Source: Sulfuricurvum sp.
GTDB lineage: Bacteria; Campylobacterota; Campylobacteria; Campylobacterales; Sulfurimonadaceae
Assembly (NCBI GenBank): GCA_020721585.1
Contig: DYMK01000010.1
Coordinates: forward strand, 1-64,000
Length of the DNA stretch: 64,000 nucleotides
Direction: 5' to 3'
Shown here in pieces: positions 1 through 64,000 of this stretch. Within the stretch, counting starts at the first letter, position 1. Each line of letters starts with the position of its first letter. The translations under genes were made by a program, and so were the position numbers. The notes under the pieces were generated by a model. The model saw only the letters and a list, made by a program, of their open reading frames with translations. It had not been told where the DNA came from and did no database searches.

Positions 1-1228
1 TCCGTTTGAGCATATTATCCGCACTTTGATGACTTTTGTGCAATTCACTCATCCAACTACGCAATGAGCTAATAGGGCTTCTCTCTTGGGCGTAGGCTTG
101 AACAGTATTGATAAAATCTTCTATTGATACCTGTCCCTCTTGATTCAAATAATACGCTCCAAAATCGCATCGGATAGTTTTTTGGTCATTTTTAATCGTT
201 AATTCATCTTTGATAAACTTATCCCAACTTTGGAAATTACTGCTTTGGACATTGTGGAACATGAGACTTGATGGAGCTAAATCTTTGTTGATAGCTTTTG
301 CGTGTTTCTTGGTGGCACTACACAAAGCTTCTGCCAAATCGACCGCATAGTGAAAAGGGAATTTTTCATTACAGTACGCAATTCCTGCACAAGCGGTGAG
401 TTTTTCAAAACCAATCTCTTTTAACTCTTCTATTTTCTTAGTTTCTACCTCAAAGTTCTCTAAAAAGTTTTTTGTAAATTCGAGTGCGTCGTTAGCATTG
501 CAGACGACGGTCATATCATCGCCACCTAAGATAATTTTTCGTATATGCATTGTGTCGGTTTTTGCATTTTTGAAAGCATTTTGAGTAGCAACATTGAGTT
601 GGATTGAAAAGCTACTGAGCTTACCATGTTCAGCAAGTTTTGGCACAATAGCCCCCAATCCATTACCATCGGCGTGGATAATGGCGATTTTGCCTTTGCT
701 ATTAGCAAGAGGATCAATATTGACCCTGTTTTTAGAAAAATCTCTTTTTTGGGAGGATGATTTATCCAGCTTTTCTATATTTCCCTCTGGATCAAGTGCA
801 ATTTCATAAAGTGGTCGCGCTGTCTTTTTGGTCAGTTGGAGAATATTGATACTCATATCCAGTGGAATTGATGGTTTGTTTCGTTGGGTTTTGAGTCGTT
901 TTTCTAACTCTTTAATAGCTTTATCTTGAGTATCAAACTCTGGTTTTTCCATATCTACAACCGCTTGACTTATCGTAATCCCATACGCTTTTTGCATTAT
1001 CTTTTTTGGAAATTCTCTCACAACCTTTTCAAGCTTCTCTTTATCATCAAAAATCGCTTTGATATTGCCTGCGGCTTGCATTAAAATTTCATGCGGTTCA
1101 TACGCATCAATCATTGTATCAATGGATTTGACAATCTCACTTGCCCCCACTATCTCTTGAAGCTGATTGGTTTTAAAAATAAACTCTTGAATCCCTTGCA
1201 CCGATGCCCCGTATAAATAGTTGCCCAT
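1..1228 (-). CDS. Cas10/Cmr2-like GGDD polymerase-palm protein (partial, runs off left edge)
   Basis: The minus frame stays open from an ATG at 1228 to the window edge, giving 409 visible residues. A strong G-rich ribosome binding site lies just upstream. The N-terminus (NYLYGASVQGIQEFIF, then an IVGASEIVKS stretch) looks like the first palm-domain strand and helix of Cas10/Cmr2 (COG1353). A DGNG motif at residues 187-190 follows a hydrophobic strand (KIAIIHA), matching the usual ADGDNLG-type motif. A GGDD motif at 235-238 is the metal-binding nucleotidyl-cyclase signature of Cas10 palm 2. An LTACAGIAY strand and an AEALCSATKKHAK helix follow in the expected order. No HD nuclease domain precedes the palm. 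Known Cas10 proteins make cyclic oligoadenylates when the type III effector binds target RNA; whether this one does is inference. No CRISPR array or Csm/Cmr subunit is visible, but the operon would continue to the left, outside the window. Confidence 0.8.
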   Translation of the reverse strand, partial: MGNYLYGASVQGIQEFIFKTNQLQEIVGASEIVKSIDTMIDAYEPHEILMQAAGNIKAIFDDKEKLEKVVREFPKKIMQKAYGITISQAVVDMEKPEFDTQDKAIKELEKRLKTQRNKPSIPLDMSINILQLTKKTARPLYEIALDPEGNIEKLDKSSSQKRDFSKNRVNIDPLANSKGKIAIIHADGNGLGAIVPKLAEHGKLSSFSIQLNVATQNAFKNAKTDTMHIRKIILGGDDMTVVCNANDALEFTKNFLENFEVETKKIEELKEIGFEKLTACAGIAYCNEKFPFHYAVDLAEALCSATKKHAKAINKDLAPSSLMFHNVQSSNFQSWDKFIKDELTIKNDQKTIRCDFGAYYLNQEGQVSIEDFINTVQAYAQERSPISSLRSWMSELHKSHQSADNMLKR

Positions 1229-1269
1229 CTTTCCCCCCCACTGTTATGAATGGTGTCAAGTGTAGCACA

Positions 1270-1296
1270 CTATCGTGACAAAATAAGTCACGATAG
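1270..1296. promoter_or_regulatory. Perfect 10-bp inverted repeat in the divergent Cas10-like/TM2 gap
   Basis: CTATCGTGAC and its exact reverse complement are separated by seven A/T-rich bases. There is no T-run on either side, so it is not an ordinary terminator. It lies about 40 bases upstream of the Cas10-like start and 100 bases upstream of the TM2 gene, a suitable place for a dimeric repressor. The operator role is inference. Confidence 0.45.
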
Positions 1297-1395
1297 GAGT
1301 CTCTTTATCGCTTCGTAAAAAAAAGGTTTTCTTGACACCCTTTGTCATGATGATTGGTTACACTCTGCTTACTATATCTTAAGGAGAATATCACC

Positions 1396-1731
1396 ATGAA
1401 CGAACAAGCGATTAAAGGTGAACACGAAAAATATTGCAGTGAGTGCGGGGCGTTGATTAATGCCAAAGCCGAAATTTGTCCTCAATGTGGAGTACGACAA
1501 ATGAATACCCAAACGGTTTCGTCCGAAAAATCACGTATTTCCGCTGCGTTATTCGCGTTTTTTCTCGGGGGGTTTGGTGCGCACAAATTTTATTTGGGTC
1601 AAACAGGTCAGGGGATTATTTATCTTCTCTTTTTTTGGACGCTTATCCCTGCACTTGTCGCGTTTGTGGAGTTTATCCTCTTGCTTTCGATGAGTGATGA
1701 GAAGTTTAACCAAAAGTATGGCATCCGTTAA
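1396..1731 (+). CDS. Zinc-ribbon TM2-domain membrane protein
   Basis: A protein of 111 residues. The N-terminus has two CxxC pairs (CSEC and CPQC, residues about 14-30) forming a small zinc ribbon. A TM2 domain follows: a GGFGAHKFYLGQ segment between residues 55 and 75, then two hydrophobic helices. TM2 proteins are small inner-membrane proteins of unknown biochemical role. I chose the ATG at 1396 because AAGGAG sits nine bases upstream and the zinc ribbon starts soon after; an upstream in-frame ATG at 1354 has no such site. A TTGACA at 1332 with a poorly spaced TACACT at 1359 may form its promoter. The gene stands alone, divergent from the Cas10-like gene. Confidence 0.85.
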   Translation: MNEQAIKGEHEKYCSECGALINAKAEICPQCGVRQMNTQTVSSEKSRISAALFAFFLGGFGAHKFYLGQTGQGIIYLLFFWTLIPALVAFVEFILLLSMSDEKFNQKYGIR

Positions 1732-1748
1732 GATCAAACGGATCCACT

Positions 1749-1785
1749 TAGCCTTGATAAACAAGAGGCTAGGAAAAAGTTTTTT
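1749..1785 (+). terminator. Possible weak terminator after the TM2 gene
   Basis: TAGCC pairs with GGCTA across a 13-base interval with some inner pairing, followed by a six-T run about nine bases later. The stem is short, so this is tentative. Confidence 0.3.
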
Positions 1786-1864
1786 GGGTCAATGGATGTG
1801 GAAGTATGCAAAAAAATGGTGCGAAAAAAGATAAAAAAAGGATGTAAAAAAGAAGAGGGGGAAA

Positions 1865-1941
1865 TGGCGCAGCCAACGAGACTCGAACTCGCGACCTCCT
1901 GCGTGACAGGCAGGCATTCTAACCAACTGAACTATGGCTGC
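1865..1941 (-). tRNA. tRNA-Asp (GTC), copy 1
   Basis: A 77-nt cloverleaf with CCA encoded. Acceptor GCAGCCA pairs fully with TGGCTGC. The anticodon stem CCTGC/GCAGG encloses the loop CTGTCAC, giving anticodon GTC. Last gene of the minus-strand tRNA cluster; downstream the transcript enters several T-tracts without a clear hairpin. Confidence 0.96.
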
Positions 1942-1949
1942 ATTAACAA

Positions 1950-2025
1950 TGGTGGGAATTACAAGACTCGAACTTGTGACATCTACCTTGTAAGGGTAGC
2001 GCTCTACCAACTGAGCTAAACTCCC
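1950..2025 (-). tRNA. tRNA-Val (TAC), copy 1
   Basis: A 76-nt cloverleaf with CCA encoded. Acceptor GGGAGTT/AATTCCC. Anticodon stem CTACC/GGTAG with loop CTTACAA gives anticodon TAC. Separated from tRNA-Asp by eight bases. Confidence 0.96.
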
Positions 2026-2051
2026 GATTCAAAATCGAAATCAAAATAACA

Positions 2052-2128
2052 TGGCGCGGCCAACGAGACTCGAACTCGCGACCTCCTGCGTGACAGGCAG
2101 GCATTCTAACCAACTGAACTATGGCTGC
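2052..2128 (-). tRNA. tRNA-Asp (GTC), copy 2, with an acceptor-stem mismatch
   Basis: Identical to the copy at 1865 except that the 3' acceptor strand reads TGGCCGC instead of TGGCTGC. Position 3 of the 5' strand (A) therefore faces C rather than U. Anticodon GTC and encoded CCA are intact. It may still be charged, or may be drifting now that an intact copy is next to it. Confidence 0.93.
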
Positions 2129-2136
2129 ATTAACAA

Positions 2137-2212
2137 TGGTGGGAATTACAAGACTCGAACTTGTGACATCTACCTTGTAAGGGTAGCGCTCTACCAACTG
2201 AGCTAAACTCCC
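2137..2212 (-). tRNA. tRNA-Val (TAC), copy 2
   Basis: Same 76-nt sequence as the copy at 1950, with encoded CCA and anticodon TAC. Confidence 0.96.
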
Positions 2213-2232
2213 GAAAAATATCAAAAAACAAA

Positions 2233-2308
2233 TGGCGACCCCTAAAGGATTTGAACCTCTGTTCCTACCATGAAGTGATAGTGTCCTTGGCCACTAGACG
2301 AAAAGGTC
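2233..2308 (-). tRNA. tRNA-Glu (TTC)
   Basis: A 76-nt cloverleaf with CCA encoded. Acceptor GACCTTT/AGGGGTC with two G-U pairs. Anticodon stem CTATC/GGTAG and loop ACTTCAT give anticodon TTC. Confidence 0.95.
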
Positions 2309-2323
2309 ATAAACCTACAATCA

Positions 2324-2399
2324 TGGTGTCCCGTGATGGACTCGAACCATCGACCCCTTCATTAAAAGTGAAATGCTCTACCGACTGAGCTAACGGGAC
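2324..2399 (-). tRNA. tRNA-Lys (TTT)
   Basis: A 76-nt cloverleaf with CCA encoded. Acceptor GTCCCGT/ACGGGAC. Anticodon loop CTTTTAA gives anticodon TTT. First gene of the cluster, about 40 bases downstream of the consensus promoter. Confidence 0.96.
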
Positions 2400-2438
2400 T
2401 CTCGTCAACCCTCGAATAACGGTGATTGTGAGGGCGAA

Positions 2439-2467
2439 ATTATAGGGAAAGTTTTCTTTTTTGTCAA
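2439..2467 (-). promoter_or_regulatory. Consensus sigma-70 promoter of the tRNA cluster
   Basis: On the minus strand TTGACA (2467-2462) and TATAAT (2444-2439) are separated by exactly 17 bases. Both hexamers match consensus perfectly, as expected for a stable-RNA promoter. It sits 15 bases beyond the cinA stop codon, so cinA read-through could also enter the cluster. Confidence 0.92.
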
Positions 2468-2481
2468 GTAAAATGAGACAT

Positions 2482-3573
2482 TTAGCTAAAAAACAGTTTA
2501 GGGTCGCTGTTTAAGAGCATTTTGACCGCCATAAGGACACTTTGCTCTTGGATGTAATTGCGATCCCCCTTGAAATGGAACCGTTGGGTATGTATGGAGG
2601 TGTGCGTTTTGACGCTGATGTAGACCGTTCCGACGGGTTTGAATTCACTGCCGCCACCCGGGCCTGCCACACCGCTGATGGCTAAGGCAAAATCGGCTTC
2701 ACTGACACTTAATGCCCCTTGTGACATCTGATCCACCACTTCAGCACTCACCGCACCGTAGGATTCTAAGGTCTCCTCTTCCACCGCAAGCCATTGCGCT
2801 TTGATCCCATTGTCGTAGGTAATCAATGACCCTTTATAGGCTTGGGAAGCACCCGCTTGCGCGGTAAAATAGGTCGCAAGCAACCCTCCGCTGCAACTTT
2901 CGGCGAAGGAGAGGTATTTGTGATGGTGGGTTAATGTTTCCAAAATCGTCCGTGGAATGGAATCCGTGACCATGATTTTATGGGGAAATGAGGTTTTGGC
3001 AATCGTGATAAATTGGGTGATATTCCCATATTTTCGGGGAGTCACTTTGATTTTTATCCATCCCATGACCATTTCTGAGGCATCGAGTTTGACATCAAAA
3101 CTGTTTGCCAAGGGTTCAAGTATCCCCAATGCCAGCGAAAATTCTTCATCAAAAAGGTGAATCCACCCCACGGTCTCTTCTTTTTGGGGTGCAATGCGGG
3201 GGAGTTGTTCCCCCTCCATGGCAAGGAGAACATGAATTTCAGACCCCTCATGCTTAAGTACGTAGCTCCCCGTATCGATGATCGTAGCGCGGGAGGGGGT
3301 GAGGATGGACTCTTTGATGATTTGGTTATCATCGGTGAGGGTACTTAAGAGTTTTCCCACCAATGTGAAGGTGCTTTTGGTCGTAATAATCACCATAGGG
3401 GAGGTGGTCATGAGGTGTCGTTCCAAATAAATCAGTAACGTTTTATCGGATTCTTCAAAATAAGTGATCGAGCCAATGGCGGAAAATTTTTCTTTGATAT
3501 GGCGCAAAAGATAGCGTTCGTAGGGGTCATTTAAACGGAATCGATTACCCACAAAAAGGAGATTTGGTTTCAT
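2482..3573 (-). CDS. cinA: CinA-family nicotinamide-nucleotide amidohydrolase with a divergent N-terminal domain
   Basis: A protein of 363 residues from the ATG at 3573, preceded by AGGA nine bases away; a longer in-frame start at 3627 lacks this. The C-terminal half carries the CinA/PncC core: SFAESCSGGLLATYFT near residue 222, a YDNGIK strand, AVSAEVVDQMSQGA, and AISGVAGPGGG near 300. This domain deamidates nicotinamide mononucleotide in pyridine nucleotide recycling. The N-terminal half resembles the MoaB-like CinA domain only weakly: it opens with NLLFVGNRF where most members have a GDELL motif, so its usual pyrophosphatase activity is doubtful. A TATACT box at 3604-3599 likely drives it, divergent from ileS. 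Confidence 0.85.
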   Translation of the reverse strand: MKPNLLFVGNRFRLNDPYERYLLRHIKEKFSAIGSITYFEESDKTLLIYLERHLMTTSPMVIITTKSTFTLVGKLLSTLTDDNQIIKESILTPSRATIIDTGSYVLKHEGSEIHVLLAMEGEQLPRIAPQKEETVGWIHLFDEEFSLALGILEPLANSFDVKLDASEMVMGWIKIKVTPRKYGNITQFITIAKTSFPHKIMVTDSIPRTILETLTHHHKYLSFAESCSGGLLATYFTAQAGASQAYKGSLITYDNGIKAQWLAVEEETLESYGAVSAEVVDQMSQGALSVSEADFALAISGVAGPGGGSEFKPVGTVYISVKTHTSIHTQRFHFKGDRNYIQEQSVLMAVKMLLNSDPKLFFS

Positions 3574-3687
3574 TTTTTTTTCCTGAATTATTTGGGATAG
3601 TATAGCATAGCGGGGTTTTGACAGCAAAATTTAAACCCCTAAAAGCTATAATCCAAAACTTTTACACTGTACGATTTAAGGGATTTC

Positions 3688-6438
3688 ATGGATTATAAAG
3701 ATACCCTCCTGTTACCACAAACACCGTTTCCGATGCGGGGAAATTTGATCGCCAACGAGCCTCTACGGTATGCGTCATGGGTCGCTTCTGATGCGTATGG
3801 CCGGATGAAAACCAATCGCCAAGGATCACCACGTTTTACGTTGCATGATGGTCCCCCTTATGCCAATGGTCATACCCATATTGGTCACGCACTCAATAAA
3901 ATTCTTAAAGATATTATCGTCAAATATCACTATTTTAACGGTAAATCGGTTCGCTTTACCCCCGGCTGGGACTGTCATGGATTGCCCATCGAGCAACAAG
4001 TGGAGAAAAAACTGGGGGGAAAACAAAAAAAAGAGCTTCTTAGCACCGCACACGTACGCCAAATGTGCCGCGATCATGCCCGTGAATTTGTCGATATTCA
4101 ACGCGAGGAGTTCAAAAAATTGGGCATTATTGCCGATTGGGACAACCCGTATTTGACAATGGATTCCAAATTTGAAGCCAATATTTATCGTACGTTGTGT
4201 TCGGTTGCCAAAAAAGGGTTGTTGATCGAGCGTTCTAAGCCCGTTTATTGGAGCTGGGCGGAGCGTACCGCCCTTGCTGAAGCGGAAGTGGAATACGAAG
4301 ACAAAGAAGATTATTCGATTTATGTCGCGTTTGAACTCTCGGATGAAGCCAAAGTACTTGCGGGGATTGAGGGGAATGCAGCCATCGTCATTTGGACAAC
4401 GACCCCATGGACATTGCCCTCCAATACGGGGATTTCACTCAATCTTGAGGAACTCTATGTCCGTACTTCGGATGGGTATATCGTGGCGCAAAAGCGGTAT
4501 GAAGCGATGATCGAAGAGGGCGTTTTGAGCGGCAGTGTTGTCCAAAAAATCGAAGCGAAAAAATTGGAAAATCTTTATGCAATCAATCCTCTCAATGGAC
4601 GTGGTTCCCATGTGGTCTTAGGGGAACACGTTTTGATGGAAAACGGTTCAGGCTGTGTCCATACCGCACCGGGACATGGGGAGGATGACTACCGTATCGG
4701 ATTGCGCTATAACCTTGAAGTGGTGATGCCCGTCGATGAGACAGGATGCTACGACATCACAGTGGTCAAAGAAAAACTTCTCCCTAACCCTGAGGAGTTT
4801 GTGGGGAAACATATCTTTAAATGCAATGAACCGATTATCGAATTACTTGGCAACAAAGCACTTAAAGTATCGAAATTCCGTCACTCCTATCCGCATTGCT
4901 GGCGTTCGCATACCCCGTTAATCTATCGTGCGACCAAACAATGGTTTATCAGCGTCGATGGCACCCCTGAGGGTGAGACTAAGACCTTACGCGAAATCGC
5001 GCAAGCGGAAGTGGCTAAAACTACCTTTTACCCTGAAAGTGGACGCAATCGCTTAGGCTCTATGGTCGAAAATCGCCCCGACTGGTGTATCTCTCGTCAA
5101 CGTGATTGGGGGGTTCCCATCGCCTTTTTCCGTGTGAAAGCGACGGGAGAAGTGATTCTTGAGGAGAAAGTGCTTAATTTTATCGCGATGATTTTTGAGA
5201 TGCACAGTACCGATGCGTGGTATTCGATGAGCATTGAAGAGCTTCTTTATCCGGGATGCCCGTACAAAGCGGATGAACTCGAAAAAGTTTCCGATATTCT
5301 TGATGTGTGGTTTGATAGCGGTTCGACGTGGAATGCGGTACTCAAATCCCGTAACTACGATGCGGGAACCTATCCGGCTGATTTGTACATCGAAGGAAGC
5401 GATCAACACCGTGGATGGTTCCAATCTTCCCTTTTCCTCAGTACCGCCGTTGAACACATTGCGCCGTATAAAGCGATTTTGACCCATGGCTTTACGGTGG
5501 ATGAGAAGGGTGAGAAGATGTCAAAATCCAAAGGAAACGTCGTCGCACCCGAAAAAGTATTGAACCAATACGGGAGTGAAATTTTACGTCTGTGGGTGGC
5601 GATGAGTGATTATCAAGGGGATTTGAAAATTTCCGATAATATCCTCAAGCAAACCGCCGAACAGTACCGAAAATTGCGCAATACGTTTCGTATTATGTTG
5701 GCAAATTTGGATGGATTAGAGACCATTGTCCCCTACGATGAGATGAATGAAGTGGACAAATGGATTCTTGCCAAAGCAAAGACGGTATTTGATGAGACCC
5801 ATTCACTCTTTGGAGAGTACAATTTCGTCCATGGGATGGCGGGATTAAACTATTTTATCGTCAATGAACTCAGTGGTATTTACATCGACATCACCAAAGA
5901 CCGTATGTACTGTGATGGGGAGAATAGCCCACAGCGTCGTTCAACCCAAAGTGCTATGGCAATCATCGCCCGCTCAATGTTGGGGCTTATCGCTCCGATA
6001 TTGACCTATACCGCGGATGAAATTTTTGCCAATGCCCCCGCTATTTTAAAAGGGTCAGCAAACGATATTTTTGATGTGGTGTATGCCTCCATTGATCCCG
6101 TTGAGAGTACGTGGGAAGAGGAGCGTGCCAAAGCCATTCGTGCTGCTTTCAATGAAATCGTTGATGGTCTCAAAAAAGAAAAAGTGATTAAAAACACCCT
6201 TGAATTGGTCATCTCCACGACCCTCTCCAAAGCCTTCAAAAAAGAGGATATGGAAGAGTATTTGGTCATTTCCAAATGGTGCGGGTGCGAATTGAGCGAT
6301 GTTTTAGGAACCTTTGAGATCGAGGGACACCTCTTTAACGTCGCCAAAGCAACCAAAGCCAAATGTCCCCGTTGTTGGAAATACCATAGTGTAGATGAAG
6401 AGACCCTGTGCGCGCGTTGTGCGAAGGTCGTTGCGTAA
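3688..6438 (+). CDS. ileS: Isoleucyl-tRNA synthetase
   Basis: A protein of 916 residues, normal for the bacterial enzyme that charges tRNA-Ile and edits valine. The class I motif GHTHIGHALNK lies near residue 60 and the KMSKS loop (GEKMSKSKGNVV) near residue 610. The editing domain is represented by WTTTPWTLPSN near residue 235. The C-terminus has the zinc-binding CPRC and CARC pairs. A TATAAT box at 3647 precedes the gene and an AAGGG site sits upstream of the ATG. The stop codon overlaps the start of a small membrane-peptide gene (TAATG), so this is the head of a run through gatA and guaB. Confidence 0.97.
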   Translation: MDYKDTLLLPQTPFPMRGNLIANEPLRYASWVASDAYGRMKTNRQGSPRFTLHDGPPYANGHTHIGHALNKILKDIIVKYHYFNGKSVRFTPGWDCHGLPIEQQVEKKLGGKQKKELLSTAHVRQMCRDHAREFVDIQREEFKKLGIIADWDNPYLTMDSKFEANIYRTLCSVAKKGLLIERSKPVYWSWAERTALAEAEVEYEDKEDYSIYVAFELSDEAKVLAGIEGNAAIVIWTTTPWTLPSNTGISLNLEELYVRTSDGYIVAQKRYEAMIEEGVLSGSVVQKIEAKKLENLYAINPLNGRGSHVVLGEHVLMENGSGCVHTAPGHGEDDYRIGLRYNLEVVMPVDETGCYDITVVKEKLLPNPEEFVGKHIFKCNEPIIELLGNKALKVSKFRHSYPHCWRSHTPLIYRATKQWFISVDGTPEGETKTLREIAQAEVAKTTFYPESGRNRLGSMVENRPDWCISRQRDWGVPIAFFRVKATGEVILEEKVLNFIAMIFEMHSTDAWYSMSIEELLYPGCPYKADELEKVSDILDVWFDSGSTWNAVLKSRNYDAGTYPADLYIEGSDQHRGWFQSSLFLSTAVEHIAPYKAILTHGFTVDEKGEKMSKSKGNVVAPEKVLNQYGSEILRLWVAMSDYQGDLKISDNILKQTAEQYRKLRNTFRIMLANLDGLETIVPYDEMNEVDKWILAKAKTVFDETHSLFGEYNFVHGMAGLNYFIVNELSGIYIDITKDRMYCDGENSPQRRSTQSAMAIIARSMLGLIAPILTYTADEIFANAPAILKGSANDIFDVVYASIDPVESTWEEERAKAIRAAFNEIVDGLKKEKVIKNTLELVISTTLSKAFKKEDMEEYLVISKWCGCELSDVLGTFEIEGHLFNVAKATKAKCPRCWKYHSVDEETLCARCAKVVA

Positions 6439-6559
6439 TGGTTGATGTCAGCCAACCCGTGACGATGCTCTTTATTGCCCAAACCATCGGGGCTATTTTT
6501 GTTGTAATTGCAGTGGGGATTATGATGGTCAAACAAGCAAAGAAGAAAAAGGAATCGGT

Positions 6560-6563
<4 letters not shown>
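6438..6563 (+). CDS. 41-residue single-pass membrane peptide
   Basis: A small frame wedged exactly between ileS and gatA. Its ATG shares one base with the ileS stop (TAATG) and its stop overlaps the gatA start by four bases (ATGA). The product has a polar N-terminus (MVDVSQPVT), one hydrophobic helix from about residue 10 to 31 ([19 protein letters not shown]) and a basic tail (KQAKKKKES), so it should sit in the inner membrane with the tail in the cytoplasm. The double coupling argues that it is translated. I do not recognise the family. It could also serve only as a translational relay into gatA. Confidence 0.7.
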
Positions 6564-9356
<2,793 letters not shown>

Positions 9357-9363
9357 TTATCGT

Positions 9364-9487
9364 CGTCATTCCCGCGAAGGGGGGAATCTAGCTCTTTGTA
9401 ATGTAAAGAATCTTGAATCACGTTCAAGGGTGGCGATATAAACCAATAAAAATATAAGCTGGATTCCCGTTTCCACGGGGATGACGG
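9364..9487. repeat. Dispersed palindromic repeat, family A, copy 1 (two-armed form)
   Basis: GTCATTCCCGCGAAGG leads into GGGAATCTAGC. About 65 bases later the reversed arm GCTGGATTCCCG leads into CACGGGGATGAC, so the whole element is bounded by inverted arms and could fold as one long hairpin. The same core occurs at 21379 and 24892. It fills the guaB-metY gap and may form the end of the guaB transcript. Confidence 0.8.
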
Positions 9488-9503
9488 TCAATAAAGGAAT
9501 AGT

Positions 9504-10775
9504 ATGCAATTACAAACACAAGCGTTACACGCAGGATACGATAAAGATACGCAACGAACCATGGCAGTACCGATGTACATGAGTACCGCTTTTGATTTTG
9601 GGAGTACTGATTTTGCCGCGAGCAGTTTTAATCTGCAACAAGGAACCGATAATGTCTATACCCGAGTTGGAAATCCTACCACCGCCGTTTTGGAAAAACG
9701 ATTCGCCGTTTTAGAGGGGGGAAGTGGTGCGTTGGCGGTGAGCAGTGGGATGAGTGCGATCTTTTACAGCATCCTCAATGTTGCGCAAGCGGGAGATAAT
9801 ATCATCGTGGCGAACCAACTTTACGGCGGAACGGTGACACTTTTTTCACAAACACTCAAACGATTAGGGATTGAAGCGCGGTTTTTTGATATTCATTCGC
9901 CTGATGCGATTGAAGCATTAGTGGATGAGAAAACCCGATGTTTTTTTTTCGAGAGTATCACCAATCCCAGTATCGATGTTCCTGATTTTGACGCATTAAT
10001 TGCTATTGCAAACACACATAATATCCTCACGATTGTGGATAACACCGTCGCAACGCCTATGTTGTGTCAGCCGTTGTTATTAGGGGTGGATGTTGTGGTG
10101 CACAGTGCGAGTAAATACACGACAGGGCAGGGGCTTGCTATTGGCGGATTGATTGTTGAGCGACAAAACTTAGCGGAAAAAATCAAAGGAAACGTCCGTT
10201 ATCCCGATTTTAATACCCCTGAAGTGAGCTATCACGGATTGGTGTTTGCCGATTCAGTCGTGAGCGGTATTTTATTTACCTTTAGAGCCAGAATGGTTTT
10301 GATGCGTGATACGGGAGCGGTATTAAGTCCGTTTAATGCGTGGTTATTTATCCAAGGGGTAGAGACGTTGTCCCTACGGATGAAACAACACTCTAAGAGT
10401 GCGTTACAAATTGCGCAGTGGCTAGAGAAACACCCTCGTGTCAAAAAAGTGAACTATCCACTCCTAGAGAGTGATAAAAGCTACGCTAATGCCCAAAAAT
10501 ACCTTACCAAAGGCTCGAGTGGATTGCTCAGTTTTGAGGTAGAAGACTTTGAAACAGCGAAAAAAGTCTTAGATCGTGTCGAGATTTTCTCAATTGTCGC
10601 TAATATCGGAGATAGTAAGTCGATTATCAATCACTCTGCCTCGACAACGCATCAGCAACTTAGCCCTGAAGAGCTGAAAAAAGCAGGGGTAAGCTCAGGA
10701 TTGATCCGTCTTAGTGTCGGCTTGGAAGATAGTGATGATTTGATCGCTGATTTAAAAGCCTCACTTGAAGCGTAA
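9504..10775 (+). CDS. metY: O-acetylhomoserine sulfhydrylase (Cys/Met metabolism PLP enzyme)
   Basis: A protein of 423 residues, the length typical of MetY rather than the shorter MetB/MetC. PLP-family features are visible: YTRVGNPT near residue 52, SSGMSAI near 80, and the cofactor lysine in HSASKYTTGQG near residue 205. The expected reaction joins O-acetylhomoserine with sulfide to give homocysteine. metX, which makes O-acetylhomoserine, starts eight bases after this gene and supports the assignment. A cystathionine gamma-synthase activity cannot be excluded from sequence alone. Confidence 0.92.
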   Translation: MQLQTQALHAGYDKDTQRTMAVPMYMSTAFDFGSTDFAASSFNLQQGTDNVYTRVGNPTTAVLEKRFAVLEGGSGALAVSSGMSAIFYSILNVAQAGDNIIVANQLYGGTVTLFSQTLKRLGIEARFFDIHSPDAIEALVDEKTRCFFFESITNPSIDVPDFDALIAIANTHNILTIVDNTVATPMLCQPLLLGVDVVVHSASKYTTGQGLAIGGLIVERQNLAEKIKGNVRYPDFNTPEVSYHGLVFADSVVSGILFTFRARMVLMRDTGAVLSPFNAWLFIQGVETLSLRMKQHSKSALQIAQWLEKHPRVKKVNYPLLESDKSYANAQKYLTKGSSGLLSFEVEDFETAKKVLDRVEIFSIVANIGDSKSIINHSASTTHQQLSPEELKKAGVSSGLIRLSVGLEDSDDLIADLKASLEA

Positions 10776-10783
10776 AGGGCAGT

Positions 10784-11893
10784 ATGTTACATCTTCAAAT
10801 ACACAGTGAACATTTTACCAATCCTCTCTATCTGGAGAGTGGACGAATTTTGGAACCCTACGACATCATGTATGAAACGTATGGGGTTTTGAATGAAGCC
10901 AAAGATAATGTCATTGTGATTTGTCATGCCCTTACGGGGTCTCATCATGCGGCAGGGACGTATGAGGGGGACAATAAAGCAGGTTGGTGGGATGGACTCA
11001 TAGGTCAGGGGAAAGCGGTCGATACCGATCATTTTTTCGTGATCTGTACCAATGTGATTGGAAGTTGTTTTGGCTCAACAGGACCCATGTCTCCCCGTTA
11101 TCCCTATACTGAACCCTATCGGTATAAATTTCCCGTAGTGACCATTTTGGATATGGTCAAAGCGCAGCGCATTTTATTTGATCGTTTGGGGATTCATAGT
11201 GTCCATGCCATTATTGGGGGATCGATGGGGGGGATGCAAGCGTTGGCGTTTGGGGTCTTTTTTCCCAATTTTGCCAAAAATATTATTGCGATGGCAACCA
11301 CCTACGCGACCCAACCGTGGGCAATCGCGTTTAACAAAGTGGCGCAAGAGGCAATTTTAAAAGATCCTGAATTTAAAAATGGGTATTACGACCCCAAAAT
11401 CATCCGTGAAACGGGATTAAGTGGGATGGCGATTGGTCGTATGGCGGGGCATATTAGCTTTTTGTCCCCCCAGTCGATGGATCGAAAATTTGGGCGTGAG
11501 TATAAACGCAATGATGGATTGTTTGAATTGTTTGGAAAATTTCAAGTGGAATCCTACTTGGAGTACAATGGGTACAACTTTACCAAATGGTTCGATCCAT
11601 TAAGTTATCTCTACATCACCAAAGCGATTAATATTTATGACCTTTCACGAGGATTTGATTCGCTTGAAGAGGCATTGCATCGGGTGCGTGCCAACCTTTA
11701 TTTGATCAGTTTTGAGAGTGATTTACTGTTTGTCCCCCAAGAGATGGAGATGATTGCCTCTACCTTGGAATCGATAGGAAAAGAGAATGTGACCTATATC
11801 CCTATCCCCAGTGATTATGGTCATGATGCGTTTTTGGTCGAAATTGATAAAATTGAACACTACGTAAAGGATGCGTTATGGAAGAAACCGTAA
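10784..11893 (+). CDS. metX: Homoserine O-acetyltransferase
   Basis: A protein of 369 residues with the alpha/beta-hydrolase fold of MetX. HALTGSHHAAG near residue 47 forms the oxyanion region, the nucleophile elbow GGSMGGMQ is near residue 145, and the acid and base appear as SDLLFVP near 312 and YGHDAFL near 345. It acetylates homoserine, feeding metY just upstream. Its last 16 bases overlap xseB. Some enzymes of this family use succinyl-CoA; the neighbouring metY makes acetyl more likely. Confidence 0.93.
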   Translation: MLHLQIHSEHFTNPLYLESGRILEPYDIMYETYGVLNEAKDNVIVICHALTGSHHAAGTYEGDNKAGWWDGLIGQGKAVDTDHFFVICTNVIGSCFGSTGPMSPRYPYTEPYRYKFPVVTILDMVKAQRILFDRLGIHSVHAIIGGSMGGMQALAFGVFFPNFAKNIIAMATTYATQPWAIAFNKVAQEAILKDPEFKNGYYDPKIIRETGLSGMAIGRMAGHISFLSPQSMDRKFGREYKRNDGLFELFGKFQVESYLEYNGYNFTKWFDPLSYLYITKAINIYDLSRGFDSLEEALHRVRANLYLISFESDLLFVPQEMEMIASTLESIGKENVTYIPIPSDYGHDAFLVEIDKIEHYVKDALWKKP

Positions 11894-12072
11894 GTTTTGA
11901 GGTACGAATAAGCAAGGCAAAAACCATTTTAGAAAAACTCATGGATCCCACATTGCCCATGGATGAGAGTGTTAAAGCGTATCAGCAAGGGATGGACGAA
12001 CTCAAAGAGGCGCAAAAGATGCTCGAAACAGCACAGGTGCAGATCCAAATTATTAAAAATCAGGAGCATTAA
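11878..12072 (+). CDS. xseB: Exodeoxyribonuclease VII small subunit
   Basis: A protein of 64 residues, nearly all helical, with the family pattern SFEVRISKAKTILEKL, then a P-MDESVKAYQQGM segment and a C-terminal helix. XseB binds the large subunit XseA to form exonuclease VII, which degrades single-stranded DNA. xseA is not in the window. The start overlaps the end of metX by 16 bases and its stop shares one base with the next ATG, so it is translated inside the met operon. Confidence 0.85.
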   Translation: MEETVSFEVRISKAKTILEKLMDPTLPMDESVKAYQQGMDELKEAQKMLETAQVQIQIIKNQEH

Positions 12073-12881
12073 TGCGTTGCGCGATTGTACAACTCCCTTC
12101 CATCGGGATGGGGGGAGAGGTGTTGGAAAATTACACCAAAGCCGCGTATGAAGGGGGCGCTTCCCTCATGCTCTTGGGAGAGTATGTCCTTAACCCTTTT
12201 TTTAAGGAATTGATTAAAACCCCCATCTCAATGATTGGGGAACAAACCCATCACCAAATTGAGGTGTTAAAAATGCTTGCGGTGAAATACACCATGGTAT
12301 TTATCGCCCCTTTGGTTACGGTCAAAAAAGGGGAATGTACCAAAGTGATTGCTAAAATCACCCCTGAGAGTATCCACTATTATCCGCAACAATTTTTGAT
12401 TAACTACCCCCATTGGAATGAAGAACAATTTTTTGCCAATCCCATTCAAAAGGTAAAATCGCCAATGATTTTTTCGATGAATGGGCTAAAACTTGCGGTC
12501 ATGGGGGGATTTGAACTCCATTTTGATCCTCTTTGGGAGGCCATTACGACCAAAAATGTGGATGTGGTTTTGATCCCCAGTGCATCGACGTTTGGCTCCC
12601 ATAACCGTTGGCGAGAGTTGATTAAAATGCGTGCCTTTACCCATAACTGTTACCTTCTTCGTGCCAATCGTGTGGGAGAGTATGGGGATGAGGATCAGCA
12701 TACGTGGAAATTTTATGGCGATTCGACGATGGTCTCTCCGTTTGGAGAAGTGGAAAGCAATTTGGGGAGTAGTGAAGAATTGCTCATTGTGGATTTGGAT
12801 CCCACGGTGTTGTATGAAGCAAAAAAAGGGTGGGGATTTAACGAGGCGATTCAAAAACGTTCACGGGGCAAAAAAGGATGA
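12072..12881 (+). CDS. Nitrilase-fold (carbon-nitrogen hydrolase) protein lacking the catalytic cysteine
   Basis: A protein of 269 residues with the nitrilase-superfamily layout: CAIVQLPSI at the N-terminus, a GEYVLNPFF strand with the expected catalytic glutamate near residue 38, VIAKI strands, and a C-terminal IVDLDP strand. The strand that should carry the nucleophile reads LAVMGGFELHFDPL near residue 140. Active members have a C-Y-E or C-F-E motif there, so the cysteine is a glycine here. The usual catalytic lysine ahead of the NEEQFF segment is not visible either. I infer a non-hydrolytic paralogue. It is coupled to the ThiF-like gene by an ATGA overlap. Confidence 0.8.
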   Translation: MRCAIVQLPSIGMGGEVLENYTKAAYEGGASLMLLGEYVLNPFFKELIKTPISMIGEQTHHQIEVLKMLAVKYTMVFIAPLVTVKKGECTKVIAKITPESIHYYPQQFLINYPHWNEEQFFANPIQKVKSPMIFSMNGLKLAVMGGFELHFDPLWEAITTKNVDVVLIPSASTFGSHNRWRELIKMRAFTHNCYLLRANRVGEYGDEDQHTWKFYGDSTMVSPFGEVESNLGSSEELLIVDLDPTVLYEAKKGWGFNEAIQKRSRGKKG

Positions 12882-13552
12882 TGCACTATTTCCATCGTCA
12901 AGTACAACTGTGGGGGGAGGAAAAGCAACAGCTTCTTCAATCCAAACGTATTGCCATCATTGGCAGTGGTGGTTTGGGTTCTTCTTTGGCATTTGCTTTG
13001 GGATCATCGGGGATTGGGGAGATCCATCTTGTTGATTTTGATACGGTCAGTGTCCATAATATCCACCGTCAAATTGCGTTTAAAAGCGGTGATGAGGGGA
13101 GATTTAAATCGCAAGTGTGCGCATCGGTCATTCAAGCACGCTGCCCGTATGTCAACGTAATTGCCCATACGGGTGATTTTGAGGCATTTATCCAAGAGGG
13201 TTGTGCGGTTGATGTGATTCTCGATGCGACCGATAATCTCCCCACTCGTGCGACCATTAATGACTATGCCATTGAAAAAAACATCCCATGGGTGTATGGA
13301 TCAGTAGAAGCGTTTAATGGACAGGTGTGCTTTTTTGAGGATGCATCGTTTCGTGATCTTTTTAAAATCACCCATAATACCCCCGCTGGGATTGCAGCTC
13401 CCATGGTAATGCACATTGCCTCTTTGCAAGCCAATTTGGCATTGCGCTATTTGGTAGGCTTACGTGTGACCAAAGACAAACTCTATTACCTCTTTTTTAA
13501 TGACGAGGGGGAATTGATAACCCAAAAATTTGGACTACCCAAAAGGGCTTAA
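12878..13552 (+). CDS. ThiF/MoeB/HesA-family adenylyltransferase
   Basis: A protein of 224 residues. The Rossmann ATP-binding loop IAIIGSGGLGSSLAFALGSSG lies at residues about 25-45, and the metal/adenylate motif DATDNLPTR near 112. The ThiF/E1 fold adenylates the C-terminal glycine of a ubiquitin-like sulfur carrier such as ThiS or MoaD. The paired zinc CxxC motifs of full-length MoeB are absent, so this resembles a short ThiF-type protein. The substrate is unknown. It overlaps the preceding gene by four bases and its last four bases overlap the convergent cytochrome gene. Confidence 0.82.
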   Translation: MMHYFHRQVQLWGEEKQQLLQSKRIAIIGSGGLGSSLAFALGSSGIGEIHLVDFDTVSVHNIHRQIAFKSGDEGRFKSQVCASVIQARCPYVNVIAHTGDFEAFIQEGCAVDVILDATDNLPTRATINDYAIEKNIPWVYGSVEAFNGQVCFFEDASFRDLFKITHNTPAGIAAPMVMHIASLQANLALRYLVGLRVTKDKLYYLFFNDEGELITQKFGLPKRA

Positions 13553-13941
13553 TGCCCTGAGATGTAATCAGACAATAATCCAATTTGTTCTTCATTAAGT
13601 CCTTTGGCTCTCCCCTCCATAATCGCTTTCATCTCTTTCCCATAGCTTTGTGATTGATACCCTTTGAGGGCGTGTGTGATCTCTTCTTGGGTAAGATTGG
13701 CAATAATTTTGGATTTCCCCAACGCCGATTTCTCCCCTTTGGCTCCATGGCAGGAGGCGCATTGTTGCGTAAACAGGGATGCACCATCGGTAGGTACTTT
13801 TGTCGTCGTTTCGCGTGGTGGTGTGTGGGTTTGTGCTACTACGGGGTTAGAAGGAGCATCTAAAGCACTTTTGGGTGGCTTTGACTCTTGCGTACATCCT
13901 AATACCAGAAGGGACGATAAAAATGGGATAAAAAATTTCAT
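13549..13941 (-). CDS. Lipoprotein c-type cytochrome
   Basis: A protein of 130 residues. A lipoprotein signal (LLVLGC, lipid cysteine at residue 16) is followed by a Pro/Thr/Ser-rich linker to about residue 50. A single-heme class I domain follows, with CASCH near residue 61 and a methionine-containing segment (KEMKAIMEGRAKGLNEEQIGLL) that could supply the axial ligand. Expected location is the outer face of the inner membrane or the inner leaflet of the outer membrane, as an electron carrier. AGGAG lies eight bases from the ATG. The partner oxidase or reductase is not evident. Confidence 0.88.
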   Translation of the reverse strand: MKFFIPFLSSLLVLGCTQESKPPKSALDAPSNPVVAQTHTPPRETTTKVPTDGASLFTQQCASCHGAKGEKSALGKSKIIANLTQEEITHALKGYQSQSYGKEMKAIMEGRAKGLNEEQIGLLSDYISGH

Positions 13942-14090
13942 GATACATACTCCTAAAAATCAATATTAGGACATCATACAACTTTTTTAATAGTAACTAA
14001 GTAAAAGGGTTGAAAGAAAAAAATGAGAGAGAAGAAGATGATAAATTTAGCTCCGCGCCGAAGCGCGAAACCAAGTGACTCAAGCTAAAC

Positions 14091-14309
14091 TTATTGAGCA
14101 GGAGTAGCAGCAGCGTCAGCAGCAGGTGCAGCAGCGTCAGCAGCAGGTGCAGCAGCGTCAGCAGCAGGTGCAGCAGCGTCAGCAGCAGGTGTTGCTTCAG
14201 CAGCAGGTGCTGCTTCTTCAGTTGCAGCAGGTGCTGCCTCAGTTTTTGCAGATTGACCGCAACCAATAAACATAGCAGCTAAAAGCATAGCAGAAACGAT
14301 TTTCATCAT
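14091..14309 (-). CDS. Small Ala/Pro-rich repeat lipoprotein
   Basis: A protein of 72 residues. The signal peptide ends in a lipobox (AAMFIGC, cysteine near residue 17). Almost the whole mature part is a low-complexity AAPAAD-type repeat made of about four PAADAAA units, with a net negative charge. Proteins of this kind act as flexible periplasmic tethers or spacers; no function can be assigned. AGGAG sits six bases before the first ATG; a second ATG follows at once. Downstream on the minus strand, an inverted structure with TTTAGCT and AGCTAAA arms around a CGCGC/GCGCG hairpin may end the transcript. Confidence 0.75.
   Translation of the reverse strand: MMKIVSAMLLAAMFIGCGQSAKTEAAPAATEEAAPAAEATPAADAAAPAADAAAPAADAAAPAADAAATPAQ
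14109..14190. repeat. 21-bp coding tandem repeat (about four units)
   Basis: A 21-base unit (GCAGCAGGTGCAGCAGCGTC plus one base) is repeated with almost no variation and encodes the PAADAAA heptads of the lipoprotein. Because the unit is a multiple of three, copy-number change would lengthen or shorten the tail without a frameshift. Confidence 0.85.
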
Positions 14310-14336
14310 GTAAGACTCCTTAAGAAATATGGCGGA

Positions 14337-14367
14337 AGTATACCACTTTCCCCCCCACCTTTGTCAA
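14337..14367 (-). promoter_or_regulatory. Probable promoter of the repeat lipoprotein
   Basis: The minus strand has TTGACA (14367-14362) and TATACT (14342-14337) with a rather long 19-base spacer containing a run of seven G. The leader would be short, about 20 bases. Confidence 0.5.
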
Positions 14368-14489
14368 GCGTTTTGATACGAATGTGTAATATTTTTTTTA
14401 GAAGTCCCTATTTTAGGGGGTTTGATGCCATTTATACCCATTTGTAGATGGATAGGTAGAGAGAGTATTTAAATACAGGATTTGGACGC

Positions 14490-14495
14490 TATAAT
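14490..14495 (+). promoter_or_regulatory. -10 box of the aminotransferase gene
   Basis: A perfect TATAAT 35 bases before the GTG start, with no recognisable -35, as is common for Campylobacterota housekeeping promoters. Confidence 0.55.
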
Positions 14496-14530
14496 ATAGG
14501 TTATTTAAATTTCACCCTAAAGATTGTCCC

Positions 14531-15676
14531 GTGCACTTTGAACCCTACCCTTTTGAAAAACTTGCCGTGTTGCTGGAAGAAATTTCCCCAAATCCCGCGT
14601 ATTCGCCCATTGTCTTGACCATTGGTGAACCCCAATTTTCGACCCCTGCGTTTATCCAAAAGTCGTTGTGTAAACACTCCGAAGAGCTTCGCTATTACCC
14701 TAAAACAGCGGGTGAAGCGTATCTTAATGAAGCGATGCGCGCATTTGTTGCACGTCGGTTTGGGGTCAGATTGCAACCCCAAGAGCTTATTAGTACCTTT
14801 GGAACCCGAGAAGTTTTGTTTAACTTTCCCCAATTTTATTTGTTTGATAGATCAGACGCGGTGATGGCGTATACCAATCCCTTTTATCAGATTTATGAGG
14901 GTGCGGCGATTGCTTCGCGCGCCAAAGTGCTTCATCTCAACTTAACACACGAAAATGGGTTTAAACCGCTAATGGATGAGGAACAATTGTCCCAATGTGA
15001 TTTGGTAATTCTCAACTTCCCCAATAATCCAACAGGATCGGTGTTGACCCTTGCGGAGTTAGGAGCGTGGGTGAAGCTTGCCCTCAAACACGATTTTTGT
15101 TTGATCAATGATGAGTGTTACAGTGAAATTTACACGGCGCATAAAGTTCCTTCTCTCTTGGAAGCATCCCTTCATGTGGGGAATAACGCGTTTAAAAATG
15201 TGTTGGTGATTAATTCGATCTCCAAACGCTCATCCGCCCCCGGATTGCGCAGCGGATTTATTGCAGGTGATGCAACCATACTCCAAAAATACGGACAATA
15301 TCGTACCTATGTGGGGTGCGCTTCTCCTCTTCCCCTTCAAGCTGCTGCTGCTATGGCATGGAGCGATGAGTACCACGTGGAGCAATCCCGTAAAATTTAT
15401 GCCCAAAATTTTAAAGCCGCGCAAGAGATATTGGGAATTTCCACCTCGGATGCCACCTTTTATCTGTGGTTAAAAGTGGACAATGCCCTTGAATTTACCC
15501 AACGCCTCTATCGTGAATACAATCTGAAAGTCTTACCGGGGGAATTTTTAGCCCGAACGAACGACAATGGGGAAAATCCGGGAATGGGTTATATCCGTAT
15601 TGCCTTAGTCGAAGAGACCAACAAAACAATTGAAGCCCTTAATCGCCTAAAGGAGGCACTCGCATGGAAGAACTAA
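14531..15676 (+). CDS. Class I/II PLP aminotransferase (possible succinyldiaminopimelate aminotransferase)
   Basis: A protein of 381 residues starting at GTG. It opens with the MHFEPYPFEKL segment typical of this group, followed by a TIGEP motif near residue 30 that contacts substrate. Fold-type I landmarks follow: NFPNNPTGS near residue 160, a DECYSEIY strand near 195, and the PLP lysine in NSISKRSSAPGLRSGF near 235. The closest functional guess is DapC of the lysine/diaminopimelate pathway, which in Campylobacterota is carried by proteins of this length and opening. Other aromatic or aspartate aminotransferase activities cannot be ruled out. It overlaps the next gene by 13 bases. Confidence 0.85.
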   Translation: MHFEPYPFEKLAVLLEEISPNPAYSPIVLTIGEPQFSTPAFIQKSLCKHSEELRYYPKTAGEAYLNEAMRAFVARRFGVRLQPQELISTFGTREVLFNFPQFYLFDRSDAVMAYTNPFYQIYEGAAIASRAKVLHLNLTHENGFKPLMDEEQLSQCDLVILNFPNNPTGSVLTLAELGAWVKLALKHDFCLINDECYSEIYTAHKVPSLLEASLHVGNNAFKNVLVINSISKRSSAPGLRSGFIAGDATILQKYGQYRTYVGCASPLPLQAAAAMAWSDEYHVEQSRKIYAQNFKAAQEILGISTSDATFYLWLKVDNALEFTQRLYREYNLKVLPGEFLARTNDNGENPGMGYIRIALVEETNKTIEALNRLKEALAWKN

Positions 15677-16128
15677 AAGCCAAAATCTATCACGCCCAAA
15701 CGCAAGGGGACATCGCATCGTTGTATCTCCTTGAAGCACAAGCTCATGAAGTGTTTGATGAAGATACCCTAATGGCGTATTATGCCAATATTCTCGATTT
15801 GGCACTGGAGCGACTCACCAATACACTGGAAAATTTAGAGCGTTTAAATATGGAAGAAGTACAAGATTTCGCCACCCTCCGTGCTTTGTATGAATACGCT
15901 ATTGAACATTACAGTGCAGGAAGTTTTTCGGATGCCAGCGCACTCTTTGAAGTCCTTGGGGGATTGAGCGAGGATGAAGCATTCAATGAAGCGATGAAAA
16001 TTCATCGACGTGCGTGTGATGGTGCTATCCCGTTTGAGACCTTTATTGATGAGTATGTCGATATGGATGCAGTGCAAGCAGGCGGGAAATTTTATATTGG
16101 GGTTTTTGTAAAAAATATCGGGGCGTGA
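15664..16128 (+). CDS. Conserved hypothetical helical protein
   Basis: A protein of 154 residues, acidic and almost entirely alpha-helical, with a helix-turn pattern (LEAQAHEVFDEDTLMAYYANI, then ALYEYAIEHYSAGSFSDASALFEVL near residue 90) reminiscent of tetratricopeptide repeats. It has no signal peptide or membrane segment, so it should be cytoplasmic. It begins 13 bases inside the aminotransferase gene and is therefore translationally coupled to it. I do not recognise the family. Confidence 0.75.
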   Translation: MEELKAKIYHAQTQGDIASLYLLEAQAHEVFDEDTLMAYYANILDLALERLTNTLENLERLNMEEVQDFATLRALYEYAIEHYSAGSFSDASALFEVLGGLSEDEAFNEAMKIHRRACDGAIPFETFIDEYVDMDAVQAGGKFYIGVFVKNIGA

Positions 16129-16129
16129 C

Positions 16130-17080
16130 ATGACTATCAAAGAAGCAATCATAGAAGCTCTTGAAAACCTTGCGAAACCAATGGGATACAATGAGGTTAC
16201 AAAATATATTTTAGATAATAATTTGTATCAAAGTAACGGTGTAAATTTTAATTCAATTGTAGCGTCTAGGCTTGGTAGTTTCATTAGAAATAATGACACG
16301 CGCGTTGGAAGAATTGGTACAGATGGATTCTATCGTTATTACCTAACAAAAAATGAAGTATCCAATGAAATAATTGAGATAAAAGAAAAAAGTGAAGTTA
16401 AAAAAAGTAGTAAGGCAGATTTTACCGAAAGGGATCTGCATCCGCTGTTTGTGAGTTATCTCAAAAGCAAAGGGATTTATGCCAAAACTATTCTTCATGA
16501 AGAGTCCAAAAGTAGCAAAGACGATACTCAAAAATGGGCGCATCCCGATATTGTTGGGGTTAAGTTTGTCCAATTAAAAAGTGATGTTAGTGCCAAATTA
16601 CTCAAAACATTGGAAAAAAAAGATTCGTGCGAGATCGTTTCGTATGAGCTTAAAAAAGAGATTAGCACCGATACGGAGTTAAAAAAATGTTATTTTCAAG
16701 CGGTATCCAATTCCAGTTGGGCAAATCGTGGTTATTTAGTGGCATTTGAGATTGCTGATTATCTCAAAGAAGAGATGGAACGGCTTAATAATGCGTTTGG
16801 AATTGGGGTCATTAAACTTCATGCCAATCCCTTTGAGAGTCAAATTCTTTTTCAATCGACTTATCGAAATTTGGATTATCAAACCATTGATAAGTTGTGT
16901 CACATCAATGCAAAATACCGAGAATTTATGGGACAAATTGAAAAAATTCTCAATGCGGATGAGCGATACTTAGACGCTAGTTTTATGGAATTACGGGGGA
17001 AATGTGACCCTTTTTATGAAAAAGATGAGGATATAGAACGCTATTGTTTCACTAAAAAAATTCCATTTGAGCAAGAATAG
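16130..17080 (+). CDS. HARE-HTH domain protein with a PD-(D/E)XK-like nuclease region
   Basis: A protein of 316 residues. The N-terminal 75 residues (TIKEAIIEALENLAKPMGYNEVTKYI, then a GTDGFYRYYL end) match the HARE-HTH winged-helix domain found in ASXL, bacterial RNA polymerase delta and restriction enzymes. A linker rich in Lys/Glu leads to a second domain opening with ERDLHPLFVSYLKSKG. There, WAHPDIVGVKF near residue 145 and VSYELKKEI near 180 give the D...ExK arrangement of PD-(D/E)XK nucleases (resembling COG2958). DNA cleavage is inference. Base composition is more AT-rich than its neighbours, and it heads an accessory insert with the MNT/HEPN pair before murC. Confidence 0.75.
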   Translation: MTIKEAIIEALENLAKPMGYNEVTKYILDNNLYQSNGVNFNSIVASRLGSFIRNNDTRVGRIGTDGFYRYYLTKNEVSNEIIEIKEKSEVKKSSKADFTERDLHPLFVSYLKSKGIYAKTILHEESKSSKDDTQKWAHPDIVGVKFVQLKSDVSAKLLKTLEKKDSCEIVSYELKKEISTDTELKKCYFQAVSNSSWANRGYLVAFEIADYLKEEMERLNNAFGIGVIKLHANPFESQILFQSTYRNLDYQTIDKLCHINAKYREFMGQIEKILNADERYLDASFMELRGKCDPFYEKDEDIERYCFTKKIPFEQE

Positions 17081-17090
17081 GGAGAAAAAA

Positions 17091-17405
17091 ATGATTGATA
17101 TTGCAAAATTACAGCCGTTGATTGTAGAGTGTCTTCAATCCCTTAATCCTGATAAAATTATCCTTTTTGGGTCTTATGCGTATGGTACACCCACAGAAGA
17201 GAGTGATATTGATCTTTTTTTGGTAAAAGATGAGGAAGATAACAATATTGAAGCAAAAGCATTGGTAAAGTTGAGGGGGTTAATGAAAAAATATGCAATA
17301 GGCTTTGATGTTTTATCAGCAAGCAGTCAATTTTTGGCACAACGAGACGATCCATTTTACGTACAAGATATTTTGCTAAAAGGAAAAGTGCTTTATGGCG
17401 AATAA
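17091..17405 (+). CDS. MNT-type minimal nucleotidyltransferase (antitoxin-like)
   Basis: A protein of 104 residues from the ATG at 17091, which has GGGAGA just upstream; the longer frame at 17067 lies inside the previous gene. The nucleotidyltransferase signature ILFGSYAYG, followed by SDIDLFLV around residues 29-46, gives the GS...DxD active site, and FDVLSAS supplies a later strand. In known MNT-HEPN modules such proteins AMPylate and neutralise the partner HEPN RNase. The HEPN gene begins 11 bases before its end, confirming the pairing. Confidence 0.88.
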   Translation: MIDIAKLQPLIVECLQSLNPDKIILFGSYAYGTPTEESDIDLFLVKDEEDNNIEAKALVKLRGLMKKYAIGFDVLSASSQFLAQRDDPFYVQDILLKGKVLYGE

Positions 17406-17829
17406 AACACACGCGACAGAGTGGCTTGAAAAAGCGTATCATGATTTGGATTCTGCAAGACTCCTTTTTGAAGCAGGCCATTTTACTGATACTATTGGGT
17501 ACCTCTTGCATCAAAGTATTGAAAAAATCTTTAAATCATCTTTAGCATATCAAAATGTACCCATTGTAAAAACACATAATTTGATTGAGCTTAATGAACT
17601 TTTGGATGATTTTGTGGATTTGAATCACGATGAAATTACATTGCTCGCAATAGCAACAACGTATCATACAAAACAAAGATACCCTTCACCACACAAAAGA
17701 CTGCCCTCTAATGAGGAGATTAAAGCTATTTTAGAATTTGCTAATTTTCTTATGGAAGTAGTTGTTCAAAAGCTTAATATTGATCGTGAAAAAATAAAAA
17801 ATTCAGTACAAGATGAGGAGAAAAAATGA
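17395..17829 (+). CDS. HEPN-domain protein (toxin partner of the MNT gene)
   Basis: A protein of 144 residues, all helical. It matches the HEPN family: WLEKAYHDLDSARLLFEAGHFTD at residues 10-32, YLLHQSIEKIFKSSLAY at about 37-53, a KTHNLIEL segment, and the conserved YHTKQRYP near residue 98. HEPN proteins paired with MNT proteins are typically RNases in toxin-antitoxin modules. The start overlaps the MNT gene and the stop overlaps the murC start (ATGA), so the module is wired directly into expression of an essential cell-wall gene. Confidence 0.87.
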   Translation: MANKTHATEWLEKAYHDLDSARLLFEAGHFTDTIGYLLHQSIEKIFKSSLAYQNVPIVKTHNLIELNELLDDFVDLNHDEITLLAIATTYHTKQRYPSPHKRLPSNEEIKAILEFANFLMEVVVQKLNIDREKIKNSVQDEEKK

Positions 17830-19136
17830 AAATCCATTTTATCGGGATTGGTGGCATTGGTATTTCAGGTTTAGCCAAATATATGCGTTTTAGTGGTCAT
17901 GAGGTAAGCGGTTCAGACATGAAAGCAACTCATATTACGCAGCGTTTGATGGATCGAGGGATTACCGTTTTTATCGGTCATGATGCGGCTAATATCCCGC
18001 AAGGGTGCGACTTGGTGATCCATTCGGCGATTATTCGCCAGACGAATGTGGAGGTGGTCGAAGCCAAAGATCGTGGGATTACGGTGCTTCATCGTCGCGA
18101 TGCCCTTAACCGTATCCTCAAAGAGAAAAAAGTATACGCGGTATGCGGCGCGCATGGTAAAAGTACGACGACGGCGATTTTGGCCTCAATCATGAGTGGC
18201 AGTGCCATTATTGGGGCAGAATCCAAAGATTTTGGTTCCAATGTCCGTTATGATGGGAGTACCGATGTGATGCTTTTTGAAGCCGATGAGAGCGATGGGA
18301 GTTTTCTCAATTCCAATCCCTTTTGCGCCATGGTCACCAATGCAGAGCCTGAGCATATGGAACACTATCACCACAATATCGAAGAGTTTCATGATGCCTA
18401 TCGCCGTTTTGTCGAGATGGCACCCTTACGTGTGATTAATGCTGAGGATCCGTTTATGGCAACCTTGACGTGTGATGCGATCCGTCTGTACCCCTCACAG
18501 GACATTCATAACATCACCTATATTTTGATCGATGATGAACCCTACACCCGTTTTACCCTCAAAAATATGGGAGAATTTGAGGTGTGGGGATTTGGAGAAC
18601 ACATCGCCATGGATGCCGCGTTAGCCATTTTAGCAGCGGTACAAACAATGAGTGTCGCTGCCATTCGGGCGAATTTGCTCCATTTCAAAGGGATCAAAAA
18701 ACGTTTTGAGGTGATTTTCAAAGGTTCCGATCGGGTCATTATCGATGATTACGCGCACCACCCCACCGAGATCAAAGCGACCATGCAATCGCTTCAAACC
18801 TACGCAACGCTCAAAAAATTCGATAAAATCGTGGCTATTTGGCAACCCCATAAATATTCACGGACGATTGACAACCTTGAAGCCTTTGTGAGCTGTTTTG
18901 AGGGGATCGATGAGCTGGTCATTTTGCCCGTTTGGCGTGCAGGAGAAGAACCCGTAGCCATCGATTTTGCGGGAGAATTTGGGCGGTATAACCTTATTTT
19001 AGCCGATAAAATTCACCGTAATGGGGATGTGATTGATATTATCAAAGATGACACGGTGCTAACAACCTATACGAAAGATGTGATCGTCGGATTTGCCGCA
19101 GGGGATCTGACCTATCAGCTTCGAGGAACCAAATGA
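17826..19136 (+). CDS. murC: UDP-N-acetylmuramate--L-alanine ligase
   Basis: A protein of 436 residues that adds L-alanine to UDP-MurNAc, the first peptide step of peptidoglycan synthesis. The N-terminal UDP-binding loop FIGIGGIGISGLAKY, the Mur-ligase P-loop AHGKSTTT near residue 105, the EADESDGSF motif near 150, and DDYAHHPTEI near 305 are all present. AGGAGA lies just upstream of the ATG, inside the HEPN gene. mutS2 follows 13 bases after the stop. Confidence 0.96.
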   Translation: MKIHFIGIGGIGISGLAKYMRFSGHEVSGSDMKATHITQRLMDRGITVFIGHDAANIPQGCDLVIHSAIIRQTNVEVVEAKDRGITVLHRRDALNRILKEKKVYAVCGAHGKSTTTAILASIMSGSAIIGAESKDFGSNVRYDGSTDVMLFEADESDGSFLNSNPFCAMVTNAEPEHMEHYHHNIEEFHDAYRRFVEMAPLRVINAEDPFMATLTCDAIRLYPSQDIHNITYILIDDEPYTRFTLKNMGEFEVWGFGEHIAMDAALAILAAVQTMSVAAIRANLLHFKGIKKRFEVIFKGSDRVIIDDYAHHPTEIKATMQSLQTYATLKKFDKIVAIWQPHKYSRTIDNLEAFVSCFEGIDELVILPVWRAGEEPVAIDFAGEFGRYNLILADKIHRNGDVIDIIKDDTVLTTYTKDVIVGFAAGDLTYQLRGTK

Positions 19137-19149
19137 GTGTGCGTTACTA

Positions 19150-21369
19150 ATGGAGAAGCTTTCGGACAGCTTGGTACAACTTTTTGGTAAGTTAGACCTT
19201 TTACCCCATATACAACGGTTAGCCTCCTTTTTTTCTCGTCCTCAAACCATTGTGATGGAGGGGGATCAAGAGCGTCATTTTCGCTTTATTGAGGCGTTGG
19301 ATGGGTTGGAATTTAACGCCCCTCCCAAAACCATCGCGTGGGAGGGGATCATCAACCATCTCAAGAAGCAAGGGATTTTGCGCTTTGAAGAGTTGTTTGA
19401 ACTGATTAAAGTCGTCCGTTATTTTCGGACATTGCGTCACACTCAGCCCACAGGATTGATTGGCGAATGGATGCAAACGATCCAAATTCCAGAGTTTTTT
19501 ACCGAGATGGATGGCTATTTTGATGGCGTGGGCAATTTTTTGGAATCCAAAGATGAGGAGATTGCACGTCTCTCTCAACGGATCAAAAGCATCAAAGGGG
19601 AGATTCACGAGGCGTTAAAGCGTCTTTTCTTTACCCAAAAGCTCTCCCCCTATTTGGTCGATACCCAAGTACACTATTTTAATGACGAAGAGTGTGTGTT
19701 GGTGCGTGGGGGATTTAACCATGTCCTCAAAGGCTCTATCATCGGTCGTACAGGGGGGGGCTTTTTTTACGTTGTCCCCGATTCGATCACCCGATCCAAA
19801 GAGCAATTGCGTCATGTCTACCAAGAAAAAGAGGCAAAACTTTACGAATACGCCAAACATTTTTCCACCAAACTCTCGACGCTTGTCCCCTTTATCACCT
19901 TTGTAAATCGGGAATTTGAACGGTTTGACCATTACCAAGCGCGGGTGTTGTTTGCCAAAGCCCAAGATTTAGCCCTTATCAAAGCCCAACCCAATCAACA
20001 CATCCTTTTAGAGGAGTTTTCCCATCCCGCTTTGCTCAAACCTAAACCCATTAGTCTGGCGTTTCGGGGGAATTTATTGATGATTACGGGGGTCAATGCA
20101 GGGGGGAAAACGATGATGCTCAAATCGATTTTGAGTGCGTGTGCCATGGCAAAATACCTCATTCCGATGAAGATCAACCCCCATAAAAGCCGTATTGGTC
20201 ATTTTAAACGGCTTGAAGCGGTGATCGATGATCCCCAAAATGTGAGCAATGACATCTCCACCTTTGCGGGGCGGATGGTGCAATTTAGCCACCTTTTTGA
20301 CCATAAACTCTCATTGGTGGGGGTCGATGAGATCGAACTGGGAACCGACAGCGACGAAGCGGCTGCGTTGTTTGCCGTGGTGTTGGATGAATTGATCAAA
20401 CGGGGGCAAAAAATCGTGGTCACCACCCACCACAAACGGCTTGCAGCGTTGATGGCGGATCGGGAGGATGTGGAACTATTAGCCGCCATTTACGATGAAG
20501 AGCGACGGCTTCCCACCTACGAATTTTTGCAGGGGATTATTGGAAAAAGTTACGCCTTTGAGACCGCATCGCGCTATGGAATCCCCCAAGCCTTGATCAC
20601 CAAAGCCAAAACGGTTTATGGGGACAATCACGAAAAACTCAATATCCTTATCGAACGGGGAAGCGAGATGGAACGCGCGCTCAAACACAAAAACAAAGAG
20701 GTCGATACACGTTTGGAGAGTCTCAAGCTCCAAGAACAGGAGCTAAGAGAATCAAAAGAGAACCTGCATAGCGCACTCGCACACGAAAAAAACCGTCTCC
20801 GCAGTGAGTATGACCGTGCCATTGCCGCTGCCAAAGAGGCAGCTCGAGGATTGGATCAAGCGGCCATCCACCGAGAGCTTAACCGTGCGCAGGCCAAACT
20901 TCCCAAGGTCGAAGTCCCCAAAATCGCCCAAAGTGAACCGCGTGTCTATACCATTGGGCAAGCGATCAAATACCGTTCGCAACGGGGAACCATCGCAAGT
21001 CTCACCGCCAAAGAGGCAATGATCGAGGTGGAGGGGATGCGATTGCGGGTAAAACTCACCGAACTCAAACCCAGCGGTAACCTCCCCAAAGTGGTCAAAC
21101 CTACCCACACCACCAAAATCGACCAAAAAAGTGGTCTGAAACTCGATTTGCACGGATTACGCGGGGAAGAGGCGTGTGAAAAGATGGATAAATTTCTCTC
21201 CGATGCCCTTTTGCAGGGATTTGATGAAGTGATTATCTATCACGGTATCGGGACGGGGAAACTCTCATACGCGGTCAAAGAGTTCCTCAAAATTCACCCC
21301 AGTGTCAAAAGTTTCACCGACGCGCCTCAGCATTTGGGGGGATTTGGGGCGAAGATAGTACGGCTTTAA
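19150..21369 (+). CDS. mutS2: Endonuclease MutS2
   Basis: A protein of 739 residues. The MutS-type ATPase has a Walker A GVNAGGKTMMLKS near residue 317 and a Walker B LVGVDEIELGTD near 390. A long coiled-coil from about 490 to 580 follows. The C-terminal Smr domain (LDLHGLRGEEACEKMDKFL, then GIGTGKLSYAVKEFL) is the nuclease module that marks MutS2 rather than MutS1. In Helicobacter the family suppresses recombination; in other bacteria it also rescues collided ribosomes. The gene follows murC closely, and a family A repeat lies nine bases beyond it. Confidence 0.95.
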   Translation: MEKLSDSLVQLFGKLDLLPHIQRLASFFSRPQTIVMEGDQERHFRFIEALDGLEFNAPPKTIAWEGIINHLKKQGILRFEELFELIKVVRYFRTLRHTQPTGLIGEWMQTIQIPEFFTEMDGYFDGVGNFLESKDEEIARLSQRIKSIKGEIHEALKRLFFTQKLSPYLVDTQVHYFNDEECVLVRGGFNHVLKGSIIGRTGGGFFYVVPDSITRSKEQLRHVYQEKEAKLYEYAKHFSTKLSTLVPFITFVNREFERFDHYQARVLFAKAQDLALIKAQPNQHILLEEFSHPALLKPKPISLAFRGNLLMITGVNAGGKTMMLKSILSACAMAKYLIPMKINPHKSRIGHFKRLEAVIDDPQNVSNDISTFAGRMVQFSHLFDHKLSLVGVDEIELGTDSDEAAALFAVVLDELIKRGQKIVVTTHHKRLAALMADREDVELLAAIYDEERRLPTYEFLQGIIGKSYAFETASRYGIPQALITKAKTVYGDNHEKLNILIERGSEMERALKHKNKEVDTRLESLKLQEQELRESKENLHSALAHEKNRLRSEYDRAIAAAKEAARGLDQAAIHRELNRAQAKLPKVEVPKIAQSEPRVYTIGQAIKYRSQRGTIASLTAKEAMIEVEGMRLRVKLTELKPSGNLPKVVKPTHTTKIDQKSGLKLDLHGLRGEEACEKMDKFLSDALLQGFDEVIIYHGIGTGKLSYAVKEFLKIHPSVKSFTDAPQHLGGFGAKIVRL

Positions 21370-21378
21370 AAACTCCCC

Positions 21379-21406
21379 GTCATTCCCGCGTAGGCGGGAA
21401 TCCAGC
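21379..21406. repeat. Dispersed palindromic repeat, family A, copy 2
   Basis: GTCATTCCCGCG, a two-base turn (TA), then GGCGGGAATCCAGC. The arms CATTCCCGC and GCGGGAAT form a near-perfect hairpin just after mutS2. Single-armed form of the element at 9364. Confidence 0.85.
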
Positions 21407-21553
21407 TTTGTCTTATTCCCAACATGATTGTGAATCTATCCCCTTTCCCCTTGCAAACTTTTTTATTTCACAGTAAAATCTTTAAAAATATGTCATTTGG
21501 TTTAATTTTGATGTATAGATTTTCATCTTAGGTATATTTTTGGAAAGAAATAC

Positions 21554-21973
21554 ATGAAAAATAATTTAATTATTGTTCTCTTATTTATAATTATAGTAGT
21601 ATGGCTCGCTATTTTAAGCAAGTTTCATAAAGATAATATTGGGTTATGGCAAATGTTATCTATTGATTTTTTAACGGTATTATTTCTTTTCTTGACTACA
21701 AAAGGTAAGTCTTTTTCTTGCAAATACTTTGTGTCAATATTGTTTTTAGTAAATATTTTACTATACATAAATGCTCCAAATTTTACTGCTATGAGTATGA
21801 GTAGTGGTAGCTATTTTATTCTACTCTTAAAACCTGCATCTGATACAATATGGGCATATACGTTATACATGATTCCAATATTTATTTACGGAACTTTTCT
21901 GTATAACTTGGCAGTGTTGTCTTGTAAAACAATATCAAAAAAATGGTGGTCAGGCAATAACTATAACTCCTAA
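21554..21973 (+). CDS. Small multi-pass membrane protein, unrecognised
   Basis: A protein of 139 residues with about four hydrophobic segments (residues about 4-20, 33-50, 58-75, 100-125) and little else. Base composition is clearly more AT-rich than the flanking housekeeping genes, which suggests recent arrival. GGAAAG precedes the ATG. It opens a short islet of tiny membrane-protein genes between mutS2 and rho. No family recognised. Confidence 0.6.
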   Translation: MKNNLIIVLLFIIIVVWLAILSKFHKDNIGLWQMLSIDFLTVLFLFLTTKGKSFSCKYFVSILFLVNILLYINAPNFTAMSMSSGSYFILLLKPASDTIWAYTLYMIPIFIYGTFLYNLAVLSCKTISKKWWSGNNYNS

Positions 21974-22011
21974 GCTACCCATTTTATCTCGTTCCCAGCG
22001 AAAAAAGGGAA

Positions 22012-22057
22012 AAAAGGGGACAGAAAAAAGGGGACAGGCTACTTTTTAAAAGCTGGG
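22012..22057. repeat. Repeated GGGGACAG motif resembling a transposase-associated end sequence
   Basis: AAAAAAGGGGACAG occurs twice in direct succession and the second copy continues as GGCTACTTTTT. This wording is common at the ends of REP-associated Y1 (RAYT) transposase units in many genomes. No transposase frame remains here, so it would be a remnant. The next 60 bases hold a CCCGA/TCGGG hairpin but no gene. Confidence 0.4.
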
Positions 22058-22161
22058 CTCACCCTAAAGGGCACTTCGCCCGATCAGGTCGGGAATGGCG
22101 GGACTCATAGATTTTCCAAAATTCCTGTATAATATTCTGTATAATTATACGGAATATACAA

Positions 22162-22407
22162 ATGAAAAAATGTCCTAATTGTAATGAAGAGACGATTCCT
22201 TTGAAATGGGTACTCTTTGAAAAAGCGAATGGACAAAAAGGACGTTGTTATATTTGCGATAATTGTGGTGAAAAAATCAAAAAGAGAAGAATTTTTGGTT
22301 TTATAGGCGATATTTTAGAGAGCGAAATAGGATTGGTAGTACTTTTTGTCTTAAGTGCTGGAGTTAACTTTTTGATTCATTCTTTCTTTCCTTTCTTTTT
22401 GCTTTGA
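22162..22407 (+). CDS. Zinc-ribbon small membrane protein
   Basis: A protein of 81 residues. The N-terminus has two paired cysteines (CPNC near residue 4 and CDNC near 33, with an extra CYI just before), a treble-clef or zinc-ribbon arrangement, followed by a basic patch (KIKKRR). One or two hydrophobic segments make up the C-terminal half. Function unknown. Its stop codon TGA overlaps the ATG of the next small frame. Confidence 0.65.
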   Translation: MKKCPNCNEETIPLKWVLFEKANGQKGRCYICDNCGEKIKKRRIFGFIGDILESEIGLVVLFVLSAGVNFLIHSFFPFFLL

Positions 22408-22580
22408 TGACAATGTTTTTTTTACATCTTTTGATTGATCTTTTTGCTGTATTGACGATTGCAGATGAGTCTTATTGCCGAGGTGATATGACAAAAATCG
22501 GAGCTTTTTTTGGACTGATAGTCATGGGTGCTATTATTGCATACATGGTCTATTTCTTTGTAATACGACCTTTTCTATGA
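22407..22580 (+). CDS. 57-residue two-helix membrane peptide
   Basis: A short frame starting inside the stop of the previous gene (TGATG). Two hydrophobic stretches, residues about 3-18 and 32-54, are separated by a polar turn (DESYCRGDMTK), so it looks like a helical hairpin in the membrane. A second ATG two codons later could also be used. I do not recognise it. Overlap and membrane character suggest that it works with the zinc-ribbon protein. Confidence 0.5.
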   Translation: MTMFFLHLLIDLFAVLTIADESYCRGDMTKIGAFFGLIVMGAIIAYMVYFFVIRPFL

Positions 22581-22621
22581 TAACTCAGCATCCATACGTT
22601 TAGGGTAGCTAAACGCCTAAC

Positions 22622-22650
22622 TTGACAACCCAGTCCTCATTGATTATAAT
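22622..22650 (+). promoter_or_regulatory. Consensus sigma-70 promoter of rho-murI
   Basis: TTGACA (22622-22627) and TATAAT (22645-22650) are both perfect and are spaced by exactly 17 bases. The leader to rho would be about 100 bases, unusually long for this window. Confidence 0.9.
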
Positions 22651-22669
22651 GTCGCCATACAAATACAGC

Positions 22670-22690
22670 ACCTTTAGTTTGATTAAAGGT
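22670..22690 (+). promoter_or_regulatory. Hairpin in the rho leader
   Basis: ACCTTTA and TAAAGGT form a seven-base-pair stem with a seven-base loop about 15 bases into the predicted leader. rho is autoregulated by premature termination in other bacteria; a similar role here is inference. Confidence 0.4.
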
Positions 22691-22759
22691 ACTCTACTAA
22701 AAGATCACCATACTCCTGTTTACTCAAAATCTACATCACTTCAGAAGGCTTCTTGACGA

Positions 22760-24091
22760 ATGAGCGACAACGCAAAAACCCCTACTCCCCGAAATAACGC
22801 TAAGCATCGTACCCATACCCCTGTTGAGGGATTCACCATTGAGGCACTTCGTACCAAAAAACTCGAAGATCTTGTCGAGATTGCCATTAGTCTCCATGTC
22901 GAAGACCCCAATGAGCTTAAGCGACATGATCTCATTTTTGAGATTCTTAAAACCCAAGTACAGCAAGGGGGATTCATCCTCTTTACGGGTATTTTGGAAA
23001 TTATGCAAGATGGTTATGGGTTTTTACGTGCCGTTGACCAAAGTTTTAGCGATTCCATGCACGATGCGTATGTTTCTAGCACCCAAATTCGCCGTTTTGC
23101 CCTCCGTAATGGGGATATTGTCACGGGACAAGTACGCGCGCCCAAAGACCAAGAGCGGTATTACGCTCTTCTAAAAGTCGAAGCGATCAATTACCTTCCT
23201 CCCGAAGAGTCCAAAAAGCGTCCCCTTTTTGAAAACCTTACACCGTTGTATGCGTTGGAGCAAATCAAGCTTGAGTATCAAGGGGGGAAACTCACAGGGC
23301 GGATGATGGATCTTTTCTCTCCCATCGGAAAAGGGCAACGGGGGCTGATTGTCGCTCCGCCTCGTTCGGGTAAAACCGAATTGATGAAAGAGATTGCCCA
23401 TGGGATCACCAACAATCATCCCGAAATTGAACTGATGGTTCTGTTGGTCGATGAGCGTCCCGAAGAGGTCACCGATATGGAGCGTTCGGTCAAAGGGGAA
23501 GTGTACAGTTCCACGTTTGATGAACCTGCCAAAAACCACGTCAAAGTCGCTGAGATGGTGATCGAACGTGCCAAACGTCGCGTTGAGTTGGGCAAAGATG
23601 TCGTGATCTTGCTTGATTCCATCACCCGTTTAGCCCGTGCGTACAATACCGTCACCCCAAGCTCCGGAAAAGTCCTCTCAGGAGGGGTCGATGCCAATGC
23701 GTTGCACAAACCCAAACGGTTTTTTGGGGCAGCCCGTAACATCGAAAACGGTGGAAGTCTCACCATCATCGCCACCGCATTGGTCGAAACGGGGAGTAAA
23801 ATGGACGAAGTGATCTTTGAAGAGTTCAAAGGCACCGGAAACTCCGAAGTGGTCTTAAGCCGTAAAATCTCCGATCGTCGTATCTATCCTGCGATTGATA
23901 TTCTCAAATCGGGAACCCGTAAAGAGGAACTGCTTATTAGCAATGACATTTTACAAAAAGTGTTTATTCTCCGTTCGATGCTCCATAAACAAGAGGATGA
24001 AGTGGAAGCATTGCGATTCCTTTATAATACGATGCTCAAAAGTAAAACCAATATCGAGTTTCTTGATAGCATGAACGAGTCGAGTAAATAG
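22760..24091 (+). CDS. rho: Transcription termination factor Rho
   Basis: A protein of 443 residues. The RNA-binding cold-shock-like domain includes [14 protein letters not shown] near residue 75. The ATPase carries Walker [12 protein letters not shown] near 198 and a [15 protein letters not shown] Walker B/Q-loop region near 280; the later [20 protein letters not shown] stretch is diagnostic. Rho is a hexameric helicase that ends transcription at unstructured C-rich RNA. murI begins immediately after the stop codon, so the two share the promoter at 22622. Confidence 0.97.
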
Positions 24092-24838
24092 ATGCGTATT
24101 GGGGTGTTTGATAGCGGGGTTGGGGGATTAAGTGTCGTCAAATCGCTCTTGGATCATCACCTTTTTGAAGAGATTATCTATTTTGGGGATACCGCGCGCG
24201 TCCCCTACGGAGTCAAAGATCAAAACACCATTATTCGCTATTCCCTTGAGGCATTGGAGTTTTTCAAAAATTTTGAGATTGATCTGCTCATCACCGCGTG
24301 TAATACCGTAAGTGCTTATGCCCTTGATGAGATGCGATTGCAAAGTACCCATGATGTGATTGGGGTGGTTGATCCGGGGGTATTGGCACTCAAAAACGCC
24401 ATCCCCGATACCAACGCTTCGATTCTTATTTTAGGCACCAAAGCAACGGTCAAATCAGGAGCATACGAAAAAGGGTTGCGTGCATTGGGCTATACGAATC
24501 TCAGTGCGATTGCAACGAGTCTCCTTGTCCCCATCGTCGAAGAGGGATTGTACGAGGGGGCGGTACTGCAAAGTGCGCTTGATCACTATTTTGGGCATCT
24601 CCCCCACGCTCCCGATGCGATTATTTTGGGGTGTACCCATTTTCCCTTGGTAGCAGCAGCCATCAACACCTATTTTGAGGGGAAAAGTACCCTTATTCAC
24701 TCAGGGGAGGCGATTGTGGAGTATTTGGATCACCATTACGATGTCCATCCCCAATCGAACCCCACACAGCTGAAATTTTTTGCCTCCGAAAATCCCGAAG
24801 GGTTACGCAAAACCGCTAAAGAGTGGTTGGCGTTATAA
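24092..24838 (+). CDS. murI: Glutamate racemase
   Basis: A protein of 248 residues that converts L- to D-glutamate for peptidoglycan. The N-terminal motif GVFDSGVGGLSV is complete. The two catalytic cysteines sit in ITACNTVSAYAL near residue 70 and LGCTHFPLV near 180. It abuts rho without a gap. A family A repeat lies in the gap after the gene. Confidence 0.95.
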   Translation: MRIGVFDSGVGGLSVVKSLLDHHLFEEIIYFGDTARVPYGVKDQNTIIRYSLEALEFFKNFEIDLLITACNTVSAYALDEMRLQSTHDVIGVVDPGVLALKNAIPDTNASILILGTKATVKSGAYEKGLRALGYTNLSAIATSLLVPIVEEGLYEGAVLQSALDHYFGHLPHAPDAIILGCTHFPLVAAAINTYFEGKSTLIHSGEAIVEYLDHHYDVHPQSNPTQLKFFASENPEGLRKTAKEWLAL

Positions 24839-24891
24839 CGAATAGCTGGTATTTTGTTACAATATCACGGTTAATGGATTGTTTTAGTTTC

Positions 24892-24948
24892 GTCATTCCC
24901 GCGAAGGCGGGAATCCAGCTAGACTCCCGCTTTTGCGGGAGTGATGGC
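24892..24948. repeat. Dispersed palindromic repeat, family A, copy 3 (double hairpin)
   Basis: GTCATTCCCGCG, two bases, GGCGGGAATCCAGC as in copy 2, followed at once by a second hairpin ACTCCCGC-TTTT-GCGGGAGT. Two adjacent GC-rich hairpins after murI could end the rho-murI transcript. Confidence 0.85.
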
Positions 24949-25002
24949 ATTTGTCATCCTCGGGCTTGACTTGGGGATATATCCCTGAAAAGAGGAAACA
25001 GC

Positions 25003-26592
25003 ATGGCTCACCATTCAGAAGTTTTAGCGCTCAAATATCGCCCACGACGTTTTGAAGAACTCATCGGTCAAGAGACCATTTCCCAAACCCTCAGCCTTGC
25101 CCTTGACTCGGGACGACTCTCACATGCCTATCTCTTTTCAGGGTTACGTGGATCAGGAAAAACCTCTACTGCTCGTATTTTTGCCAAAGCCCTGATGTGC
25201 GAGCAAGGTCCCACCGCGTCTCCGTGCGAGGTGTGTATTCACTGTCAGATGGCGAATGAGGGTCGTCATATTGATATTATTGAGATGGATGCCGCTTCCA
25301 GTCGCAAAATTGATGATATACGCGATTTGATCGAAAACACCAAATACCGCCCCGCCAGTGGAAAATTTAAAATCTTTATTATCGATGAAGTCCATATGCT
25401 TACCAAGGAAGCGCACAATGCCCTCCTTAAAACCCTCGAAGAACCCCCCTCGTATGTGAAGTTTATCCTTGCGACCACCGATCCGCTCAAACTCCCCCCT
25501 ACGATTTTGAGTCGTACCCAACATTTTCGGTTTAAACGGATTAGCTCTCCCAATATCGTCCACCATCTCACCCACATTCTCCACCTCGAAAACATCGCGT
25601 TTGAGCCTGAAGCCCTCACGATCTTGGCACGCAGTGGCTCAGGAAGTTTACGAGATACGTTGACGTTATTAGACCAAGCTATCATCTACTCAAAAAATTT
25701 TGTCGATGTCAAAACCGTCGCGGATATGTTGGGATTGCTCGATCCCCAAACCATTGAAACGCTCTTTGCCGCGATTTTTGCCAAAGACCGTGTAGGGCTT
25801 ATCCAAATGCTTCACGACCTTGAGCTTTACGAGAGTGAAATGGTGCTTGATGAACTCATGATCTATCTCAAAGAGCGATTGTATGCCGCCGATCACCACT
25901 TTAGCCCTTTGGTCATTGAACGTTTTTTTCGGATTCTCAGTGATGCCAAAAGCCTCTTTAGTCTCAATGCGGATGGGGGATTTGTCTTAGGTCTGGTGGT
26001 CTTTAAGATGGTCGAAGCCCTCAAAATCAAAGAGATTGACGAGATGATCGAATCGCTAGAATCGACCATTACCACCCAGCCAGTCGTATCCTCACACCCA
26101 CTGCCACAAGCAACGCTCCCCCAAGAAAATATCAAGCAATCCGTACCTACCGTTGATCTTTTTGAACGCTTGCGTGCCAAAATTCAAGATCGTGATGGGA
26201 TGCTCTTTGCGTGTTTCGACCGTTATGTTCACTATGTCTCGTATGATCAAGGGGTGTTAACGTGGGAGAGTTGCGCCCAAGGGGATGATCGCGAATTGCT
26301 CAAACACAGCTACTCCATCATTCGGCAGTTTGTCCGAGAAATTTATGGGATGGAGACCAAAATAGCCGTGCAAGCCTGCTCTCAACCATCTCCTCCTCCC
26401 CAAGAAACACCTCTTGTGGAACCTGCTTCGATGATCGAAGATGCTCAAATCGGGGTGGGAAGTTGCGTGAGCGGGTGTGATGAGACCAGCGCAAAAGAGC
26501 TTGATGGTTCCACGCTCCTTCATGAGCCTATGATTCAAAAAGCAGCCGAACTTTTTGAAGCGACTAAGCTGACGGTGCAATCCAAAGTGTAA
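25003..26592 (+). CDS. dnaX: DNA polymerase III subunit gamma/tau
   Basis: A protein of 529 residues. The clamp-loader AAA+ module opens with ALKYRPRRFEELIGQE, has Walker A GLRGSGKTS near residue 50, a four-cysteine zinc module (C...C..C..C around 66-88), Walker B FIIDEVHML near 130 and the SRTQHFRFKR sensor region near 170. The extended C-terminal part (370-529) is variable, as in tau. It loads the sliding clamp at replication forks. I did not find a convincing frameshift signal for a short gamma form. Confidence 0.95.
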   Translation: MAHHSEVLALKYRPRRFEELIGQETISQTLSLALDSGRLSHAYLFSGLRGSGKTSTARIFAKALMCEQGPTASPCEVCIHCQMANEGRHIDIIEMDAASSRKIDDIRDLIENTKYRPASGKFKIFIIDEVHMLTKEAHNALLKTLEEPPSYVKFILATTDPLKLPPTILSRTQHFRFKRISSPNIVHHLTHILHLENIAFEPEALTILARSGSGSLRDTLTLLDQAIIYSKNFVDVKTVADMLGLLDPQTIETLFAAIFAKDRVGLIQMLHDLELYESEMVLDELMIYLKERLYAADHHFSPLVIERFFRILSDAKSLFSLNADGGFVLGLVVFKMVEALKIKEIDEMIESLESTITTQPVVSSHPLPQATLPQENIKQSVPTVDLFERLRAKIQDRDGMLFACFDRYVHYVSYDQGVLTWESCAQGDDRELLKHSYSIIRQFVREIYGMETKIAVQACSQPSPPPQETPLVEPASMIEDAQIGVGSCVSGCDETSAKELDGSTLLHEPMIQKAAELFEATKLTVQSKV

Positions 26593-26650
26593 TAGTAACG
26601 TTTCCCCTCTGTTGTATACTTAACTACACACCATCCAAAAAGGAATCCCA

Positions 26651-27418
26651 ATGAAAAAAATACTCATCACCAACGACGATGGCTACGAATCGGCAGGTCT
26701 ACTTGCCCTTATTGACGCACTTAGTGGCTTAGGACACATCACCGTCGTTGCCCCCGCCACCGAAAAATCGGCGTGTGGTCACTCCCTTACCTTGACGCGT
26801 CCTTTGACCTTTGTGAGTGTAGGGGACGATTTTTACAAACTCGATGATGGAACCCCAAGTGACTGTATCTACTTGGCTCTTAATTCGTTGTTTGAATTCC
26901 AAAAACCCGATTTGGTCATCAGTGGGATCAATAAAGGCTCCAATATGGGGGAAGACATCACCTATTCAGGGACGTGTGCGGGGGCAATGGAGGCGGTGTT
27001 GCACGATGTTCCCGCCATTGCTATTTCGCAAGTGATGGATTTTACCCAACCTATGGGGGATTTTACGTTAGCCAAAAAAGCGATTCGTGCTTTGGTAGAG
27101 AAAATTTTCGCTGACGAATTCCCCCTCAAAGAACGCGAATTTTTAAACGTTAATATCCCCTACCAAGCCCACGAATTGGCGTTTGAAGTGACCTATGCAG
27201 GGTATCGTTTTTATGCCAATGATGCGCATGTTCACCGTAATCCCAGAGGCACCGAATATTATTGGTTGGGACTTCACCCTCTTGAGTATAAAGCACGCCC
27301 CAACCGAGGGGGACTTTCTGATTTTGAGGCGATTGAAGCGGGAAAAGTCTCTCTCACCCCGATTAAATTGGACATGAGTGCCTATAAATCGATGACAAGA
27401 TTACAAGCGTGGCTGTGA
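26651..27418 (+). CDS. surE: 5'/3'-nucleotidase SurE
   Basis: A protein of 255 residues. The signature ILITNDDGYES at residues 4-14 supplies the metal-binding aspartates. SACGHSLTLTRPL near residue 40 and VISGINKGSNMGEDITYSGTCAGAMEA near 95 complete the active site. SurE removes phosphate from nucleoside monophosphates under stress and in stationary phase. A TATACT box at 26615 and AAGGA before the ATG suggest that it has its own promoter. Confidence 0.95.
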   Translation: MKKILITNDDGYESAGLLALIDALSGLGHITVVAPATEKSACGHSLTLTRPLTFVSVGDDFYKLDDGTPSDCIYLALNSLFEFQKPDLVISGINKGSNMGEDITYSGTCAGAMEAVLHDVPAIAISQVMDFTQPMGDFTLAKKAIRALVEKIFADEFPLKEREFLNVNIPYQAHELAFEVTYAGYRFYANDAHVHRNPRGTEYYWLGLHPLEYKARPNRGGLSDFEAIEAGKVSLTPIKLDMSAYKSMTRLQAWL

Positions 27419-27519
27419 AAAATTTCTGCTAATGCCTAATGATAGAGAAAATATTTCAAAATGACATAACCATAAAGTGTCTTAAAACCTAAAATTACGA
27501 TTGTTCACCGCGACCCTCG

Positions 27520-27546
27520 TAGACCCTGAATCGCGTTTAGGGTCAC
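27520..27546. repeat. Dispersed palindromic repeat, family B, copy 1
   Basis: TAGACCCTGAATCGCGTTTAGGGTCAC, i.e. the reverse orientation of GTGACCCTAAA...TTCAGGGTCTA. ACCCT and AGGGT form the stem. Related copies are at 53034 and 62131. The rest of the 27419-27589 gap shows nothing recognisable. Confidence 0.7.
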
Positions 27547-27589
27547 AGAGTTGATGCTTAGCGTGAGGGTTGGTTTGGTAGTAAAAGAT

Positions 27590-27904
27590 TTAGCGTAAAA
27601 ATGCCAGCAACTCGATGTATTCTTGCTCGATGACACTGAGACTTTCAAGCATTCGCATCTCTTCGATGGCGGGATTTTCACTTAAGAACTCTTTGCGCCA
27701 TTGGATATTGTCTTGAAGCTCTTTTAACCCTGTGGAGAGGTATTCGATCATCTGGTCAATCTCAGCACCGCGTAAAATCCCTTGGGTATCGGCTTTGTAA
27801 AACAACAGCGGAAAATCCCCCATCTCTCCCGAAAAGCGAAAATCTTCTGCAATATTATGCACGATGGTTTTAATCCGTTCATCTTTGATAATTCGTTTAG
27901 ACAT
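27590..27904 (-). CDS. Hypothetical helical protein
   Basis: A protein of 104 residues, all alpha-helical, with a positive N-terminus (SKRIIKDERIKTIVHNIAEDF) and a mixed-charge C-terminal half (MIEYLSTGLKELQDNIQWRKEFL). No signal peptide, cysteines or membrane segment. Upstream on the minus strand is AGGAGAGC about ten bases from the ATG. It stands alone between surE and the glycosyltransferase, divergent from the latter. Family not recognised. Confidence 0.65.
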   Translation of the reverse strand: MSKRIIKDERIKTIVHNIAEDFRFSGEMGDFPLLFYKADTQGILRGAEIDQMIEYLSTGLKELQDNIQWRKEFLSENPAIEEMRMLESLSVIEQEYIELLAFLR

Positions 27905-27970
27905 CGTCAGCTCTCCTTGATTGGTGGGGGCATTTTAATCTTTTTTGGTGCAGAAGTTGCTGAGAGAACC

Positions 27971-27998
27971 TTGTTGCGGGGAGAGGGTTGGGTATAAT
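27971..27998 (+). promoter_or_regulatory. Promoter of the GT9 gene
   Basis: TTGTTG and a perfect TATAAT (27993-27998) with a 16-base spacer, 35 bases upstream of the start codon. Confidence 0.5.
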
Positions 27999-28033
27999 AT
28001 AAGGAAAATTATCCGTAAAGGGGTGGATTCATC

Positions 28034-29080
28034 ATGTCACCATTACCGAATGTTAAACGGGTTTTGATCCTCCGCTGCGGGGCATTGGGGGATCTTGTTT
28101 ATGCCACCAGTGCCATTGATGCCCTGATTGCGCAGTATGGAGAGGCACTTGAGATTGATTTTATTTGTACCCCTTCCACAGCAAAATTATTTGAATTTGA
28201 TCCCCGTGTTCATCAGGTGTTTCCTTTACGGCACAAAAAACTTCCCATCTGGCTTAGTCCCCAAAAACGTGCCATTATTCGCGCTTCGCACCACAATCCC
28301 TACGATGTGTTTATTAATTTTGAGATGGGAAAACAGTTTTTATCCCTCTCGCATGCGCTGCAAGCGACGCACAAAACGGGGTGGTTTTTTAGCCATCCCC
28401 AGTTTGAACACGTTACCCATATGGTGGATATTTGCAAAACGTTTTATGCCCCTGTGGTGCAAAGCGATATTCTCTCCAATGCCTCCCCCAAAGTGATCGG
28501 AAAACCCTTTGACGCGGTGCAAGCCAAACTCTACCTTCCTGAAAAGTATCTCCTGTTAAGCCCTAGCAATTCGCACAATAAGAAAAAAGGGATCAACTAT
28601 CGGGCATGGCCGCAAGACCATTGGAAAACCCTTATCGCCTTATTGCCCGCTGATGTGCCTATTGTACTCATCGGTGGCGCGGGGGAGGAGCCGTTTTTTG
28701 AATCGATCAAACCGTATCCTCCCAACGTGATTGACTTGGTGGGTAAGACTTCTATTTCCGAAGTGATTGCTATTGTGGGGCAGGCCAAAGCGTTGGTCGT
28801 GACCGATACGGGAACTGCCCACATTGCCTCAGCGATGAATACCCCTGTTTTTTGCCTCATTGGTCCCACCCCCGCTGAGATGACCGGTCCGTATCGCTCA
28901 CACACCAATGAAGTCCATATCCTCTGGGCCCCATTACCCTGTTCACCCTGCTATAAAACTGAGGTGATGAAAGGGTGTAAGGATAATATCTGTATGCGTC
29001 TCATTACCCCCCAACAGGTGGTGGATTCGTTAACAGTGAACAAAATTTTACGGAGTTTAACCCATGAAATCCAAGAATAG
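28034..29080 (+). CDS. Glycosyltransferase family 9 (heptosyltransferase-like)
   Basis: A protein of 348 residues. The GT9 N-terminal motif VLILRCGALGDLVYATSAIDAL and the C-terminal donor site (LVVTDTGTAHIASAMNTPVFCLIGPT near residue 260) are clear, as is a CxPC cysteine cluster near 300. GT9 enzymes transfer ADP-heptose or related sugars onto lipopolysaccharide core at the cytoplasmic face of the inner membrane. Which sugar is unknown. The gene begins a surface-polysaccharide region and overlaps the next frame by 17 bases. Confidence 0.9.
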   Translation: MSPLPNVKRVLILRCGALGDLVYATSAIDALIAQYGEALEIDFICTPSTAKLFEFDPRVHQVFPLRHKKLPIWLSPQKRAIIRASHHNPYDVFINFEMGKQFLSLSHALQATHKTGWFFSHPQFEHVTHMVDICKTFYAPVVQSDILSNASPKVIGKPFDAVQAKLYLPEKYLLLSPSNSHNKKKGINYRAWPQDHWKTLIALLPADVPIVLIGGAGEEPFFESIKPYPPNVIDLVGKTSISEVIAIVGQAKALVVTDTGTAHIASAMNTPVFCLIGPTPAEMTGPYRSHTNEVHILWAPLPCSPCYKTEVMKGCKDNICMRLITPQQVVDSLTVNKILRSLTHEIQE

Positions 29081-29768
29081 TCTCATCAACGACATCAAAA
29101 CCATTATCTTAAAATACGCTAAACCAACACGGATCTACCTCTATGGTTCCCAAAACGAGGGTGAAGCACGTCACGGCAGCGACATCGATATTGCCTATGA
29201 TGATGAACATTTCAAAGATCACTATCTCATAGAAGAGGCGATAAACCATCTCCCCACCCTCATAAAACTGGATGTTAAAAACATCGCCCATACCGAAGAG
29301 CGATTTAAAAATAGGGTGAAATCTACGGGAAGGGTGTTGTACAGTGCCACCAAACACCTTCGAGCAGAAGATGGTTTGTACAATTTTTCCAATGCCCTGC
29401 GTCGATTTTCCAATGCAGTTGACCGTTATGAAGAGTTTAAGCATGAGGGATTTGAAGATATTTATTTGGATTTAATTGTCAAACGGTTTGAATTTACCTA
29501 CGAGATGAGTTGGAAAGCACTCAAAAGGTACCTTGAATTTTTAGGATTTGAACCCAAAAGTCCACGATCAACGTTTAAAGAAGCGTATGCCCAACAACTC
29601 ATTGACGATGAAGCGGTTTGGTTGGATATGATTGAACAGCGTAATCTCACCTCTCATATTTACGATGAATCCGAAATTGAAGAGATTTTAATCAAAAAAG
29701 AGCTTTACAAAAAAAGCTTTTTGCACCTCCAAAGCACTTTGGAAACTCAATTAGCCACGCCAGACTAG
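29064..29768 (+). CDS. Fused MNT nucleotidyltransferase-HEPN (HI0073/HI0074-type) protein
   Basis: A protein of 234 residues that joins two normally separate genes. Residues about 5-95 form an MNT domain with RIYLYGSQNEGEARHGSDIDIAY carrying the GS...DxD active site. Residues about 105-230 match the HI0074 substrate-binding HEPN family (PF08780): RFEFTYEMSWKALKRYLEFLG near 148, SPRSTFKEAY near 170 and the conserved EQRNLTSHIYDES near 193. In two-gene form these are toxin-antitoxin or nucleotidyltransferase complexes. The start lies inside the GT9 gene. Confidence 0.85.
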   Translation: MKSKNSLINDIKTIILKYAKPTRIYLYGSQNEGEARHGSDIDIAYDDEHFKDHYLIEEAINHLPTLIKLDVKNIAHTEERFKNRVKSTGRVLYSATKHLRAEDGLYNFSNALRRFSNAVDRYEEFKHEGFEDIYLDLIVKRFEFTYEMSWKALKRYLEFLGFEPKSPRSTFKEAYAQQLIDDEAVWLDMIEQRNLTSHIYDESEIEEILIKKELYKKSFLHLQSTLETQLATPD

Positions 29769-29827
29769 CCACCACATTCAGCCAATCTAGTGTAAAATAA
29801 AAAGATTATTTTTAGGAGTTTTTACCG

Positions 29828-30667
29828 ATGACGTATCCCCAGTCAACCCTCATTATTTCGGTGTATAAAGATACTCAAGCTCTCGAATTTATTTTGGAGA
29901 GTTTAGAATCACAAACCCTAAAACCCGATGAGATCATCATCTCTGAAGATGGAAACTCCTGTGAAATGGCAGCGTATGTTGCCCAACAAAAAGATCGTTT
30001 CCCCCATTTGGTACATCTCACCCAAGAAGATGATGGGTGGCGTAAAAATAGTGCCATGAACAATGCCATCAAAGCCTCGTCTCATGAATACCTTATTTTT
30101 ATCGATGGAGATTGCGTCCCTTACCGTACGTTTATTCAAGGACATCTTGAAAATGCTCAAAAAAAGGTCGTTTTGTGCGGTAAACGGTTTGAACTTGGCC
30201 CTAACTATACCAAACGGGTGAAACAACGGGAACTTTCTATCCACGCTATTGAAAAAAAGTTTTTGTGGTATTTGCCAGCGATGATTGCCGATAATGCACG
30301 CCATCCGGAAGATGGTATCACCTTTGGCTCCCATTCTTTTATCAGTCGTCAAATCCATAAACGGTACGTTCGCCATATTATTGGGTGCAATTTTTCGTGC
30401 TACAAAGAGGATTTTTTGGCGATCAATGGATTTGATGAAACGTACAAACTCCCTGCTGAGGGGGAAGATGTTGATCCCAGTTGGCGATTTCGAGGGGCGG
30501 GGATACGGCTTCGATCGTGTCGTAATAATGCCAACATTCTTCATTTGTATCATCCAAAACGTTTTGGTGCGACGGAGGGGGATATTAATAGAGCCATTAT
30601 GGAAGAGCATCGCGCCCAAAATGCTTTTTTTTGTAAAAATGGAATCATTAAGGTCACTACGCCATGA
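29828..30667 (+). CDS. Family 2 glycosyltransferase
   Basis: A protein of 279 residues with a GT-A fold. STLIISVYKDTQALEFILESL opens the nucleotide-sugar site, IIISEDGNS follows near residue 37, and YLIFIDGDCVPYRT near 90 holds the DxD metal motif. The acceptor-side segment FDETYKLPAEGEDVDPSWRFRGAG near 205 resembles the galactosyltransferase-like C-terminal region. AGGAG sits nine bases before the ATG. It overlaps the next glycosyltransferase by four bases. Probably builds a lipopolysaccharide or capsule branch. Confidence 0.88.
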   Translation: MTYPQSTLIISVYKDTQALEFILESLESQTLKPDEIIISEDGNSCEMAAYVAQQKDRFPHLVHLTQEDDGWRKNSAMNNAIKASSHEYLIFIDGDCVPYRTFIQGHLENAQKKVVLCGKRFELGPNYTKRVKQRELSIHAIEKKFLWYLPAMIADNARHPEDGITFGSHSFISRQIHKRYVRHIIGCNFSCYKEDFLAINGFDETYKLPAEGEDVDPSWRFRGAGIRLRSCRNNANILHLYHPKRFGATEGDINRAIMEEHRAQNAFFCKNGIIKVTTP

Positions 30668-31470
30668 AATCATACCCCAACGTCCGTAGCCTCCCTCCTA
30701 AAGTAGCGCGACATGACTTTACGATCTGTACCCTTGTGACCCATCACGATGAATATGAAGCGATGATTGCATCGTTCCATACAGCAGGTTTTAGTGAACG
30801 TAATAGCGATTTTTTGTACATTGATAACAGCCAAACCAATGTAGATGATGGATACACAGGACTCAATAGATTTCTTAATGAAGCCACGGGAAACTATATT
30901 ATTATCGCCCACCAAGACATTCTCCTCTCTTTTGATACGATCGAAACACTCTATGCTCGGATAGAAGAGATGAACCAACGGGATCCCCATTGGGGTATTT
31001 TGGGCAATGCAGGATTTGCGGGATTGAGTGAAAAATACTACCGTATCAGTGATCCGTGGCGGATGGATACGACCATCGGAGAGCTTCCTGCTAAAGTCAA
31101 AAGTTTGGATGAAAATTTTTTGGTGATCAAAAAGGAAGCCAATCTCGCCCTCTCCCATAATCTCAAAGGATTCCATATGTACGGTGCGGATGTGTGTACG
31201 ATAGCTTCACTGTTGGGATGGAATGCGTATGTGATTGATTTTCATCTCTATCACAAAAGTGCGGGTAATTGCAATGAGAGTTTTTCCCGTTCACGGGAAG
31301 CATTTATGAGCAAATATACCCGAACTTTGTCTTCATTGTACCTTCGTACGACCTGTACAACGATGATCATCACCAATAATCGTGTGGTCAATTGGCTACT
31401 CAATCGAAAGATCATCTATAGCCTCAAAAAACGGATTGAAAATATTACCGCTATGTTGGGTCGTTCATGA
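30664..31470 (+). CDS. Glycosyltransferase-like protein (Glyco_tranf_2_5/StrF type)
   Basis: A protein of 268 residues. After FTICTLVTHHDEYEAMI comes DFLYIDNSQ near residue 50, then YIIIAHQDILLSFDTIETL near 77, where the AHQD tetrad takes the place of a DxD. WGILGNAGF and a FHMYGADVC segment near 175 follow. This matches the StrF-like GT-A group often found in surface-sugar loci. Substrate unknown. It is coupled to the family 2 enzyme upstream (ATGA) and followed by an MBOAT gene. Confidence 0.78.
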   Translation: MKSYPNVRSLPPKVARHDFTICTLVTHHDEYEAMIASFHTAGFSERNSDFLYIDNSQTNVDDGYTGLNRFLNEATGNYIIIAHQDILLSFDTIETLYARIEEMNQRDPHWGILGNAGFAGLSEKYYRISDPWRMDTTIGELPAKVKSLDENFLVIKKEANLALSHNLKGFHMYGADVCTIASLLGWNAYVIDFHLYHKSAGNCNESFSRSREAFMSKYTRTLSSLYLRTTCTTMIITNNRVVNWLLNRKIIYSLKKRIENITAMLGRS

Positions 31471-31523
31471 TTCATCGTCCATTTATTTGTATGCACGACA
31501 ACGGCTAAAGTTGTCCTTTTAAG

Positions 31524-32984
31524 ATGCTTTTTAACAGCTACGAATTTATTTTTTTCTTTTTGCCCATTACGTTTGGGGTCTACTTTTGGCTCAATCATAA
31601 GCGATTAACCTACGCGTCTAAGGGGTGGATGGTTGCTGCATCGTTGTTCTTTTATTCATGGTGGAATGTTGTGTATCTCCCCTTGATACTGGGGTCTATT
31701 TTAGTTAACTTTATCCTAGGAACAAGCCTTTCCAAGGAGGAAAATACCAAAGGAATTCCCCGTAAAACGATCCTCATCACAGGCATTGTTGCCAATATCC
31801 TATTGCTGGGCTATTTTAAATACATGGATTTTTTTATCACCAATGCCAATGTCGTGTTGGGAAGTCATTGGGAGTTGATGCACATCATTCTTCCCTTGGG
31901 GATTAGTTTCTTTACGTTTACCCAAATCGCCTATTTGGTCGATGCCTATCGCAACGAAGTCAAAGAGATAGATTACCTCAATTACACCCTCTTTGTCACC
32001 TTCTTTCCCCATTTGCTTGCAGGACCTATTCTTCACCATAAAGAGATGATGCCTCAATTTGATGCGGTTAAAAATAAAGTACTTAACAGCAAAAATATTG
32101 CAGCGGGTCTCTTTTTGTTTTCCATAGGACTTTTCAAAAAAGTCGTGATTGCCGATACCTTTGCCCAATGGGCAAATGCGGGTTTTTCGAGTGATTCTGC
32201 TTTGAATTTTTTTGAAGCATGGGCAACCTCCTTATCGTATACCTTTCAACTCTATTTTGATTTTAGTGGGTATACCGATATGGCATTAGCAGTCGCACTG
32301 ATGTTTAATATTAAATTGCCTGCCAATTTTAATTCCCCCTACAAAGCGCTGGATATTCAAGACTTTTGGCGACGTTGGCACATTACGTTGTCCCGCTTTT
32401 TGCGTGACTATATCTATATCCCCTTGGGAGGTAATCGTAAGGGAGAGTGGCGTACATACACCAATTTGTTTAGTGTCTTTTTGATTGGGGGATTGTGGCA
32501 TGGAGCAAGTTGGATGTTTGTGATATGGGGTGCATTGCATGGAATTGCCATCGTCATGCATCGTATGTGGAAACAACTGGAATTGACCATGAATACCTTT
32601 TTAGCGTGGTTCATTACGTTTAACTTTATCAACATCACGTGGATCTTTTTTAGGGCTAAAGATTGGGATCATGCTAGCAATATCCTGCAGGGGATGGGGG
32701 GAGTGAATGGTATTATGCTCCCTGAAAAATACATGAAATATATTGGTGAATTTCACAGTGAGATTATTCAATTTGGGACGGTTTATGAACATATTGAGGG
32801 TAAGAGTCAAACGACAACCTATCTTATTTTGGGACTTATTATGGTTCTTTTCTTCAAAAATTCGATGCAATGGGTTACACATTTCAAGCCAACACTTTTT
32901 ACCCTTGGATTTGCGATAGCGTTATTTTTGACGGGTATTTCCATGATGTCTCACGTTTCTGAATTTTTGTACTTTAATTTTTGA
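31524..32984 (+). CDS. MBOAT-family O-acyltransferase (AlgI/DltB-like)
   Basis: A protein of 486 residues with about ten membrane spans. The N-terminus MLFNSYEFIFFFLPITFGVYF is the standard AlgI start. The catalytic histidine is in GGLWHGASWMFVIWGALHG near residue 327, preceded by the acceptor-loop segment DFWRRWHITLSRFLRDYIYIPLGGNRKG near 285. AlgI-type proteins pass acetyl groups across the inner membrane to a periplasmic SGNH partner that acetylates a polysaccharide. The usual partner gene should follow, but only a short tail is present (next entry). Confidence 0.93.
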   Translation: MLFNSYEFIFFFLPITFGVYFWLNHKRLTYASKGWMVAASLFFYSWWNVVYLPLILGSILVNFILGTSLSKEENTKGIPRKTILITGIVANILLLGYFKYMDFFITNANVVLGSHWELMHIILPLGISFFTFTQIAYLVDAYRNEVKEIDYLNYTLFVTFFPHLLAGPILHHKEMMPQFDAVKNKVLNSKNIAAGLFLFSIGLFKKVVIADTFAQWANAGFSSDSALNFFEAWATSLSYTFQLYFDFSGYTDMALAVALMFNIKLPANFNSPYKALDIQDFWRRWHITLSRFLRDYIYIPLGGNRKGEWRTYTNLFSVFLIGGLWHGASWMFVIWGALHGIAIVMHRMWKQLELTMNTFLAWFITFNFINITWIFFRAKDWDHASNILQGMGGVNGIMLPEKYMKYIGEFHSEIIQFGTVYEHIEGKSQTTTYLILGLIMVLFFKNSMQWVTHFKPTLFTLGFAIALFLTGISMMSHVSEFLYFNF

Positions 32985-33222
32985 TAATGGCATTTACTTC
33001 AGGGATGAATTATGTACCTACAGTGCGCTAAGTTTTGATACGATGCAATTTAGAGACAGTACCCATGCAATTAGTGATGTAGGAGTCTTGGTTTTTGCTC
33101 GAATTTTTCATGCAAATTCACTAAAAGTACCAGAAAATTTTGGCTATTGTGTAGCACCTAGGAATGTGGTTGCGTATCTTCATACGCAATCAAAATTACC
33201 CTTTCTGAAACCTCCGCTATAA
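32983..33222 (+). pseudogene. 3' remnant of an SGNH/AlgJ-like acetyltransferase partner
   Basis: In the +1 frame relative to the MBOAT gene, about 79 codons read as protein up to a TAA at 33220. They include IYFRDELCTYSALSFDTMQF and RDSTHAISDVGVLVFARIFH. The D-x-x-H spacing in RDSTH is the block V catalytic motif near the C-terminus of SGNH hydrolases. No start codon or N-terminal two-thirds exists: the segment begins exactly at the MBOAT stop. The simplest reading is a deletion of the first part of the partner gene. Translation as a short peptide from the internal ATG is possible but would lack the nucleophile serine. Confidence 0.6.
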
Positions 33223-33223
33223 T
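33218..33223 (+). promoter_or_regulatory. -10 box upstream of the sensor kinase
   Basis: A perfect TATAAT, overlapping the stop of the SGNH remnant, 58 bases before the kinase ATG. A CCCC/GGGG hairpin lies between the two. No clear -35. Confidence 0.45.
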
Positions 33224-33280
33224 ACCATCACCCATTTTCCCCGTAATAGGGGGAGATACATTTTATCAACAAGGGTAAAT

Positions 33281-34582
33281 ATGTTTTCTACACGCAGTAT
33301 TCGACAACGTTTTTTACTTCAATTGATTGTCGCTTCCGCCGCGCTTGTCCTTTTGTTTTCAACGTCGTTATACCTTTTTATCCAAAAATCCATTTACGAA
33401 GAGAAGCAATCGGAATTGGTCAATACCGCTCAAAATATTTGCAATTCCAAATCACTTATTGCAGCGCAACAAAACAATCCCGATCTTTTATTGGGGTTGA
33501 ACGTTGAGTTGGTGACCTTGACGAATGAACATGAACCCTTGGAATTTTACGAAACAGAGGCAAAAAATAAGCGGATACTGTTGACCCTTTTATATCCTTT
33601 TGAGTTTGAACGGGGAACGTATCTTAAAATTAGTCGGGATATTACCCCCACGAAGTTGTTGCTTCAAAAGATTCTCCGCTCCATTTTTTTGATTAATGTT
33701 TTTGGTTTTTTGGTCATTATTCTCTATGCTATTGCCTTTTCTAAAATGCTTATCGCCCCTGTCAGTGCTTTGACACGACGACTTGCTAATATGAATGAGC
33801 ATCTTTTACGCCCCATTCAAGTAGAAAGTCTCCCTGAAGAGTTTGAACCTTTGGGGGAAACCCTGAATCGATTGATGGGGCGTATCCAAAATTTTGTCAA
33901 ATACCAAAAAGAGCTTTTTATTGGGGCAGCGCATGAGCTTAAAACGCCACTGGCAGTCATTAAGCTTAAAAATCAGGTGACTCTCATCAAGCCTCGTTCC
34001 CCTCAAGAGTACATTGATGCCATTCGCATCACCAATCAAAGTGTCGAAGAGATGAATAAAATTGTGAGTAACATCCTCAATATTGGTCGGCAAGAGGGGG
34101 CGCAGTTGGAAATGCCCTCCGAAGCGGATATTGTCCAGATTTTAACCAAATGGGGCAACGATTTTACCCTTTTGGCCCACAGTGAAAACAAGCATTTGAA
34201 CGTTCATCTTGAGCCTGAATCGTTTAGTGCCTTTTTGCAGGTGACCTTACTCAATCAAATAGTGCAAAACTTCCTCCAAAATGCCCTTAAATTTACCCCT
34301 GAGGGGAAAACCATACGATTTGAGAGTTATCTTAATGGGAGCGATATGGTGATTGAGGTGATCGATGAGGGGAGTGGTATTGATGAGAGTGTGGATCTTT
34401 TTGCCCCTTTCAAACGGCAAGGGAACAAGTCAGGGGTAGGATTAGGTCTTTTTTTAGCCAAAAGTGCTGCTGAGGCAATAGGGGCTAGCATCAGTGTAAC
34501 GAACCGTACCGATGGGGTTGAAGGGGCAATCGCGCGATTGATCCTCCCCAGTAAGCTTTACTGTTTATTGCCACAGCGGTAA
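33281..34582 (+). CDS. Orphan sensor histidine kinase
   Basis: A protein of 433 residues. One membrane helix near residues 12-32, a periplasmic domain of about 100 residues, a second helix near 133-155, then a HAMP-like segment. The dimerisation helix carries GAAHELKTPLAVIK with the phospho-accepting histidine at about 218. N-box FLQNALKFTPEG, G1 VIDEGSGID and G2 GVGLGLFLAK follow. The ligand is unknown. No response-regulator gene lies beside it, which is unusual for this kinase type, so the cognate regulator must be elsewhere. Confidence 0.92.
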   Translation: MFSTRSIRQRFLLQLIVASAALVLLFSTSLYLFIQKSIYEEKQSELVNTAQNICNSKSLIAAQQNNPDLLLGLNVELVTLTNEHEPLEFYETEAKNKRILLTLLYPFEFERGTYLKISRDITPTKLLLQKILRSIFLINVFGFLVIILYAIAFSKMLIAPVSALTRRLANMNEHLLRPIQVESLPEEFEPLGETLNRLMGRIQNFVKYQKELFIGAAHELKTPLAVIKLKNQVTLIKPRSPQEYIDAIRITNQSVEEMNKIVSNILNIGRQEGAQLEMPSEADIVQILTKWGNDFTLLAHSENKHLNVHLEPESFSAFLQVTLLNQIVQNFLQNALKFTPEGKTIRFESYLNGSDMVIEVIDEGSGIDESVDLFAPFKRQGNKSGVGLGLFLAKSAAEAIGASISVTNRTDGVEGAIARLILPSKLYCLLPQR

Positions 34583-34650
34583 AGCAAACCTCCTCTTAAG
34601 GTTCCTTTTGTTATAAATCGCCCACTATCTCAAAGAATCAAGGTCGTTAA

Positions 34651-34908
34651 ATGCCATTAATTATTGTCGAAGAATGTATTGCGTGCGATGCGTGCCGTGA
34701 AGAGTGCCCTATGGATGCGATCGAAGAGGGAGATCCCATTTACGTGATTGATCCGGATCGCTGTACGGAATGTGTGGGGACGTATGATGAGCCTGCGTGT
34801 ATTGCCGTGTGTCCCGTTGATTGTATTATCCACGACAAAGACAATGTTGAGACCATGCAAGAGTTGATGTTTAAATACAAACAGCTCACTGAGAGTGAAG
34901 AGGAATAA
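34651..34908 (+). CDS. 2[4Fe-4S] ferredoxin (Alvin/YfhL type)
   Basis: A protein of 85 residues. First cluster motif CIACDACREECP at residues 9-20, second motif CTECVGTYDEPACIAVCP near 37-54. The extra residues between the second and third cysteine of the second motif, plus the C-terminal helical tail, define the Allochromatium vinosum-type ferredoxins with two low-potential clusters. A soluble electron carrier; partners are not indicated. The stop codon is directly followed by the ppx start. Confidence 0.93.
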   Translation: MPLIIVEECIACDACREECPMDAIEEGDPIYVIDPDRCTECVGTYDEPACIAVCPVDCIIHDKDNVETMQELMFKYKQLTESEEE

Positions 34909-36417
34909 ATGGCGCAATGTTCCGCCGTTATTGACATTGGGTCAAACTCAATGCGTATGGCGGTCTTTCATAAAACCAGCCGTTTCGCATTTCATATCGT
35001 CCATGAAGTCAAAAGCTCCGTCCGTCTTTCAGAAAATGCATATCTGCATGGAGGATTACTTCAAGCACCTTCCATGGATCGCGCTGCGTGTGCCATTGGA
35101 GAGTTTTTAGGTGTTGCTCGTTCCTTCGGTGCGCGTAAAATCTTATGTGTTGCTACATCTGCTCTTCGTGATGCCCCCAATAAAGCCGATTTTATCCGTC
35201 GTATACAACGTGAGCATGGTCTTGCCATCAAGGTGATTGATGGGGATAAAGAGGCCTATTTTGGCGGTATCGCGTGCGCCAATCTTCTCCCTAAAATGAA
35301 CGCTATTACGGTGGATGTTGGGGGAGGATCGAGTGAATTTGCCCTTTTGGTGTATGGTAAAGTGACGCAAACTCTCTCGCTAAATATTGGAACGGTACGT
35401 CTTAAAGAGCTTTTTCTTGACCGAGGCGATACCCAAGGGGCGATGGATTACATTGATAATGCCTTACAAAAGCTGACCTTTGACGCTACGGCAACTTTGA
35501 TCGGGATTGGGGGGACATTTCGCGCCCTTTCGCATGGAATACTCAAAGAAGAGGGGTATTTTTTTAAAAAATTGCATGGGTTTGAGATGTCTGAAGGGAC
35601 ATTTAAGACCTTTTGTCATGCTATTATGGAGGCTTCGCCTAAAAAACTCAAATCCCTTGGTATTAAACCAGACCGTTTCGATACAATTAAAGCAGGTACC
35701 TTGATTTTCTTACGAATAGTGCATCGTTTGGAAAGTAAAAAGCTCGTTTGTAGTGGAGTTGGGGTGCGTGAGGGGGTCTTTTTGAGTGATCTTTTGCGCC
35801 ATAGTACCCATCAGTTTCCCCATAATTACAACCCCTCCCTACGCTATTTGTTGGACACCTATGCGACCCATTCCCCTCATGGGATAGAGTGTGCGACTTT
35901 AGCCAAAAGGTTATTTGACCTAACCCATGAATATCTCCATTTGCCCTTGTCGTTGCGCCATGAACTGGTAATGGCAGCAAAATTACTCCCGATTGGATTG
36001 GGAGTGAGCTATTATGCCTATCAAAAGCACAGCTATTATCTGGCACTCAATGGACTCAAATACGCTTTAAGTCACTCGCAAATCGCCCTTATTTCCCATT
36101 TGCTACTTTTCAAAAAAGGGGTTGATTCATCGGAATTGGTACCTAAAAAAAGTTACGGAGCGTTATTGCCTGAAACCAAAACCCTTAATGCTTTACATTA
36201 TCTTTTGTGGTTATCCCATATTGTTTTAGCGGGACGAATACGTGCAGGTGAGATCAATCTATCGTTGAAGGGGGGGGAATTGCATATCAGCGGTGATGAT
36301 TCATCTCTTTATTTAGCAAAAGAGCAATTAGGTAATCTTATCACCCCTAAGGGGCTAAAAGTGAAGTTAGAATCGTTGCCCGATGGTAAATTCAAAGTGG
36401 GTGATATTGTCCCCTGA
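34909..36417 (+). CDS. ppx: Ppx/GppA exopolyphosphatase family protein
   Basis: A protein of 502 residues. The ASKHA-fold phosphate-binding motifs are present: VIDIGSNSMRMAVFH at residues 5-19, a VATSALRDAPN segment near 83 and TVDVGGGSSEFAL near 138. GIGGTFRALSHGIL near 195 forms the adenosine-side loop, and a C-terminal helical HD-like domain follows. It hydrolyses polyphosphate or pppGpp; sequence alone cannot separate these. Its final 51 bases overlap the 3' end of bamA on the other strand, and both reading frames are convincing there. Confidence 0.9.
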   Translation: MAQCSAVIDIGSNSMRMAVFHKTSRFAFHIVHEVKSSVRLSENAYLHGGLLQAPSMDRAACAIGEFLGVARSFGARKILCVATSALRDAPNKADFIRRIQREHGLAIKVIDGDKEAYFGGIACANLLPKMNAITVDVGGGSSEFALLVYGKVTQTLSLNIGTVRLKELFLDRGDTQGAMDYIDNALQKLTFDATATLIGIGGTFRALSHGILKEEGYFFKKLHGFEMSEGTFKTFCHAIMEASPKKLKSLGIKPDRFDTIKAGTLIFLRIVHRLESKKLVCSGVGVREGVFLSDLLRHSTHQFPHNYNPSLRYLLDTYATHSPHGIECATLAKRLFDLTHEYLHLPLSLRHELVMAAKLLPIGLGVSYYAYQKHSYYLALNGLKYALSHSQIALISHLLLFKKGVDSSELVPKKSYGALLPETKTLNALHYLLWLSHIVLAGRIRAGEINLSLKGGELHISGDDSSLYLAKEQLGNLITPKGLKVKLESLPDGKFKVGDIVP

Positions 36418-38631
36418 TTTGGAACCATACGGCTCAGAGAAGACCAATTGAAGGGGACCTACAGGACTAAACCACTCTAGCGCAATCCCGTAACCTCCCC
36501 GTTTGATCCCCCCTAAGGTACCTTGTCCAATCATCCCATAGTCAAAAAATGCGGTAGCACGCATTTTGGCTTCAGGAACCAAAGGGACACTGAGCTCAAG
36601 ACTGTTAGAAAACATCTCTGTCCCCCCGATTAAGTCAAGTCTGCCATCTAAATTAGCATCATTTCCATTATTGGGAGCCAATGAATAGCTACGATACCCC
36701 CGCACCGATCCGATTCCCCCCATAAAGAATTTTTCATTGATGGGTAAATTTCCCGTATCCGATGCGTAACTAAAACGGGCTTTGTAGCGGAGAATCAAAT
36801 CAGCATCAATGAATTTTTGGAGACCTTGGTAGATCCCAAAATTGGTACGACTTTTCCAAAAATTAGCCGTTCCCCCCGCTCCCGCTTTTTCAAAGCTTTG
36901 AGAGATGACCATCCCCTCACGCGGAACATAGTAATCATCGGTGTTATCAAAGGTTAGCGACACCATAGGGGCGCTTTTACTGTAATCTTGATAATACAAG
37001 GGGTTGTAAAGGGTAGTATTGGCATCCACATTGCTGTAGCGGTTGTTGGAGTAGTTATACCCCAAATAGCCCGTAATATAACGGTTGAAGCGGTGACCTG
37101 TCCCTACTCCTACCCCTTGTGAATCGATTTTATACCCTGAAGAGGAGGTATAGTCAGTGGAGCTTGAATTGATAGAGAAGTTACCACTAAAATCACTATC
37201 GTTAAGACGAGGGTTGGTGATATTAAACGCATAGTTTTTGGTGAGTTGTGACTTTTGGACATTGACACCCACATGCAATCCGGAACCAAAGATATTGCGG
37301 TCACTAATAGCAGCACTGAGCAATATTCCCCCAAAACTTCCATATCCACCCCCAACTTGGATATTTCCGGTGGGAGCTTCTTTGGCTTGAACCACCAAAT
37401 CCATACTCTCATCACTTAGACGCTTCTCTTCAATGGTATTGCTTTGAAAATACCCTGTACGTCCCAGCGCATTACGGGAATCTTTGAGATTGGTAAGGCT
37501 ATACTGATCTCCCGGAGCTAAATAAAGCTCCCGTCGGACAACACGGTCTAAAGTACGGTTGTTTCCTGAAATAATAACATCATGAATGTGTACTTTTTTA
37601 CCCACGGCGATGCGGTAGATTACCTCAACCGTCTTGCTCTCTTTGTCTTTGCGCAGATCGGGTTGCACTTGGACATAAGCGTACCCCAAATCGGCAATTT
37701 TGGTTTTGATCCGATCGGCATCATCACGGAATGTTTTGATGTTAAAGGGTTTGTTTTTTTCCAATTGGATTACTTTGAGCAGATCTTGATCGTTGATGAC
37801 CGTGGTATCTTGGAATACCAAAATATCCGAGGTTTTATAGACATCCCCCTCAAAAATTGAGTATGCAATAGAGGCCTCATAGTGGTTAAGATCGACGGTG
37901 GTAAAGGGCTGATCCACTTGCGCGTCCAAATACCCTTTTTGCATATAATAGTCACGAATACGCATGGGATCGTATTGGAGTTCGCCCAATTTCATTTTTC
38001 CATCATTACGTCCCCACATCCATCCCATAAACTGGTGCGCTTTATTAGCGATGGTTTTTTCAAACTCTTTGGGATTAACTCCCGAAACTCCCAAATATTT
38101 CAAGGTTTTGATAATAATCGTTCCCCCCTCATTGGCGATGAAGGTGACGTGCATACTTCCATTATCAAGTTTTTTGGTCTCTACTTCTACCACTGAATCA
38201 ATTTTTCCCTCTTGGTTGAGGGCATCTACGATCCGTTTACGGGCATTTTCGATACGAGCGGGATCGTACAGCGTTCCTTTGTCAATTTGAAGAAGGGTCT
38301 TTTTTTCCTCTTCATTATTCTCTTTGTACCCTTTAAGTTCGAGCTTAGAGATAATCGGTTTCTCCTTGAAGTGGAATGTGACTGTTCCATTTTCTTCATC
38401 TGCCCAAATGTCTTCAAAATATCCTTGGTTAAAGAAAATCTTAACGGTTCTATCCATCTCAAAAGGGTCTAAGGGTTGCCCAATTTTTACCGTATTAAGC
38501 CGTTTGGCAACAGCGGAAGAAATATGAACCATCCCATCATAATGAATGGCTTCAACATTTTGAACAGACGCGTGTGCCAAAGCGCAACTTAGCACGACAG
38601 AGAGGGTAATTTTTTTCAAGTTGGAATCCAT
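36367..38631 (-). CDS. bamA: Outer membrane protein assembly factor BamA
   Basis: A protein of 754 residues. The signal peptide ends at a likely AHA-S site near residue 21. Five POTRA repeats span about 22-345, and the remainder is the Omp85 16-strand barrel. The VRGY motif appears in IGSVRGYRSYSLAPN near residue 640, and the chain ends in the expected phenylalanine (FEFTIGQRF). It folds and inserts beta-barrel proteins in the outer membrane. It is transcribed away from tyrA. Confidence 0.95.
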   Translation of the reverse strand: MDSNLKKITLSVVLSCALAHASVQNVEAIHYDGMVHISSAVAKRLNTVKIGQPLDPFEMDRTVKIFFNQGYFEDIWADEENGTVTFHFKEKPIISKLELKGYKENNEEEKKTLLQIDKGTLYDPARIENARKRIVDALNQEGKIDSVVEVETKKLDNGSMHVTFIANEGGTIIIKTLKYLGVSGVNPKEFEKTIANKAHQFMGWMWGRNDGKMKLGELQYDPMRIRDYYMQKGYLDAQVDQPFTTVDLNHYEASIAYSIFEGDVYKTSDILVFQDTTVINDQDLLKVIQLEKNKPFNIKTFRDDADRIKTKIADLGYAYVQVQPDLRKDKESKTVEVIYRIAVGKKVHIHDVIISGNNRTLDRVVRRELYLAPGDQYSLTNLKDSRNALGRTGYFQSNTIEEKRLSDESMDLVVQAKEAPTGNIQVGGGYGSFGGILLSAAISDRNIFGSGLHVGVNVQKSQLTKNYAFNITNPRLNDSDFSGNFSINSSSTDYTSSSGYKIDSQGVGVGTGHRFNRYITGYLGYNYSNNRYSNVDANTTLYNPLYYQDYSKSAPMVSLTFDNTDDYYVPREGMVISQSFEKAGAGGTANFWKSRTNFGIYQGLQKFIDADLILRYKARFSYASDTGNLPINEKFFMGGIGSVRGYRSYSLAPNNGNDANLDGRLDLIGGTEMFSNSLELSVPLVPEAKMRATAFFDYGMIGQGTLGGIKRGGYGIALEWFSPVGPLQLVFSEPYGSKSGDNITHFEFTIGQRF

Positions 38632-38642
38632 TACAGTAAATT

Positions 38643-38660
38643 GGTGCTTATTTTAGCACC
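38643..38660. promoter_or_regulatory. Inverted repeat in the bamA/tyrA divergent gap
   Basis: GGTGCT and AGCACC, six perfect base pairs around a TATTTT loop, 12 bases upstream of the bamA start. It could be an operator or a leader hairpin. Confidence 0.3.
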
Positions 38661-38688
38661 CTAATGGTTAATGTTTCTGTAAATCTGC

Positions 38689-38694
38689 TAGAAT
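38689..38694 (+). promoter_or_regulatory. -10 box of tyrA
   Basis: TAGAAT preceded by TGC, 34 bases before the tyrA ATG; no obvious -35. Confidence 0.4.
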
Positions 38695-38728
38695 ACTGAT
38701 AAACAAGTTATTTTAGTAAAGGTTAAGT

Positions 38729-39565
38729 ATGGACATTGGTATCGTCGGATTGGGGCTGATGGGAGGATCGTTAGCGCTTTCACTGAAAAAGCTCCCCTTC
38801 GTTGCTTCGGTGGTAGGGAGTGATCACAATCGTGAGCATCAACGCATTGCCTTAGAATTGGGATTGGTGGATGCCATTGTCTCTTTTGAAATACTCAAAG
38901 AACGGTGCGATGTCCTCTTTTTTGCCGTTCCTGTCGATGGGGTCATTACGTTACTTCATCAATCCATCGATTTGGCAGGAAGTGATACGACGCTGATTGA
39001 TTTGGGAAGTACCAAAGCCCTTATTGTCGAAGCCATCCCCCCTGAAATCCGCCCTAATGTTGTTGCTGCGCATCCCATGACGGGGACAGAACATTTTGGT
39101 CCCAATGCCGCGTTTGAGGGGCTTTATACCGATAAAGTAGTGGTTTTGTGTGATTTGGAACACAGCGGTGCCATCCAACGCGCCGTAGCTTTGAAGCTTT
39201 TTCGCGCTATTGGGATGCAGATTCACACCATGAATGCTCAACAACACGACCGCCACGCTGCTTTTATTAGCCATATGCCCCATGTCATTTCGTATGCGTT
39301 GGCCAATACCGTCTTGGCCCAAGAGGAAAAAGAGAATATTCTCACCCTTGCCGCGGGGGGATTTCGCTCTATGAGCCGTTTGGCAAAAAGTTCCCCCTCT
39401 ATGTGGGAAGATATTTTTCGTCAAAATCGGGGCAATGTGCTAGAAGCAGTCGAATTATTTCAACAGGAATTAGCAACCCTTAAAGCTGCATTAGAAGCAA
39501 GCGATTACCCGACGTTACACAAAGAGATGAAAGATGCCAATAAACTCTATGAGATTTTCTCCTAA
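38729..39565 (+). CDS. tyrA: Prephenate dehydrogenase
   Basis: A protein of 278 residues with an NAD-binding Rossmann start (IGIVGLGLMGGSLALSLKK). VAAHPMTGTEHFGPNAA near residue 113 is the characteristic substrate segment, and the helical dimerisation half has HAAFISHMPHVISYAL near 172. It decarboxylates and oxidises prephenate to 4-hydroxyphenylpyruvate for tyrosine synthesis. No chorismate mutase or ACT domain is attached, so it is the monofunctional form. It converges with queA. Confidence 0.93.
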   Translation: MDIGIVGLGLMGGSLALSLKKLPFVASVVGSDHNREHQRIALELGLVDAIVSFEILKERCDVLFFAVPVDGVITLLHQSIDLAGSDTTLIDLGSTKALIVEAIPPEIRPNVVAAHPMTGTEHFGPNAAFEGLYTDKVVVLCDLEHSGAIQRAVALKLFRAIGMQIHTMNAQQHDRHAAFISHMPHVISYALANTVLAQEEKENILTLAAGGFRSMSRLAKSSPSMWEDIFRQNRGNVLEAVELFQQELATLKAALEASDYPTLHKEMKDANKLYEIFS

Positions 39566-39592
39566 ATTCCCCTTTAGTAATTTGATTTTTTT

Positions 39593-40621
39593 TTAAAGTA
39601 TCAGCATTGCATCGCCGTACGAAAAAAAGCGATAACCGTGCGCAATTGCCTCTTGATAGATGCGATGAGTCTCTTCCAATCCCACGAACGAGGCGACCAA
39701 CATCAACAGCGTTGATTGGGGGAGATGGAAGTTGGTGAGGAGATGATTGACCCGCAAGGGGGGGTTGTTGGGGTATAAAAAAAGATTGGCTTCCCCTTGA
39801 ATCTCCCCAGTACGGACGTGGTATTCGAGGGTGCGGGTGGAGGTGGTTCCGATGCACAGGAGGGGGAGGGGGTCATGAATCAATGCAAGGGCTTCTTCAC
39901 TGATATGAAAATATTCGGAGTGCATCGGATGGTCGGTGATGATCGCAGCTTCGACGGGTTTGAAGGTGCCTGATCCCACATGCAGGGTCACAAACGCGTG
40001 GGGAAACGTAGCGCACACCCGCTCAAAGAGTGCATCGGTAAAATGAAGCGAGGCAGTAGGGGCAGCTACCGCCCCCTCATGATGGGCAAAGACACTTTGG
40101 TACTCTGTTGCATCCTCACTCTCATCTTCGCGTCCCAAATAAGGGGGGAGCGGGATATGCCCAATGGTCTCTAATAAGGGTAAAAGTGCCTCAAAACGTA
40201 GGGGGTGACCATACTGTTTAAAGGTCACTTCTCTGGAACCATCGTCGTGTAAAGCGGTCACGGTGGCACTAACCCCCTGCTCAAAGTGAAGGTGGGTGCC
40301 TACTTTAACCCGTCCTTTGATGTAGACCGTGAGGGTATAGGCATCCAATGGGCGATTAATGAGCAGTTCAATGGCTCCCCCCGTCGCTTTTTTCCCATAA
40401 AGTCGTGCTTTGATCACTTTGGTATCGTTAAAAATGATCCCACACTCACGCGGTAAAAAGTGTTCCAGCGCATCAAAACGGGCATGGGTGATGGTTTTGT
40501 CATGGCGATTATAGACCAACAATCGGGCGTGGTCTCTGGGATGGAGGGGATGGGTAGCTATAAGCTCAGGGGGGAGCGTATAGTCATAGCTAGCGGTGAG
40601 GAGTGGATCGTGCTTACTCAA
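39593..40621 (-). CDS. queA: S-adenosylmethionine:tRNA ribosyltransferase-isomerase
   Basis: A protein of 342 residues, usual for QueA, which transfers and rearranges the ribose of SAM to make epoxyqueuosine at the wobble base of tRNA. Recognisable blocks: YDYTLPPELIATHPLHPRDHARLLVY at the N-terminus, IIFNDTKVIKARLYG near 70, TASLHFTDALFERV near 185, and LLTNFHLPQSTLLMLV near the end. The start codon is TTG at 40621, overlapping the tatC stop, and no better start is in reach. Confidence 0.93.
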   Translation of the reverse strand: MSKHDPLLTASYDYTLPPELIATHPLHPRDHARLLVYNRHDKTITHARFDALEHFLPRECGIIFNDTKVIKARLYGKKATGGAIELLINRPLDAYTLTVYIKGRVKVGTHLHFEQGVSATVTALHDDGSREVTFKQYGHPLRFEALLPLLETIGHIPLPPYLGREDESEDATEYQSVFAHHEGAVAAPTASLHFTDALFERVCATFPHAFVTLHVGSGTFKPVEAAIITDHPMHSEYFHISEEALALIHDPLPLLCIGTTSTRTLEYHVRTGEIQGEANLFLYPNNPPLRVNHLLTNFHLPQSTLLMLVASFVGLEETHRIYQEAIAHGYRFFSYGDAMLIL

Positions 40622-41400
40622 TCAATCGTCTCTTCTTCATCTTCTTGGCTTGTGGGTTCCTCTTTGGGAGCAGGGTTGACCATACGGACAATAAGGATTG
40701 ACAGCCCGTAGAGGATGACCAAAGGGATCGCCATAAGCAGTTGGGTGAGTACATCCGGTGGGGTAAGAATTGCGGCTACGATAAAAATCAATACCACCGC
40801 ATAACGGAAAAAACCAATCATCGCTTTATCATCAATGAGTCCCAAAAGGGCGAGAAAATAGCACAATACGGGCAGTTCAAAGGCAAGTCCAAACCCCAAC
40901 ATGATTTTGGTGAAAAAATCAATGTAGTCTTCGACATTAATCATCGGGACAAACGAGGCACTCCCAAATCCGATGAGGTACTGAAAGCCAAAGGGGGTGA
41001 CCACATAATAGGCAAACGCCCCCCCTACCAAAAACATCACTGTCCCCCCAAGAACGATGGGGATCATCATCTTTTTTTCATTGGCGTACAATCCAGGGGC
41101 GACAAAAAGCCAAATTTGGGAGAGGATAATGGGGAGTGCCCCTAAAAAAGCGGCAAAAAAGGAGACTTTGATAGCGACAAAGAATGTTCCCCCAATTTGG
41201 GTGGTGGTGGTCATCCCTTTGGCGGCATTCGTCGAGGTTTTGGCAACCAATGCCAAGGCATCATTGAGCGGTTGACTAATCCAATTAAGGAGGGGTTCGT
41301 AATAGTGAAAGGAGATAAGGAACATCACAAGGAGGGCGATAACGCTAATCGCCAATCGTTTTCGTAATTCGGCAAGGTGGGGTTTTAAATCATCAAACAT
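40618..41400 (-). CDS. tatC: Sec-independent protein translocase subunit TatC
   Basis: A protein of 260 residues with six membrane helices. The N-terminal PHLAELRKRLAIS motif, which recognises twin-arginine signal peptides with TatB, is complete. FxxxxPF-type loops follow, with a VTPFGFQYL segment. The C-terminal tail is acidic and Ser/Thr-rich (EEPTSQEDEEETID). It is coupled to tatB upstream (shared base at 41400) and to queA downstream, forming a tatB-tatC-queA unit. tatA is not in the window. Confidence 0.95.
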   Translation of the reverse strand: MFDDLKPHLAELRKRLAISVIALLVMFLISFHYYEPLLNWISQPLNDALALVAKTSTNAAKGMTTTTQIGGTFFVAIKVSFFAAFLGALPIILSQIWLFVAPGLYANEKKMMIPIVLGGTVMFLVGGAFAYYVVTPFGFQYLIGFGSASFVPMINVEDYIDFFTKIMLGFGLAFELPVLCYFLALLGLIDDKAMIGFFRYAVVLIFIVAAILTPPDVLTQLLMAIPLVILYGLSILIVRMVNPAPKEEPTSQEDEEETID

Positions 41401-41774
41401 TAAACGTTCTCTTCAGCGGGCTTAGGTTTTGGGGTAAAGGTGATCACTTCAGGCTCTTTGGGCGCGGTGGTGATGGGGGCTTCGATTTGGGTTTTGATGC
41501 TTTTGATCTCACTGCCCACTTCGGTCATATCGGTCATTTGTTTGAGTTCATCGCTGGCACTCAAAAGGTCATTTTTGTAGGCGATTACCTCTTCTTTCAT
41601 CTGCGTGTACTGCATCTCATCGGCGATGGTCGCTTTGGTCGAGGAGATGGTTTCTTTAACACCACGGATAAATTTGGCGATACTGACCATGGTTTGAGGA
41701 AGTTTATCCGGACCTAAAAAAATAATTGCAACAATGGCGATTACCAAAATTTCACCCAAATCCATACCAAACAT
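41400..41774 (-). CDS. tatB: Sec-independent protein translocase subunit TatB
   Basis: A protein of 124 residues. One N-terminal membrane helix (LGEILVIAIVAIIFLGPDKLP, with the TatB-type GPDKLP hinge) is followed by an amphipathic helix and a long charged tail. The length and the LP hinge favour TatB over TatA. A TAGAAT box in the 48-base gap after hemW may provide a local promoter. The Tat system exports folded, cofactor-loaded proteins. Confidence 0.92.
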   Translation of the reverse strand: MFGMDLGEILVIAIVAIIFLGPDKLPQTMVSIAKFIRGVKETISSTKATIADEMQYTQMKEEVIAYKNDLLSASDELKQMTDMTEVGSEIKSIKTQIEAPITTAPKEPEVITFTPKPKPAEENV

Positions 41775-41822
41775 ACTTTATGACCTATTATTAAAATTGG
41801 GGCAATTCTAGCAAAAAAAGGA

Positions 41823-42884
41823 TTAATATCCCTCAACGCGCAGGGCAATTTCATCGGCGAGGAGGAAATTGGGATTATGGTATCGCCCCTTAGTGTAGTG
41901 TAAGAGCTTCTCTTCACACAGCCATTGTGCCGTTTTGGCTTGCGTTGGGGTGAGAATGGAAGCCTCTACCCCCACACAACTTCTAAACCCCAAAAAAAGT
42001 TTTTCGCTTAGCAACGCGTTGGCTTGGAGGGATTCGGTGTGAATCTCAAGGGGAGAAGCACTGTAACAATCCACATCGGTGGAGGGGTAAAAGCGGGTGT
42101 TTTTCAAAAAACCCACCGCGCCCGCACCTACCCCCATATAATCTTTGTGCTGCCAATAGCCCATATTATGGAGAGAGGGGGTTTTCCCAAAATTGGAAAT
42201 TTCGTACTGCGTAAACCCTCTCGATTCAATTTCACTAAAAAGCCATTGGGTGAGTTCCAACTGTTCTTGGGACATTTGGGGTTTGGTTTCAAAAAGGGTA
42301 TTTTCTTCGATGGTGAGGGCATAGAGGCTAATATGGTCGATGGGGAGGGAAAATGCCATGGTCACATCCGCTAAGAGGCTCTCTTGGGTGTCGCCTATCA
42401 CCCCATAGATAAGGTCACATGAGAGGTGTTTAAACCCAATGGCATGCGCGGTGCGAATCGCATCAATGGCATGGGCGGTGTTGTGGGCGCGCCCTAAGGT
42501 TTTGAGTTTGGTATCCTCAAAACTTTGTACCCCAAAGCTAATGCGATTCACCCCCAGCGCAAACATCCCCTCTAACCAATGCGCCGTGGCACTGTTGGGA
42601 TTGGCCTCACTGGTGATTTCCGCATCGGGGGCTAAAAAGGGTGCTATGGTCGCAAATAGGGGGGCATAGAGTTTTGGGTCAACGGTTGAGGGGGTTCCCC
42701 CTCCGATAAAAACGGTTTCGATGGGATTATCCACACTCACCTCAAAACGGTCAAGCTCATGGAACAATTGGGTATGAAGGGCGTTCATGTAGGCTTCACG
42801 CTGCCCAAATTTATCGACGTAGGAGTTAAACGCGCAATACGAACATTTGCTATCGCAAAAAGGGATATGGAGGTATAAAAGCAT
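41823..42884 (-). CDS. hemW: HemW-like radical SAM protein (coproporphyrinogen III oxidase-like)
   Basis: A protein of 353 residues. The radical-SAM cluster motif CDSKCSYC lies at residues 9-16, and ETVFIGGGTPST near 60 and ISFGVQSFED near 115 are SAM-binding blocks. The length and this HemW-type motif, where an extra cysteine-phenylalanine follows the cluster in HemN, favour HemW, a heme chaperone, over true HemN. The start is fixed by the cluster motif only nine residues in. Its TATAAT lies just five bases before the ATG (next entry). Confidence 0.88.
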   Translation of the reverse strand: MLLYLHIPFCDSKCSYCAFNSYVDKFGQREAYMNALHTQLFHELDRFEVSVDNPIETVFIGGGTPSTVDPKLYAPLFATIAPFLAPDAEITSEANPNSATAHWLEGMFALGVNRISFGVQSFEDTKLKTLGRAHNTAHAIDAIRTAHAIGFKHLSCDLIYGVIGDTQESLLADVTMAFSLPIDHISLYALTIEENTLFETKPQMSQEQLELTQWLFSEIESRGFTQYEISNFGKTPSLHNMGYWQHKDYMGVGAGAVGFLKNTRFYPSTDVDCYSASPLEIHTESLQANALLSEKLFLGFRSCVGVEASILTPTQAKTAQWLCEEKLLHYTKGRYHNPNFLLADEIALRVEGY

Positions 42885-42889
42885 TGTGT

Positions 42890-42895
42890 ATTATA
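42890..42895 (-). promoter_or_regulatory. -10 box directly upstream of hemW (possible leaderless mRNA)
   Basis: TATAAT on the minus strand ends five bases before the hemW ATG. Transcription normally begins six to seven bases after the box, which would put the first nucleotide at the start codon. Confidence 0.5.
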
Positions 42896-42923
42896 GCATT
42901 GGCACCTTTTAGGCACTTTTGAT

Positions 42924-42929
42924 TATAAT
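42924..42929 (+). promoter_or_regulatory. -10 box of serS-cmoA
   Basis: A perfect TATAAT 36 bases before the serS ATG, back to back with the hemW box; AGGAAA supplies the ribosome binding site. Confidence 0.55.
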
Positions 42930-42965
42930 TAACCTTATTTAAACGCTAACAGGAAACCCCCTATT

Positions 42966-44207
42966 ATGATCGATGTAAAACTTCTTCACAAAAATTTTGA
43001 CGAAACGGTCGCTGCTTTACTGCGTAAAAAAGTGGATGTGACCCTCCTCAATGACCTCAAAACCGCCCATGAAACCCTTAAAAGTGCCAAGCTGGCGTAT
43101 GAGAGTTTACAAGCCAAACAAAATGAACTCAGTCGTCTTTTTGGTCAGTATAAAAAAGAGGGAAAAAATATTGATGCGCTTAAAAATGAGGTGGATAGTA
43201 ATAAAGCCGCATTGGTGACACTCTTGGAGACCCAACGCCTTGCCGAGGACGCTTTGGATGCGATCATTATGACCATCCCCAATCTTCCCGATAGCGATGT
43301 CCCCCACGGAGAAGATGAAAATGACAATGTCGAAATTGCCAAAGTTCTCACCCCAAGAGTCTTTGAATTTCCCATCAAAGACCATGTGGAGTTAGGGGAT
43401 ACCTTGGGGTTGGATTTTGAAGCGGGGGTGAAACTGGCTAAATCCCGTTTTACGGTGATGCGCGGCGATATGGCACGCTTGGAGCGTGCGTTGATTAATT
43501 ATATGTTGGATTTTAATGCCCAACGGGGATTTCATGAGATGTCACTGCCCTACATGGTTAATGCCGATATGCTTCGGGGGACAGGACAACTTCCGAAGTT
43601 TGAAGAGGATTTGTTTAAAATTGGTGATGAGAATCTCTATTTAATCCCCACGGCGGAAGTTCCGTTGACCAATCTTTTGTACGATGAAATTGTCACCGCC
43701 GAAACCCTCCCCATCAAAATGACCGCCCACACCCCCTGTTTTAGAAAAGAAGCGGGCAGCGGCGGACGGGATGTTCGCGGTATGATTCGACAACACCAAT
43801 TTCATAAAGTAGAATTGGTCGCCATTACCCATCCTGACCAGAGTGATGACATGCTCAACGAAATGGTGCAATGCGCATCGGATTTGCTCACGTCTTTGGA
43901 ATTACCGCACCGTTTGGTCACCTTGTGTGATGGGGATATGGGGTTTTCCGCGGCAAAAACGATCGATATTGAGGTGTGGATTCCCAGCCAAAATACCTAT
44001 CGTGAGATCAGTTCGGTCTCCAATACCCGTGATTTCCAAGCACGTCGTGCCAAAATTCGGTTCAAAGAGGGGAAAACCAACTCTTTGGTGCATACCCTCA
44101 ATGGTTCGAGTTTAGCGGTGGGTCGTACCATGGTAGCGTTGATCGAAAATGGCCAACACGAAGATGGAACCCTCACACTCCCCACCGTTCTTGATCGTTA
44201 CCTCTAA
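42966..44207 (+). CDS. serS: Seryl-tRNA synthetase
   Basis: A protein of 413 residues. The N-terminal long coiled-coil arm (residues about 25-105) that grips tRNA-Ser is followed by the class II core: TGQLPKFEEDLFK near 223, motif 2 FRKEAGSGGRDVRGMIRQHQFHKVE near 260, and motif 3 NGSSLAVGRTMVALIENGQ near 380. Also charges tRNA-Sec where present. cmoA follows after five bases. Confidence 0.97.
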   Translation: MIDVKLLHKNFDETVAALLRKKVDVTLLNDLKTAHETLKSAKLAYESLQAKQNELSRLFGQYKKEGKNIDALKNEVDSNKAALVTLLETQRLAEDALDAIIMTIPNLPDSDVPHGEDENDNVEIAKVLTPRVFEFPIKDHVELGDTLGLDFEAGVKLAKSRFTVMRGDMARLERALINYMLDFNAQRGFHEMSLPYMVNADMLRGTGQLPKFEEDLFKIGDENLYLIPTAEVPLTNLLYDEIVTAETLPIKMTAHTPCFRKEAGSGGRDVRGMIRQHQFHKVELVAITHPDQSDDMLNEMVQCASDLLTSLELPHRLVTLCDGDMGFSAAKTIDIEVWIPSQNTYREISSVSNTRDFQARRAKIRFKEGKTNSLVHTLNGSSLAVGRTMVALIENGQHEDGTLTLPTVLDRYL

Positions 44208-44212
44208 GTGTT

Positions 44213-44929
44213 ATGAATACCGACACCCTTTTTACCAAGCCCATCGCCAAACAATTTGAGTTTGATGCCGATGTGGCAGCGGTGTTTGATGATATGCTTA
44301 GTCGTTCGGTACCGTTTTACCAAGAATCGCAACGCCTCACCACCCGATTTTGTCTTAATGCCCTTGGAAAAGGGGGAAGAGTGTTGGATCTGGGATGCTC
44401 CACGGCTTCGTTGTTGTTGCAACTTGAACGGGGATTGGGGGAGAAGGCTTCGGTGGAATTGATCGGGTTGGATAACTCATCGGCGATGATTGAGCATGCC
44501 AAAAAAAAATGTGAAGCCTACCAATCCACCATTACGCTGGTCGAAGGGGATATTTTAACCTACCCATTTGGGGTGACCAAAGCGATTTTGTGCAACTACA
44601 CCCTCCAATTTATCCGCCCAATGATGCGGGAAACGTTGGTGCAAAAAGTGTATGATTCACTGGAGAGTGGAGGGGTTTTTATCTTTAGTGAAAAAATTCT
44701 CAGTCCCAATGCGACCCTTAACAAGCAGCTCATTGATTGCTATTATGACTACAAAAAAGCCCAAGGGTACAGCGAATACGAGATCGTCCAAAAGCGAGAA
44801 GCCCTTGAAAATGTCCTTATCCCTTACACCGTTGAAGAGAATCAACAGATGGTCAAAAAAGTAGGGTTTAGCAGTTGCGATGTGGTGTTTCAATGGGCAA
44901 ATTTCGCGACGTTTATTGCGTGTAAATAA
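44213..44929 (+). CDS. cmoA: Carboxy-S-adenosyl-L-methionine synthase
   Basis: A protein of 238 residues with a class I methyltransferase fold. FDADVAAVFDDMLSRSVPFY near residue 20 is the CmoA-specific opening, VLDLGCSTAS near 60 is motif I, and ILCNYTLQFIRP near 128 follows. CmoA uses prephenate to convert SAM into carboxy-SAM for the wobble modification cmo5U of tRNA. The tyrA substrate prephenate is therefore shared. It ends three bases from the convergent nth gene. cmoB is not in view. Confidence 0.93.
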   Translation: MNTDTLFTKPIAKQFEFDADVAAVFDDMLSRSVPFYQESQRLTTRFCLNALGKGGRVLDLGCSTASLLLQLERGLGEKASVELIGLDNSSAMIEHAKKKCEAYQSTITLVEGDILTYPFGVTKAILCNYTLQFIRPMMRETLVQKVYDSLESGGVFIFSEKILSPNATLNKQLIDCYYDYKKAQGYSEYEIVQKREALENVLIPYTVEENQQMVKKVGFSSCDVVFQWANFATFIACK

Positions 44930-44932
44930 CCA

Positions 44933-45580
44933 TCAGCGCGGTTTAAAACTCTCTTTGGTTTTGCAATAGGGTTGTAAAAAACACTCGGTGTCACATTTGG
45001 GATTTTTAGCGGTGCAGATATAGCGACCAAACAAGACCATAGCTTGATGCAATTGGTGCAAATCACCCTTAAACTTTTTGACCAATGTGGCTTCGGTGGC
45101 GGAGGGGGTAAGATCATCGCTGAGACCCAATCGATGACTCACCCGAAACACATGGGTATCGACCGCCATGAGATTGGCTTGGAGGTATTCGATGAGTACC
45201 ACGTGTGCTGTTTTTTGTCCCACCCCTGCAAGGGTGATAAGCGATTTTTCTTCTAAAGGAATCTCCCCCCCATAGACCTCAACGACCCGTTGTGCCATGG
45301 CGATGAGGTTTAGGGCTTTGTTGTTAAAAAATGAGCAGGTTTGGAGCAGTATTTTGAGTTCATTGAGATCAGCAACCGCTAAATCATGCACGCGGGGATA
45401 GCGTTTAAACAGTGCCGGTGTGATAAGATTGACCCGTTTGTCAGTACATTGGGCTGAGAGGGCAACGGCAATGACCAACTCGTAGGGATTTTGGTAGGTG
45501 AGTTCCGTTACCGCATTGGCGTACCGTTCCAAGAAATGGTGTTTAATCGATGCAATGTCGTTTTTGGTAGCTTTTTTCAT
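44933..45580 (-). CDS. nth: Endonuclease III
   Basis: A protein of 215 residues. The helix-hairpin-helix (LAGVGQKTAHVVLIEY near residue 115) carries the catalytic lysine, and the catalytic aspartate is in AVDTHVFRVSHRLG near 138. It removes oxidised pyrimidines and nicks the abasic site. The C-terminal iron-sulfur loop has four cysteines, but the spacing is C-x6-C-x3-C-x5-C where the classical form has x2 in the middle. Confidence 0.94.
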   Translation of the reverse strand: MKKATKNDIASIKHHFLERYANAVTELTYQNPYELVIAVALSAQCTDKRVNLITPALFKRYPRVHDLAVADLNELKILLQTCSFFNNKALNLIAMAQRVVEVYGGEIPLEEKSLITLAGVGQKTAHVVLIEYLQANLMAVDTHVFRVSHRLGLSDDLTPSATEATLVKKFKGDLHQLHQAMVLFGRYICTAKNPKCDTECFLQPYCKTKESFKPR

Positions 45581-45695
45581 TGATGGTAAGAGATTGCCTA
45601 TTTTTTTGGGTATTGTAGCATCACGTTTTACTCACTTTGATAGAGGAATTAGATTAATTTTTTTAGTTAATATCCCTACTAGATCGGTTTTGTGC

Positions 45696-45701
45696 TACAA
45701 T
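45696..45701 (+). promoter_or_regulatory. -10 box of the first hybrid kinase gene
   Basis: TACAAT preceded by TGTGC, 44 bases before the chosen TTG start. Confidence 0.4.
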
Positions 45702-45745
45702 AGCCCCAAAAGTGGCTAAATTTTTTGTTAGATAGAGGTATCAAT

Positions 45746-47692
45746 TTGGAACTCAAAAAATGGATTGTTGGTCTCTTGGGACACGAGGAGAAAAAAGAGG
45801 AGCCTAGTCAAGGAATTGATAAAGTACTTTTTGATAACGTCTTGGACACGGATCCAAGGGCGTTGCTTTTTTTTACCAAAGAGCAAGGGTGGACAGGGGC
45901 GAATAAAACCTTTTTTGATTTGGTATCGATTAACACCATCGAAGAATTCCATCAACAGTATAAGAGTCTACGAGAGCTTTTTTGCGATGAAGATGAAGCT
46001 GTCTTTACCGAACATGATAAAAGTTGGTTGGATTATATCCGAACCAATTGTCCCAATGGCTACGGGCTTGGTATCCTTGATACCAACGGAAAACGCCATG
46101 CCATGTTGGCAACCTTAAGCGTGCTGCATGAAGGGCATAGTGATGTGTATCTTTTGCGTTTAGAAGATCGTACCCATATCCTTGCCCTCAAAGAGGAAGT
46201 GGCACAGGTTGAAGCGATCAAAACCAAATTTTTGGCCAACATTGGGCATGAATTTCGTACCCCAATGAATGGAATTTTGGGATTTGTGGATCTACTTTCC
46301 AAAACCTCGCCGACTGAGACACAAATAGAGTATATTCGCTCCATTCAAGGTTCTTCCCGTAATTTGATGTCTAATATTGAGAATTTACTTGATCTAGCTC
46401 AAATGCAAACGGGTCGTTTGACCATCAATTATGTCGATTTTAACATGATTGCGGAGATGGAAGAATTTGCCCTTGATTGTGTCTCGTTGGGTCAGGATAA
46501 AGGGATGCGGGTCGTCTTTTTCCTTGACCCGAAATTGCCCATGCACCTTTCAGGCGATATCCGAAAAATCAAACAAGCGTTGAGTAATTTGTATAACAAT
46601 GCGTTGAAATTTACTCCGCCTCGCGGTCATATCACCATTGAGATTAAATTGCTTAAGCGAAACGCTTCAGGAAGCGTTAATATTGGCTTTAGTGTCAAAG
46701 ATACGGGTAAAGGGATCAGCCGAAAAGAGCTTGGGTTTATTACCCAGCCTTTTGTCTCAGGGGATCAAGCGGATAATCGCTTGGGAGTAGGATTGAGTAT
46801 CTCTCATGGTCTCATTAACCTTATGGGGGGTGAGCTTAAAATTGTGAGTGAAGAGGGGAAAGGGTCGTCGTTTAGTTGCGTCCTTACCCTTAAAGGCTCT
46901 TCGGATCAAAGTATGCAGATGATTAATCGCTACAGCGCCAAAGTGGTTTTATTGGATGAAAAACGGTTGGATGATGCTAACCATCTGAGCAATTATCTTT
47001 CTAGTTTTGGATTGAGTATCACCAAGAGTCCTTTGATTGATGAAACGGTTTTTAATGATATGGATATTGTCTATTTCATTGCGTCTCAAGAAAAAAGCGA
47101 TTGGATTTTAACCCTCTCTTCGTTCCAAAGACGGTGTAAAACGGTGCTTTTATTGGATCAGAATGAACGTTTGTTAGCACGCACGTCTCATGTGATTGAT
47201 TATGTTTTAGCTAAACCATTACTCCCTACAAGTTTATTAAACCATTTGGTGGAAGTTTTGGCATTACCTAAAGAATCAATCCCTGTGAGTGCCCAATTGC
47301 AACAGGGACTTGGTGCGTTGGTAGTGGAAGATAATCTCATTAATCAACGGTTGATTACGTTGCTCTTGGAGGAGTATGGGCTGAGTGTTGTGACCACTTC
47401 CAATGGGGATGAAGCAGTCGAAGCGTGTCGAAATCAGCGATTTGATATTGTCTTTATGGACATTGATATGCCCATTAAAAATGGGATTTTAGCCACCCAA
47501 GAGATCAAAGCAGAACAAGGGGCGGTACATGGAAGAAGAAAAATGCCCATTATCGCTTCCACCGCGTTAGCCATGGATGGGGATCGAGAGTATTTTCTCG
47601 AAAAAGGGTTGGATGATTACCTCTCCAAACCCATTACGCGGGAAAAATTAGAGTATATTTTGCAAAAATATTTGCACGTTTCTCCAGAGTAA
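45746..47692 (+). CDS. Soluble hybrid sensor kinase/response regulator 1
   Basis: A protein of 648 residues from TTG at 45746, chosen because AGAGG lies six bases before it; the earlier TTG at 45725 has no such site. No membrane helix is seen. An N-terminal sensory region of about 150 residues resembles a PAS fold (YGLGILDTNGKRHAMLATLSVL). A short coiled coil leads to [15 protein letters not shown] with the histidine near 168. The ATPase lobe follows (NALKFTPPRGH, GVGLSISHGL). Residues about 395-505 look like a degenerate receiver, and a full receiver lies at 525-645 with the phospho-acceptor in VFMDIDMP near 572. There is no HPt domain. Confidence 0.9.
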   Translation: MELKKWIVGLLGHEEKKEEPSQGIDKVLFDNVLDTDPRALLFFTKEQGWTGANKTFFDLVSINTIEEFHQQYKSLRELFCDEDEAVFTEHDKSWLDYIRTNCPNGYGLGILDTNGKRHAMLATLSVLHEGHSDVYLLRLEDRTHILALKEEVAQVEAIKTKFLANIGHEFRTPMNGILGFVDLLSKTSPTETQIEYIRSIQGSSRNLMSNIENLLDLAQMQTGRLTINYVDFNMIAEMEEFALDCVSLGQDKGMRVVFFLDPKLPMHLSGDIRKIKQALSNLYNNALKFTPPRGHITIEIKLLKRNASGSVNIGFSVKDTGKGISRKELGFITQPFVSGDQADNRLGVGLSISHGLINLMGGELKIVSEEGKGSSFSCVLTLKGSSDQSMQMINRYSAKVVLLDEKRLDDANHLSNYLSSFGLSITKSPLIDETVFNDMDIVYFIASQEKSDWILTLSSFQRRCKTVLLLDQNERLLARTSHVIDYVLAKPLLPTSLLNHLVEVLALPKESIPVSAQLQQGLGALVVEDNLINQRLITLLLEEYGLSVVTTSNGDEAVEACRNQRFDIVFMDIDMPIKNGILATQEIKAEQGAVHGRRKMPIIASTALAMDGDREYFLEKGLDDYLSKPITREKLEYILQKYLHVSPE

Positions 47693-47751
47693 TACAAGAC
47701 AAAAGAGACTAAAACCGTTTGCGTGTTGGGGGATGTTTTTGTATAATGTAT

Positions 47752-47757
47752 TATAAT
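47752..47757 (+). promoter_or_regulatory. -10 box of the PpiC-type isomerase gene
   Basis: TATAAT 33 bases before the ATG; a second TATAAT lies at 47742-47747, ten bases upstream, so alternative start sites are possible. Confidence 0.5.
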
Positions 47758-47790
47758 TCGTTTAATTGAAAAGAGTAAAAGGATAACATC

Positions 47791-48627
47791 ATGAAACGGG
47801 CTTTGGCGCTATGGGGGATTTTAATCAGTGCAACACTCGTCAACGCAACCGTATTGGTAAGTGTTAATGGAAACGATATTACCTCAGAGGAGGTTAATCG
47901 TGTTTTGATGGAAGGGACTCAGGGACGTTTTGATTCGCTTCCTACGGATAAACAAAGTGAATTGCGTCAACGGATGATTGATGGGATGATTGCGCAACGA
48001 TTGGTCTTTAATGATGCCCAAAAATCGGGTGTTTTAACGACAAAAGAGTTTAAGTCGGAGTACCAAGCAGCCGCTGCACGTCTTAAGATGCAAATTGCTG
48101 TTAAAGTGTGGGAACAGCGACAATTTGATGCGATTAAGGTGAATCTTAAAGAGAAAAAAGCTTATTATGATGCCAATCCTGATTACTTTGTGGACAAAGA
48201 AAAAGTGCATGCACGCCATATTTTAGTTAAAACGTCCGAAGAGGCACTAAGTATCATTAAAAGTATGAAAGGGTTAAGTGGGGATCGACTCAAAGCCGAA
48301 TTTATCGCCCAAACCAAAGCTAAATCGATGGGATTAAGTGCCGCAAGGGGGGGTGACTTGGGCTATTTCCCCCGTGGTCAGATGGCTCCTTCGTTTAATG
48401 ATGCGGTATTTTCGATGAAAGAGGGGACGATCTCTTCTGAACCGGTTCCTAGTCAGTATGGGTATCACATCATTTATCTTGAAGATAAGATGATGGCTCG
48501 AAAGATGAATTTTGATGAGGTTAAAGGCTTTGTTGAACAACGATTAAAAATGGATAAATTTAAGATGTATATCGATAAGCGAATGGTGTTGTTACGCTCC
48601 AAAGCGCATGTAACGTATGTGAAATAA
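47791..48627 (+). CDS. Periplasmic parvulin-type peptidyl-prolyl isomerase (PEB4/Cbf2-like)
   Basis: A protein of 278 residues. The signal peptide spans about 1-20 (ISATLVNA). The N-terminal helical chaperone domain is SurA-like, and the parvulin domain runs from about 138 to 232: VHARHILVKTSEEAL, then GGDLGYFPRGQMAPSFNDAVFSMKEG and SQYGYHIIYLED. It should help outer-membrane proteins fold in the periplasm, as does PEB4 of Campylobacter. AAGGA sits near the ATG. It lies between two hybrid-kinase genes. Confidence 0.9.
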   Translation: MKRALALWGILISATLVNATVLVSVNGNDITSEEVNRVLMEGTQGRFDSLPTDKQSELRQRMIDGMIAQRLVFNDAQKSGVLTTKEFKSEYQAAAARLKMQIAVKVWEQRQFDAIKVNLKEKKAYYDANPDYFVDKEKVHARHILVKTSEEALSIIKSMKGLSGDRLKAEFIAQTKAKSMGLSAARGGDLGYFPRGQMAPSFNDAVFSMKEGTISSEPVPSQYGYHIIYLEDKMMARKMNFDEVKGFVEQRLKMDKFKMYIDKRMVLLRSKAHVTYVK

Positions 48628-48665
48628 GTATCCAAATAGTTTAACAAAGGGAGTGATGAGCATTA

Positions 48666-51407
48666 ATGGAACAAAGACAACATCTTCAATCCAATACTCT
48701 GCTAGGAACGGTTGAGGAGGTGGTATTGGCAGGGCGAGGAAGAGACAAAACGTTATGCGAAGAGACATTGCTTGATCAACGTCAAACCATTGCTGATACC
48801 GATAGTATTGTCTCAAAAACCGATGTAAATGGGATCATCACCTATGTTAATGATGCGTTTTGCAGTGTGAGTGGATACACGCGAGAAGAATTAATTGGTC
48901 AATCACACAGCATTGTCCGTCACCCTAAGATGCCAACAAGCTTTTTTCAAGAGTTATGGGCGACCATTCGTGCCAAAAAAATTTGGCGGGGTGTTATCCA
49001 TAATCGTAATAGAGAAGGGAAACGGTATACCTTAGAGTCACGTATTACCCCGATAGTGGATGCGGATGGGAATATTATTGAGTTTATTGCCTTTCGTAAA
49101 GATATTACCGATAAGATTGACGAAGAGTTTAAAGTTCGGTTAGAGCGAAAAAAACTCGAAGATATTCTCAATCATGTGGACAGTATTGTCGCGATGGTGG
49201 GGGTGACAGAAAAATTAATTTTTGTCAATCGGAAATTTTTTGATCATTTTCCTTATGAAAATTTTCACGATTTTAAACAAAAACATCAGTGCATTTGTGA
49301 AATTTTTGAACTTAGAGAGGGGTATTTACACCCAATGATGGGGGAGAGTTATTGGATTGATTATGTGTTAAATCATCCTGAACACCATCATCGTGCTGTT
49401 ATGATTGATCGAAAAAGGAATGAACGTATCTTTTCGGTCAATGTTCAAAAAATTCATTCCGATAATCAAGAAATGCACGTTGTGACTCTCAGTGATATTA
49501 CGCAGATACAACGGGCAAAAGAAGAAGCCAATGCGTTGGCTAAAATGAAAGGGGATTTTTTGGCCAATATGAGCCATGAAATTCGTACCCCCATGAATGG
49601 TATTTTAGGGTTTACGACGTTACTTTCAGAAACTTCATTGGATGAGAAGCAAAAAAAATATTTGGATATTATCACCCACAGCACCCAGTCATTGTTGGAA
49701 ATTATTAACGATATTCTCGATTTTTCCAAAATTGAGAGCGGTAAGTTGGAACTTGATCCCATTGTGATCAATCCAATTATTGAGTTTGATAAAATAGGGC
49801 AACTTTTTATCCCAAAAATCGAGGAGAAACACCTTGACTTTTCCATTACGATTGAGCCTACGTTATCGGAATGTATCCGTATTGATCTTCTGCGAATACA
49901 ACAAATTATCTCCAATTTATTAAGTAATGCCATTAAATTTACCCCCGAAAAAGGGAACATCCACTTTTATGCCCATCGTTTGGAAAAGAGAGAAGAGAGT
50001 GTTGTTTTTCGTATGGGAGTGCGTGATAGCGGTATTGGTATTTCCTTATCCCATCAGAAAAAAATCTTTGAACCTTTTTCCCAAGCCGATAGTTCTACAA
50101 CACGGCAGTTTGGGGGGACAGGATTGGGATTGTCCATTAGTACCCATTTGGTTGCACTGATGGGGGGCACGTTGAGTCTTGAGAGTCAAGAGGGGGAAGG
50201 GAGTAATTTTTATTTTGATATAGAGGCAAAAACGTGTACCCTTGAACACCCCCTTTCGGAATTGTTTTCGGATGAGATGGTTTCTATTATTGTGACCAAA
50301 AAACATATCCAATACCAACATCAAGTGGAACGCTATTTGGATCAGCTTGGTATCCCCTATGTGTTAGAATACAGCGATGAACCCACGGAATTGTGGACGA
50401 AAGAACATCTTTTTATCGTTTTTTGCGATGTCAGTCTCTCGTTAATTGAGTGGTTAAATGAATATGCAATTGCCTCGATTATGATTGGCAAAAATACCCC
50501 TTCCTTTTTAACCCTTCCTAATATGGTTATTATTAACGATTTAGAGTATAATTTTTCAGCATTATATACGACACTTCTGTTTCGGGCAACAACAAAGCTC
50601 TCTTCTTTATCCCTAGAAAGCGGTACGGAGACGCAAGAGAGTGGTTTGTCTGGGCGCATTTTGGTCGCAGAGGACAATAAAATCAATCAGATGTTGATTG
50701 AAGAGTATTTGCGCCCTTATGGGTTTACGGTTGTGCTGGTCGAAAATGGTCAAGAGGCGGTTGACGCGTTGGAAGAGGGGCATTATGATCTCATCTTTAT
50801 GGATGTGAATATGCCCGTGATGAGTGGGGATGAAGCGGTAAAAATCATTAAAGAGCGGGGGATTACTACCCCTGTCGTTGCTCTAACTGCCAATGCAATG
50901 GAAGGGGATCGGGAGCGGTTTTTGACCGCTGGATTTGATTATTATCTCTCCAAACCGATTATTTTGAAAAATTTTGAGAAGGTTCTCTTTTTGTATCTTG
51001 CTCATCCTGAACAAATGAAGGGTAATAACCAATTGGAAAATGTTTTAACCGTGGACGAAAAAATTTTAGATATGGATCTTATCCGCAGTGAAATTGATCT
51101 TCCTGATGCGATTATTTATCAAGTATTGACCCTTTTTGTTGACAATTCCGATACGATGCTTTCCGATCTCAAAGAGGCTATTGCTTCTAAGAATTATAAA
51201 CAGATTCAAAATGTTGCCCATGGGATTCGGGGATCGAGTGGAAGTCTTCGACTAAAAGCATTAGAAGCCTTGACCAAAGAGATTGAGCTGAACGGTAAAT
51301 TGGGTCAGGCGTGTGACTATGAAGCGTTGTATCAACAATTTGCTCAGATGGTATCGATTGTTAAAAAAGAGATTAATACCCTCCTCGCCACTGCACCCTT
51401 AGGGTAA
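48666..51407 (+). CDS. PAS-containing hybrid sensor kinase 2 with receiver and HPt
   Basis: A protein of 913 residues, apparently cytoplasmic. An Aer-like PAS domain spans about 45-150 ([19 protein letters not shown], then [16 protein letters not shown]), and a second divergent PAS about 160-280. The kinase core has [15 protein letters not shown] with the histidine near 303, and its ATPase lobe carries [14 protein letters not shown] degenerate segment at 530-640 precedes a full receiver (VAEDNKINQ, phospho-acceptor near 712). A C-terminal HPt domain carries [11 protein letters not shown] with the histidine near 852. It is a complete phosphorelay in one chain. The Aer-like PAS suggests redox sensing; the output target is unknown. 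Confidence 0.93.
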
Positions 51408-51457
51408 CTTTACCTTCTCCTAAACCACCCTAAGCTACAATTCACTCACTAATTTAT

Positions 51458-51475
51458 GGGGGTTTCCCCCTTTTT
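51458..51475 (+). terminator. GC hairpin plus T-run in the purH leader
   Basis: GGGGG, a TTT loop, CCCCC, then five T. It lies between a TACAAT box (51436-51441) and the purH ATG at 51488, so it could end the kinase transcript or act as an attenuator of purH. Confidence 0.4.
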
Positions 51476-51487
51476 CAAAGGAAGTGT

Positions 51488-53023
51488 ATGAAGCGTGCAT
51501 TGCTAAGTGTCAGCGATAAAAGTAACATTGTTGCGTTTGCCAAATCATTGATTGGTTTGGACTATGAGATCGTCTCTACGGGGGGGACGTATAAAATGTT
51601 GCGCGATTCTGGGGTAGATGCCATCGAAATTGATGAAGTGACCGGTGTTCCTGAAATGTTTGATGGGCGGGTTAAAACCCTTAATCCGTATATTCACGGG
51701 GGGATTTTATTTCGTCGCGATTTGGACGCTCATGTCAATACGGCGATGGAATACGGGATTGTTGAGATTGATTTGGTTTGTGTCAATCTTTATCCCTTTA
51801 AAGCAACGATTGAACGTACCGATGATTTTGAAGAGATTATCGAAAACATCGACATCGGTGGACCTGCGATGGTGCGTTCAGCGGCAAAAAACTTTAATGA
51901 CGTTCTCATCGTGACCGACCCTAGCGATTATTCACGGGTGTTAAATGCGATAACCCATGAGGAAGACAGCGTTGAATTTCGCCGTGATTTGATGATCAAA
52001 GCGTATGAACATACAGCGGCGTACGATTCGATGATCGCCAACTACATGAACAAACGGTTTAACAACGGTATGGGGTCAAAACAGTTTATCGTAGGCTCCA
52101 AAGTGATGGATACCCGTTACGGCGAAAACCCGCACCAAAAGGGTGGTTTGTACGAGTTTGATACTTTCTTTTCTAAAAACTTCAAAACCCTCAAAGGGGA
52201 AGCGAGTTTTAACAATCTCACCGACATCAGTGGCGCGGTGAAAATCGCGGCTGCTTTCGGAGATGAAAACGCGATTTGTATCGTCAAACACGGTAATCCG
52301 TGCGGCTTTGCAATCCGTGAAAATCTCCTCGATGCGTACACCGAAGCACTCAAATGCGACCCGATTTCAGCATTTGGCGGTGTCGTTGCGGTGAATGGTG
52401 TCGTGACCAAAGCGTTGGCTGAGAAAATGAACGAAATGTTCCTCGAAGTGATTATCGCAGGACGTATTGATGAGGAAGCTCGTGCGGTATTCGAGCCGAA
52501 AAAACGTCTCAAACTTTTCGAATACGGCAGTGCTCGTATCACCCTCAGTAACGACTCTATCGATTTCAAACACATCGACGGCGGGTTTGTATTCCAAGAC
52601 GCTGACCGTGTAACGCATGAAGAGGTTGCTAACGCAAAACTCGTTACCAAACACGTTGCAAGTGATGCGGCGATGAAAGACGCGGAGATCGCTTACAAAG
52701 TAGCGTCATTGACCAAATCAAACTGTGTTGTTTATGTCAAAGACGCTGCGATGGTCGCTGTCGGTATGGGGATGACCTCACGTGTCGATGCGGCGCGTTG
52801 TGCATTGCGTAAAGCCGAAGAGATGGGTCTGGATGTGAGCGGTTCGGCGTTAGCGTCTGAAGCGTTCTTTCCGTTCCGTGATTCTATCGATGCGGCGGCG
52901 GGTGCGGGTGTTAAAACTGTTATCCAACCAGGTGGTTCGGTACGTGATGAGGAAGTGATCGCTGCAGCGGACGAACATGGAATGGCACTGTACTTCACGG
53001 GTGTTCGCCATTTCTTGCATTAA
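51488..53023 (+). CDS. purH: Bifunctional AICAR formyltransferase/IMP cyclohydrolase
   Basis: A protein of 511 residues catalysing the last two steps to IMP. The N-terminal MGS-like cyclohydrolase domain has [18 protein letters not shown] and STGGTYKML near residue 33. The formyltransferase half includes [15 protein letters not shown] near 203, [13 protein letters not shown] near 260 and [28 protein letters not shown] near 460. GuaB earlier in the window uses its product, IMP. AAAGGAAG lies just upstream of the ATG. Confidence 0.97.
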
Positions 53024-53033
53024 TCTAGTCTGT

Positions 53034-53060
53034 GTCACCCTGAACTTGATTCAGGGTCTA
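53034..53060. repeat. Dispersed palindromic repeat, family B, copy 2
   Basis: GTCACCCTGAACTTGATTC then AGGGTCTA. CACCCTGAA and TTCAGGGT form a strong hairpin in the convergent gap between purH and the RND operon, where it could act as a two-way terminator. Confidence 0.85.
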
Positions 53061-53097
53061 AGGATTGCGGATCGAGTCCGCAATGAAGAGAAGTGCT

Positions 53098-56000
53098 TCA
53101 ATACTGCTTGTGTTTGATAAAACGTAATAATGAGGGCATCAACATAAGTAAGATAAAGGTTCCAATCAACATCCCCCCCACAACGACAATCGCCAAAGGT
53201 TTTTGAACCTGACTTCCCACCCCCGTCGCAACCATCGCAGGAAGTAATCCAATGGAGGCAGTTAATCCCGTCATCAAAATAGCACGAAACTTATCCGAAG
53301 CGGTTTGGGTAATGGCTTCATCAATGCTGAGTCCATGTTTGGAAAGTTGTAAAAAGTGGATAACAAAAATAGAAGCATTGAGGATACTTACCCCAAGGAT
53401 GGAGATAAATCCAACCGAAGCCGAAACACTCAGCGCTTGACCAAGTAGCAATAAAAAGAATAGTCCCCCAAAGACCGAAAAGAGTGCCGCAGTGAGGATG
53501 ATAAAGGTGTTTTTAATCGATCCAAAGTAGACAAATAAGACCAACGTAATTAAGAACAACGCTGCTGGGGTCATGATTTTTAAGCGACCAAAGGCACTTT
53601 GCATCTGTTCAAACCGTCCGGAGAGATCGGTTAAATACCCATCGGGCATTTGAACGGTTTTGATTTGCTCTTGGACTTTGGCAACGGTTCCGGCCAAATC
53701 GTTTGAGGCGACCGAAAATTTAATCGGGATAAACCGTTTAAAGTTTTCACGGTAGACAAATGAAGCCCCCGTATCGTAATAGATATGGGTGATTTTAGAG
53801 AGGGGAATAATGGCACCATCATCTAATACCACAGGAATTGCTTTGATGTTTTCAATACTCTCCCGATAATTATGGGGAAAACGGACGACCAAATCAAATC
53901 GCTTATCTTGTTCAACGATTTTGGTGACGGCGCGACCATCCAGTGATGAGGAGACAATGTCCATGAGGTCAACAACATTGACCCCATACAAGGCTGCTTT
54001 TTCCCGTTCGACTTCGACAATCAAACTGGGTTGTCCCGTCTCTTTGAAAATCCCTACGTCAGTGACCCCTTCTACTTTTTTAATTTTTTGTTCAATTTCT
54101 TTGGCGAGTTTGTCCAAAACATACAGATCGTCTCCGAAAATTTTAACCGAGTTTTCCCCTTTTACCCCAGACATCGCTTCAGCGAGATTGTCCTCGATGT
54201 ATTGAGAGACACTGATGTCGGCATTGGGAAACGCATCGCGTAAGGTGGTTCGGACTTGATCTTCAAGTTCCTCTTTGGTAATACCACGATGCCATTGGCT
54301 GTAATCTTTAAGTTTAATAAAATATTCACTGTTAAAAGGGCCTGAAGGATCGGTTCCATCTTCGGGTCGTCCCGCTTGGAACTCAATGGTTTGTATCTCA
54401 GGGTATTTTTTGAGAATATCGCGTATCTCTTTGGAATTTTGATAGCTTTCACTAAGGCTAATCGAATAGGGGAAAATAGCGCGGATATACATATTTCCTT
54501 CATCCATTTTGGGCAAAAATTCTGACCCCAACATGGTAGAGATAGCCAAGGTTAAGACGAAAATAGCACCGGTTGCCATGAGTGCCATTTTGCTGCTAAT
54601 GCGGGCAATGGTATCCATGTATTTGTTTTTAAGCCACTCTAGGGGACCAAAGACTTTTTCATGGGAATTGAGCAAAAAGATGTATTTGCCGGCCATAAGA
54701 AAACTAAAGGTGAGGATAAAGGCAAAACTAATCGCATAGACATAGGTTTTTGCCATGGGTAAAAAGATTTGAGACTCTGCCCCTTTCATCGCGAAGAGGG
54801 GGATAAAGGCAAGAAAGATAATGAGAATGGAGAACATAATGGGTTGACCCACTTCACTGGCGGTTTCCAAAATCGCAGGGATATGGTGTCGCCCTTGGTG
54901 CTTGAGCCTAAAGTAGTTTTCGATGACGATAAGGGGAATATCGACGATAATCCCAAAGTCAATGGCTCCCAGTGAGAGGAGATTGGCCGATTCTTGTTGA
55001 TACGCCATCAAAGCAAGGGTATAAAGTAACGACATAGGGATAATGGCGGAGACGATCAGTGCTGCACGTAAATCCCCCAAAAAGATGAGGATAATGACAA
55101 AAACCAAAATCATCCCCTCAGAAGCAGTTCCTTTGAGCTTTTCGACAACGGTGTGAAGAAGGTCTTGACGGTCATAAAAGGGGACAACTTTAATGTCTTT
55201 GGGGAGAATGCCATTATTAAGGGCATCAATCTTATCGTGGAGTATCCCCATGGTAGAGACACTGGGGGCATTTTTACGTAAGACGACTACCCCCATAACA
55301 ATGTCATTTTCATCGTCCAAACCCGCAATCCCCGTTCGGGGCATGGAGGAGATGGCTACGTCGGCAATATTTTTGATATACACAGGGTGACCATTAATGG
55401 TGCTGACAATGGTATTACCAATATCTTTCGTCCCTTTGATGAGTCCAAGACCCCGAATGGTATAGTATTGGTCTCCAAATTCCAAAACCCGTCCCCCAAC
55501 GTTTTCGTTACTGTTGGCAAGGGCTTGAATAACGGTATGCAAAGGGATTTTGTACTTCACCAGATCATCGGGGCGGATGACGACCGTATAGGCTTTAATC
55601 TCACCGCCATAACTTCCAATATCGGCAATATTGGGGACGGTTTTAAGATAGCGCGAGACAACCCAATCTTGATAGGTACGCAGTTCGGTCATGCTTCGAT
55701 TGCCAACGACACGGTAACGCATAATCTCCCCAATAGCACTGGGGATAATAGAGGGGGTTACCCCTTCGGGAAGTTCAGCTTGTTGCAAACGGTTGAGTAC
55801 CTCTTGACGGGCATCTTTGTAGGCAACATCGTACGAAAATTTGCATTTAATATCCGAAAGACCGTACAAAGAGACGCTGTTGACATTTTCCAAGCCGGGC
55901 ATCCCCGCGAGGGAAACCTCTAGGGGGGTAGTAATTTGCTTTTCGATCTCTTCAGCGGAGCGTCCATCGCTTGTGGTGACGATTTCGAGAATGGGGGGGG

Positions 56001-56124
56001 CGGGATCGGGGAACGCTTCAATATTAAGATCCCGAACCACAGCAATACTAATAGCGATCGTAATTCCCGTAAAAAGGAGAATGGCGAGAAAATTATCGAT
56101 CAAAAAGTTGGCAAGTCGACGCAT
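53098..56124 (-). CDS. RND efflux transporter, heavy-metal (CzcA/HME) type
   Basis: A protein of 1008 residues from ATG at 56124, which has AAGGAA just upstream; a start ten codons earlier overlaps the adaptor gene. The 12-helix RND plan with two large periplasmic loops is evident. Helix 4 reads DFGIIVDIPLIVIENY near residue 400, giving the D-x5-D-x6-E pattern of CzcA (D402, D408 and E415 in the Cupriavidus protein), which marks the metal-cation branch rather than drug pumps. Yet the G-A-V that normally follows the second aspartate is I-P-L here, so the substrate may differ. Last gene of a four-gene operon. Confidence 0.9.
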   Translation of the reverse strand: MRRLANFLIDNFLAILLFTGITIAISIAVVRDLNIEAFPDPAPPILEIVTTSDGRSAEEIEKQITTPLEVSLAGMPGLENVNSVSLYGLSDIKCKFSYDVAYKDARQEVLNRLQQAELPEGVTPSIIPSAIGEIMRYRVVGNRSMTELRTYQDWVVSRYLKTVPNIADIGSYGGEIKAYTVVIRPDDLVKYKIPLHTVIQALANSNENVGGRVLEFGDQYYTIRGLGLIKGTKDIGNTIVSTINGHPVYIKNIADVAISSMPRTGIAGLDDENDIVMGVVVLRKNAPSVSTMGILHDKIDALNNGILPKDIKVVPFYDRQDLLHTVVEKLKGTASEGMILVFVIILIFLGDLRAALIVSAIIPMSLLYTLALMAYQQESANLLSLGAIDFGIIVDIPLIVIENYFRLKHQGRHHIPAILETASEVGQPIMFSILIIFLAFIPLFAMKGAESQIFLPMAKTYVYAISFAFILTFSFLMAGKYIFLLNSHEKVFGPLEWLKNKYMDTIARISSKMALMATGAIFVLTLAISTMLGSEFLPKMDEGNMYIRAIFPYSISLSESYQNSKEIRDILKKYPEIQTIEFQAGRPEDGTDPSGPFNSEYFIKLKDYSQWHRGITKEELEDQVRTTLRDAFPNADISVSQYIEDNLAEAMSGVKGENSVKIFGDDLYVLDKLAKEIEQKIKKVEGVTDVGIFKETGQPSLIVEVEREKAALYGVNVVDLMDIVSSSLDGRAVTKIVEQDKRFDLVVRFPHNYRESIENIKAIPVVLDDGAIIPLSKITHIYYDTGASFVYRENFKRFIPIKFSVASNDLAGTVAKVQEQIKTVQMPDGYLTDLSGRFEQMQSAFGRLKIMTPAALFLITLVLFVYFGSIKNTFIILTAALFSVFGGLFFLLLLGQALSVSASVGFISILGVSILNASIFVIHFLQLSKHGLSIDEAITQTASDKFRAILMTGLTASIGLLPAMVATGVGSQVQKPLAIVVVGGMLIGTFILLMLMPSLLRFIKHKQY

Positions 56125-56125
56125 C

Positions 56126-57193
56126 TTATTCCTTTTCCATCGCAATAGGCTCACGGGCTATAATGGCGTGTTCTGGAAGCCCTTTAATGAGTGAAAAGTT
56201 GTCTCTTGGATTATCGCTCACAAAGGTAATAGTTAGGGGTTCAAAGATATCTCCTTTCCCCTTTTTAACAAAGACAATAAATTTTCCTTCTTTAAAAAGT
56301 ACCGACTCTTTGGGGACACGGAAAACCCCTTTCTTTTCTACTGCAAGGGTGATGGTCGTAAACATATTAATCCGTAAATCGGGAGAATCGACTTGGGGCT
56401 GAATGTACACTTTGATTGTTTTGTTTTCAGAATCCAATAAATCACTCACATAGGTAATTTTCCCCTGAAGATGTTTTGTTCCCGCATCATCCAAAGCAAT
56501 ACTCACCTCTTTACCCACATAAAAAGCTTCAATGTCTTTTTCGTAGACAGTCGCTACTACCACTTTTTTGTGAGTATTGGCAATGCGCATCAACGGTTTT
56601 TGGGTATCGGTGGTCACTTTTTCCCCCAAATGGGTTTCCACTTCATAGACAACTCCTCCAATGGGGGAACGAAGGGTGAGGTTTTGATTGGAAGAAGCAC
56701 CCAAATAGTTGAGTTTTTGAGAAACCCCTTTCATTGCCGCTTGGGTTTGTTGAAACGTACTTTGGGAGAGGGCAAGGTCGTTGGCAGTTATGGCACCCAG
56801 TCTAAAGAGTTCTTTGTTCATCTCATAGACGTGTTGCGCTTGCGTTAGGGCCGCTTTGGCAGAGAGTTCATCACTTTGGGCATCACTGACATCGGAAGAA
56901 CGGATACTCATAAGAGCCGAATTAGCGGAGACTTTATCCCCTACTTTGGCATGGATAGTAGAGACAATTCCACCCACGGGTGCGCTAATAGAGACGATCC
57001 CATCGGGGGAGGGTTGAACCGATGCGGTGGCCGAAATTTCAACGCTATAGTCACCTAAAATAGGAGAGACAACCTCTTTAAGTGTTTTTTGTGCCTTGGT
57101 AGCTGGATGGGCATTTTCAGCTTCCCCTTTGGTACATCCAGAAAGTAAAATCAATGCGGTGACGCATGAGAGGGTAAGAAGAGAAAAACGCAT
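56126..57193 (-). CDS. RND periplasmic adaptor (membrane fusion) lipoprotein
   Basis: A protein of 355 residues. Lipoprotein signal with LILLSGC (cysteine near 20). A biotinyl-lipoyl-like half (ISAPVGGIVSTIHAKVGDKVSANSAL near 68), a coiled-coil hairpin (about 100-160), the second lipoyl half (LRSPIGGVVYEVETHLGEKV near 170) and a beta-barrel domain follow in the usual order. It bridges the RND pump and the outer-membrane channel. The ribosome binding site AAAGGA lies inside the 3' end of the upstream channel gene, whose stop overlaps this ATG by one base. Confidence 0.9.
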   Translation of the reverse strand: MRFSLLTLSCVTALILLSGCTKGEAENAHPATKAQKTLKEVVSPILGDYSVEISATASVQPSPDGIVSISAPVGGIVSTIHAKVGDKVSANSALMSIRSSDVSDAQSDELSAKAALTQAQHVYEMNKELFRLGAITANDLALSQSTFQQTQAAMKGVSQKLNYLGASSNQNLTLRSPIGGVVYEVETHLGEKVTTDTQKPLMRIANTHKKVVVATVYEKDIEAFYVGKEVSIALDDAGTKHLQGKITYVSDLLDSENKTIKVYIQPQVDSPDLRINMFTTITLAVEKKGVFRVPKESVLFKEGKFIVFVKKGKGDIFEPLTITFVSDNPRDNFSLIKGLPEHAIIAREPIAMEKE

Positions 57194-58437
57194 TAATGTC
57201 CTTTTAAATCGGTAAGTAATTGTCCGGAAGCAAGCTTCAACTGTGCACTGCTGATATGGAGATCAATCGTGGCTTGAATAAGGTTTTTTTGGTAATCACG
57301 GTAACTTTTTTGGGCATCCAATAGCTCAAGGATGGACATCCCCTTGAGGGTAAATATTTTTTCATGGTTCTCTTTGAGGTTTTTAGCGGAGTCAAATCCT
57401 GCTTTAATGGATTGAAGAATTCGTTGACGTGATTGGGTCGCCTCGTAGGTTTGCACTAAATCCGATTGAGCATTACGGGTCGCTTTATCGTAGATATGAA
57501 CTGCCTGAAGGGTTCCGATGCGGGCTTTTTCAATTTCCCCTTCGTTGCGATCGTACAAAGGGAGGGGTAGGGAAAAATTCAACCCCGCCAAAGGTTCGTA
57601 GTAAGGGCCAAAACTGGCGTATTCCATACCAACGTTGATGTTGGGGACTCCATTGGCTTTTTCAAGGCGTAGTGAGGCATCGGCAATGGCGAGATTTTCT
57701 TTGGCAGCTTTACAATCGGGACGATGAGGCACTTTGGTTAAGAGTGTTTCCAAGGGAGGGATCACCTCGGTCACCGTGGGAGCTACAACGACCGTTTCGG
57801 AGGAGGGGAGTGCCAATAATGCTGCGAGTTTTTCCCGATCTTGCAGTAGTGCAAGATGGCTATTTTCCACCTCACGCGTGTACTCATTTTTTTGAAGAAG
57901 AATTTTTTGGTAATCCATCGCCGAGAGGAATCCATGGTCCAATTTAATTTTAGCAACACTAATAATACGGTCGTAAGCTTGGGCATTTTCGTGCGCCATC
58001 TCAAACGTCGTTTGGTCACTTACTACCGCATAATAGGCACTAATAAGGGTATAAAGTTGTTCCCGAATGGTCTCATCAAGCAGCAGACCATTATAATTGA
58101 CGTAACGATTGGCTAACTCAATCCGTTTATCCCTTTTTCCTGCGGTTTCGATAGGGTGGCTTAGGATAAGGGTCGCTTGTCCATTGGAACCCCGTGCGGT
58201 ATCGCTAAAGCGACGATTAATGTCCATAAATTCATACGATCCCAAAAGGGTTGGATTGGGACGTTCTTTGGCAGTGATAAGATTGGCATACGATTTTTGG
58301 GCTTCGTGGCGAGCAATATTAAGGTCATAGTTGTACGCTACAAACTGTTCAATTGCGTTATCTATGGTCAAGGTATCTCCCAACAGGGGAAAAGAAACGA
58401 GTAACAGGGTAAAAAGAGTACATTTGGCAATACGCAC
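57193..58437 (-). CDS. Outer-membrane efflux factor 1 (TolC/CzcC-like)
   Basis: A protein of 414 residues from GTG at 58437, chosen because AAGGAA lies seven bases upstream and the signal peptide (TLFTLLLVSFPLLGD) then starts correctly; the longer frame adds 29 residues with no such features. Two OEP repeats with long coiled-coil helices are visible (NAIEQFVAYNYDLNIARHEAQKSYANL, then a FSLPLPLYDRNEGEIEKARIG middle strand). It forms the trimeric exit duct. It is a full-length paralogue of the neighbouring channel gene. Confidence 0.88.
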   Translation of the reverse strand: MRIAKCTLFTLLLVSFPLLGDTLTIDNAIEQFVAYNYDLNIARHEAQKSYANLITAKERPNPTLLGSYEFMDINRRFSDTARGSNGQATLILSHPIETAGKRDKRIELANRYVNYNGLLLDETIREQLYTLISAYYAVVSDQTTFEMAHENAQAYDRIISVAKIKLDHGFLSAMDYQKILLQKNEYTREVENSHLALLQDREKLAALLALPSSETVVVAPTVTEVIPPLETLLTKVPHRPDCKAAKENLAIADASLRLEKANGVPNINVGMEYASFGPYYEPLAGLNFSLPLPLYDRNEGEIEKARIGTLQAVHIYDKATRNAQSDLVQTYEATQSRQRILQSIKAGFDSAKNLKENHEKIFTLKGMSILELLDAQKSYRDYQKNLIQATIDLHISSAQLKLASGQLLTDLKGH

Positions 58438-58526
58438 AGGATGATTCCTTAAAAATATGGATAAAAACGATGGTACAAGTATAGTGGAACTATTGTGAAG
58501 TTTAGATGAATTTTGGGTATACATTA

Positions 58527-59777
58527 TTACTCCTTGATAGAGACTGGAGTGATGCCAGCCATAAGTTTGAGATACTCTTGTGCAATCATTAAATCAATAG
58601 ATGAGCGAATTACGTTACGTTGATAATCATTATGTCTCCGTAAGTTATCCAATAAATCTAAAATTGGCATTCCTTGACGCTCAAAAATGAGATGATGTTT
58701 GCGTTTAAGCTGATTAATGGCATTGAATTCTTCTTGTGTCGCACGGGATACTTTTTGTTGTGTCTTATAGAGGATAAATGCCTGAGTGACATCGGATGCG
58801 ACTTGCTGACTAATTTTGCTTTGGTGCGTTTTTGCCTGCATTAGGGTCACTTTAGCGCGTTCAATTGCCCCTTGATTGTGATTGTAAAGGGGTAGGGGGA
58901 TTGCTGCACTCACCCCAAGAAGGGGATTGGTGTAATTGGGTGCATACTGTTCACTCTCAATGCCTAACGTTATGTCCAAAACGGCATTGGCTTTTTCAAG
59001 ATCAATCGAAGCTTTGGCAACAGTAACATTTTGAATGGCTGCTAAGCAATCGGGGCGATGGGTTTGCGCATACGCAATGAGTTCATCCAAAGAGGTCGTT
59101 ATATCGGTAGGTGTAGGGGAAATTTCAGGAATCTGAAGGGTGTTAGCGTCTAATGAAAGCATCATGGCAAGGGTTTCACGATCGGTTAAAAGGGTCGCAT
59201 GGATAATTTCAACCTCTTTGTTGTAATCCATTAATTGGAGATCTAACTCTTTTACGTCAACATCATCAATGAGTTTATGAGCAAATTTTCCCTGAGCGAT
59301 GGTGAGGAGTTTAGTAAAATTATGACGGTTATTAAGGACATTGTGATAGTGCGCTTGATCCGCTTGTGTTTGATAATAGACATTGAGAAGATTGATCAGG
59401 GCTTGGCGTTTGTTCTCTTCGACGAGTAATTGGGTGTAATGTATCATCTCATGAGCGGTTTTGATCCGCTGATCCCGTTTTCCCCCCAACTCAATGGGGT
59501 GATCCAAATGGGCAACCAAAAAAGCAGGACTCCCTTTGGCCTGATCTCCAAATTGGTGTCTAACATCCAAAAAGCTGTAACTTCCGTAGAGGATGGGATT
59601 GGGACGACGTTGTGCACCAAGGAGATCAGCTTTGGATTTATTAATTTCATACTGGGCAATTTTCAGATCATGATTATGGGATAACAATCGCTCAACGGCA
59701 TCGTGAAAGGTCAATTCAGCACAAAAAGCGTGTGAGACAATCACGAAGGAAATGAATAGCAAACGGACTAAAAACAT
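58527..59777 (-). CDS. Outer-membrane efflux factor 2 (TolC/CzcC-like)
   Basis: A protein of 416 residues from ATG at 59777, which has AGGAAGG about seven bases upstream and begins the signal peptide (LVRLLFISFVIVSHAFCA); the longer frame to 59861 has no site. Same layout as efflux factor 1: AVERLLSHNHDLKIAQYEINKSKADL, the RPNPILYGSYSFLDV segment, a SAAIPLPLYNHNQGAIERAKV strand and a LDLLDNLRRHNDYQRNVI end. It is the first gene of the operon, 89 bases ahead of factor 1, and faces cbpA. Confidence 0.88.
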   Translation of the reverse strand: MFLVRLLFISFVIVSHAFCAELTFHDAVERLLSHNHDLKIAQYEINKSKADLLGAQRRPNPILYGSYSFLDVRHQFGDQAKGSPAFLVAHLDHPIELGGKRDQRIKTAHEMIHYTQLLVEENKRQALINLLNVYYQTQADQAHYHNVLNNRHNFTKLLTIAQGKFAHKLIDDVDVKELDLQLMDYNKEVEIIHATLLTDRETLAMMLSLDANTLQIPEISPTPTDITTSLDELIAYAQTHRPDCLAAIQNVTVAKASIDLEKANAVLDITLGIESEQYAPNYTNPLLGVSAAIPLPLYNHNQGAIERAKVTLMQAKTHQSKISQQVASDVTQAFILYKTQQKVSRATQEEFNAINQLKRKHHLIFERQGMPILDLLDNLRRHNDYQRNVIRSSIDLMIAQEYLKLMAGITPVSIKE

Positions 59778-59876
59778 TAAAAACCTTCCTCTCATTTTTT
59801 TAAACTCTGAAGAAGATTTTAGCGTAGCAATTGTGTTGAAAAATGATAAGAAGTTGTGCACCGTTGGATTTTTAAC

Positions 59877-59897
59877 CTTGATTGCTTTTGACTCAAC
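59877..59897 (+). promoter_or_regulatory. HAIR-type HspR operator
   Basis: CTTGATT, seven bases, ACTCAAC. The HspR-associated inverted repeat consensus is CTTGAGT-N7-ACTCAAG, so each half matches six of seven bases with the correct spacing. It overlaps the -35 region of the cbpA promoter and hspR is the second gene, implying autorepression relieved by heat. Confidence 0.85.
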
Positions 59898-59905
59898 TAT
59901 AGTGC

Positions 59906-59911
59906 TATAAT
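59906..59911 (+). promoter_or_regulatory. -10 box of cbpA-hspR
   Basis: A perfect TATAAT nine bases after the HAIR-like element, with TTGCTT 18 bases upstream as a poor -35 inside it. The leader would be about 36 bases. Confidence 0.65.
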
Positions 59912-59953
59912 ATCCAGTAAATAACGTACCCTATCTCAAAAGCAGGACTTATA

Positions 59954-60823
59954 ATGTCAAAAAGTTTATACACTACCCTAGAAATTAGCCCCTCAGCCAG
60001 TGATGCGGAGATCAAAAAAGCGTATCGAAAATTAGCACGCCAATACCACCCTGATGTAAATAAAGATCCTGCCGCCGAAGAGAAATTCAAAGAGATTAAT
60101 GCGGCGTATGAAGTTCTCAGTGATACAGAAAAACGGGCAAAATATGACCAATACGGGGATTCGATGTTTGGGGGTCAAAACTTCCATGACTTTTCACGTT
60201 CTCAGGGGGGGAATGTCGATTTGGATGAAATTTTGCGCTCAATGTTTGGTCAAGGGGGGGGTGGTTTCAGTGGTGGTGGCGGTGGCTTTGGAGGATTTGG
60301 CGGTTTTGGGGGAGGGGGGATGAACCTTGATATGGAAGCCAATGTGACCATCCCCTTTGCCATTGCTGTTTTGGGTGGAAAACATACGATCAATTTTAAT
60401 GGCGAGAGTTTTGACATCAAAATTCCCGCAGGGATTAATAGTGGTGAAAAATTGCGCGTGCGGGGCAAAGGGAAACGTCATGGGGCGCAAGTGGGAGATT
60501 TGTATCTCAAAATAGACGCATCTACCAATCCTGAGTATGAGCGTGATGGGGATAATCTGATTAAAACCTTTAATGTCCCGTTGTACGCAGCCCTTTTTGG
60601 GGGAAAAGTGAGTGTCCCCACTTTGGAAAAAGAAGTAACCCTTAAAGTCCCTGAAAATACCAAAAATGGGCAACGTTTCCGCCTCAAAGAGATGGGGGTA
60701 CTCAATCGTCAACGTGGTGTTCGAGGTGATTTGTACCTTAAAGCCACTATCGTGTTGCCCAGTGTGGAGAGCCTTGATCCCGCTTTGGTCGAACAGATGA
60801 AACAATCCCTTCCTCAGGAGTAG
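59954..60823 (+). CDS. cbpA: DnaJ-like co-chaperone CbpA
   Basis: A protein of 289 residues. The J-domain spans 4-70 with the HPD tripeptide in ARQYHPDVNKDP. A Gly/Phe-rich linker at about 97-122 is followed by two C-terminal beta-barrel domains. The four-repeat zinc finger of DnaJ is missing, so this is a class II protein. It stimulates DnaK. The pairing with hspR matches the Helicobacter cbpA-hspR operon, where it also modulates HspR. Confidence 0.93.
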   Translation: MSKSLYTTLEISPSASDAEIKKAYRKLARQYHPDVNKDPAAEEKFKEINAAYEVLSDTEKRAKYDQYGDSMFGGQNFHDFSRSQGGNVDLDEILRSMFGQGGGGFSGGGGGFGGFGGFGGGGMNLDMEANVTIPFAIAVLGGKHTINFNGESFDIKIPAGINSGEKLRVRGKGKRHGAQVGDLYLKIDASTNPEYERDGDNLIKTFNVPLYAALFGGKVSVPTLEKEVTLKVPENTKNGQRFRLKEMGVLNRQRGVRGDLYLKATIVLPSVESLDPALVEQMKQSLPQE

Positions 60824-61213
60824 ATGATGCACCATTTTGATGAACCTGTCTATATGATCAGCATTGTGGCAAAAATTTTGGAGATTCATCCCCAAACGTT
60901 GCGTCAATATGAGCGGGAAAATCTCATCACCCCCTCACGCTCCGATGGGCGGATACGGTTGTACTCTCAACGGGATATTGAAAAAATCAAAACCATTTTA
61001 CGCCTCACCCGTGAAGTGGGGGTCAATCTTGCGGGGGTCGATGTGGTAATGCGCCTCAAAGAGAAGATGGAAATGATGGAACAAGAGATTATGGAGTTAC
61101 GCGCAGAACTCTCCCGCGTCCGTTGCAGTGGGGGTGTCCCCCCCGAAAAATCGTTGGTGACCAAGCGTAGTATCTATGAGATGGTTATTTTTGACGATGA
61201 TCTTTTAAAATAA
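60824..61213 (+). CDS. hspR: MerR-family heat-shock repressor HspR
   Basis: A protein of 129 residues. The MerR-type helix-turn-helix is complete: PVYMISIVAKILEIHPQTLRQYERENLI with the GRIRLYSQRDIEKIK wing at about 35-50. A coiled-coil dimerisation helix follows (MRLKEKMEMMEQEIMELRAEL). HspR represses chaperone genes by binding HAIR elements such as the one at 59877. Two ATGs are adjacent; AGGAG is four bases from the first and seven from the second, so the second may be used. Its stop overlaps the ung start (TAATG). Confidence 0.93.
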   Translation: MMHHFDEPVYMISIVAKILEIHPQTLRQYERENLITPSRSDGRIRLYSQRDIEKIKTILRLTREVGVNLAGVDVVMRLKEKMEMMEQEIMELRAELSRVRCSGGVPPEKSLVTKRSIYEMVIFDDDLLK

Positions 61214-61887
61214 TGCAGTTCAATCCTGTCCTCCATGAAAGCTGGAAAAGCGTCCTTCGTGAGGAGTTTGCCAAACCTTATATGGCGCACCTTAAAGCTT
61301 TTTTGGTCGAAGAAAAAGAGCGTTATACCCTCTATCCCCGTGGTAATGCGATCTTTAATGCCTTTAATTCCACCCCGTTTGATGCGGTAAAAGTGGTCAT
61401 TTTGGGACAAGACCCCTATCATGGGGTAGGTCAAGCGCATGGATTGTCTTTTTCCGTCCCGCAAGGGATCAAAATCCCCCCTTCGTTGCACAATATTTTT
61501 AAAGAATTGATGGAAGATATCGGGTGTGATTACCCTACTAGTGGGGATTTGAGCCATTGGGCAGCAGAGGGGGTGTTATTGCTTAATACCTTGCTTACCG
61601 TTCGAGCAAGAGAACCGCTATCGCATAAAGAGCAGGGGTGGGAACGTTTTACCGATGAGGTGATTCGCACCTTAAATGATCAACGCGACCATTTGGTCTT
61701 TATCTTATGGGGTGCGCCCGCACACAAAAAATCGGCTTTGATTGATAGCACACGCCATTTGATCCTAAAAGCACCTCACCCCTCGCCCCTCTCATCGTAT
61801 CGGGGCTTTTTTGGTTCAAAACCCTTTAGTCAGAGTAACGCGTATCTTACTCAGTGGGGGATGACACCCATCCGGTGGGCATTTTAA
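61213..61887 (+). CDS. ung: Uracil-DNA glycosylase
   Basis: A protein of 224 residues, family 1. The catalytic water-activating motif GQDPYHGVGQAHGLSFSV lies near residue 66 and the DNA-intercalation motif HPSPLSSYRGFFG near 188. It removes uracil from DNA. Coupled to hspR by a one-base overlap, so its expression probably follows the heat-shock operon. Confidence 0.96.
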   Translation: MQFNPVLHESWKSVLREEFAKPYMAHLKAFLVEEKERYTLYPRGNAIFNAFNSTPFDAVKVVILGQDPYHGVGQAHGLSFSVPQGIKIPPSLHNIFKELMEDIGCDYPTSGDLSHWAAEGVLLLNTLLTVRAREPLSHKEQGWERFTDEVIRTLNDQRDHLVFILWGAPAHKKSALIDSTRHLILKAPHPSPLSSYRGFFGSKPFSQSNAYLTQWGMTPIRWAF

Positions 61888-61907
61888 TCTACGTGAAGGC
61901 GGTATAA

Positions 61908-62120
61908 GTTACTAAGGCTTCCCCATCGGGAGATGGGGAAGCAGTAAAGATCAACGTTGATCTCACCCACGCCCAGACCAACCCAACCCTATTAAAACAG
62001 CACTATCACCTCACCCAACCCTTTATCCATCTGCATTCGCACCTGAAACTGGTACTTTCCCCTCAAGGAAGTCACAGCCATTTTGAGATGCAATCGGACG
62101 TAATGCCGCTTGCTTTTTGA
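61908..62120 (+). pseudogene. Possible gene remnant after ung
   Basis: About 70 codons without a stop in one frame, ending at TGA 62118-62120, with protein-like features (AVKINVDLTHAQTNPTLLKQ, then FIHLHSHLKLVLSPQGSHSH). There is no ATG, GTG or TTG start at its head and the frame is closed by a TAA directly upstream. It could be the tail of a decayed gene or chance. Family not recognised. Confidence 0.25.
61917..61942. repeat. Perfect 11-bp stem-loop after ung
   Basis: GCTTCCCCATC, loop GGGA, GATGGGGAAGC. No T-run follows on either strand, so it is not a standard intrinsic terminator, although so strong a hairpin should stabilise the 3' end of the cbpA-hspR-ung mRNA. Confidence 0.7.
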
Positions 62121-62130
62121 CACGATAAAC

Positions 62131-62159
62131 GTCTCACCCTGAACGGGATTCGGGGTCTA
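62131..62159. repeat. Dispersed palindromic repeat, family B, copy 3 (diverged)
   Basis: GTCTCACCCTGAACGGGATTC then GGGGTCTA. Same frame as the copy at 53034 with a changed loop and one changed arm base. Confidence 0.6.
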
Positions 62160-62174
62160 AAAAGAAGCTCATTA

Positions 62175-62423
62175 CTATTTTTCTTTTACCTCAACATTTT
62201 TGAGAGAGATGTTTTTTGTCTTTTTGTCAGTTGACTTGCTAACATTGTCATAATGTCCTGAAGGTAATGTTTGTCCACCAATAGTAACGCCACTGTTTGA
62301 ATTCATCATAAGTGAATTTTTTGTCTCTTTATGATGGCTAATTATGGTCACATTTTCTAAGCGCACTTGATCTGCTACAAGCACACTCATACTCAAAAGC
62401 ATACTCAATACACTTTTTTTCAT
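62175..62423 (-). CDS. Small exported protein C of the right-edge cluster
   Basis: A protein of 82 residues. The signal peptide spans about 1-17 (MKKSVLSMLLSMSVLVA). The mature part is Asn/Ser/Lys-rich: VRLENVTIISHHKETK, then the motif NSLMMNSNSGVTIGGQ near residue 37, and a KNISLKNVEVKEK end. The start overlaps the stop of protein B (ATGA). Its Shine-Dalgarno AGGAG lies within the last codons of B. I do not recognise the family. It shares the S-L-x-x-N-S-x-T/S-G-V motif with A and B. Confidence 0.65.
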   Translation of the reverse strand: MKKSVLSMLLSMSVLVADQVRLENVTIISHHKETKNSLMMNSNSGVTIGGQTLPSGHYDNVSKSTDKKTKNISLKNVEVKEK

Positions 62424-62911
62424 TTTCGTTTTACTCCTGTATTAATATCAATCAACGTCGAATTTTGGAGATTTTGACGATTGGTAATATCCGCATTGTA
62501 CGTTTGATGATCATTCCTCTGGGATTCACGCTGATTTTCATGATGATCTCGACTAAAAAAACGCGTATCGACATGATCCATCGTGACCACATTGGTTACC
62601 TCTTTATTCGTTAAATTTTCACCAACAACACCAAGATTTTGCCCTTTTTTCAGCTTCACATTGCTGATATTAACCACATGAACAATTTTTTCGCGGTGGT
62701 TCCCCGCATCCAATTCTTTTCCTAAACTACCGCCTTTGCTTGCTAATGTCCCCTCTAGCTGTCGTTGATTCGTAATATTGACATAATCATACGTGACCCC
62801 ATTGTGGGTTTGTCCATTGAGTCTTCTGGCTTTTTGCATCTCCAACGTAGTATCGTAATCTTCAGCATTAAGCAATGCGGATAATACGCTCATTAGTACT
62901 ATTTTTCTCAT
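62420..62911 (-). CDS. Exported Asn-rich repeat protein B of the right-edge cluster
   Basis: A protein of 163 residues from ATG at 62911, chosen because a signal peptide (MRKIVLMSVLSALLNAED) begins there; the longer frame overlaps protein A. The mature part has loosely repeated units (YVNITNQRQLEGTLASKGG, then VVNISNVKLKKGQNLGVVG and ENLTNKEVTNVVTM). It ends with a His/Asn/Arg-rich stretch, ADITNRQNLQNSTLIDINTGV and KRK. The Asn-rich beta-type repeats recall surface fibres or adhesins, but this is only an impression. The gene starts one base after the stop of A. No family recognised. Confidence 0.65.
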   Translation of the reverse strand: MRKIVLMSVLSALLNAEDYDTTLEMQKARRLNGQTHNGVTYDYVNITNQRQLEGTLASKGGSLGKELDAGNHREKIVHVVNISNVKLKKGQNLGVVGENLTNKEVTNVVTMDHVDTRFFSRDHHENQRESQRNDHQTYNADITNRQNLQNSTLIDINTGVKRK

Positions 62912-62912
62912 A

Positions 62913-63593
62913 TTAGTAGTGTACTCCTGTCTCTGAATTGAAGAGTAATGATTTTTCATCAATAAAAATATTTTGATGTAGGATATTATTGTTGTGTTCA
63001 TCACGATCATTGCGTTGTTCATAATGACCTCGTTGAGGCGTATCCCCGTAGGAAGCTTGATTTTTGATATATTTTAAATTGATCTCATCCAACAGTCTAT
63101 TAATTTCCATTTGGTTATTTTGTGCATTGGCGATGGAAGTTAATACACCATTTGTGACAAGATTGTATTTTATGAGGGATAAAGGATAACGCTTGAGATC
63201 CATTTGTCTTTTAAGCAATAAATCTACTTCGTAGTGAGTGAAAATTCTGATGGTAAAATTTTCAGGAAGAATGTCTTTGGTTAAAAATTGGTAATACGCA
63301 ATAGCCTCTTTGTAACCACTAATCACAGGATAGCAACCGGATATTTTGGCTTGAAGGGTGCGTAATGCGGCATAACTTTTTAACGCTTTTAGGCTATTAA
63401 TGCCATTTTGATAGTGACCGCATAAGGTAAGTTCTGTATCCGATGCAATCATGTGTTCCAATTGAACAAAAGCGTTGATCTCATTACCGTGATATATAGT
63501 ATGGGTGAACGTATCCTCATAGTCCTCCCCACGCACAAAAGTGGTGAGAAGAAGCGTCACAAAAAGGGCAACGTTAATATTTGTATATTTCAT
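62913..63593 (-). CDS. Exported protein A of the right-edge cluster
   Basis: A protein of 226 residues from ATG at 63593 (an ATG two codons earlier at 63599 is equally possible). Signal peptide about 1-20 (TNINVALFVTLLLTTFVRGED). The middle is helical with two cysteines (TLCGHYQNGINSLKALKSY and KISGCYPVISGY), then an ISIANAQNN-like turn and a tail rich in His/Asn/Arg (GHYEQRNDRDEHNNN) that ends SLLFNSETGVHY. The tail aligns with that of protein B. It begins inside the end of the upstream Sel1-like gene. Function unknown. Confidence 0.65.
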   Translation of the reverse strand: MKYTNINVALFVTLLLTTFVRGEDYEDTFTHTIYHGNEINAFVQLEHMIASDTELTLCGHYQNGINSLKALKSYAALRTLQAKISGCYPVISGYKEAIAYYQFLTKDILPENFTIRIFTHYEVDLLLKRQMDLKRYPLSLIKYNLVTNGVLTSIANAQNNQMEINRLLDEINLKYIKNQASYGDTPQRGHYEQRNDRDEHNNNILHQNIFIDEKSLLFNSETGVHY

Positions 63594-64000
63594 ACGCATC
63601 CCAAAAAATGACAGCATCCGCATTACCCTTTTGGGCAGCGTATTGGATGAATTTTTTCGCTTCACCCTTTTTGTCCAGTTTAAGGTAATAAATTTCTCCT
63701 ATACGATACGCTTGATAGGGAGAAACATGAAACGTTTTTGGGTCAATCATATAATGATTTTTGAGCAATATCTCCTCAACACGATCATAATTTTGATCGG
63801 CTAAAGCTTCTTGCAACGCCTTAACAAAAATAGCGGTATCATCGTGCGTTACTTCTGTGGTTTGCGCTACTGCCGGTTGAACAATAGTTACGTTGTTCTC
63901 TTTGGTTGTCTCTACTTTTGGAGGTGTAACCAGCGTTGCATTGTTTTCCTTAATTGGCTGAACCAATGGCATGGGAGAAACCATTGTCGCATTGACTTCG
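63574..64000 (-). CDS. Sel1/TPR-like protein with low-complexity N-terminal part (partial, runs off right edge)
   Basis: The frame is open through the right edge of the window, giving 141 visible residues plus one base. The visible N-terminal part is a repetitive Pro/Thr/Asn/Val linker (ENNATLVTPPKVETTKENN occurs as loose repeats). From about residue 50 the chain is helical, ending in a Sel1-like helix pair (AYRIGEIYYLKLDKKGEAKK, then YAAQKGNADAVIFWDAYEIY). Sel1 repeats are protein-binding scaffolds. It is the most upstream visible gene of the exported-protein cluster and overlaps protein A by about 20 bases. Confidence 0.7.
   Translation of the reverse strand, partial: EVNATMVSPMPLVQPIKENNATLVTPPKVETTKENNVTIVQPAVAQTTEVTHDDTAIFVKALQEALADQNYDRVEEILLKNHYMIDPKTFHVSPYQAYRIGEIYYLKLDKKGEAKKFIQYAAQKGNADAVIFWDAYEIYKY

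Follow-up and report, generated by a model that had tools for sequence, protein, structure and literature searches.

The cas10d gene at the contig end

The window, a stretch of 64,000 nucleotides from Sulfuricurvum sp., begins with the cas10 gene of type III-D (cas10d; 2..1228, minus strand), which encodes the N-terminal 409 of approximately 460 residues, the 3′ end being lost at the contig end. The open frame begins with an ATG at position 1228 on the minus strand, comprises 409 codons and contains no stop before the first base of the window. This base is also base 1 of the 67,528-base contig C14 of the window's genome (G000; 112 contigs, 2.29 Mb in total). What interrupts the frame is therefore a break in the assembly, beyond the mere border of the window. 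The complete genes of relatives mostly encode 447–489 amino acids, which implies that approximately 55 C-terminal residues are missing from the window Cas10. In the alignment, the start codon coincides with the start of the relatives' genes, and the protein opens directly with palm 1 (YLYGASVQGIQEFIF), a start shared by all relatives. The absence of an N-terminal HD nuclease, already stated in the original prediction, is therefore real and not an effect of truncation.

The DGNG motif (residues 187–190; 659..670, minus strand) is invariant in the alignment of 16 sequences and precedes the GGDD motif (residues 235–238; 515..526, minus strand), the palm-2 catalytic site, which was located by alignment and lies within the Pfam Cas10-Cmr2_palm2 match over residues 181–310. 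The predicted order of the two motifs thus holds and the palm-2 core is intact. Both D187–G190 and G236–D238 are invariant among the aligned relatives (n = 16). Nearly all related loci have GGDD, with DGDD in its place in one aligned relative, locus L004. A palm domain with an intact GGDD is what is expected of type III systems that signal through cyclic oligoadenylates (cOA).

The region upstream of cas10d (1229..1395) is without cas6, unlike in most relatives, where this gene lies immediately upstream, and no sigma-70-like promoter match was found in this interval. It is followed by a divergent neighbour that lies outside the system and encodes a TM2-domain protein (1396..1731, plus strand; Pfam TM2, 6.5e-19), and by six tRNA genes (Asp, Val, Asp, Val, Glu, Lys; 1865..2399, minus strand), whose cluster marks the conserved right-hand boundary of the insertion site. 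The six-tRNA block adjoins cinA in relatives of the genus as well.

Assignment to the III-D branch

The window Cas10 matches the Pfam Cas10-Cmr2_palm2 model at 1e-14, above the model cut-off, and the PADLOC Cas10d model at E = 2.7e-155 over residues 3–409, far above the III-A/B models, so the match is not due to chance. The NCBIfam Cmr2 and Csm1 models give weak matches only, and their equivalog cut-offs are not reached. Among solved structures, the best match by sequence is the Cas10 from the III-Dv complex of Synechocystis (PDB: 8s9t, E = 5e-26), with 3.5e-50 in a profile comparison. The AlphaFold model is of moderate quality (pLDDT 76, pTM 0.57) and has 8s9u as its top Foldseek match (8.9e-23), the listed structure matches being Cas10 proteins; as the model is moderate and the TM-scores are low, the fold match serves as supporting evidence only. 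Taken together with the 409-residue frame, the Pfam and PADLOC results uphold the original prediction of a Cas10/Cmr2-like GGDD protein cut by the window edge, and the profile searches and the structure prediction, the kinds of check that it proposed, both point to Cas10 (PADLOC Cas10d; Foldseek 8s9u). Judged from its sequence, the window gene is the Cas10 of the III-D branch, an ordinary example with nothing unusual about it.

Other palm-2 matches in the genome lie on contigs C30, C98, C90, C58 and C21; they cover the later part of the model only, most of them fall under the cut-off, and their sequences are likely those of GGDEF proteins.

Operons of relatives and the assembly gap

A scan of 84,980 species genomes yielded 20 loci related to the window gene, mostly from Sulfurimonas, Sulfurovum and Helicobacter, with one from Campylobacter and two from Bacteroidota (36–38% identity). 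Most of the relatives within the Campylobacterota are 43–67% identical to the window Cas10, and in L011, L015 and L021 the cas10d frame is interrupted. A complete set of genes is encoded in G055, whose genome is in two contigs and belongs to the same order as the window's genome, with a cas10d 65% identical to the window Cas10. Its co-directional locus comprises cas6, cas10d, cas7, csx10, a double cas7, csx19 and a TIGR03986 RAMP, and continues with CARF-TM, CARF-HEPN, the csx20 ring nuclease and a WYL regulator; for Csx20, ring nuclease activity on cA4 is proven (PMC12409355). CRISPR arrays of one repeat (GTTTCAATCCCCTTATAATCGGGTCAGTATGTAAT) lie on both sides, and cas1/cas2 are present, with cas1 broken by an IS. 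The interrupting element is an IS21-like istA/istB pair (L024 3272–6263).

The downstream genes of the 20 loci were searched with the G055 genes as queries. As far as the contigs reach, the G055 gene order around cas10d is kept in all 20 fetched relatives, each of which has cas7 downstream of cas10d, and csx10, the double cas7, csx19 and the TIGR03986 RAMP are mostly present where the contigs extend. A few operons (L003, L005, L013 and L015) have deletions or insertions; csx10 is found wherever the contig is long enough, except in L005 and L015, which have deletions. The operons of G055 and the other relatives place the window gene in a standard III-D operon of the phylum.

Several of these loci contain additional genes. 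A RhuM-Fic fusion gene (Pfam RhuM, Fic) is located between the double cas7 and csx19 in two different Sulfurimonas III-D operons (L009 14450–15469 and L016 8167–9144), and reverse transcriptase genes lie downstream of the III-D operon in L020 (16551–18758) and L004 (18965–20280); in the one that comes from the genome labelled C. jejuni, the reverse transcriptase is fused to Cas1. In L003, csx10 is cut at residue 241 and followed by a MuA-like transposase and a repressor (6892–10840), a probable Mu-like insertion in the III-D operon.

The original prediction called type III systems uncommon in this group of organisms. This stands for the closer surroundings, with cas10d present in one of 59 other relatives searched and in none of 36 genomes of the same genus, but not for the wider group, since type III-D cas10d recurs in Sulfurimonas, Sulfurovum, Helicobacter and Campylobacter. 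The III-D locus of the window, patchy in its distribution and situated at a site flanked by tRNA genes, is thus an addition to a genus whose 36 other sampled genomes lack it. Literature searches on III-D in Sulfurimonas or Campylobacterota returned nothing useful.

Extension to the left, as the original prediction had proposed, ends at once, as C14 ends at window base 1 and the remainder of the operon is missing from the assembly. Targeted searches of the window's genome did not find csx10, the TIGR03986 RAMP or the III-D cas7 in the assembly, while the same searches detect them in G055; the expected position of csx10 lies beyond the end of C14. However, another, small contig of the genome, C81, begins at positions 2–160 with the C-terminal 52 residues of a CARF-HEPN protein (PDLC01828, 1.4e-12) with an intact RxxxxH motif (RNNLAH), followed by genes for a 155-aa protein, lemA, a 321-aa protein, yigZ and type I restriction genes. 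The lemA–321-aa–yigZ group adjoins the tRNA/cinA/ileS block (window 1865 onward) in nine of the ten genus relatives checked, and the tenth has kept yigZ beside this block. This synteny makes it most likely that a single gap separates C14:1 from C81:1. The orientation agrees: cas10d leaves C14 in the direction of C81, and the CARF-HEPN gene, read the same way, terminates on C81; no end overlap between the two contigs was found, so that the join is drawn from synteny alone. On this basis, C14 and C81 probably flank a single gap holding the III-D operon, in which the TIGR03986 RAMP is also expected; judged from G055, the gap should span approximately 8–10 kb. The CARF effector of the locus is thus seen in its C-terminal 52 residues and placed in the same locus by synteny.

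No CRISPR array is present in the window, no array with the G055 repeat was found in the window's genome, and cas1 was not found in its assembly. A type I-B locus on contig C58 (L025, 3–10623) comprises cas6b, cas8b, cas7, cas5, cas3 and cas4, with a PtuA/PtuB (Septu-like) pair between cas8b and cas7 and a RelE-like pair between cas5 and cas3. Given the missing upstream cas6 and the lack of cas1 in the assembly, the crRNAs may depend on this locus; a III-D system that no longer possesses a Cas6 of its own, and perhaps no array either, and relies on I-B crRNAs is a tentative reading, held to be rather unlikely. Contig C58 also bears cmr1 and the beginning of a cmr2 without an HD domain, which the contig end truncates. 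This Cmr1/Cmr2 fragment at the left end was considered as the continuation of the window gene and rejected, since the two genes leave their respective contigs in the same orientation; it is a separate type III-B piece joined to the I-B locus.

Function and comparison with known systems

The window gene very probably codes for Cas10, the large subunit of a type III-D effector complex that drives cyclic oligoadenylate signalling; the gene content of the gap, the activity and the cOA species are inferred. In such a system, the crRNA-guided complex would bind a foreign transcript, upon which the GGDD palm domain would polymerise ATP into cyclic oligoadenylates, and these would activate the CARF-HEPN (Csx1/Csm6-like) RNase, whose gene lies towards the opposite end of the locus. 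Cleavage of the target RNA would fall to the Cas7 subunits, while single-stranded DNA cutting by Cas10 would not be expected, as the HD nuclease is absent. In the Synechocystis III-Dv system, the Cas10 with its GGDD synthesises cOA in response to target RNA and so activates Csx1; mutation of the palm catalytic residues abolishes cOA synthesis and Csx1 activation (PMC11026444). With the motifs intact and a CARF-HEPN end at the matching contig edge, a III-Dv-like mechanism is the best explanation. Most III-D Cas10 proteins are without an HD domain (PMC11026444), and its absence is therefore no special feature of the window Cas10.

Three other readings have to be weighed. An ordinary diguanylate cyclase (GGDEF), which the original prediction named as an outcome that would speak against Cas10, has a GG[D/E]-type palm motif in common with the window protein; however, Pfam GGDEF (PF00990) gives no match at E ≤ 1 against 1e-14 for Cas10 palm 2, and the listed structure matches are Cas10 proteins, so this identity is rejected and its probability is practically nil. 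The original prediction also offered a standalone Cas10-like polymerase. Such a protein, of the mCpol type, or a type III-derived defence unit devoid of effector subunits would be in line with the window's assembly, in which no effector subunit genes were found. Their absence is accounted for by the contig edge, the close relatives (57–67% identity) all lie within III-D operons, as do, to the extent covered by their contigs, the relatives at large (20 of 20), and the CARF-HEPN end lies at the matching contig edge on C81; the standalone reading is thus not sustained and is highly improbable.

Finally, cas10d could be a decayed remnant left after loss of the remaining III-D operon, which would fit the assembly's lack of downstream genes and of a matching array as well as the missing upstream cas6. 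Yet the open frame continues unbroken up to the final base and keeps every catalytic motif, and the alignment with relatives continues to the edge, which argues that the break is not a biological junction; moreover, the CARF-HEPN end at C81:2 would have to have survived too. Such decay is accordingly considered very unlikely. The signalling subunit of a type III unit suggested in the original prediction is retained and sharpened to a type III-D Cas10. A seemingly odd nuclease-less Cas10 is thereby settled as a standard III-D subunit, and the place of its missing partners is indicated.

Among known systems, the window gene is compared most directly with the III-D loci of G055, Sulfurimonas, Sulfurovum, Helicobacter and Campylobacter, with which it shares the HD-less Cas10, the GGDD and the start. 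In these loci the downstream operon is seen, whereas in the window's genome it is lost in the assembly gap, and the cas6 directly upstream is wanting in the window copy. The Synechocystis PCC6803 III-Dv system (PDB: 8s9t; PMC11026444) likewise has a Cas10 without a working HD domain and with the GGDD present, and the relatives of the window gene resemble it in their double cas7, csx19 and a RAMP like the insertion-containing cas7 (TIGR03986). However, III-Dv has Cas7, Cas5 and Cas11 fused in one protein, while the relatives have separate cas7 and csx10 (Cas5) genes. The type III-D SsoCsm complex (PDB: 8bmw) carries the same subtype name and has a palm 2 related to that of the window protein (profile 6.8e-6), but its Cas10 comprises 829 residues and is much more distant from the window Cas10.

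Follow-up and report, generated by a model that had tools for sequence, protein, structure and literature searches.

Curli are built by a system in which a CsgG-type outer-membrane lipoprotein is encoded beside small Sec-exported repeat proteins, with a regulator gene (that of the LuxR-type CsgD) heading the operon and with repeats of about 22 residues, each turn of the resulting beta-solenoid having two strands. A 2012 survey, which uses the curlin motif Q-x-G-x2-N, placed curli mostly in Proteobacteria and Bacteroidetes, with single strains of Firmicutes and Thermodesulfobacteria, and leaves the Epsilonproteobacteria unmentioned (PMC3521004). In HfaABD of Caulobacter, a CsgG-like protein can set curlin-like anchors on the cell surface (PMC6707917), and for C. 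jejuni, a protein with a CsgG domain is listed in a table of one computational study (PMC7284324). In the open-access literature, we found no paper on operons of the kind described below in Campylobacterota, nor one that treats curli, amyloid and Campylobacterota jointly. Fap of Pseudomonas exports via the FapF barrel and is not known to use a CsgG-type channel.

Here, we analysed a window of 64,000 nucleotides, bases 1-64000 of one contig (C14) of a 2.29-Mb Sulfuricurvum genome, together with the remainder of this contig, which runs to 67528. An operon at the right-hand side appears to build a curli-like cell-surface fibre and to bring along an export channel distantly related to that of curli. 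It shares with curli a probable CsgG-type lipoprotein beside small Sec-exported repeat proteins, the regulator gene at its head and, as predicted for a relative, the two-strand-per-turn solenoid. However, its regulator is a PhoB-type winged helix, its repeat unit measures 26-34 residues, and single units occur on accessory proteins. Furthermore, CsgE, CsgF and CsgC had no match among the operon proteins, and the Q-x-G-x2-N motif of the curlin repeat (X6-Q-x-G-x2-N-x10) is absent from P1, A, B, C and D of this operon (Table 1) as well as from ten relatives' repeat proteins, with no match to Curlin_rpt.

With HfaABD, the operon has in common a CsgG-like lipoprotein (the NCBIfam HfaB model matches a relative), the small gene set and, presumably, a short curlin-like surface protein. 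It differs in belonging to another phylum and in that no holdfast genes adjoin it, and the relative's HfaB match reaches 20 bits against a cut-off of 300. As for Fap, the repeat protein of a relative has the FapC fibril as its best, albeit weak, fold match, whereas no sequence relation was found. If our reading is correct, a surface-fibre route is added for vent and aquifer sulfur oxidisers, and the operon suggests that one repeat naturally serves as a modular tag for the recruitment of several proteins to a fibre. Its components escape Pfam and NCBIfam, such that annotation overlooks them.

Organization of the operon

An initial annotation of the window had described A, B and C as a co-produced set of exported proteins, perhaps forming fibres, with an exported partner upstream (D), and had proposed extending the contig to the right. 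This extension revealed P1, the lipoprotein and the regulator upstream in the same operon (Table 1; contig and window share one numbering, and genes past 64000 lie outside the window). In transcription order on the minus strand, the winged-helix regulator is followed by P1, the lipoprotein, D, A, B and C, and adjacent genes from the lipoprotein through C touch or overlap. The idea of a co-produced exported set with a homologous segment, probably fibre-forming and possibly with a helical-repeat partner, has held up in outline, but the key export gene, which lies beyond the window, had been missed.

Table 1. Coordinates of the operon genes, the repeat units within them and the flanking direct repeats
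Feature	Position	Strand	Description
Winged-helix regulator	66400-66086	-	PhoB-type, 104 aa, without receiver; Pfam Trans_reg_C E 7.9e-13
P1, two-repeat exported protein	65952-65599	-	117 aa
CsgG/HfaB-like lipoprotein (distant relative)	65543-64203	-	446 aa
D	64206-63574 (63574-64000 inside the window)	-	210 aa, exported
A	62916-63593	-	226 aa, exported; non-repeat body plus one terminal unit (SLLFNSETGV)
B	62420-62911	-	163 aa, exported, Asn-rich; one unit at the end (motif STLIDINTGV)
C	62175-62423	-	82 aa, exported; one mid-protein unit (SLMMNSNSGV)
Repeat unit, end of A	62916..62993	-	ACA GGA GTA is the Shine-Dalgarno for B
Repeat unit, end of B	62423..62509	-	ACA GGA GTA is the Shine-Dalgarno for C
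Repeat unit in C	62274..62375	-	profile E 4e-14 (in-sample); leave-one-out 0/5000 shuffles
Left 84-bp direct repeat	62092..62175	+	brackets the operon
Right 84-bp direct repeat	C14:66731-66814, beyond the window		98% identical to the left repeat, 4639 bp apart

All six products from P1 to C begin with a charged start and a hydrophobic core. In A, B, C and D, the start is positive and the core has a mean Kyte-Doolittle value of 2.2-2.5 over 12 residues, in agreement with the earlier reading of A, B and C as exported. The word exported is used here for proteins predicted as such from charge and the Kyte-Doolittle core. A had no match in Pfam or NCBIfam.

A repeat unit shared by four exported-looking proteins

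The ten-residue motif that the initial annotation had noticed in A, B and C (Table 1) withstood scoring against shuffled and decoy sequences. With a model made from the other proteins and 5000 shuffles of each protein itself (leave-one-protein-out), the scores of A, C and P1 were reached by none of the shuffles and that of B by three. Decoy frames taken from the window, 335 in number, all stayed short of the scores of A, B and C. Because the motif had been picked after the fact, an out-of-sample genome search is the better test. A profile built from the tails of A, B and C only was run against the whole 2.29-Mb genome in six frames and, beyond its three training copies, matched both P1 repeats (E 0.21 and 1.2); a single unrelated match (E 0.85) falls between these two, and nothing more was found up to E 10. 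The E values are modest, and the weight that the sequence matches may be given comes from their place: of 2.29 Mb searched, they fall within this very operon, at a distance of 2 kb. When P1 was added to the profile, the genome yielded no copies of the unit besides these five (next E 0.99). Further unit-bearing proteins hence do exist.

The unit comprises 26-34 residues and reads roughly V-x-V...I-x-N...[SA]-x-L-x-N-S-N-x-G-V-x-I-x-G. What had been called a tail is the repeat unit of a presumably fibre-type protein, doubled in P1 and single on A, B and C. The term tail is too narrow in any case, since P1 carries two copies and C carries its copy in the middle of the protein.

In A and B, the last codons of the motif (ACA GGA GTA) double as the Shine-Dalgarno sequence of the next gene, as originally observed, with ACAGGAG 12 nt before the start of B and 10 nt before that of C. 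This raises the question whether the ribosome binding site, or chance, could have produced the motif. The overlap does supply AGGAG in A and B, but in three of the five copies the G-V codons are different ones (GGG GTC and GGG GTT in P1, GGC GTT in C), with no ribosome binding site there and no start codon following. Conversely, ACAGGAG also precedes D, within the end of the lipoprotein gene, which has no unit. Moreover, seven of the ten motif positions fall outside T-G-V, and P1 was retrieved by the out-of-sample search. An origin from the ribosome binding site only is ruled out by the codon usage of the P1 and C copies, and we regard this whole explanation, chance included, as hardly conceivable. 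The double use is ordinary packing in a tight operon.

A probable distant relative of CsgG

On its own, the lipoprotein of this operon retrieved nothing relevant from Pfam (including CsgG, PF03783), NCBIfam or PDB, and NCBIfam HfaB did not match it. A first search over 200 genomes of the order yielded remote homologues, and a profile (A1) was made of the lipoprotein and seven relatives (eight rows). Among the genomes with strong relatives (see below), L088 comes from a Campylobacterota MAG, L089 from one of Sulfurovum and L090 from one of Nitratiruptor. In the lipobox, LLVGC closes the signal core; the G-C pair is invariant across A1, and L089 deviates. When A1 was compared with PDB sequences, the best five matches were all CsgG (top E 0.0017). 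Two relatives, L089 (23.5 bits) and L008 (22.5 bits), exceed the Pfam cut-off of 20.8 for CsgG, and NCBIfam HfaB matched L088 with an E of 3e-4 and 20.1 bits, which is far under its cut-off of 300.

The AlphaFold model of the L088 lipoprotein (pLDDT 65.5, pTM 0.65) retrieved CsgG (4uv2) first in a Foldseek search of the PDB (E 1.5e-6, probability 1.00), followed by PelC (E 8e-5). Throughout the family, a glycine-rich stretch is conserved where A1 aligns to the first membrane hairpin of CsgG, and some relatives' channels carry C-terminal peptidoglycan-binding-like stretches. Taken together, the sequence profiles and the predicted model suggest that the lipoprotein is a distant CsgG/HfaB relative, a link that runs through its relatives and not through its own sequence.

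Relatives in the Campylobacterales

Strong relatives of the lipoprotein (A1, E < 1e-20) were found in 13 of 399 genomes of the order, from nine genera. Weaker matches (E 1e-5 to 1e-3) are confined to the beginning of the profile, mostly signal and lipobox, and were taken as chance. Most strong relatives adjoin exported repeat proteins, with units such as VEVKKSVILNQTTMVGGKNTGNAGIAIKG in tandem next to the channel gene in L088, L007 and L090, GKNSRAQIGTVEIQKSSVKSSTVSNDSQAYHIKT in G038 and G022, and other kinds elsewhere. At eight of 17 channel loci, the adjoining exported protein has a significant internal periodicity (z 5-52, against a maximum of 2.6 among 84 control ORFs); others have irregular repeats or neighbours of a second type, P2.

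A first unit profile from three relatives gave P1 just 5.4 bits, composition-corrected, upon which shuffle controls and a broader profile were adopted. P1 then scored 37.9 bits against the relatives' units, which none of 2000 shuffles reached (maximum 15.0), and 24.3 bits against the two-repeat P1 of G223 and G026 (again 0/2000). A and C had no significant direct score against the relatives' unit profile and are linked to it only through P1. B is homologous to P2, which adjoins the channel gene in relatives, with 28.1 bits (E 9e-8 per 1000 sequences, 0/1000 shuffles) against a P2 profile built without B. Searching with the P1 profile furthermore reached G158, by a P1 with three repeats (E 8e-10), and G018, by its tandem protein (E 4e-5); matches in proteins of about 440 aa, which by length resemble beta-helix enzymes such as GlmU, were left uncounted. 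A single unit is also present near the N-terminus of DUF2807-like proteins, at 12.6 bits in the operon of L088 and at 15.5 bits in that of L090 (0/1000 shuffles each).

The C-terminal end of D looks like a helical repeat. Its designation as Sel1-like found no support in Pfam, where D lacks a Sel1 match, but in G158 a protein with Sel1 repeats (Pfam Sel1 E 1e-7) adjoins the three-repeat P1, and exported ankyrin proteins lie within the operons of L089, G026 and G223. An exported helical-repeat partner seems to recur across these operons, and D may be this genome's own version of it. The G026 and G223 operons (L019, L059) have two differing CsgG-like lipoproteins and an ankyrin protein in a row. 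In L088 (6855-8054) and L089 (6867-8126), the channel gene is followed by a recurring gene for an NMT1-like periplasmic binding protein with an OmpA-like-looking end.

The repeat protein of L088 is predicted to form a beta-solenoid in which every turn of 31-32 residues contributes two strands (residues 21-149, pLDDT about 95). Among PDB folds, the FapC amyloid fibril matches it best (E 5e-4, probability 0.33, low TM-score), and the E against the CsgA fibril is 0.19. PDB matches of the L058 repeat protein to pentapeptide-repeat proteins may reflect composition or another type of solenoid and were set aside. Since these fold matches are weak, and since beta-solenoid folds are also common in non-fibre proteins (PMC10192328), we infer fibre formation mainly from the CsgG-type partner. 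P1 itself has just two repeats; some of its relatives reach four to eight or more.

A model of the operon and its alternatives

The explanation that we consider best, and hold with moderate confidence, is that of a horizontally acquired curli-like operon with a CsgG/HfaB-type channel, P1 as a solenoid fibre or anchor, and A, B and C docked to it by their single units. The lipoprotein would form an outer-membrane channel, which would export small Sec-secreted proteins made of the 26-34-residue unit. Tandem units of the P1 type would fold as a two-strand-per-turn beta-solenoid and polymerise as the core of a surface fibre or anchor, and the single unit would dock A, B and C, with their other bodies, onto the P1 solenoid as nucleator, cap or decoration, comparable to the templating of CsgA by CsgB in curli. 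Adhesion or biofilm formation may be the purpose, presumably under the control of the winged-helix protein. A wider proposition, which we put forward tentatively and would not yet call probable, is that Campylobacterota have CsgG-dependent fibres with a non-curlin repeat, in which the single unit is a plug-in tag and brings exported proteins that otherwise have no relation to one another (A, B and C here, the DUF2807-like proteins in relatives) to the fibre.

An arrangement closer to a holdfast anchor, in which short surface solenoids tether polysaccharide instead of forming long fibres, would also accommodate a CsgG-like channel. Hfa employs the curlin-like HfaA, HfaD and the CsgG-like HfaB (PMC6707917), and a relative's channel matches NCBIfam HfaB (E 3e-4). 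The two repeats of P1, here as in G223 and G026, and the peptidoglycan-binding-like stretches on some relatives' channels would fit this as well. However, no holdfast or polysaccharide genes were seen in the operon, and those relatives in which the repeat number is four to eight or higher resemble fibre subunits more, such that we consider an anchor of this kind unlikely. A role of the single unit as a secretion signal that is read by the channel, like the N-terminal segment of CsgA, and not as a polymerisation module, could account for its single occurrence on differing bodies, both on A, B and C and on the relatives' DUF2807-like proteins. Yet the same unit forms the tandem repeat of P1-type proteins, and its position varies from the C-terminus (A, B) over the middle (C) to near the N-terminus (DUF2807-like proteins), unlike a positional signal; this role is very unlikely in our view.

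We give a slighter chance still to an ordinary periplasmic or cell-wall assembly without surface export, composed of a PelC/LPP20-type lipoprotein and periplasmic solenoids. It draws on PelC as the second fold match of the L088 model and on the periplasmic binding-protein and OmpA-like genes next to some relatives, but CsgG outranks PelC in the fold search, and the glycine-rich stretch aligned to the first membrane hairpin of CsgG is kept across the family, whereas PelC is not known to have this feature.

Acquisition and genomic context

The lipoprotein is absent from the 40 other genomes of the genus (present in 1/41), and among these 41 the cluster occurs in this genome only. Its GC content is 37.2%, against 44% around it, and it is bracketed by the two 84-bp direct repeats (Table 1), the core of which is dispersed over about 40 places in the genome. 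The absence across the genus, the low GC content and the direct repeats point to a horizontal gain of the cluster. In the eight relatives examined, convergent genes directly follow ung and recur between them. A search for matches in plasmids found none, and a phage tail origin was dismissed, with only sub-threshold Pfam matches (GpP-like 0.0085, S_tail_recep_bd 0.055).

Several features of the flanks deserve mention. To the left of the cassette, 220 bp (61947-62166) are 92% identical to C3:42997-43226, a segment that overlaps the 3' part of a 400-aa gene on the minus strand (C3:44255-43053), so that a duplicated gene end lies beside the insertion point. On the right, beyond the window, a plus-strand gene of the Cro/C1-type HTH class (C14:66478-66759; L003:4679-4960) ends inside the right direct repeat, and the left repeat keeps nearly the same C-terminal codons of this gene (SDVMPL-x-F stop), which indicates that the repeat includes the gene end. 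The contig ends 0.7 kb past the right side of the cluster; its final 55 bases (67474-67528) recur at the end of contig C34, which probably marks a break in the assembly graph. Elsewhere in the window, an efflux cluster (53098-59861), read from translations only, precedes chaperone genes and contains an RND pump, a membrane fusion protein and two tandem outer-membrane-factor-like genes.
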